Source: Ricordea florida (lineage: Eukaryota; Cnidaria; Anthozoa; Corallimorpharia; Ricordeidae). Taken from it: a DNA stretch of 64,000 nt. The stretch's first letter is position 1. Each line of letters begins with the position of its first letter. This document shows, piece after piece, positions 1-64,000 of this stretch. Below the pieces are notes generated by a model. That model worked only from the letters and a program-made list of their open reading frames with translations. It was not told the DNA's origin and did no database searches. Location of the stretch: assembly GCA_949710005.1 (NCBI GenBank), contig OX453275.1, forward strand, positions 17,008,374 to 17,072,373, read 5' to 3'. Position numbers and translations under genes: made by a program.

Positions 1-600
1 AATCGTTGGAACTAAAATTTTATTCGTTACCTAAACCTGACCCTATATCCTACTATTACATATAGATAAAACATTCCAAATGATTTGATAAGTTACTCCC
101 TTAAATGACGGTCCTTCTGCCCATACATTCTCTTATATGGTGTTTTGACAAAAATCTGTAAGGCTGAGTTTACTTGCAACCAACTCTTGGTATTGTATCT
201 TGTCTTTAAAAATGACTACAATCACGACATAAAATGGATTTTAAATGACATTTTAAATGCTACAAGATGGTAAAAATTGCATGTCCATCTCTAATCTGTG
301 TAATTAGAACTGATTTGTTGAACTTGAGTACTCTCTGAGCAGTATGCTATAGAATTAGCTGCCTTAAGCAAATCTCTTGAAAGCCAAAATACAATACGAC
401 TGCGAATTACAAACAATTTGATTCTTTACGTGGATATTATCCTGTTGTAATACTACAAATCTGCAATATTTTAGATGTGCAAAGATTCTCCAGGCCGAGG
501 TATGATAGAATAACTGTCATTTTAAGTGTTATAGGCAATTGGTGGAAATGCGCATGCGTAGTAACAAAAACTTTATTTCCCTTAAATCAAACGGAAGTCT
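1..600. repeat. Array A unit 1 (class D)
   Basis: Complete 600-bp unit. It shares with unit 11 (6004-6603) a set of variants absent or rare elsewhere: ataagttac near 90, catacattctc near 124, tttacttgcaacc near 168, tagaactgatt near 305 and cgactgcg near 398. It ends in aaacggaagtc, the class D ending. Its first bases read tcgttgga where the other units read tcgttgca. Confidence 0.9.
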
Positions 601-1200
601 AATCGTTGCAACTAAAATTTTATTCGTTACCTAAACCTGACCTTATATCCTACTATTACATATAGATAAAACATTCCAAATGATTTGATAACTTACCCCC
701 TTAAATGACGGTCCTTCTGCCCGTACAATCTCTTATATGGTGTTTTGACAAAAATCTGTCAGGCTGAGTTTCCTCTCAAATATCTCTTGGTATTGTATCT
801 TGTCTTCAAAAATGACTACAATCACGACATAAAATGGATTTTAAATGACATTTTAAATGCTACAAGATGGTAAAAATTGCATGTCCATCACTAATCTTTG
901 TAATGAGGACTGATTTGTTGAACTTGAGTACTCTCTGAGCAGTATGCTATAGAATTATCTGCCTTAAGCAAATATGTTGACAGACAAAATACAATACGAT
1001 TGCCAATTACAAACAATTTGATTCTTTACGTGGATATTATCCTGTTGTAATACTACAAATCTGCAATGTTTCAGAATTGCAAAGATTCTGCAAGCCGAGG
1101 TATAATAGAATAACTGTGATTTTAAGGGTTATAAGCAATTGGCGGAAATGAGCATGCGTAGTAACAAAAAGTTTATTTTCCTTAAATCACTCGGAAATCT
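601..1200. repeat. Array A unit 2 (class E)
   Basis: Complete 600-bp unit. Class E markers are cctctcaaatat near 773, tctttgtaatgagg near 895 and gacagacaaaa near 979. The GC-rich motif is altered to gagcatgcg, which also puts a TGA in a frame that is open in the other fourteen full units. Confidence 0.9.
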
Positions 1201-1801
1201 AATCGTTGCAACTAAAATTTTTTTTCGTTACCTACACCTGACTTTATATCCTACTATTACATATAGATAAAACATTCCAAATGATTTGATAACCTACCCC
1301 CTTAAATAACGGTCGTTCTGCCCATACAATCTCTTATATGGTTTTTTAACAAAAATCTGTAAGGCTGAGTTTCCTTGCAACGAACTCTTGTTATTGTATC
1401 TTGTCTTCAAAAATGGCTACAATCACGACATAAAATGGATTTTAAATGACATTATAAATGCTACAAGATGGTAAAAATTGCATGTCCATCACTAATCTGT
1501 GTAATTGGAACTGATTTGTTGAACTTGAGTACTCTCTGAGCAGTATGCTATAGAATTAGCTGCCTTAAGCAAAGATTTTGACAGCCAAAATACAATACGA
1601 TTGCGAATTACAAACAATTTGATTCTTTACGTGGATATTATCCTGTTGTAATGCTACAAATCTGCAATATTTCAGAATTGCAAAGATTCTGCAGGCCGAG
1701 GTATGATAGAATAACTGTCATTTTAAGGGTTATAGGCCATTGGTGGAAATGCGCATGCGTAGTTACAAAAAGTTTATTTCCCTTAAATCACTTGGAAATC
1801 T
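1201..1801. repeat. Array A unit 3 (class C, 601 bp)
   Basis: Class C unit with one extra T in the T-run near 1219. Other class C markers are cgaactcttgttatt near 1381, cattataaatg near 1450 and the ending cacttggaaatc. It shares these with units 7 and 10. Confidence 0.92.
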
Positions 1802-2401
1802 AATCGTTGCAACTAAAATTTCATTCGTTACCTAAACCTGACTCTATATCCTACTATTACATATATATAAAACATTTCAAATGATTTGATAACTTACCCC
1901 CTTAAATGACGGTCCTTCTGCCCATACAATCTCTTATATGATGTTTTGACAAAAATCTGTAAGGCTGAGTTTCCATGCAACTAACTCTTGGTATTGTATC
2001 TTCTCTTCAAAAATGGCTACAATCACGACATAAAATGGATTTTAAATGACATTTTAAATGCTACAAGATGGTAAAAATTGCATGTCCATCACTAATCTGT
2101 GTAATGAGGACTGATTTGTTGAATTTGAGTACTCTTTGAGCAGTAAGCTATAGAATTAGCTGACTTAAGCAAATATCTTGACAGCCAAAATACAATACGA
2201 TTGCGAATTACAAACAATTTGATTCTTTACGTGGATATTATCCTGTTGTAATACTACAAATCTGCAATATTTTAGAATTGCAAAGATTCTCCAGGCCGAG
2301 GTATGATAGAATAACTGTCATTTTAAGGGATATAGGCAATTGGTGGAAATGCGCATGCGTAGTAACAAAAAGTTTATTTCCCTTAAATCAAACGGAAGTC
2401 T
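1802..2401. repeat. Array A unit 4 (class D)
   Basis: Complete unit directly after a class C unit. It begins with the aaatttcattcg variant shared with unit 11, and similar to unit 8 (aaatttcactcg). It ends in aaacggaagtc and is followed by a class E unit. Confidence 0.88.
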
Positions 2402-3001
2402 AATCGTTGCAACTAAAATTTTATTCGTTACCTAAACCTGACCCTATATCCTACTATTACATATAGATAAAACATTCCAAATGATTTAATAACTTACCCC
2501 GTTAAATGACGGTCCTTCTGCCCATACAATCTCTTATATGGTGTTTTGACAAAAATCTGTCAGGCTGAGTTTCCTCTCAAATATTTCTTGGTATTGTATC
2601 TTGTCTTCAAAAATGACTAGAATCACGACATAAAATGGGTTTTAAATGACATTTTAAATGCTACAAGATGGTAAAAATTGCATGTCCATCACTAATCTTT
2701 GTAATGAGGACTGATTTGTTGAACTTGAGTACTCTCTGAGCAGTATGCTATAGAATTATCTGCCTTAAGCAAATATGTTGATAGACAAAATACAATACGA
2801 TTGCGAATTACAAACAATTTGATTCTTTACGTGGATATTATCCTGTTGTAATACTACAAATCTGCAATGTTTCAGAATTGCAAAGATTCTGCAGGCCGAG
2901 GTATAATAGAATAACTGTGATTTTAAGGGTTATAAGCAATTGGTGGAAATGCGCATGCGTAGTAACAAAAACTTTATTTCCCTTAAATCACTCGGAAAAC
3001 T
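2402..3001. repeat. Array A unit 5 (class E)
   Basis: Class E markers are cctctcaaatat, tctttgtaatgagg and gatagacaaaa. The ending ctcggaaaac is private to this unit. Confidence 0.88.
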
Positions 3002-3601
3002 AATCGTTGCAACTAAAATTTTATTCGTTACCTAAACCTGACTCTATATCCTACTATTACATATAGATAAAACATTCCAAATGATTTGATAACTTACCCC
3101 CTTAAATGACGGTCCTTCTGCCCATACAATCTCTTATATGTTGTTTTGACAAAAATCTGTCAGGCTGAGTTTCCTCTCAACCATCTCTTGGTATTGTATC
3201 TTGTCTTCAAAAATGACTACAATCACGACATAAAATGGATTTTAAATGACATTTTAAATGCTACAAGATGGTAAAAATTGCATGTCCATCACTAATCTGT
3301 GTAATGAGGACTGATTTGTTGAACTTGCGTATTCTCTTAGCAGTATGCTATAGAATTAGCTCCCTTAAGCATATATCTTGACAGCCAAAATACAATACGA
3401 TTGCGAATTACAAAAAATTTGATTCTTTACGTGGATATTATCCTGTTGTAATACTACAAATCTTCAATGTTTCAGAATTGCAAAGATTCTGCAGGCCGAG
3501 GTATGATAGAATAACTGTCATTTTAAGGGTTATAAGCAATTGGTGGAAATGCGCATGCGTAGTAACAAAAAGTTTATTTTCCTTAAATCACTCGGAAATC
3601 T
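3002..3601. repeat. Array A unit 6 (intermediate type)
   Basis: Complete unit with cctctcaaccatctc and an altered cttgcgtattctcttagcag segment resembling unit 15. It shares catatatcttg and aatcttcaatg with unit 9. It sits between a class E and a class C unit and so breaks the strict D-E-C order. It ends in the tttattttcc variant, as do the other two units that precede class C (units 2 and 9). Confidence 0.88.
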
Positions 3602-4202
3602 AATCGTTGCAACTAAAATTTTTTTTCGTTACCTAAACCTGACTTTATATCCTACTATTACATATAGATAAAACATTCCAAATGATTTGATAACTTACCC
3701 CCTTAAATGACGGTCCTTCTGCCCATACAATCTCTTATATGGTTTTTTGACAAAAATCTGTAAGGCTGAGTTTCCTTGCAACGAACTCTTGTTATTGTAT
3801 CTTGTCTTCAAAAATGGCTACAATCACGACATAAAATGGATTTTAAATGACATTATAAATGCTAGAAGATGGTAAAAATTGCATGTCCATCACTAATCTG
3901 TGTAATTGGAACTGATTTGTTGAACTTGAGTACTCTCTGAGCAGTATGCTATAGAATTAGCTGCCTTAAGCAAATATCTTGACAGCCAAAATACAATACG
4001 ATTGCGAATTACAAACAATTTGATTCTTTACGTGGATATTATCCTGTTGTAATGCTACAAATCTGCAATGTTTCAGAATTGCAAAGATTCTGCAGGCGGA
4101 GGTATGATAGAATAACTGTCATTTTAAGGGTTATAGGCAATTGGTGGAAATGCGCATGCGTAGTAACAAAAAGTTTATTTCCCTTAAATCACTTGGAAAT
4201 CT
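3602..4202. repeat. Array A unit 7 (class C, 601 bp)
   Basis: Same class C markers as units 3 and 10: an extra T in the early T-run, cgaactcttgttatt, cattataaatg and the ending cacttggaaatc. It is very close to unit 3, four units upstream. Confidence 0.92.
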
Positions 4203-4802
4203 AATCGTTGCAACTCAAATTTCACTCGTTACCTAAACCTGATTCTATACCCTACTATTACATATAGATAAAACATTCCAAATGATTTGATAACTTACCC
4301 CTTTAAATGACGGTCCTTCTGCCCATACAATCTCTTACATGGTGTTTTGACAAAAATCTATTAGGCTGAGTTTCCTCTCAACCATCTCTTGGTATTTTAT
4401 CTTGTCTTCAAAAATGACTACAATCACGACATAAAAAAGATTTTAAGTGACATTTTAAATGCTACAAGATGGAAAAAATTGCATGTCCATCACTAATCTG
4501 TGTAATGAGGAATGATTTGTTGGACTTGAGTACTCTCTGAGCAGTATGCTATAGAATTAGCTCCCTTAAGCAAATATCTTGACAGCCAAAATACAATACG
4601 ATTGCGAATTACAAACAATTTGATTCTTTACGTGGATATTATCCTGTTGTAATACTACAAATCTGCAATGTTTCAGAATTGCAAAGATTCTGCAGGCCGA
4701 GGTATGATAGAATAGCTGTCATTTTAAGGGTTATAGGCAATTCGTGGAAATTCGCATGCGTAGTAACAAAACGTTTATTTCCCTTAAATCACTCGAAAAT
4801 CT
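4203..4802. repeat. Array A unit 8 (class D variant)
   Basis: Follows a class C unit and starts with aaatttcactcg. It carries several private changes, including cttacatgg, ataaaaaagatttt and attcgtgg with ttcgcatgcg in place of tgcgcatgcg. It ends ctcgaaaatc rather than with the class D ending. Confidence 0.85.
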
Positions 4803-5402
4803 AATCGTTGCAACTCAAATTTTATTCGTTAACTAAACCTGACTCTATATCCTACTATTACATATAGATAAAACATTCCAAATGATTTGATAACTTACCC
4901 CCTTAAATGAAGGTCCTTCTGCCCATACAATCTCTTATATGGTGTTTTGACAAAAATCTGTCAGGCTGAGTTTCCTCTCAAATATCTCTTGGTATTGTAT
5001 CTTGTCTTCAAAAATGACTACAATCACGACATAAAATGGATTTTAAATGACGTTTTAAATGCTACAAGATGGTAAAAATTGCATGTCCATCACTAATCTT
5101 TGTAATGAGGAATGATTTGTTGAACTTGAGTACTCTCTGAGCAGTATGCTATAGAATTAGCTGCCTTAAGCATATATCTTGACAGCCAAAATACAATACG
5201 ATTGCGAATTACAAACAATTTGATTCTTTACGTGGATATTATCCTGTTGTAATACTACAAATCTTCAATGTTTCAGAATTGCAAAGATTCTGCAGGCCGA
5301 GGTATGATAGAGTAACTGTCATTTTCAGGGTTATAAGGAATTGGCGGAAATGCGCTTGCGTAGTAACAAAAAGTTTATTTTCCTTAAATCACTCGGAAAT
5401 CT
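4803..5402. repeat. Array A unit 9 (class E)
   Basis: Complete unit with the class E segment cctctcaaatat and tctttgtaatgagg, but with gacagcc instead of gacagac. Its GC-rich motif reads gcgcttgcg. It ends in the tttattttcc variant that precedes class C units. Confidence 0.87.
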
Positions 5403-6003
5403 AATCGTTGAAACTAAAATTTTTTTTCGTTACCTAAACCTGACTCTATATCCTACTATTACATATAGATAAAACATTCCAAATGATTTGATAACCTACC
5501 CCCTTAAATAACGGTCGTTCTCCCCATACAATCTCTTATATGGTTTTTTGACAAAAATCTGTAAGGCTAAGTTTCCTTGCAACGAACTCTTGTTATTGTA
5601 TCTTGTCTTAAAAAATGGCTACAATCACGACATAAAATGGATTTTAAATGACATTATAAATGCTACAAGATGGTAAAAATTGCATGTCCATCACTAATCT
5701 GTGTAATTGGAACTGATTTGTTGAACTTGAGTACTCTCTGAGCAGTATGCTATAGAATTAGCTTCCTTAAGCAAACATCTTGACAGCCAAAATACAATAC
5801 GTTTGCGACTTACAAACAATTTGATTCTTTACGTGGATATTATCCTGTTGTAATGCTACAAATCTGCAATATTTCAGAATTGCAAAGATTCTGCAGGCCG
5901 AGGTATGATAGAATAACTGTCATTTTAAGGGTTATAAGCAATTGGTGGAAATGCGCATGCGTAGTAACAAAAAGTTTATTTCCCTTAAATCACTTGGAAA
6001 TCT
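5403..6003. repeat. Array A unit 10 (class C, 601 bp)
   Basis: Third class C unit, with the same extra T, cgaactcttgttatt, cattataaatg and ending cacttggaaatc. It follows unit 7 by three units, while units 3 and 7 are four apart. Confidence 0.92.
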
Positions 6004-6603
6004 AATCGTTGCAACTAAAATTTCATTCGTTACCTAAACCTAACTCTATATCCTTTTATTACATATAGATAAAACATTCCAAATGATTTGATAAGTTACC
6101 CCCTTAAATGACGGTCCTTCTGCCCATACATTCTCTTATATGGTGTTTTGACAAAAATCTGTAAGGCTGAGTTTACTTGCAACCAACTCTTGGTATTGTA
6201 TCTTGTCTTTAAAAATGACTACAATCACGACATAAAATGGATTTTAAATGACATTTTAAATGCTACAAGATGGTAAAAATTGCATGTCCATCACTAATCT
6301 GTGTAATTAGAACTGATTTGTTGAACTTGAGTACTCTCTGAGCAGTATGCTATAGAATTAGCTGCCTTAAGCAAATCTCTTGACAACCAAAATACAATAC
6401 GACTGCGAATTACAAACAATTTGATTCTTTACGTGGATATTATCCTGTTGTAATACTACAAATCTGCAATATTTCAGAATTGCAAAGATTCTGCAGGCCG
6501 AGGTATGATAGAATAACTGTCATTTTAAGGGTTATAGGCAATTGGTGGAAATGCGCATGCGTAGTAACAAAAAGTTTATTTCCCTTAAATCAATCGGAAG
6601 TCT
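6004..6603. repeat. Array A unit 11 (class D, near-twin of unit 1)
   Basis: Carries nearly the whole diagnostic variant set of unit 1, ten units (6003 bp) away. Like unit 4 it begins with aaatttcattcg after a class C unit. It ends caatcggaagtc. Confidence 0.9.
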
Positions 6604-7203
6604 AATCGTTGCAAATAAACTTTTATTCGTTATCTAAACCTGACTCTATATCCTACTATTACATATAGATAAAACATTCCAAATGATTTGATAACCTACC
6701 CCCTTAAATAACGGTCCTTCTGCCCATACAATCTCTTATATGGTGTTTTGACAAAAATCTGTAAGGCTGAGTTTCCTTGCAACCAACTCTTGGTATTGTA
6801 TCTTGTCTTCAAAAATGGCTACAATCACGACATAAAATGGATTTTAAATGACATTTTAAATGCTACAAAATGGTAAAAATTGCATGTCCATCACTAATCT
6901 GTGTAATTGGAACTGATTTGTTGAACTTGAGTACTCTCTGAGCAGTATGCTATAGAATTAGCTGCCTTAAGCAAATGTGTTGATTGCCAAAATACAATAC
7001 GATTGCGAATTACAAACAATTTGATTCTTTACGAGGATATTATCCTGTTGTAATGCTACAAATCTGCAATGTTTCAGAAATGCAAAGATTCTGCACGCCG
7101 AGGTATGATAGAATAACTGTCATTTTAAGGGTTATAGGCAATTGGTGGAAATGCGCATGCGTAGTAACAAAAAGTTTATTTCCCTTAAATAAAACGGAAG
7201 TCT
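6604..7203. repeat. Array A unit 12 (class D variant); contains the longest chance open frame
   Basis: Complete unit with ccttgcaaccaactc and the ending aaaacggaagtc, followed by a class E unit. A TTG-initiated open frame of 73 codons runs 6984-7205 across the unit boundary. I do not call it a gene, because nearly every unit of the array has the same open stretch, without an ATG at its start, and no familiar motif is visible. Unit 12 shows a typical copy of the GC-rich palindromic motif tgcgcatgcg at 7152-7161. Confidence 0.88.
7152..7161. other. GC-rich palindromic motif in an AT-rich monomer (representative copy)
   Basis: tgcgcatgcg, containing the 8-bp palindrome cgcatgcg, recurs once per array A unit and is unchanged in most. 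Altered copies are in unit 2 (gagcatgcg), unit 8 (ttcgcatgcg) and unit 9 (gcgcttgcg). The truncated unit 16 ends before it. It is close to the consensus bound by NRF1-type factors (YGCGCAYGCGCR) but lacks the last C, so binding is only a possibility. Similar motifs also occur in some DNA transposon ends. Confidence 0.6.
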
Positions 7204-7803
7204 AATCGTTGCAACTAAAATTTTATTCGTTACCTAAACCTGACCCTATATCCTACTATTACATATAGATAAAACATTCCAAATGATTTGATAACTTACC
7301 CCCTTAAATGACGGTCCTTCTGCCCATACAATCTCTTATATGGTGTTTTGACAAAAATCTGTCAGGCTGAAATTCCTCTCAAATATCTCTTGGTATTGTA
7401 TCTTGTCTTCAAAAATCACTACAATCACGACATAAAATGGATTTTAAATGACATTTTAAATGCTACAAGATGCTAAAAATTGCATGTCCATCACTAATCT
7501 TTGTAATGAGGACTGATTTGTTGAACTTGAGTACTCTCTGAGCAGTATGCTATAGAATTATTTGCCTTAAGCAAATATGTTGACAGACAAAATACAATAC
7601 GATTGCGAATTACAAACAATTTGATTCTTTACGTGGATATTATCCTGTTGTAATACTACAAATCTGCAATGTTTCAGAATTGCAAAGATTCTGCAGGCCG
7701 AGGTATGATAGAATAACTGTCATTTTAAGGGTTTTAGGCAATTGGTGGAAATGCGCATGCGTAGTAAGAAAAAGTTTATTTCCCTTAAGTCACTCGGAAA
7801 TCT
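7204..7803. repeat. Array A unit 13 (class E)
   Basis: Class E markers are cctctcaaatat, tctttgtaatgagg and gacagacaaaa. Private changes include ctgaaattcc near 7367 and gtaagaaaa near 7764. Confidence 0.88.
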
Positions 7804-8403
7804 AATCGTTGCAACTAAAATTTTATTCGTTAGCTAAACCTGACTCTATATCCTACTAATACATATAGATAAAACATTCCAAATGATTTAATAACTTACC
7901 TTCTTAAATGACGGTCCTTCTGTCCATACAATCTCTTATATGGTGTTTTGACAAAAATCTGTCAGGCTGAGTTTCCTCTCAAATAACTCTTGGTATTGTA
8001 TCTTGTCTTCAAAAATGACTACAATCACGACATAAAATGGATTTTAAATGACATTTTAAATGCTACAAGATGGTAAAAATTGCATGTCCATCACTAATCT
8101 TTGTAATGAGGACTGATTTGTTGAACTTGAGTACTCTCTGAGCAGTATGCTATAGAATTATCTGCCTTAAGCAAATATGTTGACAGACAAAATACAATAC
8201 GATTGCGAATTACCAACAATTTGATTCTTTACGTGGATATTATCCTGTTGTAATACTACAAATCTGCAATGTTTCAGAATTGCAAAGATTCTGCAGGCCG
8301 AGGTATAATAGAATAACTGTCATTTTAAGGGTTATAAGCAATTGGTGGAAATGCGCATGCGTAGTAACAAAAACTTTATTTCCCTTAAATCACTCGGAAA
8401 TCT
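7804..8403. repeat. Array A unit 14 (class E variant)
   Basis: Close to class E (tctttgtaatgagg, gacagacaaaa), but with cctctcaaataactc and private changes such as cttaccttctt near 7896. Confidence 0.86.
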
Positions 8404-9003
8404 AATCGTTGCAACTCAAATTTTATTCGTTACCTAAACCTGACTCTATATCCTACTATTACATATAGATAAAACATTCCAAATGATTTGATAACTTACC
8501 CCCTTAAATGACGGTTCTTCTGCCCATACAATCTCTTATATGGTGTTTTGACAAAAATCTGTCAGGCTGAGTTTCCTTGCAACCATCTCTTGGTATTGTA
8601 TCTTGTCTTCAAAAATGACTACAATCACGACATAAAATGGATTTTAAATGACATTTTAAATGCTACAAGATGGTAAAAATTCCATGTCCATCACTAATCT
8701 GTGTAATGAGGACTGATTTGTTGAACTTGCGTACTCTCTTAGCAGTATGCTATAGAGTTAGCTGCCTTAAGCAAATATCTTGACAGCCAAAATACAATAC
8801 GATTGCGAATTACAAACAATTTGATTCTTTACGTGGATATTATCCTGTTGTAATACTACAAATCTGCAATGTTTCAGAATTGCAAAGATTCTGTAGGCCG
8901 AGGTATAATAGAATAATTGTCATTTTAAGGGTTATAGGCAATTGGTGGAAATGCGCATGCGTAGTAACAAAAAGTTTGTTTCCCTTAAGTCACTCGGAAA
9001 TCT
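8404..9003. repeat. Array A unit 15 (intermediate type)
   Basis: Complete unit with ccttgcaaccatctc and cttgcgtactctcttagcag, the latter shared in part with unit 6. It has private changes near its end, including tctgtaggcc and aagtttgtttccc. Confidence 0.86.
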
Positions 9004-9486
9004 AATCGTTGCAACTAAAATTTTATTCGTTACCAAAACCTGACTCTATATACTACTATTACATATAGATAAAACATTCCAAATGATTTGATAACTTACC
9101 CCCTTAAATGACGGTCGTTCTGCCAATACAATCTCTTATATGGTGTTTTGACTAAAATCTGTGAGGCCGAGTTTTCTCTCAACCATCTCTTGGAATTGTA
9201 TCTTGTCTTTAAAAATGACTACAATCACGACATAAAATGGATTTTAAATGACATTTTAAATGCTACAAGATGGTAAAAATTGCATGTCCATTACTAATCT
9301 GTGTAATGAGGACTGATTTGTTGAATTTGAGTACTGTGTGAGCAGTATGCTATAGAATTAGCTCCCTAAATCAAATATCTTGACAGCCAAAATACAATAC
9401 GATTAAGAATAGCAATCCATTTGATTCTTTAGGTGGATAATGTCTTGTTGTAATACTACAAATCTGCAAAGTTTTAGAATTGCAAG
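9004..9486. repeat. Array A unit 16: truncated and divergent edge unit
   Basis: The first ~350 bp match other units well. Differences then accumulate (gtactgtgtgag near 9331, ctccctaaatc near 9362, gattaagaatagcaatcc near 9401, aggtggataatgtc near 9431). Recognisable similarity ends near 9486, about 115 bp short of a full unit. Divergence rising toward an array end is typical of satellite edges, where exchange with inner copies is weaker. Confidence 0.88.
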
Positions 9487-9514
9487 AATTCAAGTGCCAG
9501 GATTAGATTTGCAA
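9487..9514. other. Unassigned filler between array A and array B
   Basis: About 28 bp that I cannot place confidently in either monomer. It is bounded by two copies of ttgcaag (9480-9486 and 9509-9515). It could be filler made at the breakpoint, or a badly decayed continuation of unit 16: attc, then gcc, then agg appear in the same order as in the A unit. Confidence 0.6.
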
Positions 9515-9737
9515 GTAAGCGTTAGTGTACAAAAGCTAGTCTACTTGAAAGGGCCATTTCTCGGGTTGTACTGAACCGATTTGAGTGATCCATAGATCAA
9601 AACTTAGCTAAGAAGATGTAGATTGTGTGATATAATTTTCAGAGGGCTTTACTTAGCCGTTTTTGAGAACGAGCTATTCTAAAACAGTTTAATTTCTCAA
9701 AATCAGCCCGTACGGTCGCGTAAGGGTTAGTGTACAA
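9515..9737 (-). repeat. Array B monomer in reverse orientation (about 1.1 units)
   Basis: Reads as the reverse complement of the array B monomer. It covers one full 205-bp cycle (9515-9719) plus about 18 bp of the next, where gtaagcgttag has become gtaagggttag. It is the only inverted B copy in the window. The switch to forward orientation falls within gtacaatagct. There aa (9736-9737) is common to both expected continuations, a 2-bp microhomology. Confidence 0.95.
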
Positions 9738-9899
9738 TAGCTCGTTCTCAAAAACGGCTAAGTAAACCCCTCTGAAAATTATATCACACAATCTACATCT
9801 TCTTATCTAAATTTTGATCTATGGATCACTGAAATCGGTTCAGTACAACCCGAGAAATGGCCCATTCAAGTAGACTAGCTTTTGTACACTAACGCTTAC
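9515..9899. repeat. Long inverted repeat at the array junction (164-bp arms, 57-bp spacer)
   Basis: The left arm 9515-9678 is the reverse complement of the right arm 9736-9899, with 5 mismatches in 164 positions by my alignment. The spacer is 9679-9735. The pairing stops sharply at 9515, where the left sequence becomes filler. Such a head-to-head structure can extrude a hairpin or cruciform and is a classic product of fold-back template switching. An assembly artefact should also be considered. Confidence 0.93.
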
Positions 9900-9940
9900 T
9901 CGACCGTACGGGCTGATTTTGAGCAATTAAACTGTTTTAG
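9736..9940 (+). repeat. First forward array B monomer, divergent edge copy
   Basis: Carries several changes not shared with the inner monomers: ttatctaaat near 9804, cactgaaatc near 9827, cccattcaag near 9861, cttactcgacc near 9895 and gagcaatt near 9921. The next monomers are close to consensus. Together with the decayed last A unit, this makes the junction the least homogenised part of the window. Confidence 0.88.
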
Positions 9941-10260
9941 AATAGCTCGTTCTCAAAAACGGCTAAGTAAACCCCTCTGAAAATTATATCACACAATCTA
10001 CATCTTCTTAGCTAAATTTTGATCTATGGATCACTCCAATCGGTTCAGTACAACCCGAGAAATGGCCCTTTCAAGTAGACTAGCTTTTGTACACTAACGC
10101 TTACGCGACCGTACGGGCTGATTTTGAGAAATTAAACTGTTTTAGAATAGCTCGTTCTCAAAAACGGCTAAGTAAACCCCTCTGAAAATTATATCACACA
10201 ATCTACATCTTCTTAGCTAAATTTTGATCTATGGATCACTCAAATCGGTTCAGTACAACC

Positions 10261-11640
10261 CGAGAAATGGCCCTTTCAAGTAGACTAGCTTTTGTACACC
10301 AACGCTTACGCGACCGTACGGGCTGATTTTGAGAAATTAAACTGTTTTAGAATAGCTCGTTCTCAAAAACGGCTAAGTAAACCCCTCTGAAAATTATATC
10401 ACACAATCTACATCTTCTTAGCTAAATTTTGATCTATGGATCACTCAAATCGGTTCAGTACAACCCGAGAAATGGCCCTTTCAAGTAGACTAGCTTTTGT
10501 ACACTAACGCTTACGCGACCGTACGGGCTGATTTTGAGAAATTAAACTGTTTTAGAATAGCTCGTTCTCAAAAACGGCTAATAAACCCCTCTGAAAATTA
10601 TATCACACAATCTACATCTTCTTAGCTAAATTTTGATCTATGGATCACTCAAATCGGTTCAGTACAACCCGAGAAATGGCCCTTTCAAGTAGACTAGCTT
10701 TTGTACACTAACGCTTACGCGACCGTACGGGCTGATTTTGAGAAATTAAACTGTTTTAGAATAGCTCGTTCTCAAAAACGGCTAAGTAAACCCCTCTGAA
10801 AATTATATCACACAATCTACATCTTCTTAGCTATATTTTGATCTATGGATCACTCAAATCGGTTCAGTACAACCCGAGAAATGGCCCTTTCAAGTAGACT
10901 AGCTTTTGTACACTAACGCTTACGCGACCGTACGGGCTGATTTTGAGAAATTAAACTGTTTTAGAATAGCTCGTTCTCAAAAACGGCTAAGTAAACCCCT
11001 CTGAAAATTATATCACACAATCTACATCTTCTTAGCTAAATTTTGATCTATGGATCACTCAAATCGGTTCAGTACAACCCGAGAAATGGCCCTTTCAAGT
11101 AGACTAGCTTTTGTACACTAACGCTTACGCGACCGTACGGGCTGATTTTGAGAAATTAAACTGTTTTAGAATAGCTCGTTCTCAAAAACGGCTAAGTAAA
11201 CCCCTCTGAAAATTATATCACACAATCTACATCTTCTTAGCTAAATTTTGATCTATGGATCACTCAAATCGGTTCAGTACAACCCGAGAAATGGCCCTTT
11301 CAAGTAGACTAGCTTTTGTACACCAACGCTTACGCGACCGTACGGGCTGATTTTGAGAAATTAAACTGTTTTAGAATAGCTCGTTCTCAAAAACGGCTAA
11401 GTAAACCCCTCTGAAAATTATATCACACAATCTACATCTTCTTAGCTAAATTTTGATCTATGGATCACTCAAATCGGTTCAGTACAACCCGAGAAATGGC
11501 CCTTTCAAGTAGACTAGCTTTTGTACACTAACGCTTACGCGACCGTACGGGCTGATTTTGAGAAATTAAACTGTTTTAGAATAGCTCGTTCTCAAAAACG
11601 GCTAATAAACCCCTCTGAAAATTATATCACACAATCTACA
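10261..11640 (+). repeat. Array B block: 5-monomer duplication (offset 1024 bp)
   Basis: The linked variants gtacaccaacg (10297 and 11321) and ctaataaac, a 1-bp loss (10578 and 11602), recur with the same spacing 1024 bp apart, that is 5 x 205 minus the lost base. Nearby monomers are otherwise close to consensus. Confidence 0.78.
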
Positions 11641-14600
11641 TCTTCTTAGCTAAATTTTGATCTATGGATCACTCGAATCGGTTCAGTACAACCCGAGAAA
11701 TGGCCCTTTCAAGTAGACTAGCTTTTGTACACTAACGCTTACGCGACCGTACGGGCTGATTTTGAGAAATTAAACTGTTTTAGAATAGCTCGTTCTCAAA
11801 AACGGCTAAGTAAACCCCTCTGAAAATTATATCACACAATCTACATCTTCTTAGCTAAATTTTGATCTATGGATCACTCAAATCGGTTCAGTACAACCCG
11901 AGAAATGGCCCTTTCAAGTAGACTAGCTTTTGTACACTAACGCTTACGCGACCGTACGGGCTGATTTTGAGAAATTAAACTGTTTTAGAATAGCTCGTTC
12001 TCAAAAACGGCTAAGTAAACCCCTCTGAAAATTATATCACACAATCTACATCTTCTTAGCTATATTTTGATCTATGGATCACTCAAATCGGTTCAGTACA
12101 ACCCGAGAAATGGCCCTTTCAAGTAGACTAGCTTTTGTACACTAACGCTTACGCGACCGTACGGGCTGATTTTGAGAAATTAAACTGTTTTAGAATAGCT
12201 CGTTCTCAAAAACGGCTAAGTAAACCCCTCTGAAAATTATATCACACAATCTACATCTTCTTAGCTAAATTTTGATCTATGGATCACTCAAATCGGTTCA
12301 GTACAACCCGAGAAATGGCCCTTTCAAGTAGACTAGCTTTTGTACACTAACGCTTACGCGACCGTACGGGCTGATTTTGAGAAATTAAACTGTTTTAGAA
12401 TAGCTCGTTCTCAAAAACGGCTAAGTAAACCCCTCTGAAAATTATATCACACAATCTACATCTTCTTAGCTAAATTTTGATCTATGGATCACTCAAATCG
12501 GTTCAGTACAAGCCGAAAAATGGCCCTTTCAAGTAGACTAGCTTTTGTACACTAACGCTTACGCGACCGTACGGGCTGATTTTGAGAAATTAAACTGTTT
12601 TAGAATAGCTCGTTCTCAAAAACGGCTAAGTAAACCCCTCTGAAAATTATATCACACAATCTACATCTTCTTAGCTAAATTTTGATCTATGGATCACTCA
12701 AATCGGTTCAGTACAACCCGAGAAATAGCCCTTTCAAGTAGACTAGCTTTTGTACACTAACGCTTACGCGACCATACGGGCTGATTTTGAGAAATTAAAC
12801 TGTTTTAGAATAGCTCGTTCTCAAAAACGGCTAAGTAAACCCCTCTGAAAATTATATCACACAATCTACATCTTCTTAGCTAAATTTTGATCTATGGATC
12901 ACTCAAATCGGTTCAGTACAACCCGAGAAATGGCCCTTTCAAGTAGACTAGCTTTTGTACACTAACGCTTACGCGACCGTACGGGCTGATTTTGAGAAAT
13001 TAAACTGTTTTAGAATAGCTCGTTCTCAAAAACGGCTAAGTAAACCCCTCTGAAAATTATATCACACAATCTACATCTTCTTAGCTAAATTTTGATCTAT
13101 GGATCACTCAAATCGGTTCAGTACAACCCGAGAAATGGCCCTTTCAAGTAGACTAGCTTTTGTACACTAACGCTTACGCGACCGTACGGGCTGATTTTGA
13201 GAAATTAAACTGTTTTAGAATAGCTCGTTCTCAAAAACGGCTAAGTAAACCTTTCTGAAAATTATATCATACAATCTACATCTTCTTAGCTAAATTTTGA
13301 TCTATGGATCACTCAAATCGGTTCAGTACAACCCGAGAAATGGCCCTTTCAAGTAGACTAGCTTTTGTACACTAACGCTTACGCGACCGTACGGGCTGAT
13401 TTTGAGAAATTAAACTATCTTAGAATAGCTCGTTCTATAAAACGGCTGAGTAAACCCCTCTGAAAATTATATCACACAATCTACATCTTCTTAGCTAAAT
13501 TTTGATCTATGGATCACTCAAATCGGTTCAGTACAACCCGAGAAATGGCCCTTTCAAGTAGACTAGCTTTTGTACACTAACGCTTACGCGACCGTACGGG
13601 CTGATTTTGAGAAATTAAACTGTTTTAGAATAGCTCGTTCTCAAAAACGGCTAAGTAAACCCCTCTGAAAATTATATCACACAATCTACATCTTCTTAGC
13701 TAAATTTTGATCTATGGATCACTCAAATCGGTTCAGTACAACCCGAGAAATGGCCCTTTCAAGTAGACTAGCTTTTGTACACTAACTTTTACGCGACCGT
13801 ACGGGCTGATTTTGAGAAATTAAACTGTCTTAGAATAGCTCGTTCTCAAAAACGGGTAAGTAAACCCCTCTGAAAATTATATCACACAATCTACATCTTC
13901 TTAGCTAAATTTTGATCTATGGATCACTCAAATCGGTTCAGTACTACCCGAGAAATGGCCCTTTCAAGTAGACTAGCTTTTGTACACTAACGCTTACGCG
14001 ACCGTACGGGCTGATTTTGAGAAATTAAACTGTTTTAGAATAGCTCGTTCTCAAAAACGGCTAAGTAAACCCCTCTGAAAATTATATCACACAATCTACA
14101 TCTTCTTAGCTATATTTTGATCTATGGATCACTCAAATCGGTTCAGTACAACCCGAGAAATGGCCCTTTCAAGTAGACTAGCTTTTGTACACTAACGCTT
14201 ACGCGACCGTACGGGCTGATTTTGAGAAATTAAACTGTTTTAGAATAGCTCGTTCTCAAAAACGGCTAAGTAAACCCCTCTGAAAATTATATCACACAAT
14301 CTACATCTTCTTAGCTAAATTTTGATCTATGGATCACTCAAATCGGTTCAGTACAACCCGAGAAATGGCCCTTTCAAGTAGACTAGCTTTTGTACACTAA
14401 CGCTTACGCGACCGTACGGGCTGATTTTGAGAAATTAAACTGTTTTAGAATAGCTCGTTCTCAAAAACGGCTAAGTAAACCCCTCTGAAAATTATATCAC
14501 ACAATCTACATCTTCTTAGCTAAATTTTGATCTATGGATCACTCAAATCGGTTCAGTACAACCCGAGAAATGGCCCTTTCAAGTAGACTAGCTTTTGTAC

Positions 14601-15479
14601 ACTAACGCTTACGCGACCGTACGGGCTGATTTTGAGAAATTAAACTGTTTTAGAATAGCTCGTTCTCAAAAACGGCTAAGTAAACCCCTCTGAAAATTAT
14701 ATCACACAATCTACATCTTCTTAGCTAAATTTTGATCTATGGATCACTCAAATCGGTACAGTACAAGCCGAGAAATGGCCCTTTCAAGTAGACTAGCTTT
14801 TGTACACTAACGCTTACGCGACCGTACGGGCTGATTTTGAGAAATTAAACTGTTTTAGAATAGCTCGTTCTCAAAAACGGCTAAGTAAACCCCTCTGAAA
14901 ATTATATCACACAATCTACATCTTCTTAGCTAAATTTTGATCTATGGATCACTCAAATCGGTTCAGTAGAACCCGAGAAATCGCCCTTTCAAGTAGACTA
15001 GCTTTTGTACACTAACGCTTACGCGACCGTACGGGCTGATTTTGAGAAATTAAACTGTTTTAGAATAGCTCGTTCTCAAAAACGGCTAAGTAAACCCCTC
15101 TGAAAATTATATCACACAATCTACATCTTCTTAGCTAAATTTTGATCTATGGATCACTCGAATCGGTTCAGTACAAGCCGAGAAATGGCCCTTTCAAGTA
15201 GACTAGCTTTTGTACACTAACGCTTACGCGACCGTACGGGCTGATTTTGAGAAATTAAACTGTTTTAGAATAGCTCCTTCTCAAAAACGGCTAAGTAAAC
15301 CCCTCTGAAAATTATATCACACAATCTACATCTTCTTAGCTAAATTTTGATCTATGGATCACTCAAATCGGTTCAGTACAACCCGAGAAATGGCCCTTTC
15401 AAGTAGACTAGCTTTTGTACACTAACTTTTACGCGACCGTACGGGCTGATTTTGAGAAATTAAACTGTTTTAGAATAGC

Positions 15480-18400
15480 TCGTTCTCAAAAACGGCTAAG
15501 TAAACCCCTCTGAAAATGATATCACACAATCTACATCTTCTTAGCTAAATTTTGATCTATGGATCACTCAAATCGGTTCAGTACAACCCGAGAAATGGCC
15601 CTTTCAAGTAGACTAGCTTTTGTACACTAACGATTACGCGACAGTACGGGCTGATTTTGAGAAATTAAACTGTTTTAGAATAGCTCGTTCTCAAAAACGG
15701 GTTAGTAAATCCCTCCGAAAATGATATCACACAATCTACATCTTGTTAGCTAAATTTTGATCTATGGATCACTCAAATCGGTTCAGTACAACCCGAGAAA
15801 TTGCCCTTTCAAGTAGACTAGCTTTTGTACACTAACGCTTACGCGACCGTACGGGCTGATTTTGAGAAATTAAACTGTCTTAGAATAGCTCGTTCTCAAA
15901 AACGGCTGAGTACACCCCTCTGAAAATGATATCACACAATCTACATCTTCTTAGCTAAATTTTGATCTATGGATCACTCAAATCGGTTCAGTACAACCCG
16001 AGAAATGGCCCTTTCAAGTAGACTAGCTTTTGTACACTAACGCTTACGCGACCGTACGGGCTGATTTTGAGAAATTAAACTGTTTTAGAATAGCTCGTTC
16101 TCAAAAACGGCTAAGTAAACCCCTCTTAAAATTATATCACACAATCTACATCTTGTTAGCTAAATTTTGATCTATGGATCACTCAAATCGGTTCAGTACA
16201 ACCCGAGAAATGGCCCTTTCAAGTAGACTAGCTTTTGTACACTAACGCTTACGCGACCGTACTAGCTGATTTTGAGAAATTAAACTGTTTTAGAATAGCT
16301 CGTTCTCAAAAACGGCTAAGTAAACCCCTCTGAAAATTATATCACACAATCTACATCTTCTTAGCTAAATTTTGATCTATGGATCACTCAAATCGGTTCA
16401 GTACAACCCGAGAAATAGCCCTTTCAAGTAGACTAGCTTTTGTACACTAACGCTTACGCGACCGTACGGGCTGATTTTGAGAAATTAAACTGTTTTAGAA
16501 TAGCTCCTTCTCAAAAACGGCTAAGTGAACCCCTCTGAAAATTATATCACACAATCTACATCTTGTTAGCTAAATTTTGATCTATGGATCACTCAAATCG
16601 GTTCAGTACAACCCGAGAAATGGCCCTTTCAAGTAGACTAGCTTTTGTACACTAACGCTTACGCGACCGTACGGGCTGATTTTGAGAAATTAAACTGTTT
16701 TAGAATAGCTCCTTCTCAAAAACGGCTAAGTGAACCCCTCTGAAAATTATATCACACAATCTACATCTTCTTAGCTAAATTTTGATCTATGGATCACTCA
16801 AATCGGTTCAGTACAACCCGAGAAATGGCCCTTTCAAGTAGACTAGCTTTTGTACACTAACGCTTACGCGACCGTACGGGCTGATTTTGAGAAATTAAAC
16901 TGTATTAGAATAGCTCGTTCTCAAAAACGGCTAAGTAAACCCCTCTGAAAATTATATCACACAATCTACATCTTCTTAGCTAAATTTTGATCTATGGATC
17001 ACTCAAATCGGTTCAGTACAACCCGAGAAATGGCCCTTTCAAGTAGACTAGCTTTTGTACACTAACGCTTACGCGACCGTACGGGCTGATTTTGAGAAAT
17101 TAAACTGTTTTAGAATAGCTCCTTCTCAAAAACGGCTAAGTAAACCCCTCTGAAAATTATATCACACAATCTACATCTTCTTAGCTAAATTTTGATCTAT
17201 GGATCACTCAAATCGGTTCAGTACAACCCGAGAAATGGCCCTTTCAAGTAGACTAGCTTTTGTACACTAACTTTTACGCGACCGTACGGGCTGATTTTGA
17301 GAAATTAAACTGTTTTAGAATAGCTCGTTCTCAAAAACGGCTAAGTAAACCCCTCTGAAAATGATATCACACAATCTACATCTTCTTAGCTAAATTTTGA
17401 TCTATGGATCACTCAAATCGGTTCAGTACAACCCGAGAAATGGCCCTTTCAAGTAGACTAGCTTTTGTACACTAACGATTACGCGACAGTACGGGCTGAT
17501 TTTGAGAAATTAAACTGTTTTAGAATAGCTCGTTCTCAAAAACGGGTTAGTAAATCCCTCCGAAAATGATATCACACAATCTACATCTTGTTAGCTAAAT
17601 TTTGATCTATGGATCACTCAAATCGGTTCAGTACAACCCGAGAAATTGCCCTTTCAAGTAGACTAGCTTTTGTACACTAACGCTTACGCGACCGTACGGG
17701 CTGATTTTGAGAAATTAAACTGTCTTAGAATAGCTCGTTCTCAAAAACGGCTGAGTACACCCCTCTGAAAATGATATCACACAATCTACATCTTCTTAGC
17801 TAAATTTTGATCTATGGATCACTCAAATCGGTTCAGTACAACCCGAGAAATGGCCCTTTCAAGTAGACTAGCTTTTGTACACTAACGCTTACGCGACCGT
17901 ACGGGCTGATTTTGAGAAATTAAACTGTATTAGAATAGCTCGTTCTCAAAAACGGCTAAGTAAACCCCTCTGAAAATTATATCACACAATCTACATCTTC
18001 TTAGCTAAATTTTGATCTATGGATCACTCAAATCGGTTCAGTACAACCCGAGAAATGGCCCTTTCAAGTAGACTAGCTTTTGTACACTAACGATTACGCG
18101 ACAGTACGGGCTGATTTTGAGAAATTAAACTGTTTTAGAATAGCTCGTTCTCAAAAACGGGTTAGTAAATCCCTCCGAAAATGATATCACACAATCTACA
18201 TCTTGTTAGCTAAATTTTGATCTATGGATCACTCAAATCGGTTCAGTACAACCCGAGAAATTGCCCTTTCAAGTAGACTAGCTTTTGTACACTAACGCTT
18301 ACGCGACCGTACGGGCTGATTTTGAGAAATTAAACTGTCTTAGAATAGCTCGTTCTCAAAAACGGCTGAGTACACCCCTCTGAAAATGATATCACACAAT

Positions 18401-19540
18401 CTACATCTTCTTAGCTAAATTTTGATCTATGGATCACTCAAATCGGTTCAGTACAACCCGAGAAATGGCCCTTTCAAGTAGACTAGCTTTTGTACACTAA
18501 CGCTTACGCGACCGTACGGGCTGATTTTGAGAAATTAAACTGTTTTAGAATAGCTCGTTCTCAAAAACGGCTAAGTAAACCCCTCTTAAAATTATATCAC
18601 ACAATCTACATCTTGTTAGCTAAATTTTGATCTATGGATCACTCAAATCGGTTCAGTACAACCCGAGAAATGGCCCTTTCAAGTAGACTAGCTTTTGTAC
18701 ACTAACGCTTACGCGACCGTACTAGCTGATTTTGAGAAATTAAACTGTTTTAGAATAGCTCGTTCTCAAAAACGGCTAAGTAAACCCCTCTGAAAATTAT
18801 ATCACACAATCTACATCTTCTTAGCTAAATTTTGATCTATGGATCACTCAAATCGGTTCAGTACAACCCGAGAAATAGCCCTTTCAAGTAGACTAGCTTT
18901 TGTACACTAACGCTTACGCGACCGTACGGGCTGATTTTGAGAAATTAAACTGTTTTAGAATAGCTCCTTCTCAAAAACGGCTAAGTGAACCCCTCTGAAA
19001 ATTATATCACACAATCTACATCTTGTTAGCTAAATTTTGATCTATGGATCACTCAAATCGGTTCAGTACAACCCGAGAAATGGCCCTTTCAAGTAGACTA
19101 GCTTTTGTACACTAACGCTTACGCGACCGTACGGGCTGATTTTGAGAAATTAAACTGTTTTAGAATAGCTCCTTCTCAAAAACGGCTAAGTGAACCCCTC
19201 TGAAAATTATATCACACAATCTACATCTTCTTAGCTAAATTTTGATCTATGGATCACTCAAATCGGTTCAGTACAACCCGAGAAATGGCCCTTTCAAGTA
19301 GACTAGCTTTTGTACACTAACGCTTACGCGACCGTACGGGCTGATTTTGAGAAATTAAACTGTATTAGAATAGCTCGTTCTCAAAAACGGCTAAGTAAAC
19401 CCCTCTGAAAATTATATCACACAATCTACATCTTCTTAGCTAAATTTTGATCTATGGATCACTCAAATCGGTTCAGTACAACCCGAGAAATGGCCCTTTC
19501 AAGTAGACTAGCTTTTGTACACTAACGCTTACGCGACAGT
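15480..19540 (+). repeat. Array B block: duplication at 12 monomers (2460 bp), with nested 9- and 3-monomer copies
   Basis: A series of linked variants at about 15480-17080 recurs at about 17940-19540. Markers are cgattacgcgacagt (15631/18091), gggttagtaaatccctcc, gaaattgccc, ggctgagtacac, gtactagc (16259/18719) and twice gctccttctc with aagtgaac (16503 and 16708 / 18963 and 19168). The first part of the same series also occurs at about 17330-17940 (cgattacg at 17476), 1845 bp after the first copy and 615 bp before the third. A decayed version continues at about 19535-19830. Confidence 0.85.
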
Positions 19541-20019
19541 ACGGGCTGATTTTGAGAAATTAAACTGTTTTAGAATAGCTCGTTCTCAAAAACGGGTTAG
19601 TAAATCCCTCCGAAAATGACATCACACAATCTACATCTTGTTAGCTAAATTTTGATCTATGGATCACTCAAATCGGTTCAGTACAACCCGAGAAATTGCC
19701 CTTTCAAGTAGACTAGCTTTTGTACACTAACGCTTACGCGACCGTACGGGCTGATTTTGAGAAATTAAACTGTTTTAGAATAGCTCGTTCTCAAAAACGG
19801 CTGAGTACACCCCTCTGAAAATGATATCACACAATCTACATCTTCTTAGCTAAATTTTGATCTATGGATCACTCAAATCGGTTCAGTACAACCCGAGAAA
19901 TGGCCCTTTCAAGTAGACTAGCTTTTGTACTCTAACGCTTACGCGACCGTACGGGCTGATTTTGAGAAATTAAACTGTTTTAGAATAGCTCGTTCTCAAA
20001 AAGGCTAAGTAAACCCCTC

Positions 20020-21430
20020 TGAAAATTATATCACACAATCTACATCTTCTTAGCTAAATTTTGATCTATGGATCACTCAAATCGGTTCAGTACTACCCGA
20101 GAAATGGCCCTTTCAAGTAGACTAGCCTTTGTACACTAACGCTTACGCGACCGTACGGGCTGATTTTGAGAAATTAAACTGTTTTAGAATAGCTCGTTCT
20201 CAAAAACGGCTAAGTAAACCCCTCATAAAATTATATCTTACAATCTACATCTTCTTTGCTAGATTTTGATCTATGGATCACTCAAATCGGTTCAGTACAA
20301 CCCGAGAAATGGCCCTTTCAAGTAGACTAGCTTTTGTACACTAACGCTTACGCGACCGTACGGGCTGATTTTGAGAAATTAAACTGTTTTAGAATAGCTC
20401 GTTCTCAAAAACGGCTAAGTGAACCCCTCTGAAAATTATATCACACAATCTACATCTTCTTAGCTAAATTTTGATCTATGAATCACTCAAATCGGTTCAG
20501 TACAACCCGAGAAATGGCCCTTTCAAGTAGACTAGCTTTTGTACACTAACGCTTACGCGACCGTACGGGCTGATTTTGAGAAATTAAACTGTTTTAGAAT
20601 AGCTCGTTCTCAAAAACGGCTAAGTAAACCCCTCTGAAAATTATATCACACAATCTACATCTTCTTAGCTAAATTTTGATCTATGGATCACTCAAATCGG
20701 TTCAGTACAACCCGAGAAAATGCCCTTTCAAGTAGACTAGCTTTTGTACACTAACGCTTACGCGACCGTACGGGCTGATTTTGAGAAATTAAACTGTTTT
20801 AGAATAGCTCGTTCTTAAAAACGGCTAAGTAAACCCCTCTGAAAATTATATCACACAATCTACATCTTGTTAGCTAAATTTTGATCTATGGATCACTCAA
20901 ATCGGTTCAGTACAACCCGAGAAATGGCCCTTTCAAGTAGACTAGCTTTTTTACACTAACGCTTACGCGACCGTACGGGCTGATTTTGAGAAATTAAACT
21001 GTTTTAGAATAGCTCGTTCTCAAAAACGGCTAAGTAAACCCCTCTGAAAATTATATCACACAATCTACATCTTCTTAGCTAAATTTTGATCTATGGATCA
21101 CTCAAATCGGTTCAGTACTACCCGAGAAATGGCCCTTTCAAGTAGACTAGCCTTTGTACACTAACGCTTACGCGACCGTACGGGCTGATTTTGAGAAATT
21201 AAACTGTTTTAGAATAGCTCGTTCTCAAAAACGGCTAAGTAAACCCCTCATAAAATTATATCTTACAATCTACATCTTCTTTGCTAGATTTTGATCTATG
21301 GATCACTCAAATCGGTTCAGTACAACCCGAGAAATGGCCCTTTCAAGTAGACTAGCTTTTGTACACTAACGCTTACGCGACCGTACGGGCTGATTTTGAG
21401 AAATTAAACTGTTTTAGAATAGCTCCTTCT
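20020..21430 (+). repeat. Array B block: 5-monomer duplication (offset 1025 bp)
   Basis: The linked variants gtactacccg, agcctttgtac, cctcataaaattatatctta (20221 and 21246) and tttgctagatttt recur 1025 bp apart. Related cctcat copies appear far away at 43185 and 43595. Confidence 0.82.
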
Positions 21431-21659
21431 CAAAAACGGCTAAGTAAACCCCTCTGAAAATTATATCACAATCTACATCTTCTTAGCTAAATTTTGATCT
21501 ATGGATCACTCAAATCGGTTCAGTACAACCCGAGAAATGGCCCTTTCAAGTAGACTAGCTTTTGTACACTAACGCTTACGCGACCGTACGGGCTGATTTT
21601 GAGAAATTAAACTGTTTTAGAATAGCTCGTTCTCAAAAACGGCTAAGTAAACCCCTCTG

Positions 21660-23400
21660 AAAATTATATCACACAATCTACATCTTGTTAGCTAAATTTT
21701 GATCTATGGATCACTCAAATCGGTTCAGTACAACCCGAGAAATGGCCCTTTCAAGTAGACTAGCTTTTGTACACTAACGCTTACGCGACCGTACTAGCTG
21801 ATTTTAAGAAATTAAACTGTTTTAGAATAGCTCGTTCTCAAAAACGGCTAAGTAAACCCCTCTGAAAACTATATATCACACAATCTACATCTTCTTAGCT
21901 GAATTTTGATCTATGGATCACTCAAATCGGTTCAGTACAACCCGAGAAATAGCCCTTTCAAGTAGACTAGCTTTTGTACACTAACGCTTACGCGACCGTA
22001 CGGGCTGATTTTGAGAAATTAAACTGTTTTAGAATAGCTCGTTCTCAAAAACGGCTGAGTGAACCCCTCTGAAAATTATATCACACAATCTACATCTTCT
22101 TAGCTAAATTTTGATCTATGAATCACTCAAATCGGTTCAGTACAACCCGAGAAATGGCCCTTTCAAGTAGACTAGCTTTTGTACACTAACGCTTACGCGA
22201 CCGTACGGGCTGATTTTGAGAAATTAAACTGTTTTAGAATAGCTCGTTCTCAAAAACGGCTAAGTAAGCCCCTGTGAAAATTATATCACACAATCTACAT
22301 CTTCTTAGCTAAATTTTGATCTATGGATCACTCAAATCGGTTCAGTACAACCCGAGAAATGGCCCTTTCAAGTAGACTAGCTTTTGTACACTAACGCTTA
22401 CGCGACCGTACGGGCTGATTTTGAGAAATTAAACTGTTTTAGAATAGCTCGTTCTTAAAAACGGCTAAGTAAACCCCTCTGAAAATTATATCACACAATC
22501 TACATCTTGTTAGCTAAATTTTGATCTATGGATCACTCAAATCGGTTCAGTACAACCCGAGAAATGGCCCTTTCAAGTAGACTAGCTTTTGTACACTAAC
22601 GCTTACGCGACCGTACGGGCTGATTTTGAGAAATTAAACTGTTTTAGAATAGCTCGTTCTTAAAAACGGCTAAGTAAACCCCTCTGAAAATTATATCACA
22701 CAATCTACATCTTGTTAGCTAAATTTTGATCTATGGATCACTCAAATCGGTTCAGTACAACCCGAGAAATGGCCCTTTGAAGTAGACTAGCTTTTGTACA
22801 CTAACGCTTACGCGACCGTACGGGCTGATTTTGAGAAATTAAACTGTTTTAGAATAGCTCGTTCTCAAAAACGGCTAAGTAAACCCCTCTGAAAATTATA
22901 TCACACAATCTACATCTTGTTAGCTAAATTTTGATCTATGGATCACTCAAATCGGTTCAGTACAACCCGAGAAATGGCCCTTTCAAGTAGACTAGCTTTT
23001 GTACACTAACGCTTACGCGACCGTACTAGCTGATTTTGAGAAATTAAACTGTTTTAGAATAGCTCGTTCTCAAAAACGGCTAAGTAAACCCCTCTGAAAA
23101 CTATATATCACACAATCTACATCTTCTTAGCTGAATTTTGATCTATGGATCACTCAAATCGGTTCAGTACAACCCGAGAAATAGCCCTTTCAAGTAGACT
23201 AGCTTTTGTACACTAACGCTTACGCGACCGTACGGGCTGATTTTGAGAAATTAAACTGCTTTAGAATAGCTCGTTCTCAAAAACGGCTAAGTGAACCCCT
23301 CTGAAAATTATATCACACAATCTACATCTTCTTAGCTAAATTTTGATCTATGAATCACTCAAATCGGTTCAGTACAAGCCGAGAAATGGCCCTTTCAAGT
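21660..23400 (+). repeat. Array B block: 6-monomer duplication (offset 1232 bp) with a 2-bp insertion marker
   Basis: Linked variants gtactagctg (21791 and 23023), aaaactatatatcac (+2 bp), gctgaattttg, gaaatagccc and atgaatcac recur 1232 bp apart. A third copy of the gtactagc, +2 bp and gctgaatt series lies near 27741-27850, but it continues differently downstream, so it is recombinant. Confidence 0.82.
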
Positions 23401-24419
23401 AGACTAGCTTTTGTACACTAACGCTTACGCGACCGTACGGGCTGATTTTGAGAAATTAAACTGTTTTAGAATAGCTCGTTCTCAAAAACGGCTAAGTAAA
23501 CCCCTCTGAAAATTATATCACACAATCTACATCTTCTTAGCTAAATTTTGATCTATGGATCACTCAAATCGGTTCGGTACAACCCGAGAAAATGCCCTTT
23601 CAAGTAGACTAGCTTTTGTACACTAACGCTTACGCGACCGTACGGGCTGATTTTGAGAAATTAAACTGTTTTAGAATAGCTCGTTCTCAAAAACGGCTAA
23701 GTAAACCCCTCTGAAAATTATATCACACAATCTACATCTTCTTAGCTAAATTTTGATCTATGGATCACTCAAATCGGTTCAGTACAACCCGAGAAATGGC
23801 CCTTTCAAGTAGACTAGCTTTTTTACACTAACGCTTACGCGACCGTACGGGCTGATTTTGAGAAATTAAACTGTTTTAGAATAGCTCGTTCTCAAAAACG
23901 GCTAAGTAAACCCCTCTGAAAATTATATCACACAATCTACATCTTCTTAGCTAAATTTTGATCTGTGGATCACTCAAATCGATTCAGTACAACCCGAGAA
24001 ATGGCCCTTTCAAGTAGACTAGCTTTTGTACACTAACTCTTACGCGACCGTACGGGCTGATTTTAAGAAATTAAACTGTTTAAGAATAGCTCGTTCTCAA
24101 AAACGGCTAAGTAAACCCCTCTGAAAATTATATCACACAATCTACATCTTCTTAGCTAAATTTTGATCTATGGATCACTCAAATCGGTTCAGTACAACCC
24201 GAGAAATGGCCCTTTCAAGTAGACTAGCTTTTGTACACTAACGCTTACGCGAAAGTACCGGCTGATTTTGAGAAATTAAACTGTATTAGAATAGCTCGTT
24301 CTCAAAAACGGCTAAGTGAACCCCTCTGAAAATTATATCACACAATCTACATCTTCTTAGCTAAATTTTGATCTATGGATCACTCAAATCGGTTCAGTAC
24401 AACCCGAGAAATGGCCCTT

Positions 24420-27400
24420 TCAAGTAGACTACCTTTTGTACACTAACGCTTACGCGACCGTACGGGCTGATTTTGAGAAATTAAACTGTTTTAGAATAGC
24501 TCGTTCTCAAAAACGGCTAAGTAAACGCCTCTGAAAATTATATCACACAATCTACATCTTCTTAGCTAAATTTTGATCTATGAATCACTCAAATCGGTTC
24601 AGTACAACCCGAGAAATGGCCCTTTCAAGTAGACTAGCTTTTGTACACTAACGCTTACGCGACCGTACGGGCTGATTTTGAGAAATTAAACTGTTTTAGA
24701 ATAGCTCGTTCTCAAAAACGGCTAAGTAAACCCCTCTGAAAATTATATCACACAATCTACATCTTCTTAGCTAAATTTTGATCTATGGATCACTCAAATC
24801 GGTTCAGTACAACCCGAGAAAATGCCCTTTCAAGTAGACTAGCTTTTGTACACTAACGCTTACGCGACCGTACGGGCTGATTTTGAGAAATTAAACTGTT
24901 TTTGAATAGCTCGTTCTCAAAAACGGCTAAGTAAACCCCTCTGAAAATTATATCACACAATCTACATCTTCTTAGCTAAATTTTGATCTATGGATCACTC
25001 AAATCGATTTAGTACAACCCGAGAAATGGCCCTTTCAAGTAGACTAGCTTTTGTACACTAACTCTTACGCGACCGTACGGGCTGATTTTAAGAAATTAAA
25101 CTGTTTTAGAATAGCTCGTTCTCAAAAACGGCTAAGTAAACCCCTCTGAAAATTATATCACACAATCTACATCTTCTTAGCTAAATTTTGATCTATGGAT
25201 CACTCAAATCGGTTCAGTACAACCCGAGAAATGGCCCTTTCAAGTAGACTAGCTTTTGTACACTAACGCTTACGCGAAAGTACGGGCTGATTTTGAGAAA
25301 TTAAACTGTATTAGAATAGCTCGTTCTCAAAAACGGCTAAGTGAACCCCTCTGAAAATTATATCACACAATCTACATCTTCTTAGCTAAATTTTGATCTA
25401 TGGATCACTCAAATCGGTTCAGTACAACCCGAGAAATGGCCCTTTCAAGTAGACTAGCTTTTGTACACTAACGCTTACGCGACCGTACGGGCTGATTTTG
25501 AGAAATTAAACTGTTTTAGAATAGCTCGTTCTCAAAAACGGCTAAGTAAACCCCTCTGAAAATTATATCACACAATCTACATCTTCTTAGCTAAATTTTG
25601 ATCTATGGATCACTCAAATCGATTTAGTACAACCCGAGAAATGGCCCTTTCAAGTAGACTAGCTTTTGTACACTAACTCTTACGCGACCGTACGGGCTGA
25701 TTTTAAGAAATTAAACTGTTTTAGAATAGCTCGTTCTCAAAAACGGCTAAGTAAACCCCTCTGAAAATTATATCACACAATCTACATCTTCTTAGCTAAA
25801 TTTTGATCTATGGATCACTCAAATCGGTTCAGTACAACCCGAGAAATGGCCCTTTCAAGTAGACTAGCTTTTGTACACTAACGCTTACGCGAAAGTACGG
25901 GCTGATTTTGATAAATTAAACTGTATTAGAATAGCTCGTTCTCAAAAACGGCTAAGTGAACCCCTCTGAAAATTATATCACACAATCTACATCTTCTTAG
26001 CTAAATTTTGATCTATGAATCACTCAAATCGGTTCAGTACAACCCGAGAAATGGCCCTTTCAAGTAGACTAGCTTTTGTACACTAACGCTTACGCGACCG
26101 TACGGGCTGATTTTGAGAAATTAAACTGTATTAGAATAGCTCGTTCTCAAAAACGGCTAAGTAAACCCCTCTGAAAATTATATCACACAATCTACATCTT
26201 CTTAGCTAAATTTTGATCTATGGATCACTCAAATCGGTTCAGTACAACCCGAGAAAATGCCCTTTCAAGTAGACTAGCTTTTGTACACTAACGCTTACGC
26301 GACCGTACGGGCTGATTTTGAGAAATTAAACTGTTTTAGAATAGCTCGTTCTCAAAAACGGCTAAGTAAACCCCTCTGAAAATTATATCACACAATCTAC
26401 ATCTTCTTAGCTAAATTTTGATCTATGGATCACTCAAATCGGTTCAGTACAACCCGAGAAATGGCCCTTTCAAGTAGACTAGCTTTTTTACACTAACGCT
26501 TACGCGACCGTACGGGCTGATTTTGAGAAATTAAACTGTTTTAGAATAGCTGGTTCTCAAAAACGGCTAAGTAAACCCCTCTGAAAATTATATCACACAA
26601 TCTACATCTTCTTAGCTAAATTTTGATCTATGGATCACTCAAATCGGTTCAGTACAACCCGAGAAATGGCCCTTTCAAGTAGACTAGCTTTTGTACACTA
26701 ACGCTTACGCGACCGTACGGGCTGATTTTGAGAAATTAAACTGTTTTAGAATAGCTCGTTCTCAAAAACGGCTAAGTAAACCCCTCTGAAAATTATATCA
26801 CACAATCTACATCTTCTTAGCTAAATTTTGATCTACGGATCACTCAAATCGGTTCAGTACAACCCGAGAAATGGCCCTTTCAAGTAGACTAGCTTTTGTA
26901 CACTAACGCTTACGCGAAAGTACGGGCTGATTTTGAGAAATTAAACTGTATTAGAATAGCTCGTTCTCAAAAACGGCTAAGTGAACCCCTCTGAAAATTA
27001 TATCACACAATCTCCATCTTCTTAGCTAAATTTTGATCTATGAATCACTCAAATCGGTTCAGTACAACCCGAGAAATGGCCCTTTCAAGTAGACTAGCTT
27101 TTGTACACTAACGCTTACGCGACCGTACGGGCTGATTTTGAGAAATTAAACTGTTTTAGAATAGCTCGTTCTCAAAAACGGCTAAGTAAACCCCTCTGAA
27201 AATTATATCACACAATCTACATCTTCTTAGCTAAATTTTGATCTATGGATCACTCAAATCGGTTCAGTACAACCCGAGAAATGGCCCTTTCAAGTAGACT
27301 AGCTTTTTTACACTAACGCTTACGCGACCGTACGGGCTGATTTTGAGAAATTAAACTGTTTTAGAATAGCTGGTTCTCAAAAACGGCTAAGTAAACCCCT

Positions 27401-29700
27401 CTGAAAATTATATCACACAATCTACATCTTCTTAGCTAAATTTTGATCTATGGATCACTCAAATCGGTTCAGTACAACCCGAGAAATGGCCCTTTCAAGT
27501 AGACTAGCTTTTGTACACTAACGCTTACGCGACCGTACGGGCTGATTTTGAGAAATTAAACTGTTTTAGAATAGCTCGTTCTCAAAAACGGCTAAGTAAA
27601 CCCCTCTGAAAATTATATCACACAATCTACATCTTGTTAGCTAAATTTTGATCTATGGATCACTCAAATCGGTTCAGTACAACCCGAGAAATGGCCCTTT
27701 CAAGTAGACTAGCTTTTGTACACTAACGCTTACGCGACCGTACTAGCTGATTTTGAGAAATTAAACTGTTTTAGAATAGCTCGTTCTCAAAAACGGCTAA
27801 GTAAACCCCTCTGAAAACTATATATCACACAATCTACATCTTCTTAGCTGAATTTTGATCTATGGATCACTCAAATCGATTCAGTACAACCCGAGAAATG
27901 GCCCTTTCAAGTAGACTAGCTTTTGTACACTAACTCTTACGCGACCGTACGGGCTGATTTTAAGAAATTAAACTGTTTTAGAATAGCTCGTTCTCAAAAA
28001 CGGCTAAGTAAACCCCTCTGAAAATTATATCACACAATCTACATCTTGTTAGCTAAATTTTGATCTATGGATCACTCAAATCGGTTTAGTACAACCCGAG
28101 AAATGGCCCTTTCAAGTAGACTACCTTTTGTACACTAACGCTTACGCGACCGTACGGGCTGATTTTGAGAAATTAAACTGTTTTAGAATAGCTCGTTCTC
28201 AAAAACGGCTAAGTAAACGCCTCTGAAAATTATATCACACAATCTACATCTTCTTAGCTAAATTTTGATCTATGAATCACTCAAATCGGTTCAGTACAAC
28301 CCGAGAAATGGCCCTTTCAAGTAGACTAGCTTTTGTACACTAACGCTTACGCGACCGTACGGGCTGATTTTGAGAAATTAAACTGTTTTAGAATAGCTCG
28401 TTCTCAAAAACGGCTAAGTAAACCCCTCTGAAAATTATATCACACAATCTACATCTTCTTAGCTAAATTTTGATCTATGGATCACTCAAATCGGTTCAGT
28501 ACAACCCGAGAAAATGCCCTTTCAAGTAGACTAGCTTTTGTACACTTACGCTTACGCGACCGTACGGGCTGATTTTGAGAAATTAAATTGTTTTAGAATA
28601 GCTCGTTCTCAAAAACGGCTAAGTAAACCCCTCTGAAAATTATATCACACAATCTACATCTTCTTAGCTAAATTTTGATCTATGGATCACTCAAATCGAT
28701 TTAGTACAACCCGAGAAATGGCCCTTTCAAGTAGACTAGCTTTTGTACACTAACTCTTACGCGACCGTACGGGCTGATTTTAAGAAATTAAACTGTTTTA
28801 GAATAGCTCGTTCTCAAAAACGGCTAAGTAAACCCCTCTGAAAATTATATCACACAATCTACATCTTCTTAGCTAAATTTTGATCTATGGATCACTCAAA
28901 TCGGTTCAGTACAACCCGAGAAATGGCCCTTTCAAGTAGACTTGCTTTTGTACACTAACGCTTACGCGAAAGTACGGGCTGATTTTGAGAAATTAAACTG
29001 TATTAGAATAGCTCGTTCTCAAAAACGGCTAAGTGAACCCCTCTGAAAATTATATCACACAATCTACATCTTCTTAGCTAAATTTTGATCTATGGATCAC
29101 TCAAATCGGTTCAGTACAACCCGAGAAATGGCCCTTTCAAGTAGACTAGCTTTTGTACACTAACGCTTACGCGACCGTACGGGCTGATTTTGAGAAATTA
29201 AACTGTTTTAGAATAGCTCGTTCTCAAAAACGGCTAAGTAAACCCCTCTGAAAATTATATCACACAATCTACATCTTCTTAGCTAAATTTTGATCTATGG
29301 ATCACTCAAATCGATTTAGTACAACCCGAGAAATGGCCCTTTCAAGTAGACTAGCTTTTGTACACTAACTCTTACGCGACCGTACGGGCTGATTTTAAGA
29401 AATTAAACTGTTTTAGAATAGCTCGTTCTCAAAAACGGCTAAGTAAACCCCTCTGAAAATTATATCACACAATCTACATCTTCTTAGCTAAATTTTGATC
29501 TATGGATCACTCAAATCGGTTCAGTACAACCCGAGAAATGGCCCTTTCAAGTAGACTAGCTTTTGTACACTAACGCTTACGCGAAAGTACGGGCTGATTT
29601 TGAGAAATTAAACTGTATTAGAATAGCTCGTTCTCAAAAACGGCTAAGTGAACCCCTCTGAAAATTATATCACACAATCTACATCTTCTTAGCTAAATTT
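24420..29700 (+). repeat. Array B block: 18-monomer-offset duplication (3692 bp)
   Basis: About 1.55 kb at 24420-26000 recurs at 28110-29700. Shared markers are ctaccttttg (24430/28122), aaacgcctctg, gagaaaatgcc, atcgatttag with taactcttacg and attttaagaa (25059/28751 and again 25674/29366), and gcgaaagt with tgtattag and aagtgaac. The extra 2 bp come from the insertion near 27819. Within each copy the atcgatttag series is itself repeated at 3 monomers (615 bp). Confidence 0.85.
26381..27420 (+). repeat. Array B block: 4-monomer duplication (offset 820 bp)
   Basis: agctttttta (26481/27301) followed by gctggttctc (26549/27369) recurs 820 bp apart with the same linkage. These blocks sit between repeats of the gcgaaagt, tgtattag, aagtgaac and atgaatcac series (25891/26916). 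Confidence 0.78.
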
Positions 29701-31027
29701 TGATCTATGGATCACTCAAATCGGTTCAGTACAACCCGAGAAATGGCCCTTTCAAGTAGACTAGCTTTTGTACACTAACGCTTACGCGACCGTACGGGCT
29801 GATTTTGAGAAATTAAACTGTTTTAGAATAGCTCGTTCTCAAAAACGGCTAAGTAAACCCCTCTGAAAATTATATCACACAATCTACATCTTGTTAGCTA
29901 AATTTTGATCTATGGATCACTCAAATCGGTTCAGTACAACCCGAGAAAATGTCCTTTCAAGTAGACTAGCTTTTGTACACTAACGCTTACGCGACCGTAC
30001 TGGCTGATTTTGAGAAATTAAACTGTTTTAGAATAGCTCGTTCTCAAAAACGGCTAAGTGAACCCCTCTGAAAATTATATCACACAATCTACATCTTCTT
30101 AGCTAAATTTTGATCTATGGATCACTCAAATCGGTTCAGTACAACCCGAGAAAATGCCCTTTCAAGTAGACTAGCTTTTGTACACTAACGCTTACGCGAC
30201 CGTACGGGCTGATTTTGAGAAATTAAACTGTTTTAGAATAGCTCGTTCTCAAAAACGGCTAAGTAAACCCCTCTGAAAATTATATCACACAATCTACATC
30301 TTCTTAGCTAAATTTTGATCTATGGATCACTCAAATCGGTTCAGTACAACCCGAGAAATGGCCCTTTCAAGTAGACTAGCTTTTTTACACTAACGCTTAC
30401 GCGACCGTAGGGGCTGATTTTGAGAAATTAAACTGTTTTAGAATAGCTCGTTCTCAAAAACGGCTAAGTAAACCCCTCTGAAAATTATATCACACAATCT
30501 ACATCTTCTTAGCTAAATTTTGATCTATGGATCACTCAAATCGGTTTAGTAAAACCCGAGAAATGGCCCTTTCAAGTAGACTAGCTTTTGTACACTAACG
30601 CTTACGCGAAAGTACGGGCTGATTTTGAGAAATTAAACTGTTTTAGAATAGCTCGTTCTCAAAAACGGCTAAGTGAACCCCTCTGAAAATTATATCACAC
30701 AATCTACATCTTCTTAGCTAAATTTTGATCTATGGATCACTCAAATCGGTTCAGTACAACCCGAGAAATTGCCCTTTCAAGTAGACTAGCCTTTGTACAC
30801 TAACGCTTACGCGACCGTACGGGCTGATTTTGAGAAATTAAACTGTTTTAGAATAGCTCGTTCTCAAAAACGGCTAAGTAAACCCCTCTGAAAATTATAT
30901 CACACAATCTACATCTTCTTAGCTAAATTTTGATCTATGGATCACTCAAATCGGTTCAGTACAACCCGAGAAATAGCCCTTTCAAGTAGACTAGCTTTTG
31001 TACACTAACGCTTACGCGACCGTACGG

Positions 31028-31079
31028 GCTGATTTTGAGAAATTAAACTGTTTTAGAATAGCTCGTTCTCAAAAACGGC
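31028..31079 (+). other. Dyad (stem-loop) repeated in each array B monomer (representative copy)
   Basis: gctgattttgagaa (31028-31041) faces ttctcaaaaacggc (31066-31079). Twelve of 14 positions pair, including nine in a row next to the 24-bp loop. The same arrangement recurs once per monomer across the array. A few variants break the right arm, such as ctcgttctataaaacgg near 13432, 34750 and 39260. It could fold in single-stranded DNA or RNA; function is unknown. Confidence 0.85.
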
Positions 31080-31211
31080 TAAGTAAACCCCTCTGAAAAT
31101 TATATCACACAATCTACATCTTCTTAGCTAAATTTTGATCTATGGATCACTCAAATCGGTTCAGTACAACCCGAGAAATGGCCCTTTCAAGTAGACTAGC
31201 TTTTGTACACT

Positions 31212-31233
31212 AACGCTTACGCGACCGTACGGG
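31212..31233 (+). other. CpG-rich patch in the array B monomer (representative copy)
   Basis: Five CpG dinucleotides lie within 22 bp, including the palindrome ccgtacgg, in an otherwise AT-rich unit. The patch is kept in most of the ~265 copies. Its commonest variants are not CpG-to-TpG changes but clustered ones: gcgaaagt for gcgaccgt, aactctta for aacgctta, and gtactagc for gtacgggc. Confidence 0.8.
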
Positions 31234-31579
31234 CTGATTTTGAGAAATTAAACTGTTTTAGAATAGCTCGTTCTCAAAAACGGCTAAGTAAACCCCTCTG
31301 AAAATTATATCACACAATCTACATCTTCTTAGCTAAATTTTGATCTATGGATCACTCAAATCGGTTCAGTACAACCCGAGAAATGGCCCTTTCAAGTAGA
31401 CTAGCTTTTGTACACCAACGCTTACGCGACCGTACGGGCTGATTTTGAGAAATTAAACTGTTTTAGAATAGCTCGTTCTCAAAAACGGCTAAGTAAACCC
31501 CTCTGAAAATTATATCACACAATCTACATCTTGTTAGCTAAATTTTGATCTATGGATCACTCAAATCGGTTCAGTACAA

Positions 31580-32570
31580 CCCGAGAAATGGCCCTTTCAA
31601 GTAGACTAGCTTTTGTACACTAACGCTTACGCGACCGTACGGGCTGATTTTGAGAAATTAAACTGTATTAGAATAGCTCGTTCTCAAAAACGGCTTAGTA
31701 AACCCCTCCGAAAATTATATCACACAATCTACATCTTCTTAGCTAAATTTTGATCTATGGATCACTCAAATCGGTTCAGTACAACCCGAGAAATGGCCCT
31801 TTCAAGTAGACTAGCTTTTGTACACTAACGCTTACGCGACCGTACGGGCTGATTTTGAGAAATTAAACTGTTTTAGAATAGCTCGTTCTCAAAAACGGCT
31901 AAGTAAACCCCTCTGAAAATTATATCACACAATCTACATCTTCTTAGCTAAATTTTGATCTATGGATCACTCAAATCGGTTCAGTACAACCCGAGAAATG
32001 GCCCTTTCAAGTAGACTAGCTTTTGTACACTAACGCTTACGCGACCGTACGGGCTGATTTTGAGAAATTAAACTGTATTAGAATAGCTCGTTCTCAAAAA
32101 CGGCTTAGTAAACCCCTCCGAAAATTATATCACACAATCTACATCTTCTTAGCTAAATTTTGATCTATGGATCACTCAAATCAATACAGTACAACCCGAG
32201 AAATGGCCCTTTCAAGTAGACTAGCTTTTGTACACTAACGCTTACGCGACCGTACGGGCTGATTTTGAGAAATTAAACTGTTTTAGAATAGCTCGTTCTC
32301 AAAAACGGCTAAGTAAACCCCTCTGAAAATTATATCACACAATCTACATCTTCTTAGCTAAATTTTGATCTATGGATCACTCAAATCGGTTCAGTACAAC
32401 CCGAGAAATGGCCCTTTCAAGTAGACTAGCTTTTGTACACTAACGCTTACGCGACCGTACGGGCTGATTTTGAGAAATTAAACTGTATTAGAATAGCTCG
32501 TTCTCAAAAACGGCTTAGTAAACCCCTCCGAAAATTATATCACACAATCTACATCTTCTTAGCTAAATTT
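31580..32570 (+). repeat. Array B block: dimer repeated three times (410-bp period)
   Basis: The linked variants aactgtatta (31661, 32071, 32481), ggcttagtaa and cccctccgaaaa occur in every second monomer, with near-consensus monomers between. This gives a local 410-bp higher-order repeat. Confidence 0.83.
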
Positions 32571-32759
32571 TGATCTATGGATCACTCAAATCGGTTCAGT
32601 ACAACCCGAGAAATGGCCCTTTCAAGTAGACTAGCTTTTGTACACTAACGCTTACGCGACCGTACTGGCTGATTTTGAGAAATTAAACTGTTTTAGAATA
32701 GCTCGTTCTCAAAAACGGCTAAGTAAACCCCTCTGAAAATTATATCACACAATCTACAT

Positions 32760-35700
32760 CTTGTTAGCTAAATTTTGATCTATGGATCACTCAAATCGGT
32801 TCAGTACAACCCGAGAAATGGCCCTTTCAAGTAGACTAGCTTTTGTACACTAACCCTTACGCGACCGTACGGGCTGATTTTGAGAAATTAAACTGTTTTA
32901 GAATAGCTCGTTCTCAAAAACGGCTAAGTAAACCCCTCTGAAAATTATATCACACAATCTACATCTTCTTAGCTATATTTTGATCTATGGAGCACTCAAA
33001 TCGGTTCAGTACAACCCGAGAAATGGCCCTTTCAAGTAGACTAGCTTTTGTACACTAACGCTTACGCGACCGTACGGGCTGATTTTGAGAAATTAAACTG
33101 TTTTAGAATAGCTCGTTCTCAAAAACGGCTAAGTAAACCCCTCTGAAAATTATATCACACAATCTACATCTTGATAGCTAAATTTTGATCTATGGATCAC
33201 TCAAATCGGTTCAGTACAACCCGAGAAATGGCCCTTTCAAGTAGACTAGCTTTTGTACACTAACGCTTACGCGACCGTACGGGCTGATTTTGAGAAATTA
33301 AACTGTTTTAGAATAGCTCGTTCTCAAAAACGGCTAAGTAAACCCCTCTGAAAATTATATCACACAATCTACATCTTCTTAGCTATATTTTGATCTATGG
33401 ATCACTCAAATCGGTTCAGTACAAGCCGAGAAATGGCCCTTTCAAGTAGACTAGCTTTTGTACACTAACGCTTACGCGACCGTACGGGCTGATTTTGAGA
33501 AATTAAACTGTTTTAGAATAGCTCGTTCTCAAAAACGGCTAAGTAAACCCCTCTGAAAATTATATCACACAATCTACATCTTCTTAGCTAAATTTTGATC
33601 TATGGATCACTCAAATCGGTTCAGTACAACCCGAGAAATAGCCCTTTCAAGTAGACTAGCTTTTGTACACTAACGCTTACGCGACCGTACGGGCTGATTT
33701 TGAGAAATTAAACTGTTTTAGAATAGCTCGTTCTCAAAAACGGCTAAGTAAACCCCTCTGAAAATTATATCACACAATCTACATCTTGTTAGCTAAATTT
33801 TGATCTATGGATCACTCAAATCGGTTCAGTACAAGCCGAGAAATGGCCCTTTCAAGTAGACTAGCTTTTGTACACTAACGCTTACGCGACCGTACGGGCT
33901 GATTTTGAGAAATTAAACTGTTTTAGAATAGCTCGTTCTCAAAAACGGCTAAGTAAACCCCTCTGAAAATTATATCACACAATCTACACCTTCTTAGCTA
34001 AATTTTGATCTATGGATCACTCAAATCGGTTCAGTACCACCCGAGAAATGGCCCTTTCAAGTAGACTAGCTTTTGTACACTAACGCTTACGCGACCGTAC
34101 GGGCTGATTTTGAGAAATTAAACTGTTTTAGAATAGCTCGTTCTCAAAAACGGCTAAGTAAACCCCTCTGAAAATTATATCACACAATCTACATCTTGAT
34201 AGCTAAATTTTGATCTATGGATCACTCAAATCGGTTCAGTACAACCCAAAAAATGGCCCTTTCAAGTAGACTAGCTTTTGTACACTAACGCTTACGCGAC
34301 CGTACTAGCTGATTTTGAGAAATTAAACTGTTTTAGAATAGCTCGTTCTCAAAAACGGCTAAGTAAACCCCTCTGAAAATTATATCACACAATCTACATC
34401 TTCTTAGCTAAATTTTGATCTATGGATCACTCAAATCGGTTCAGTACAAGCCGAGAAATGGCCCTTTCAACTAGACTAGCTTTTGTACACTAACGCTTAC
34501 GCGGCCGTACGGGCTGATTTTGAGAAATTAAACTGTTTTAGAATAGCTCGTTCTCAAAAACGGCTAAGTAAACCCCTCTGAAAATTATATCACACAATCT
34601 ACATCTTCTTAGCTAAATTTTGATCTATGGATCACTTAAATCGGTTCAGTACAACCGGAGAAATGGCCCTTTCAAGTAGACTAGCTTTTGTACACTAACG
34701 CTTACGCGACCGTACGGGCTGATTTTGAGAAATTAAACTATCTTAGAATAGCTCGTTCTATAAAACGGCTAAGTAAACCCCTCTGAAAATTATATCACAC
34801 AATCTACATCTTCTTAGCTAAATTTTGATCTATGGATCACTCAAATCGGTTCAGTACAACCCAAGAAATGGCCCTTTCAAGTAGACTAGCTTTTGTACAC
34901 TAACGCTTACGCGACCGTACGGGCTGATTTTGAGAAATTAAACTGTTTTAGAATAGCTCGTTCTCAAAAACGGCTAAGTAAACCCCTCTGAAAATTATAT
35001 CACACAATCTACATCTTCTTAGCTAAATTTTGATCTATGGATCACTCAAATCGGTTCAGTACAAGCCGAGAAATGGCCCTTTCAAGTAGACTAGCTTTTG
35101 TACACTAACTTTTACGCGACCGTACGGGCTGATTTTGAGAAATTAAACTGTTTTAGAATAGCTCGTTCTCAAAAACGGCTAAGTAAACCCCTCTGAAAAT
35201 TATATCACACAATCTACATCTTCTTAGCTAAATTTTGATCTATGGATCACTCAAATCGGTTCAGTACAACCCAAGAAATGGCCCTTTCAAGTAGACTAGC
35301 TTTTGTACACTAACGCTTACGCGACCGTACGGGCTGATTTTGAGAAATTAAACTGTTTTAGAATAGCTCGTTCTCAAAAACGGCTAAGTAAACCCCTCTG
35401 AAAATTATATCACACAATCTACATCTTGTTAGCTAAATTTTGATCTATGGATCACTCAAATCGGTTCAGTACAAGCCGAGAAATGGCCCTTTCAACTAGA
35501 CTAGCTTTTGTACACTAACGCTTACGCGACCGTACGGGCTGATTTTGAGAAATTAAACTGTTTTAGAATAGCTCGTTCTCAAAAACGGCTAAGTAAACCC
35601 CTCTGAAAATTATATCACACAATCTACATCTTCTTAGCTAAATTTTGATCTATGGATCACTCAAATCGGTTCAGTACAACCCGAGAAATGGCCCTTTCAA

Positions 35701-37450
35701 GTAGACTAGCTTTTGTACACTAACGCTTACGCGACCGTACGGGCTGATTTTGAGAAATTAAACTATATTAGAATAGCTCGTTCTATAAAACGGCTAAGTA
35801 AACCCCTCTGAAAATTATATCACACAATCTACATCTTCTTAGCTAAATTTTGATCTATGGATCACTCAAATCGGTTCAGTACAACCCAAGAAATGGCCCT
35901 TTCAAGTAGACTAGCTTTTGTACACTAACGCTTACGCGACCGTACGGGCTGATTTTGAGAAATTAAACTGTTTTAGAATAGCTCGTTCTCAAAAACGGCT
36001 GAGTAAACCCCTCTGAAAATTATATCACACAATCTACATCTTCTTAGCTAAATTTTGATCTATGGATCACTCAAATCGGTTCAGTACAACCCAAGAAATG
36101 GCCCTTTCAAGTAGACTAGCTTTTGTACACTAACGCTTACGCGACCGTACGGGCTGATTTTGAGAAATTAAACTGTTTTAGAATAGCTCGTTCTCAAAAA
36201 CGGCTAAGTAAACCCCTCTGAAAATTATATCACACAATCTACATCTTGTTAGCTAAATTTTGATCTATGGATCACTCAAATCGGTTCAGTACAAGCCGAG
36301 AAATGGCCCTTTCAACTAGACTAGCTTTTGTACACTAACGCTTACGCGACCGTACGGGCTGATTTTGAGAAATTAAACTGTTTTAGAATAGCTCGTTCTC
36401 AAAAACGGCTAAGTAAACCCCTCTGAAAATTATATCACACAATCTACATCTTCTTAGCTAAATTTTGATCTATGGATCACTCAAATCGGTTCAGTACAAC
36501 CCGAGAAATGGCCCTTTCAAGTAGACTAGCTTTTGTACACTAACCCTTACGCGACCGTACGGGCTGATTTTGAGAAATTAAACTGTTTTAGAATAGCTCG
36601 TTCTCAAAAACGGCTAAGTAAACCCCTCTGAAAATTATATCACACAATCTACATCTTCTTAGCTATATTTTGATCTATGGAGCACTCAAATCGGTTCAGT
36701 ACAACCCGAGAAATGGCCCTTTCAAGTAGACTAGCTTTTGTACACTAACGCTTACGCGACCGTACGGGCTGATTTTGAGAAATTAAACTGTTTTAGAATA
36801 GCTCGTTCTCAAAAACGGCTAAGTAAACCCCTCTGAAAATTATATCACACAATCTACATCTTCTTAGCTAAATTTTGATCTATGGATCACTCAAATCGGT
36901 TCAGTACAACCCGAGAAATGGCCCTTTCAAGTAGACTAGCTTTTGTACACTAACGCTTACGCGACCGTACGGGCTGATTTTGAGAAATTAAACTGTTTTA
37001 GAATAGCTCGTTCTCAAAAACGGCTAAGTAAACCCCTCTGAAAATTATATCACACAATCTACATCTTCTTAGCTATATTTTGATCTATGGATCACTCAAA
37101 TCGGTTCAGTACAAGCCGAGAAATGGCCCTTTCAAGTAGACTAGCTTTTGTACACTAACGCTTACGCGACCGTACGGGCTGATTTTGAGAAATTAAACTG
37201 TTTTAGAATAGCTCGTTCTCAAAAACGGCTAAGTAAACCCCTCTGAAAATTATATCACACAATCTACATCTTCTTAGCTAAATTTTGATCTATGGATCAC
37301 TCAAATCGGTTCAGTACAACCCGAGAAATAGCCCTTTCAAGTAGACTAGCTTTTGTACACTAACGCTTACGCGACCGTACGGGCTGATTTTGAGAAATTA
37401 AACTGTTTTAGAATAGCTCGTTCTCAAAAACGGCTAAGTAAACCCCTCTG
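32760..37450 (+). repeat. Array B block: 18-monomer-offset duplication (3690 bp)
   Basis: Markers taacccttac (32851/36541), agctatatttt with atggagcac (32991/36681), a second agctatatttt (33381/37071), acaagccgag and gaaatagccc recur exactly 3690 bp apart over about 0.9 kb. The two copies differ in between, for example cttgatagct near 33173 only in the first. Confidence 0.82.
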
Positions 37451-39300
37451 AAAATTATATCACACAATCTACATCTTCTTAGCTAAATTTTGATCTATGG
37501 ATCACTCAAATCGGTTCAGTACAACCCAAGAAATGGCCCTTTCAAGTAGACTAGCTTTTGTACACTAACGCTTACGCGACCGTACGGGCTGATTTTGAGA
37601 AATTAAACTGTTTTAGAATAGCTCGTTCTCAAAAACGGCTAAGTAAACCCCTCTGAAAATTATATCACACAATCTACATCTTGTTAGCTAAATTTTGATC
37701 TATGGATCACTCAAATCGGTTCAGTACAAGCCGAGAAATGGCCCTTTCAACTAGACTAGCTTTTGTACACTAACGCTTACGCGGCCGTACGGGCTGATTT
37801 TGAGAAATTAAACTGTTTTAGAATAGCTCGTTCTCAAAAACGGCTAAGTAAACCCCTCTGAAAATTATATCACACAATCTACATCTTCTTAGCTAAATTT
37901 TGATCTATGGATCACTCAAATCGGTTCAGTACAACCCGAGAAATGGCCCTTTCAAGTAGACTAGCTTTTGTACACTAACGCTTACGCGACCGTACGGGCT
38001 GATTTTGAGAAATTAAACTATATTAGAATAGCTCGTTCTATAAAACGGCTAAGTAAACCCCTCTGAAAATTATATCACACAATCTACATCTTCTTAGCTA
38101 AATTTTGATCTATGGATCACTCAAATCGGTTCAGTACAACCCAAGAAATGGCCCTTTCAAGTAGACTAGCTTTTGTACACTAACGCTTACGCGACCGTAC
38201 GGGCTGATTTTGAGAAATTAAACTGTTTTAGAATAGCTCGTTCTCAAAAACGGCTGAGTAAACCCCTCTGAAAATTATATCACACAATCTACATCTTCTT
38301 AGCTAAATTTTGATCTATGGATCACTCAAATCGGTTCAGTACAAGCCGAGAAATGGCCCTTTCAAGTAGACTAGCTTTTGTACACTAACGCTTACGCGAC
38401 CGTACGGGCTGATTTTGAGAAATTAAACTGTTTTAGAATAGCTCGTTCTCAAAAACGGCTAAGTAAACCCCTCTGAAAATTATATCACACAATCTACATC
38501 TTCTTAGCTAAATTTTGATCTATGGATCACTCAAATCGGTTCAGTACAACCCGAGAAATGGCCCTTTCAAGTAGACTAGCTTTTGTACACTAACGCTTAC
38601 GCGACCGTACTAGCTGATTTTGAGAAATTAAACTGTTTTAGAATAGCTCGTTCTCAAAAACGGCTAAGTAAACCCCTCTGAAAATTATATCACACAATCT
38701 ACATCTTGATAGCTAAATTTTGATCTATGGATCACTCAAATCGGTTCAGTACAACCCAAGAAATGGCCCTTTCAAGTAGACTAGCTTTTGTACACTAACG
38801 CTTACGCGACCGTACTAGCTGATTTTGAGAAATTAAACTGTTTTAGAATAGCTCGTTCTCAAAAACGGCTAAGTAAACCCCTCTGAAAATTATATCACAC
38901 AATCTACATCTTCTTAGCTAAATTTTGATCTATGGATCACTCAAATCGGTTCAGTACAAGCCGAGAAATGGCCCTTTCAACTAGACTAGCTTTTGTACAC
39001 TAACGCTTACGCGGCCGTACGGGCTGATTTTGAGAAATTAAACTGTTTTAGAATAGCTCGTTCTCAAAAACGGCTAAGTAAACCCCTCTGAAAATTATAT
39101 CACACAATCTACATCTTCTTAGCTAAATTTTGATCTATGGATCACTCAAATCGGTTCAGTACAACCCGAGAAATGGCCCTTTCAAGTAGACTAGCTTTTG
39201 TACACTAACGCTTACGCGACCGTACGGGCTGATTTTGAGAAATTAAACTATCTTAGAATAGCTCGTTCTATAAAACGGCTAAGTAAACCCCTCTGAAAAT
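34190..39300 (+). repeat. Array B block: 22-monomer-offset duplication (4510 bp)
   Basis: Markers acatcttgat (34191/38701), gtactagct (34302/38812), caactagactagc, gcggccgtac (34501/39011), then aaactatcttag with cgttctataaaacgg recur 4510 bp apart. Between the copies, shorter repeats of the caactagac and acccaagaaatgg monomers are found (acatcttgtt at 35421, 36241 and 37676, spaced 4 and 7 monomers). Confidence 0.82.
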
Positions 39301-40110
39301 TATATCACACAATCTACATCTTCTTAGCTAAATTTTGATCTATGGATCACTCAAATCGGTTCAGTACAACCCGAGAAATGGCCCTTTCAAGTAGACTAGC
39401 TTTTGTACACTAACGCTTACGCGACCGTACGGGCTGATTTTGAGAAATTAAACTGTTTTAGAATAGCTCGTTCTCAAAAACGGCTAAGTAAACCCCTCTG
39501 AAAATTATATCACACAATCTACATCTTCTTAGCTAAATTTTGATCTATGGATCACTCAAATCGGTTCAGTACAACCCGAGAAATGGCCCTTTCAAGTAGA
39601 CTAGCTTTTGTACACTAACGCTTACGCCACCGTACGGGCTGATTTTGAGAAATTAAACTGTTTTAGAATAGCTCGTTCTCAAAAACGGCTAAGTAAACCC
39701 CTCTGAAAAATATATCACACAATCTACATCTTCTTAGCTAAATTTTGATCTATGGATCACTCAAATCGGTTCAGTAAAAGCCGAGAAATGGCCCTTTCAA
39801 CTAGACTAGCTTTTGTACACTAACGCTTACGCGGCCGTACGGGCTGATTTTGAGAAATTAAACTGTTTTAGAATAGCTCGTTCTCAAAAACGGCTAAGTA
39901 AACCCCTCTGAAAATTATATCACACAATCTACATCTTCTTAGCTAAATTTTGATCTATGGATCACTCAAATCGGTTCAGTACAACCCGAGAAATGGCCCT
40001 TTCAAGTAGACTAGCTTTTGTACACTAACGCTTACGCGACCGTACGGGCTGATTTTGAGAAATTAAACTATCTTAGAATAGCTCGTTCTATAAAACGGCT
40101 AAGTAAACCC
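38980..40110 (+). repeat. Array B block: 4-monomer duplication (offset 820 bp)
   Basis: ctagactagc with gcggccgtac (38981/39801) and the following aaactatcttag, cgttctataaaacgg monomer (39246/40066) recur 820 bp apart. Confidence 0.8.
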
Positions 40111-40140
40111 CTCTGAAAATTATATCACACAATCTACATC

Positions 40141-41370
40141 TTCTTAGCTAAATTTTGATCTATGGATCACTCAAATCGGTTCAGTACAAGCCGAGAAATG
40201 GCCCTTTCAAGTAGACTTGCTTTTGTACATTAACGCTTACGCGATCGTACGGGCTGATTTTAAGAAATTAAACTGTTTTAGAATAGCTCGTTCTCAAAAA
40301 CGGCTAAGTAAACCCCTCTGAAAATTATATCACACAATCTACATCTTCTTAGCTAAATTTTGATCTATGGATCACTCAAATCGGTTCAGTACAACCCGAG
40401 AAATGGCCCTTTCAAGTAGACTAGCTTTTGTACACTAACGCTTACGCGACCGTACGGGCTGATTTTGAGAAATTAAACTGTTTTAGAATAGCTCGTTCTC
40501 AAAAACGGCTAAGTAAACCCCTCTGAAAATTATATCACACAATCTACATCTTGATAGCTAAATTTTGATCTATGGATCACTCAAATCGGTTCAGTACAAC
40601 CCAAAAAATGGCCCTTTCAAGTAGACTAGCTTTTGTACACTAACGCTTACGCGACCGTACTAGCTGATTTTGAGAAATTAAACTGTTTTAGAATAGCTCG
40701 TTCTCAAAAACGGCTAAGTAAACCCCTCTGAAAATTATATCACACAATCTACATCTTCTTAGCTAAATTTTGATCTATGGATCACTCAAATCGGTTCAGT
40801 ACAAGCCGAGAAATGGCCCTTTCAAGTAGACTTGCTTTTGTACATTAACGCTTACGCGATCGTACGGGCTGATTTTAAGAAATTAAACTGTTTTAGAATA
40901 GCTCGTTCTCAAAAACGGCTAAGTAAACCCCTCTGAAAATTATATCACACAATCTACATCTTCTTAGCTAAATTTTGATCTATGGATCACTCAAATCGGT
41001 TCAGTACAACCCGAGAAATGGCCCTTTCAAGTAGACTAGCTTTTGTACACTAACGCTTACGCGACCGTACGGGCTGATTTTGAGAAATTAAACTGTTTTA
41101 GAATAGCTCGTTCTCAAAAACGGCTAAGTAAACCCCTCTGAAAATTATATCACACAATCTACATCTTGATAGCTAAATTTTGATCTATGGATCACTCAAA
41201 TCGGTTCAGTACAACCCAAAAAATGGCCCTTTCAAGTAGACTAGCTTTTGTACACTAACGCTTACGCGACCGTACTAGCTGATTTTGAGAAATTAAACTG
41301 TTTTAGAATAGCTCGTTCTCAAAAACGGCTAAGTAAACCCCTCTGAAAATTATATCACACAATCTACATC
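40141..41370 (+). repeat. Array B block: trimer duplicated in tandem (615-bp period)
   Basis: Two adjacent 615-bp copies share gtagacttgc (40211/40826), tacattaacg, gcgatcgtac, attttaagaa, then a consensus monomer, then acatcttgat (40546/41161), acccaaaaaatgg and gtactagct. Only the first of the three linked monomers has a partial third copy, near 41821-41900. Confidence 0.85.
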
Positions 41371-42689
41371 TTCTTAGCTAAATTTTGATCTATGGATCAC
41401 TCAAATCGGTTCAGTACAAGCCGAGAAATGGCCCTTTCAAGTAGACTAGCTTTTGTACACTAACGCTTACGCGGCCGTACGGGCTGATTTTGAGAAATTA
41501 AACTGTTTTAGAATAGCTCGTTCTCAAAAACGGCTAAGTAAACCCCTCTGAAAATTATATTACACAATCTACATCTTCTTAGCTAAATTTTGATCTATGG
41601 ATCACTCAAATCGGTTCAGTACAAGCCGAGAAATGGCCCTTTCAAGTAGACTAGCTTTTGTACACTAACGCTTACGCGACCGTACGGGCTGATTTTGAGA
41701 AATTAAACTATCTTAGAATAGCTCGTTCTATAAAACGGCTGAGTAAACCCCTCTGAAAAATATATCACACAATCTACATCTTCTTAGCTAAATTTTGATT
41801 TATGGATCACTCAAATTGGTTCAGTACAACCCGAGGAATGGCCCTTTCAAGTAGACTAGCTTTTGTACACTAACGCTTACGCGATCGTACGGGCTGATTT
41901 TAAGAAATTAAACTGTTTTAGAATAGCTCGTTCTCAAAAACGGCTAAGTAAACCCCTCTGAAAATTATATCACACAATCTACATCTTCTTAGCTAAATTT
42001 TGATCTATGGATCACTCAAATCGGTTCAGTACAACCCGAGAAATGGCCCTTTCAAGTAGACTAGCTTTTGTACACTAACGCTTACGCGACCGTACGGGCT
42101 GATTTTGAGAAATTAAACTGTTTTAGAATAGCTCGTTCTCAAAAACGGCTAAGTGAACCCCTCTGAAAATTATATCACACAATCTACATCTTCTTAGCTA
42201 AATTTTGATCTATGGATCACTCAAATCGGTTCAGTACAAGCCGAGAAATGGCCCTTTCAAGTAGACTAGCTTTTGTACACTAACGCTTACGCCACCGTAC
42301 GGGCTGATTTTGAGAAATTAAACTGTTTTAGAATAGCTCGTTCTCAAAAACGGCTAAGTAAACCCCTCTGAAAATTATATCACACAATCTACATCTTCTT
42401 AGCTAAATTTTGATCTATGGATCACTCAAATCGGTTCAGTACAAGCCGAGAAATGGCCCTTTCAAGTAGACTAGCTTTTGTACACTAACGCTTACGCGAC
42501 CGTACGGGCTGATTTTGAGAAATTAAACTGTTTTAGAATAGCTCGTTCTCAAAAACGGCTAAGTAAACCCCTCTGAAAATTATATCACACAATCTACATC
42601 TTCTTAGCTAAATTTTGATCTATGGATCACTCAAATCGGTTCAGTACAAGCCGAGAAATGGCCCTTTCAAGTAGACTAGCTTTTGTACA

Positions 42690-43830
42690 CTAACTTTTAC
42701 GCGACCGTACGGGCTGATTTTGAGAAATTAAACTGTCTTAGAATAGCTCGTTCTCAAAAACGGGTAAGTAAACCCCTCTGAAAATTATATCACACAATCT
42801 ACATCTTCTTAGCTAAATTTTGATCTATGGATCACTCAAATCGGTTCAGTACAACCCGAGAAATGGCCCTTTCAAGTAGACTAGCTTTTGTACACTAACG
42901 CTTACGCGACAGTACGGGCTGATTTTGAGAAATTAAACTGTCTTAGAATAGCTCGTTCTCAAAAACGGGTTAGTAAATCCTTCCGAAAATAATATCACAC
43001 AATCTACATCTTCTTAGCTAAATTTTGATCTATGGATCACTCAAATCGGTTCAGTATTACCCGAGAAATGGCCCTTTCAAGTAGACTAGCTTTTGTACAC
43101 TAACGCTTACGCGACCGTACGGGCTGATTTTGAGAAATTAAACTGTTTTAGAATAGCTCGTTCTCAAAAACGGCTAAGTAAACCCCTCATAAAATTATAT
43201 CTTACAATCTACATCTTCTTAGCTAGATTTTGATCTATGGATCACTCAAATCGGTTCAGTACAACCCGAGAAATGGCCCTTTCAAGTAGACTACCTTTTG
43301 TACACTAACGCTTACGCGACCGTACGGGCTGATTTTGAGAAATTAAACTGTTTTAGAATAGCTCTTTTTAAAAAACGGCTAAGTAAACCCCTCTGAAAAA
43401 TATATCACACAATCTACCTCTTCTTAGCTAAATTTTGATCAATGGATCACTCAAATCGGTTCAGTACAACCCGAGAAATGGCCCTTTCAAGTAGACTAGC
43501 TTTTGTACACTAACGCTTACGCGACCGTACGGGCTGATTTTGAGAAATTAAACTGTTTTAGAATAGCTCGTTCTCAAAAACGGCTAAGTAAACCCCTCAT
43601 AAAATTATATCTTACAATCTACATCTTCTTAGCTAGATTTTGATCTATGGATCACTCAAATCGGTTCAGTACAACCCGAGAAATGGCCCTTTCAAGTAGA
43701 CTAGCTTTTGTACACTAACGCTTACGCGACCGTACGGGCTGATTTTGAGAAATTAAACTGTTTTAGAATAGCTCTTTTTAAAAAACGGCTAAGTAAACCC
43801 CTCTGAAAAATATATCACACAATCTACATC
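42690..43830 (+). repeat. Array B block: mosaic segment with a 410-bp duplication
   Basis: Successive monomers carry taacttttac with gtcttag and cgggtaag, as near 13783-13860; gcgacagt with gggttagtaaatcc, as near 15650-15710; then gtattacccg and cctcataaaattatatctta, as near 20091-20250. The cctcat monomer and the following gctctttttaaaaaacgg monomer are then repeated 410 bp on (43185/43595 and 43361/43771). Confidence 0.8.
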
Positions 43831-46149
43831 TTCTTAGCTAAATTTTGATCTATGGATCACTCAAATCGGTTCAGTACAACCCGAGAAATGGCCTTTTCAA
43901 GTAGACTAGCTTTTGTACACTAACGCTTACGCGACCGTACGGGCTTATTTTGAGAAATTAAACTGTTTTAGAATAGCTCGTTCTCAAAAACGGCTGAGTA
44001 AACCCCTCTGAAAATTATATCACACAATCTACATCTTGTTAGCTAAATTTTGATCTATGGATCACTCAAATCGGTTCAGTACAACCCGAGAAATGGCCCT
44101 TTCAAGTAGACTAGCTTTTGTACACTAACGCTTACGCGACCGTACTAGCTGATTTTGAGAAATTAAACTGTTTTAGAATAGCTCGTTCTCAAAAACGGCT
44201 AAGTAAACCCCTCTGAAAATTATATCACACAATCTACATCTTCTTAGCTAAATTTTGATCTATGGATCACTCAAATCGGTTCAGTACAACCCGAGAAATG
44301 GCCCTTTCAAGTAGACTAGCTTTTGTACACTAACGCTTACGCGACCGTACGGGCTGATTTTGAGAAATTAAACTGTTTTAGAATAGCTCGTTCTAAAAAA
44401 CGGCTAAGTGAACCCCTCTGAAAATTATATCACACAATCTACATCTTCTTAGCTAAATTTTGATCTATGGATCACTCAAATCGGTTCAGTACAACCCGAG
44501 AAATGGCCCTTTCAAGTAGACTAGCTTTTGTACACTAACGCTTACGCGACCGTACGGGCTGATTTTGAGAAATTAAACTGTTTTAGAATAGCTCGTTCTC
44601 AAAAACGGCTAAGTAAACCCCTCTGAAAATTATATCACACAATCTACATCTTGATAGCTAAATTTTGATCTATGGATCACTCAAATCGGTTCAGTACAAC
44701 CCGAGAAATGGCCCTTTCAAGTAGACTAGCTTTTGTACACTAACGCTTACGCGACCGTACGGGCTGATTTTGAGAAATTAAACTGTTTTAGAATAGCTCG
44801 TTCTCAAAAACGGCTAAGTAAACCCCTCTGAAAATTATATCACACAATCTACATCTTGTTAGCTAAATTTTGATCTTTGGATCACTCAAATCGGTTCAGT
44901 ACAACCCGAGAAATGGCCCTTTCAAGTAGACTAGCTTTTGTACACTAACGCTTACGCGACCGTACGGACTGATTTTGAGAAATTAAACTGTTTTAGAATA
45001 GCTCGTTCTCAAAAACGGCTAAGTAAACCCCTCTGAAAATTATATCACACAATCTACATCTTCTTAGCTAAATTTTGATCTATGGATCACTCAAATCGGT
45101 TCAGTACAACCCGAGAAATAGCCCTTTCAACTAGACTAGCTTTTGTACACTAACGCTTACGCGACCGTACGGGCTGATTTTGAGAAATTAAACTGTTTTA
45201 GAATAGCTCGTTCTCAAAAACGGCTAAGTGAACCCCTCTGAAAATTATATCACACAATCTACATCTTCTTAGCTAAATTTTGATCTATGGATCACTCAAA
45301 TCGGTTCAGTACAACCCGAGAAATGGCCCTTTCAAGTAGACTAGCTTTTGTACACTAACGCTTACGCGACCGTACGGCTGATTTTGAGAAATTAAACTGT
45401 TTTAGAATAGCTCGTTCTCAAAAACGGCTAAGTAAACCCCTCTGAAAATTATATCACACAATCTACATCTTCTTAGCTAAATTTTGATCTATGGATCACT
45501 CAAATCGGTTCAGTACAACCCAAGAAATGGCCCTTTCAAGTAGACTAGCTTTTGTACACTAACGCTTACGCGACCGTACGGGCTGATTTTGAGAAATTAA
45601 ACTGTTTTAGAATAGCTCGTTCTCAAAAACGGCTAAGTAAACCCCTCTGAAAATTATATCACACAATCTACATCTTGTTAGCTAAATTGTGATCTATGGA
45701 TCACTCAAATCGGTTCAGTACAACCCGAGAAATGGCCCTTTCAAGTAGACTAGCTTTTGTACACTAACGCTTACGCGACCGTACGGGCTGATTTTGAGAA
45801 ATTAAACTGTTTTAGAATAGCTCTTTTTAAAAAACGGCTAAGTAGACCCCTCTGAAAATTATATCACACAATCTACATCTTCTTAGCTAAATTTTGATCT
45901 ATGGATCACTCAAATCGGTTCAGTACAACCCGAGAAATTGCCCTTTCAAGTAGACTAGCTTTTGTACACTAACGCTTACGCGACCGTACGGGCTGATTTT
46001 GAGAAATTAAACTGTTTTAGAATAGCTCGTTCTCAAAAACGGCTGAGTACACCCCTCTGAAAATGATATCACACAATCTACATCTTCTTAGCTAAATTTT
46101 GATCTATGGATCACTCAAATCGGTTCAGTACTACCCGAGAAATGGCCCT

Positions 46150-48850
46150 TTCAAGTAGACTAGCTTTTGTACACTAACGCTTACGCGACCGTACGGGCTG
46201 ATTTTGAGAAATTAAACTGTTTTAGAATAGCTCGTTCTCAAAAACGGCTAAGTAAACCCCTCTGAAAATTATATCTTACAATCTACATCTTCTTAGCTAG
46301 ATTTTGATCTATGGATCACTCAAATCGGTTCAGTACAACCCGAGAAATGGCCCTTTCAAGTAGACTAGCTTTTGTACACTAACGCTTACGCGACCGTACG
46401 GGCTGATTTTGAGAAATTAAACTGTTTTAGAATAGCTCTTTTTAAAAAACGGCTAAGTAAACCCCTCTGAAAAATATATCACACAATCTACATCTTCTTA
46501 GCTAAATTTTGATCTATGGATCACTCAAATCGGTTCAGTACAACCCGAGAAATGGCCCTTTCAAGTAGACTAGCTTTTGTACACTAACGCTTACGCGACC
46601 GTACGGGCTGATTTTGAGAAATTAAACTGTTTTAGAATAGCTCGTTCTCAAAAACGGCTAAGTAAACCCCTCTGAAAATTATATCACACAATCTACATCT
46701 TGTTAGCTAAATTTTGATCTATGGATCACTCAAATCGGTTCAGTACAACCCGAGAAATGGCCCTTTCAAGTAGACTAGCTTTTGTACACTAACGCTTACG
46801 CGACCGTACTAGCTGATTTTGAGAAATTAAACTGTTTTAGAATAGCTCGTTCTCAAAAACGACTAAGTAAACCCCTCTGAAAATTATATCACACAATCTA
46901 CATCTTCTTAGCTAAATTTTGATCTATGGATCACTCAAATCGGTTCAGTACAACCCGAGAAATAGCCCTTTCAAGTAGACTAGCTTTTGTACACTAACGC
47001 TTACGCGACCGTACGGGCTGATTTTGAGAAATTAAACTGTATTAGAATAGCTCGTTCTAAAAAACAGCTAAGTGAACCCCTCTGAAAATTATATCACACA
47101 ATCTACATCTTCTTAGCTAAATTTTGATCTATGGATCACTCAAATCGGTTCAGTACAACCCGAGAAATGGCCCTTTCAAGTAGACTAGCTTTTGTACACT
47201 AACGCTTACGCGACCGTACGGGCTGATTTTGAGAAATTAAACTGTTTTAGAATAGCTCGTTCTCAAAAACGGCTAAGTAAACCCCTCTGAAAATTATATC
47301 ACACAATCTACATCTTGATAGCTAAATTTTGATCTATGGATCACTCAAATCGGTTCAGTACAACCCGAGAAATGGCCCTTTCAAGTAGACTAGCTTTTGT
47401 ACACTAACGCTTACGCGACCGTACGGGCTGATTTTGAGAAATTAAACTGTTTTAGAATAGCTCGTTCTCAAAAACGGCTTAGTAAACCCCTCTGAAAATT
47501 ATATCACACAATCTACATCTTGTTAGCTAAATTTTGATCTATGGATCACTCAAATCGGTTCAGTACAACCCGAGAAATGGCCCTTTCAAGTAGACTAGCT
47601 TTTGTACACTAACGCTTACGCGACCGTACGGGCTGATTTTGAGAAATTAAACTGTTTTAGAATAGCTCGTTCTCAAAAACGGCTAAGTAAACCCCTCTGA
47701 AAATTATATCACACAATCTACATCTTCTTAGCTAAATTTTGATCTATGGATCACTCAAATCGGTTCAGTACAACCCGAGAAATGGCCCTTTCAAGTAGAC
47801 TAGCTTTTGTACACTAACGCTTACGCGACCGTACGGGCTGATTTTGAGAAATTAAACTGTTTTAGAATAGCTCGTTCTCAAAAACGGCTAAGTGAACCCC
47901 TCTGAAAATTATATCACACAATCTACATCTTCTTAGCTAAATTTTGATCTATGGATCACTCAAATCGGTTCAGTACAACCCGAGAAATGGCCCTTTCAAG
48001 TAGACTAGCTTTTGTACACTAACGCTTACGCGACCGTACGGGCTGATTTTGAGAAATTAAACTGTTTTAGAATAGCTCGTTCTCAAAAACGGCTAAGTAA
48101 ACCCCTCTGAAAATTATATCTTACAATCTACATCTTCTTAGCTAGATTTTGATCTATGGATCACTCAAATCGGTTCAGTACAACCCGAGAAATGGCCCTT
48201 TCAAGTAGACTAGCTTTTGTACACTAACGCTTACGCGACCGTACGGGCTGATTTTGAGAAATTAAACTGTTTTAGAATAGCTCTTTTTAAAAAACGGCTA
48301 AGTAAACCCCTCTGAAAAATATATCACACAATCTACATCTTCTTAGCTAAATTTTGATCTATGGATCACTCAAATCGGTTCAGTACAACCCGAGAAATGG
48401 CCCTTTCAAGTAGACTAGCTTTTGTACACTAACGCTTACGCGACCGTACGGGCTGATTTTGAGAAATTAAACTGTTTTAGAATAGCTCGTTCTCAAAAAC
48501 GGCTAAGTAAACCCCTCTGAAAATTATATCACACAATCTACATCTTGTTAGCTAAATTTTGATCTATGGATCACTCAAATCGGTTCAGTACAACCCGAGA
48601 AATGGCCCTTTCAAGTAGACTAGCTTTTGTACACTAACGCTTACGCGACCGTACTAGCTGATTTTGAGAAATTAAACTGTTTTAGAATAGCTCGTTCTCA
48701 AAAACGACTAAGTAAACCCCTCTGAAAATTATATCACACAATCTACATCTTCTTAGCTAAATTTTGATCTATGGATCACTCAAATCGGTTCAGTACAACC
48801 CGAGAAATAGCCCTTTCAAGTAGACTAGCTTTTGTACACTAACGCTTACG
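46150..48850 (+). repeat. Array B block: 9-monomer-offset duplication (1845 bp)
   Basis: About 0.85 kb at 46150-47000 recurs at 48000-48850. Markers are atatcttacaatc with gctagatttt (46271/48116), ctctttttaaaaaacgg (46436/48281), gtactagc, aaaacgactaag (46861/48706) and gaaatagccc (46961/48806). Confidence 0.83.
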
Positions 48851-50019
48851 CGACCGTACGGGCTGATTTTTAGAAATTAAACTGTTTTAGAATAGCTCGT
48901 TCTCAAAAACGGCTAAGTAAACCCCTCTGAAAATTATATCACACAATCTACATCTTCTTAGCTAAATTTTGATCTATGGATCACTCAAATCGGTTCAGTA
49001 CAACCCGAGAAATGGCCCTTTCAAGTAGACTAGCTTTTGTACACTAACGCTTACGCGACCGTACGGGCTGATTTTGAGAAATTAAACTGTTTTAGAATAG
49101 CTCGTTCTCAAAAACGGCTAAGTAAACCCCTCTGAAAATTATATCACACAATCTACATCTTCTTAGCTAAATTTTGATCTATGGATCACTCAAATCGGTT
49201 CAGTACAACCCGAGAAATGGCCCTTTCAAGTAGACTAGCTTTTTTACACTAACGCTTACGCGACCGTACGGGCTGATTTTGAGAAATTAAACTGTTTTAG
49301 AATAGCTCGTTCTCAAAAACGGCTAAGTAAACCCCTCTGAAAATTATATCACACAATCTACATCTTCTTAGCTAAATTTTGATCTATGGATCACTCAAAT
49401 CGATTCAGTACAACCCGAGAAATGGCCCTTTCAAGTAGACTAGCTTTTGTACACTAACTCTTACGCGACCGTACGGGCTGATTTTAAGAAATTAAACTGT
49501 TTTAGAATAGCTCGTTCTCAAAAACGGCTAAGTAAACCCCTCTGAAAATTATATCACACAATCTACATCTTCTTAGCTAAATTTTGATCTATGGATCACT
49601 CAAATCGGTTCAGTACTACCCGAGAAATGGCCCTTTCAAGTAGACTAGCTTTTGTACACTAACGCTTACGCGAAAGTATGGGCTGATTTTGAGAAATTAA
49701 ACTGTTTTAGAATAGCTCGTTCTCAAAAACGGCTAAGTAAACCCCTCTGAAAATTATATCACACAATCTACATCTTCTTAGCTAAATTTTGATCTATGGA
49801 TCACTCAAATCGGTTCAGTACAACCCGAGAAATGGCCCTTTCAAGTAGACTAGCTTTTTTACACTAACGCTTACGCGACCGTACGGGCTGATTTTGAGAA
49901 ATTAAACTGTTTTAGAATAGCTCGTTCTCAAAAACGGCTAAGTAAACCCCTCTGAAAATTATATCACACAATCTACATCTTCTTAGCTAAATTTTGATCT
50001 ATGGATCACTCAAATCGAT

Positions 50020-53000
50020 TCAGTACAACCCGAGAAAATGCCCTTTCAAGTAGACTAGCTTTTGTACACTAACGCTTACGCGACCGTACGGGCTGATTTT
50101 GAGAAATTAAACTGTTTTAGAATAGCTCGTTCTCAAAAACGGCTAAGTAAACCCCTCTGAAAATTATATCACACAATCTACATCTTCTTAGCTAAATTTT
50201 GATCTATGGATCACTCAAATCGGTTCAGTACAACCCGAGAAATGGCCCTTTCAAGTAGACTAGCCTTTGTACACTAACGCTTACGCGACCGTACGGGCTG
50301 ATTTTGAGAAATTAAACTGTTTTAGAATAGCTCGTTCTCAAAAACGGCTGAGTAAACCCCTCTGAAAATAATATCAAACAATCTACATCTTGTTAGCTAA
50401 ATTTTGATCTATGGATCACTCAAATCGGTTCAGTACAACCCAAGAAATGGCCCTTTCAAGTAGACTAGCTTTTGTACACTAACGCTTACGCGACCGTACG
50501 GGCTGATTTTGAGAAATTAAACTGTTTTAGAATAGCTCGTTCTCAAAAACGGCTCAGTAAACCCCTCTGAAAATTATATCACACAATCTACATCTTCTCA
50601 GCTAAATTTTGATCTATGGATCACTCAAATCGGTTCAGTACAACCCGAGAAAATGCCCTTTCAAGTAGACTAGCTTTTGTACACTAACGCTTACGCGACC
50701 GTACGGGCTGATTTTGAGAAATTAAACTGTTTTAGAATAGCTCGTTCTCAAAAACGGCTAAGTAAACCCCTCTGAAAATTATATCACACAATCTACATCT
50801 TCTTAGCTAAATTTTGATCTATGGAGCACTCAAATCGGTTCAGTACAACCCGAGAAATGGCCCTTTCAAGTAGACTACCTTTTGTACACTAACGCTTACG
50901 CGACCGTACGGGCTGATTTTGAGAAATTAAACTGTTTTAGAATAGCTCGTTCTCAAAAACGGCTAAGTAAACCCCTCTGAAAATTATATCACACAATCTA
51001 CATCTTGATAGCTAAATTTTGATCTATGGATCACTCAAATCGGTTCAGTACAACCCGAGAAATGGCCCTTTCAAGTAGACTAGCTTTTGTACACTAACGC
51101 TTACGCGACCGTACGGGCTGATTTTGAGAAATTAAACTGTTTTAGAATAGCTCGTTCTCAAAAACGGCTAAGTAAACCCCTCTGAAAATTATATCACACA
51201 ATCTAAATCTTCTTAGCTAAATTTTGATCTATGAATCACTCAAATCGGTTCAGTACAACCCGAGAAAATGCCCTTTCAAGTAGACTAGCTTTTGTACACT
51301 AACGCTTACGCGACCGTACGGGCTGATTTTGAGAAATTAAACTGTTTTAGAATAGCTCGTTCTCAAAAACGGCTAAGTAAACCCCTCTGAAAATGATATC
51401 ACACAATCTACATCTTCTTAGCTAAATTTTGATCTATGGATCACTCAAATCGGTTCAGTACAACCCGAGAAATGGCCCTTTCAAGTAGACTAGCTTTTGT
51501 ACACTAACGCTTACGCGACCGTACGGGCTGATTTTGAGAAATTAAACTGTTTTAGAATAGCTCGTTCTCAAAAACGGCTAAGTAAACGCCTCTGAAAATT
51601 ATATCACACAATCTACATCTTCTTAGCTAAATTTTGATCTATGGATCACTCAAATCGGTTCAGTACAACCCGAGAAAATGCCCTTTCAAGTAGACTAGCT
51701 TTTGTACACTAACGCTTACGCGACCGTACGGGCTGATTTTGAGAAATTAAACTGTTTTAGAATAGCTCGTTCTCAAAAACGGCTAAGTAAACCCCTCTGA
51801 AAATTATATCACACAATCTACATCTTCTTAGCTAAATTTTGATCTATGGATCACTCAAATCGGTTCAGTACAACCCGAGAAATGGCCCTTTCAAGTAGAC
51901 TAGCCTTTGTACACTAACGCTTACGCGACCGTACGGGCTGATTTTGAGAAATTAAACTGTTTTAGAATAGCTCGTTCTCAAAAACGGCTAAGTAAACCCC
52001 TCTGAAAATTATATCAAACAATCTACATCTTGTTAGCTAAATTTTGATCTAAGAATCACTCAAATCGGTTCAGTACAACCCAAGAGATGGCCCTTTCAAG
52101 TAGACTAGCTTTTGTACACTAACGCTTACGCGACCGTACGGGCTGATTTTGAGAAATTAAACTGTTTTAGAATAGCTCGTTCTCAAAAACGGCTCAGTAA
52201 ACCCCTCTGAAAATTATATCACACAATCTACATCTTCTCAGCTAAATTTTGATCTATGGATCACTCAAATCGGTTCAGTACAACCCGAGAAAATGCCCTT
52301 TCAAGTAGACTAGCTTTTGTACACTAACGCTTACGCGACCGTACGGGCTGATTTTGAGAAATTAAACTGTTTTAGAATAGCTCGTTCTCAAAAACGGCTA
52401 AGTAAACCCCTCTGAAAATTATATCACACAATCTACATCTTCTTAGCTAAATTTTGATCTATGGATCACTCAAATCGGTTCAGTACAACCCAAGAAATGG
52501 CCCTTTCAAGTAGACTAGCTTTTGTACACTAACGCTTACGCGACCGTACGGGCTGATTTTGAGAAATTAAACTGTTTTAGAATAGCTCGTTCTCAAAAAC
52601 GGCTCAGTAAACCCCTCTGAAAATTATATCACACAATCTACATCTTCTCAGCTAAATTTTGATCTATGGATCACTCAAATCGGTTCAGTACAACCCGAGA
52701 AAATGCCCTTTCAAGTAGACTAGCTTTTGTACACTAACGCTTACGCGACCGTACGGACTGATTTTGAGAAATTAAACTGTTTTAGAATAGCTCGTTCTCA
52801 AAAACGGCTAAGTAAACCCCTCTGAAAATTATATCACACAATCTACATCTTCTTGGCTAAATTTTGATCTATGGATCACTCAAATCGGTTCAGTACAACC
52901 CGAGAAAATGCCCTTTCAAGTAGACTAGCTTTTGTACACTAACGCTTACGCGACCGCACGGGCTGATTTTGAGAAATTAAACTATTTTAGAATAGCTCGT

Positions 53001-56000
53001 TCTCAAAAACGGCTAAGTAAACCCCTCTGAAAATTATATCACACAATCTACATCTTCTTAGCTAAATTTTGATCTATGGATCACTCAAATCGGTTCAGTA
53101 CAACCCGAGAAATGGCCCTTTCAAGTAGACTAGCTTTTGTACACTAACGCTTACGCGAAAGTATGGGCTGATTTTGAGAAATTAAACTGTTTTAGAATAG
53201 CTCGTTCTCAAAAACGGCTAAGTAAACCCCTCTGAAAATTATATCACACAATCTACATCTTCTTAGCTAAATTTTGATCTATGGATCACTCAAATCGGTT
53301 CAGTACAACCCGAGAAATGGCCCTTTCAAGTAGACTAGCTTTTTTACACTAACGCTTACGCGACCGTACGGGCTGATTTTGAGAAATTAAACTGTTTTAG
53401 AATAGCTCGTTCTCAAAAACGGCTAAGTAAACCCCTCTGAAAATTATATCACACAATCTACATCTTCTTAGCTAAATTTTGATCTATGGATCACTCAAAT
53501 CGATTCAGTACAACCCGAGAAATGGCCCTTTCAAGTAGACTAGCTTTTGTACACTAACTCTTACGCGACCGTACGGGCTGATTTTAAGAAATTAAACTGT
53601 TTTAGAATAGCTCGTTCTCAAAAACGACTAAGTAAACCCCTCTGAAAATTATATCACACAATCTACATCTTCTTAGCTAAATTTTGATCTATGGATCACT
53701 CAAATCGGTTCAGTACTACCCGAGAAATGGCCCTTTCAAGTAGACTAGCTTTTGTACACTAACGCTTACGCGAAAGTATGGGCTGATTTTGAGAAATTAA
53801 ACTGTTTTAGAATAGCTCGTTCTCAAAAACGGCTAAGTAAACCCCTCTGAAAATTATATCACACAATCTACATCTTCTTAGCTAAATTTTGATCTATGGA
53901 TCACTCAAATCGGTTCAGTACAACCCGAGAAAATGCCCTTTCAAGTAGACTAGCTTTTGTACACTAACGCTTACGCGACCGTACGGGCTGATTTTGAGAA
54001 ATTAAACTGTTTTAGAATAGCTCGTTCTCAAAAACGGCTAAGTAAACCCCTCTGAAAATTATATCACACAATCTACATCTTCTTAGCTAAATTTTGATCT
54101 ATGGATCACTCAAATCGGTTCAGTACAACCCGAGAAATGGCCCTTTCAAGTAGACTAGCCTTTGTACACTAACGCTTACGCGACCGTACGGGCTGATTTT
54201 GAGAAATTAAACTGTTTTAGAATAGCTCGTTCTCAAAAACGGCTGAGTAAACCCCTCTGAAAATTATATCAAACAATCTACATCTTGTTAGCTAAATTTT
54301 GATCTATGGATCACTCAAATCGGTTCAGTACAACCCAAGAAATGGCCCTTTCAAGTAGACTAGCTTTTGTACACTAACGCTTACGCGACCGTACGGGCTG
54401 ATTTTGAGAAATTAAACTGTTTTAGAATAGCTCGTTCTCAAAAACGGCTCAGTAAACCCCTCTGAAAATTATATCACACAATCTACATCTTCTCAGCTAA
54501 ATTTTGATCTATGGATCACTCAAATCGGTTCAGTACAACCCGAGAAAATGCCCTTTCAAGTAGACTAGCTTTTGTACACTAACGCTTACGCGACCGTACG
54601 GGCTGATTTTGAGAAATTAAACTGTTTTAGAATAGCTCGTTCTCAAAAACGGCTAAGTAAACCCCTCTGAAAATTATATCACACAATCTACATCTTCTTA
54701 GCTAAATTTTGATCTATGGATCACTCAAATCGATTCAGTACAACCCGAGAAATGGCCCTTTCAAGTAGACTAGCTTTTGTACACTAACTCTTACGCGACC
54801 GTACGGGCTGATTTTAAGAAATTAAACTGTTTTAGAATAGCTCGTTCTCAAAAACGACTAAGTAAACCCCTCTGAAAATTATATCACACAATCTACATCT
54901 TCTTAGCTAAATTTTGATCTATGGATCACTCAAATCGGTTCAGTACTACCCGAGAAATGGCCCTTTCAAGTAGACTAGCTTTTGTACACTAACGCTTACG
55001 CGAAAGTATGGGCTGATTTTGAGAAATTAAACTGTTTTAGAATAGCTCGTTCTCAAAAACGGCTAAGTAAACCCCTCTGAAAATTATATCACACAATCTA
55101 CATCTTCTTAGCTAAATTTTGATCTATGGATCACTCAAATCGGTTCAGTACAACCCGAGAAAATGCCCTTTCAAGTAGACTAGCTTTTGTACACTAACGC
55201 TTACGCGACCGTACGGGCTGATTTTGAGAAATTAAACTGTTTTAGAATAGCTCGTTCTCAAAAACGGCTAAGTAAACCCCTCTGAAAATTATATCACACA
55301 ATCTACATCTTCTTAGCTAAATTTTGATCTATGGATCACTCAAATCGGTTCAGTACAACCCGAGAAATGGCCCTTTCAAGTAGACTAGCCTTTGTACACT
55401 AACGCTTACGCGACCGTACGGGCTGATTTTGAGAAATTAAACTGTTTTAGAATAGCTCGTTCTCAAAAACGGCTGAGTAAACCCCTCTGAAAATTATATC
55501 AAACAATCTACATCTTGTTAGCTAAATTTTGATCTATGGATCACTCAAATCGGTTCAGTACAACCCAAGAAATGGCCCTTTCAAGTAGACTAGCTTTTGT
55601 ACACTAACGCTTACGCGACCGTACGGGCTGATTTTGAGAAATTAAACTGTTTTAGAATAGCTCGTTCTCAAAAACGGCTCAGTAAACCCCTCTGAAAATT
55701 ATATCACACAATCTACATCTTCTCAGCTAAATTTTGATCTATGGATCACTCAAATCGGTTCAGTACAACCCGAGAAAATGCCCTTTCAAGTAGACTAGCT
55801 TTTGTACACTAACGCTTACGCGACCGTACGGGCTGATTTTGAGAAATTAAACTGTTTTAGAATAGCTCGTTCTCAAAAACGGCTAAGTAAACCCCTCTGA
55901 AAATTATATCACACAATCTACATCTTCTTAGCTAAATTTTGATCTATGGAGCACTCAAATCGGTTCAGTACAACCCGAGAAATGGCCCTTTCAAGTAGAC

Positions 56001-58200
56001 TACCTTTTGTACACTAACGCTTACGCGACCGTACGGGCTGATTTTGAGAAATTAAACTGTTTTAGAATAGCTCGTTCTCAAAAACGGCTAAGTAAACCCC
56101 TCTGAAAATTATATCAAACAATCTACATCTTCTTAGCTAAATTTTGATCTATGAATCACTCAAATCGGTTCAGTACAACCCGAGAAAATGCCCTTTCAAG
56201 TAGACTAGCTTTTGTACACTAACGCTTACGCGACCGTACGGGCTGATTTTGAGAAATTAAACTGTTTTAGAATAGCTCGTTCTCAAAAACGGCTAAGTAA
56301 ACCCCTCTGAAAATTATATCACACAATCTACATCTTCTTAGCTAAATTTTGATCTATGGATCACTCAAATCGGTTCAGTACAACCCGAGAAATGGCCCTT
56401 TCAAGTAGACTAGCTTTTGTACACTAACGCTTACGCGACCGTACGGGCTGATTTTGAGAAATTAAACTGTTTTAGAATAGCTCGTTCTCAAAAACGGCTA
56501 AGTAAACCCCTCTGAAAATTATATCACACAATCTACATCTTCTTTGCTAAATTTTGATCTATGGATCACTCAAATCGGTTCAGTACAACCCGAGAAATGG
56601 CCCTTTCAAGTAGACTAGCTTTTGTACACTAACGCTTACGCGACCGTACGGGCTGATTTTGAGAAATTAAACTGTTTTAGAATAGCTCGTTCTCAAAAAC
56701 GGCTAAGTAAACGCCTCTGAAAATTATATCACACAATCTACATCTTCTTAGCTAAAGTTTGATCTATGGATCACTCAAATCGGTTCAGTACAACCCGAGA
56801 AAATGCCCTTTCAAGTAGACTAGCTTTTGTACACTAACGCTTACGCGACCGTACGGGCTGATTTTGAGAAATTAAACTGTTTTAGAATAGCTCGTTCTCA
56901 AAAACGGCTAAGTAAACCCCTCTGAAAATTATATCACACAATCTACATCTTGTTAGCTAAATTTTGATCTATGGATGACTCAAATCGGTTCAGTACAACC
57001 CGAGAAATGGCCCTTTCAAGTAGACTAGCCTTTGTACACTAACGCTTACGCGACCGTACGGGCTGATTTTGAGAAATTAAACTGTTTTAGAATAGCTCGT
57101 TCTCAAAAACGGCTAAGTAAACCCCTCTGAAAATTATATCAAACAATCTACATCTTGTTAGCTAAATTTTGATCTAAGAATCACTCAAATCGGTTCAGTA
57201 CAACCCAAGAGATGGCCCTTTCAAGTAGACTAGCTTTTGTACACTAACGCTTACGCGACCGTACGGGCTGATTTTGAGAAATTAAACTGTTTTAGAATAG
57301 CTCGTTCTCAAAAACGGCTCAGTAAACCCCTCTGAAAATTATATCACACAATCTACATCTTCTCAGCTAAATTTTGATCTATGGATCACTCAAATCGGTT
57401 CAGTAGAACCCGAGAAAATGCCCTTTCAAGTAGACTAGCTTTTGTACACTAACGCTTACGCGACCGTACGGGCTGATTTTGAGAAATTAAACTGTTTTAG
57501 AATAGCTCGTTCTCAAAAACGGCTAAGTAAACCCCTCTGAAAATTATATCACACAATCTACATCTTCTTAGCTAAATTTTGATCTATGGATCACTCAAAT
57601 CGGTTCAGTACAACCCAAGAAATGGCCCTTTCAAGTAGACTAGCTTTTGTACACTAACGCTTACGCGACCGTACGGGCTGATTTTGAGAAATTAAACTGT
57701 TTTAGAATAGCTCGTTCTCAAAAACGGCTCAGTAAACCCCTCTGAAAATTATATCACACAATCTACATCTTCTCAGCTAAATTTTGATCTATGGATCACT
57801 CAAATCGGTTCAGTACAACCCGAGAAAATGCCCTTTCAAGTAGACTAGCTTTTGTACACTAACGCTTACGCGACCGTACGGACTGATTTTGAGAAATTAA
57901 ACTGTTTTAGAATAGCTCGTTCTCAAAAACGGCTAAGTAAACCCCTCTGAAAATTATATCACACAATCTACATCTTCTTAGCTAAATTTTGATCTATGGA
58001 TCACTCAAATCGGTTCAGTACAACCCGAGAAAATGCCCTTTCAAGTAGACTAGCTTTTGTACACTAACGCTTACGCGACCGCACGGGCTGATTTTGAGAA
58101 ATTAAACTATTTTAGAATAGCTCGTTCTCAAAAACGGCTAAGTAAACCCCTCTGAAAATTATATCACACAATCTACATCTTCTTAGCTAAATTTTGATCT
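50020..58200 (+). repeat. Array B block: largest duplication seen, 25-monomer offset (5125 bp)
   Basis: About 3 kb at 50020-53070 recurs at 55145-58200. Markers 5125 bp apart include agcctttg (50263/55388), ggctcagtaa (50551/55676, 52191/57316, 52601/57726), atggagcac (50821/55946), gatctaagaatcac (52051/57176 for aagaatc) and cgaccgcacg with aactatttta (52951/58076). Near 51.0-51.5 kb the offset drops to 4920, then returns to 5125. One copy has lost a monomer with cttgatagct and gained another with cttctttgct. Beyond 53.2 kb the similarity continues at 4920. Confidence 0.85.
53470..55930 (+). repeat. Array B block: 6-monomer unit duplicated in tandem (1230-bp period)
   Basis: Two adjacent 1230-bp copies share, in order, atcgattcag, taactcttac (53555/54785), attttaagaa, aaaacgacta, gtactacccg, gcgaaagtatggg, gagaaaatgcc, agcctttg (54158/55388), ggctgagtaa, atcaaacaatc, acccaagaaatgg, ggctcagtaa (54446/55676) and ttctcagcta. 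I saw no difference between them in these markers, so this is probably the most recent duplication in the window. Confidence 0.9.
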
Positions 58201-59830
58201 ATGGATCACTCAAATCGGTTCAGTACAACCCGAGAAATGGCCCTTTCAAGTAGACTAGCTTTTTTACACTAACGCTTACGCGACCGTACGGGCTGATTTT
58301 GAGAAATTAAACTGTTTTAGAATAGCTCGTTCTCAAAAACGGCTAAGTAAACCCCTCTGAAAATTATATCACACAATCTACATCTTCTTAGCTAAATTTT
58401 GATCTATGGATCACTCAAATCGATTCAGTACAACCCGAGAAATGGCCCTTTCAAGTAGACTAGCTTTTGTACACTAACTCTTACGCGACCGTACGGGCTG
58501 ATTTTAAGAAATTAAACTGTTTTAGAATAGCTCGTTCTCAAAAACGGCTAAGTAAACCCCTCTGAAAATTATATCACACAATCTACATCTTCTTAGCTAA
58601 ATTTCGATCTATGGATCACTCAAATCGGTTCAGTACAACCCGAGAAATGGCCCTTTCAAGTAGACTAGCTTTTGTACACTAACGCTTACGCGAAAGTACG
58701 GGCTGATTTTGAGAAATTAAACTGTTTTAGAATAGCTCGTTCTCAAAAACGGCTAAGTAAACCCCTCTGAAAATTATATCACACAATCTACATCTTCTTA
58801 GCTAAATTTTGATCTATGGATCACTCAAATCGGTTCAGTACAACCCGAGAAATGGCCCTTTCAAGTAGACTATCTTTTGTACACTAACGCTTACGCGACC
58901 GTACGGGCTGATTTTGAGAAATTAAACTGTTTTAGAATAGCTCGTTCTCAAAAACGGCTAAGTAAACGCCTCTGAAAATTATATCACACAATCTACATCT
59001 TCTTAGCTAAATTTTGATCTATGGATCACTCAAATCGGTTCAGTGCAACCCGAGAAATGGCCCTTTCAAGTAGACTAGCTTTTTTACACTAACGCTTACG
59101 CGACCGTACGGGCTGATTTTGAGAAATTAAACTGTTTTAGAATAGCTCGTTCTCAAAAACGGCTAAGTAAACCCCTCTGAAAATTATATCACACAATCTA
59201 CATCTTCTTAGCTAAATTTTGATCTATGGATCACTCAAATCGATTCAGTACAACCCGAGAAATGGCCCTTTCAAGTAGACTAGCTTTTGTACACTAACTC
59301 TTACGCGACCGTACGGGCTGATTTTAAGAAATTAAACTGTTTTAGAATAGCTCGTTCTCAAAAACGGCTAAGTAAACCCCTCTGAAAATTATATCACACA
59401 ATCTACATCTTCTTAGCTAAATTTCGATCTATGGATCACTCAAATCGGTTCAGTACAACCCGAGAAATGGCCCTTTCAAGTAGACTAGCTTTTGTACACT
59501 AACGCTTACGCGAAAGTACGGGCTGATTTTGAGAAATTAAACTGTTTTAGAATAGCTCGTTCTCAAAAACGGCTAAGTAAACCCCTCTGAAAATTATATC
59601 ACACAATCTACATCTTCTTAGCTAAATTTTGATCTATGGATCACTCAAATCGGTTCAGTACAACCCGAGAAATGGCCCTTTCAAGTAGACTATCTTTTGT
59701 ACACTAACGCTTACGCGACCGTACGGGCTGATTTTGAGAAATTAAACTGTTTTAGAATAGCTCGTTCTCAAAAACGGCTAAGTAAACGCCTCTGAAAATT
59801 ATATCACACAATCTACATCTTCTTAGCTAA
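58200..59830 (+). repeat. Array B block: 4-monomer unit duplicated in tandem (820-bp period)
   Basis: Two adjacent 820-bp copies share tttttacact (58261/59081), atcgattcag with taactcttac (58475/59295), aaatttcgatc (58601/59421), gcgaaagtac, actatctttt (58869/59689) and aaacgcctctg. Copy 2 has a private cagtgcaac near 59041. Confidence 0.88.
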
Positions 59831-62800
59831 ATTTTGATCTATGGATCACTCAAATCGGTTCAGTACAACCCGAGAAATGGCCCTTTCAAGTAGACTAGCT
59901 TTTGTACACTAACGCTTACGCGACCGTACGGGCTGATTTTGAGAAATTAAACTGTTTTAGAATAGCATATTCTCAAAAACGGCTATGTAAACCCCTCTGA
60001 AAATTATATCACACAATCTACATCTTCTTAGCTAAATTTTGATCTATGGATCACTCAAATCGGTTCAGTACAACCCGAGAAATGGCCCTTTCAAGTAGAC
60101 TAGCCTTTGTACACTAACGCTTACGCGACCGTACGGGCTGATTTTGAGAAATTAAACTGTTTTAGAATAGCTCGTTCTCAAAAACGGCTAAGTAAACCCC
60201 TCTGAAAATTATATCAAACAATCTACATCTTGTTAGCTAAATTTCGATCTATGAATCACTCAAATCGGTTCAGTACAACCCGAGAAATGGCCCTTTCAAG
60301 TAGACTAGCTTTTGTACACTAACGCTTACGCGACCGTACGGGCTGATTTTGAGAAATTAAACTGTTTTAGAATAGCTCGTTCTCAAAAACGGCTCAGTAA
60401 ACCCCTTTGAAAATTATATCACACAATCTACATCTTCTCAGCTAAATTTTGATCTATGGATCACTCAAGTCGGTTTAGTACAACCCGAGAAAATGCCCTT
60501 TCAAGTAGACTAGCTTTTGTACACTAACGCTTACGCGACCGTACGGGCTGATTTTGAGAAATTAAACTGTTTTAGAATAGCTCGTTCTCAAAAACGGCTA
60601 AGTAAACCCCTCTGAAAATTATATCACACAATCTACATCTTCTTAGCTAAATTTTGATCTATGGATCACTCAAATCGGTTCAGTACAACCCGAGAAATGG
60701 CCCTTTCAAGTAGACTAGCTTTTGTACACTAACGCTTACGCGAAAGTACGGGCTGATTTTGAGAAATTAAACTGTTTTAGAATAGCTCGTTCTCAAAAAC
60801 GGCTAAGTAAGCCCCTCTGAAAATTATATCACACAATCTACATCTTCTTAGCTAAATTTGATTTATCGATCACTCAAATCGGTTCAGTACAACCCGAGAA
60901 ATGGCCCTTTCAAGTAGACTAGCTTTTGTACACTAACGCTTACGCGACCGTACGGGCTGATTTTGAGAAATTAAACTGTTTTAGAATAGCTCGTTCTCAA
61001 AAACGGCTAAGTAAACCCCTCTGAAAATTATATCACACAATCTACATCTTCTTAGCTAAATTTTGATCTATGGATCACTCAAATCGGTTCAGTACAACCC
61101 GAGAAATGGCCCTTTCAAGTAGACTAGCTTTTGTACACTAACGCTTACGCGACCGTACGGGCTGATTTTGAGAAATTAAACGGTTTTAGAATAGCTCGTT
61201 CTCAAAAACGGCTAAGTAAACCCCTCTGAAAATTATATCACACAATCTACATCTTCTTAGCTAAATTTTGATCTATGGATCACTCAAATCGGTTAAGTAC
61301 AACCCGAGAAATGGCCCTTTCAAGTAGACTAGCCTTTGTACACTAACGCTTACGCGACCGTACGGGCTGATTTTGAGAAATTAAACTGTTTTAGAATAGC
61401 TCGTTCTCAAAAACGGCTAAGTAAACCCCTCTGAAAATTATATCAAACAATCTACATCTTCTTAGCTAAATTTTGATCTATGAATCACTTAAATCGGTTC
61501 AGTACAACCCGAGAAATGGCCCTTTCAAGTAGACTAGCTTTTGTACACTAACGCTTACGCGACCGTACGGGCTGATTTTGAGAAATTAAACTGTTTTAGA
61601 ATAGCTCGTTCTCAAAAACGGCTACGTAAACCCCTCTGAAAATTATATCACACAATCTACATCTTCTTAGCTAAATTTTGATCTATGGATCACTCAAATC
61701 GGTTCAGTACAACCCGAGAAATGGCCCTTTCAAGTAGACTAGCTTTTGTACACTAACGCTTACGCGAAAGTACGGGCTGATTTTGAGAAATTAAACTGTT
61801 TTAGAATAGCTCGTTCTCAAAAACGGCTAAGTAAGCTCCTCTGAAAATTATATCACACAATCTACATCTTCTTAGCTAAATTTGATTTATGGATCACTCA
61901 AATCGGTTCAGTACAACCCGAGAAATGGCCCTTTCAAGTAGACTAGCTTTTGTACACTAACGCTTACGCGACCGTACGGGCTGATTTTGAGAAATTAAAC
62001 TGTTTTAGAATAGCTCGTTCTCAAAAACGGCTAAGTAAACCCCTCTGAAAATTATATCACACAATCTACATCTTCTTAGCTAAATTTTGATCTATGGATC
62101 ACTCAAATCGGTTCAGTACAACCCGAGAAATGGCCCTTTCAAGTAGACTAGCTTTTGTACACTAACGCTTACGCGACCGTACGGGCTGATTTTGAGAAAT
62201 TAAACGGTTTTAGAATAGCTCGTTCTCAAAAACGGCTAGGTGGACCCCTCTGAAAATTATATCACACAATCTACATCTTCTTAGCTAAATTTTGATCTAT
62301 GGATCACTCAAATCGGTTCAGTACAACCCGAGAAAATGCCCTTTCAAGTAGACTAGCTTTTGTACACTAACGCTTACGCGACCGTACGGGCTGATTTTGA
62401 GAAATTAAACTGTTTTAGAATAGCTCGTTCTCAAAAACGGCTAAGTAAACCCCTCTGAAAATTATATCACACAATCTACATCTTCTTAGCTAAATTTCGA
62501 TCTATGGATCACTCAAATCGGTTCAGTACAACCCGAGAAATGGCCCTTTCAAGTAGACTAGCTTTTGTACACTAACGCTTACGCGAAAGTACGGGCTGAT
62601 TTTGAGAAATTAAACTGTTTTAGAATAGCTCGTTCTCAAAAACGGCTAAGTAAACCCCTCTGAAAATTATATCACACAATCTACATCTTCTTAGCTAAAT
62701 TTTGATCTATGGATCACTCAAATCGGTTCAGTACAACCCGAGAAATGGCCCTTTCAAGTAGACTATCTTTTGTACACTAACGCTTACGCGACCGTACGGG

Positions 62801-64000
62801 CTGATTTTGAGAAATTAAACTGTTTTAGAATAGCTCGTTCTCAAAAACGGCTAAGTAAACGCCTCTGAAAATTATATCACACAATCTACATCTTCTTAGC
62901 TAAATTTTGATCTATGGATCACTCAAATCGGTTCAGTACAACCCGAGAAATGGCCCTTTCAAGTAGACTAGCTTTTGTACACTAACGCTTACGCGACCGT
63001 ACGGGCTGATTTTGAGAAATTAAACTGTATTAGAATAGCATATTCTCAAAAACGGCTAAGTAAACCCCTCTGAAAATTATATCACACAATCTACATCTTC
63101 TTAGCTAAATTTTGATCTATGGATCACTCAAATCGGTTCAGTACAACCCGAGAAATGGCCCTTTCAAGTAGACTAGCCTTTGTACACTAACGCTTACGCG
63201 ACCGTACGGGCTGATTTTGAGAAATTAAACTGTTTTAGAATAGCTCGTTCTCAAAAACGGCTAAGTAAACCCCTCTGAAAATTATATCAAACAATCTACA
63301 TCTTGTTAGCTAAATTTTGATCTATGAATCACTCAAATCGGTTCAGTACAACCCGAGAAATGGCCCTTTCAAGTAGACTAGCTTTTGTACACTAACGCTT
63401 ACGCGACCGTACGGGCTGATTTTGAGAAATTAAACTGTTTTAGAATAGCTCGTTCTCAAAAACGGCTCAGTAAACCCCTTTGAAAATTATATCACACAAT
63501 CTACATCTTCTCAGCTAAATTTTGATCTATGGATCACTCAAGTCGGTTTAGTACAACCCGAGAAAATGCCCTTTCAAGTAGACTAGCTTTTGTACACTAA
63601 CGCTTACGCGACCGTACGGGCTGATTTTGAGAAATTAAACTGTTTTAGAATAGCTCGTTCTCAAAAACGGCTAAGTAAACCCCTCTGAAAATTATATCAC
63701 ACAATCTACATCTTCTTAGCTAAATTTTGATCTATGGATCACTTAAATCGGTTCAGTACAACCCGAGAAATGGCCCTTTCAAGTAGACTAGCTTTTGTAC
63801 ACTAACGCTTACGCGAAAGTACGGGCTGATTTTGAGAAATTAAACTGTTTTAGAATAGCTCGTTCTCAAAAACGGCTAAGTAAGCCCCTCTGAAAATTAT
63901 ATCACACAATCTACATCTTCTTAGCTAAATTTGATTTATCGATCACTCAAATCGGTTCAGTACAACCCGAGAAATGGCCCTTTCAAGTAGACTAGCTTTT
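59400..64000 (+). repeat. Array B block: 15-monomer-offset duplication (3073 bp), running off the window
   Basis: About 1.5 kb at 59400-60930 recurs from about 62470 to the window end. Markers are aaatttcgatc (59421/62494), gcgaaagtac, actatctttt, aaacgcctctg, atagcatattctc, agcctttg (60103/63176), ggctcagtaa (60391/63464), cactcaagtcggtttag and the 1-bp-shorter gctaaatttgattta (60851/63924). The offset is 15 x 205 minus two single-base deletions. Confidence 0.87.
60620..62215 (+). repeat. Array B block: 5-monomer-offset duplication (1024 bp)
   Basis: gcgaaagtac (60742/61766), the 1-bp-shorter gctaaatttgattta (60851/61875) and aaacggttttag (near 61180/62204) recur 1024 bp apart. Differences are gtaagctcc in place of gtaagcccc, and ggatcac in place of cgatcac. 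Confidence 0.82.

Follow-up and report, generated by a model that had tools for sequence, protein, structure and literature searches.

Two tandem satellite arrays meet in the 64-kb stretch of DNA analysed here (the window), satellite A first and then satellite B, and their border has the appearance of a repair scar. In the reading that we consider rather probable, the edge of B was reversed by a fold-back or strand switch, the reversed end was attached to A by an error-prone join, and the edge then escaped homogenisation. The case is built on the anatomy of the border, the imperfect homology at the point where orientation flips, a duplicated TTGCAA and the decay of the border units, all of which can be read directly from the DNA.

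Results

Organisation of the satellite arrays

The features of the border are collected in Table 1. As had been claimed in the original prediction, array A stops in the middle of a unit, its last match to its own unit lying at 9485, and 223 bp of B follow in reverse (9515-9737); the A/B breakpoint cuts both units mid-way. A BLAST search with a B dimer (E up to 10) gave three overlapping minus-strand matches, all within 9515-9742, and no other reversed B in the 64-kb window. No reversed A was seen, as nothing in the window matched the stretch 1-9514 on the minus strand at E 1. The border therefore holds the single orientation change found in the 64 kb.

Table 1. Features of the satellite A/satellite B border, in window coordinates
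Feature	Position	Strand	Remarks
Satellite A, ~600-bp unit	1-9485	+	Autocorrelation peak at 600; seed-dimer BLAST ends at 9485
Satellite A, composition			15 units plus the last partial unit; first unit one base short in the chosen phase
Last A unit, truncated and degenerate, 483 bp	9003-9485	+	24 private variants
Filler, 29 bp	9486-9514		TTGCAA at 9509-9514 duplicates the end of A
Reversed B segment, 223 bp	9515-9737	-	Full monomer plus 18 bp; minus-strand BLAST
Orientation switch	9736-9746		2-bp exact overlap within 8-of-11 inverted homeology, AGCT core
First forward B monomer	9736-9940	+	5 private substitutions: positions 71, 96, 129, 165, 189
Forward B monomers 2-17	9941-13218	+	Most homogeneous 16-monomer block in the B array
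Satellite B forward array, 205-bp unit	9736-64000	+	Runs to the window end

Counted to the end of the window, B amounts to 264.7 copies (Tandem Repeats Finder), and 264 monomers, cut from 9736 to 63853, were used for the comparisons below. Mean pairwise identity, sampled at every third monomer, is 97.2%. The mean difference between pairs of monomers hardly changes with lag (5.26 at lag 1 and 5.33 at lag 200; 5.0-5.7 over lags 1-149 when counted from monomer 18), so that B gave no sign of a regular higher-order repeat. Within 13219-63853, sets of variants recur in neighbouring pairs of monomers at irregular spacing (for example 70/71, 75/76, 78/79, 93/94, 194/195 and 214/215), and by their pattern these appear to be copied multi-monomer blocks without a regular higher-order repeat. 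Monomers 2-17 show only 1.44 mean pairwise differences, a value as low as which was reached in none of 300 permutations of monomer order; the best 16-monomer block elsewhere has 3.3 and the other fixed blocks 3.9-6.7. Two variants in this block recur at lag 5 and one at lag 6, which suggests short, recent duplications just inside the array edge.

Neither satellite has an excess of transitions among its distinct variant alleles (63 transitions to 77 transversions in B, 67 to 91 in A), and the ratio of observed to expected CpG is 1.2 in B and 0.64 in A. Judged by the CpG and transition yardstick for methylated vertebrate repeats, the CpG ratio and the transversion excess of B would be odd for such a repeat and speak against it; the CpG figure of A does so less. 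Some sites of B carry three alternative bases, as in site 25 (14, 9 and 9 monomers) and site 9 (7, 5 and 2 monomers).

Searches for relatives of the two satellites gave little. The sequence reached the gathering score of no Rfam family, and a pattern for the CENP-B box, written from the commonly known motif, is absent from both strands of the A and B consensus. Exact matches to B patterns numbered zero in viral, bacterial and archaeal contig collections, as did those to A patterns in viral contigs, and BLAST found no distant match of 9515-10350 in plasmids or of 8400-10350 in phages, results that have little bearing on a eukaryote. A literature search by unit length (205-bp or 600-bp satellite) found neither satellite, apart from a lead in Xenopus tropicalis that is taken up in the Discussion.

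The inverted repeat and the orientation flip

The arms of the inverted repeat, 9515-9678 and 9736-9899, are exactly as first described, 164 bp long with 5 mismatches and a 57-bp spacer. The idea that some of the mismatches lie in a divergent first forward monomer also holds, as three of the five are private variants of that monomer (71, 96 and 129); the other two come from the reversed unit (32 and 76). A single strand of 9515-9899 can, by prediction, fold strongly into one long hairpin (-187.5 kcal/mol as single-stranded DNA), and none of 100 shuffles, with a mean of -33.0 kcal/mol (sd 3.6), folds as well.

With a period of 205 bp in B, many registers are possible for the reversed piece. At its full 223 bp it also pairs with 9882-10104, its nearest placement, with 6 mismatches and a 144-bp spacer, and 253 further ungapped placements on the plus strand bring the number to 254, each with fewer than 40 mismatches. 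The 18 best have 3 mismatches each and are scattered from 10906 to 62172. The 57-bp spacer was therefore measured correctly but is not unique, its length depending on the register chosen. In either register an inverted copy adjoins a forward source across a spacer. The 57-bp and 144-bp spacers stand for two histories, between which the variants do not discriminate: either synthesis switched to the other strand immediately to the left, or the strand folded back on itself.

The flip had been placed at a 2-bp microhomology. The exact overlap is indeed two bases (AA, 9736-9737), but it sits in a longer, imperfect inverted homology, in which uninterrupted reverse B matches forward B at 8 positions out of 11, with AGCT in common. 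When switch points were sampled from the B consensus as a 69 x 69 grid, and the best of 13 shifts was taken for every one of them, about 0.9% (0.8-1.4% by window size) scored as well as the real flip, a test that concerns one event only.

The join between the arrays

Between the arrays, about 28 bp of filler had been described between 7-bp direct repeats, TTGCAAG. The repeat is present, and its copies at 9480-9486 and 9509-9515 are the only two on the plus strand (on the minus strand it occurs at 7 places, in A), but the filler measures 29 bp and the final G of the second copy belongs to B, so that the filler itself repeats the six bases TTGCAA. These are the last six bases of A, at 9480-9485, and their second copy abuts the first base of reversed B. 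In all 13 interior copies of A located by a 10-base anchor, TTGCAA is followed by AGATTCT; at the join the sequence changes at once. From the base composition of A, an exact repeat of TTGCAA at this fixed place has a probability of 3e-4, a figure made post hoc.

For the 23 bp that precede TTGCAA in the filler, neither A nor B offers a significant exact match, the longest giving P 0.26 against the last A unit and 0.13 against B. The filler as a whole was accordingly dropped as a copy of A or B, TTGCAA apart, and a templated-insert step rests on six bases. An alignment anchored to the continuation of A gave P 0.03 when limited to the 23 bp and 0.07 over the complete 29 bp, so that some of the filler may derive from A by decay. 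An enrichment of palindromes at the join was also rejected: three 6-bp palindromes fall within 60 bp there, but 12.4% of 60-bp windows of A match that.

Sequence decay at the border

Private variants are absent from 221 of the 264 forward monomers; 36 monomers have one, six have two, and one, the first, has five. The reversed piece differs from the B consensus at three positions. Two of these variants occur in none of the 264 forward monomers, and the third, 159 G>C, is found in monomers 113 and 131 only; none is common to forward monomer 1 or 2, and the piece shows no diagnostic link to a nearby donor. All private changes of the reversed piece and of the first forward monomer are substitutions, with no indels. 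On the other side, the last unit of A differs from its consensus at 32 positions, 19 of them in its right half, and its private variants compare with 1-13 in the 15 other units. Border monomers are more diverged than interior ones in both arrays; against simple edge decay stands the homogeneity of monomers 2-17, just inside the edge of B.

The reversed monomer and the first forward monomer have no common departure from the present B consensus. If both date from the flip, the consensus would therefore have stayed unmoved since then at the sites where both could show change.

Discussion

We propose that the left edge of the B array once ended in a break or a stalled fork, from which synthesis went on by fold-back or strand switch. 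A nascent bottom strand ending in ...GAGCTATT would have annealed, with 8 of 11 positions matching, to the AGCTTTT site of B, and copying back for 223 bp would have yielded one reversed monomer. The reversed end may then have been tied to the broken A unit by error-prone end joining, which would have left the 29 bp of filler, the last six of them copied from the end of A. Joining of the polymerase-theta type can make filler that is copied from a flanking end. We infer the enzymes, and the order of these events, from what they would have left behind. The border units would from then on have lain outside the zone homogenised by unequal exchange, and for that reason would have retained their private mutations. 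Fold-back or template-switch repair, as in the original prediction, is the best-supported reading of the border, and it may have taken place, as that prediction had it, at the time when B joined A.

Two other explanations are serious rivals. The reversed segment may be what is left of a once longer subarray of reversed B (a macro-dyad), trimmed to one monomer by a deletion that brought A adjacent to it; we regard this as unlikely, though it agrees with a breakpoint that cuts both units mid-way. A precedent is described for the arrays of Tribolium madens, in which subarrays of opposite orientation are common, the units at inversion points are degenerate, satellites are sharply truncated at transitions, and a 6-nt motif is duplicated where one transition, TRANS_2, is truncated (PMC13081366). 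The border analysed here is like these in the meeting of truncated satellites, the flip of orientation, the degenerate border units and the duplicated 6-nt motif. It differs from them in that T. madens has thousands of near-identical copies and kilobase-long reversed subarrays, whereas here one copy is known and a single reversed monomer lies at the border; moreover, the degenerate TmSat1 unit is given as 10.7-23.5% diverged (PMC13081366), against 2.4% (5/205) for the first forward B monomer. A trimmed subarray would also require an extra, large deletion, and the reversed part is just 223 bp long, with no other reversed B found in the window.

The second rival is an artefact: a read could be chimeric, amplification could have made an inverted chimera, or a contig end could have been misjoined. 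Strand-displacement amplification is known to yield inverted chimeras at short homologies, assemblies often fail at the edges of long tandem arrays, and the flip lies exactly at such an edge. A copying artefact, however, should match its source almost exactly. The first forward monomer has five private substitutions, where the remaining 263 have 0-2 each; two variants are private to the reversed piece (a number found in six of those 263 forward monomers), and 24 to the last unit of A. The earlier argument for an aged structure gains support from these private substitutions, which occur on both sides of the border and in the reversed piece, and since they weigh against an artefact we think this explanation improbable.

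It is very improbable that the border is a conserved, possibly functional element (a boundary, hairpin or cruciform) that has been retained or has spread where A and B meet, even though its single strand is predicted to fold strongly and the inversion segments of T. madens, for which a possible structural role is proposed by the authors, are reported to be 98-99% conserved over thousands of copies (PMC13081366). Here one copy is known, and the pairing of the arms is apparently decaying, as the two arms carry different private substitutions; we infer that no function is attached to the border. There is equally little likelihood that the reversed-monomer border is a recurrent, conserved cassette found throughout the genome where A joins B, whose long hairpin would block unequal exchange and fix the edge of B, with new amplification starting just inside it, at monomers 2-17.

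For the proposed repair scar, parallels exist on both the satellite and the repair side. In the PSR chromosome of Nasonia vitripennis, palindromes lie at the junctions of repeat families (Reed et al. 1994, as cited in PMC5139131); the likeness consists in a palindrome that is associated with recombination at the junction of two satellite arrays. The same source states that the outermost monomers of an array have often degenerated because homogenisation is lacking there, that variability was low near satellite junctions in its own mollusc sample, that junctions do not require palindromes, and that little is known of the transitions from satellites to other sequences (PMC5139131). Among human inverted duplications, 13 of 21 sequenced junctions are reported with 2-8 bp of inverted microhomology, and spacers measure 766-70,466 bp (PMC3907307). 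In yeast, foldback hairpins have stems down to 4 bp and loops with a median of 36 nt and up to thousands when MRE11 and SAE2 are intact (PMC7467729), and inversion junctions are described at interrupted inverted repeats of 2-14 bp, mostly spanning 40-80 bp (PMC10766183). As in these systems, the flip at the A/B border lies at a short inverted homology and leaves a spacer, and bases are inserted at some breakpoints (PMC3907307, PMC7467729, PMC10766183). The human and yeast cases are large duplications as described, whereas here 223 bp are copied inside a tandem array, the spacer measures 57 or 144 bp and the homology is imperfect.

The Cenp-a-bound centromere repeat of Xenopus tropicalis has a 205-bp unit, an identity above 95% and one especially variable segment (PMC10794172). 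B is like it in unit length and identity, a comparison made by description only; in this one array, the variability of B is spread along the unit, at 0.6-2.3% per bin.

Scars of this kind at satellite borders are already known, and the A/B border is a new and well-resolved case. As both breakpoints, the homology at the switch and the private mutations are found in one place, it can be used to test how satellites are joined and why homogenisation ceases at their edges. Should the border recur, it would also be relevant to a possible role of inverted monomers as boundaries.
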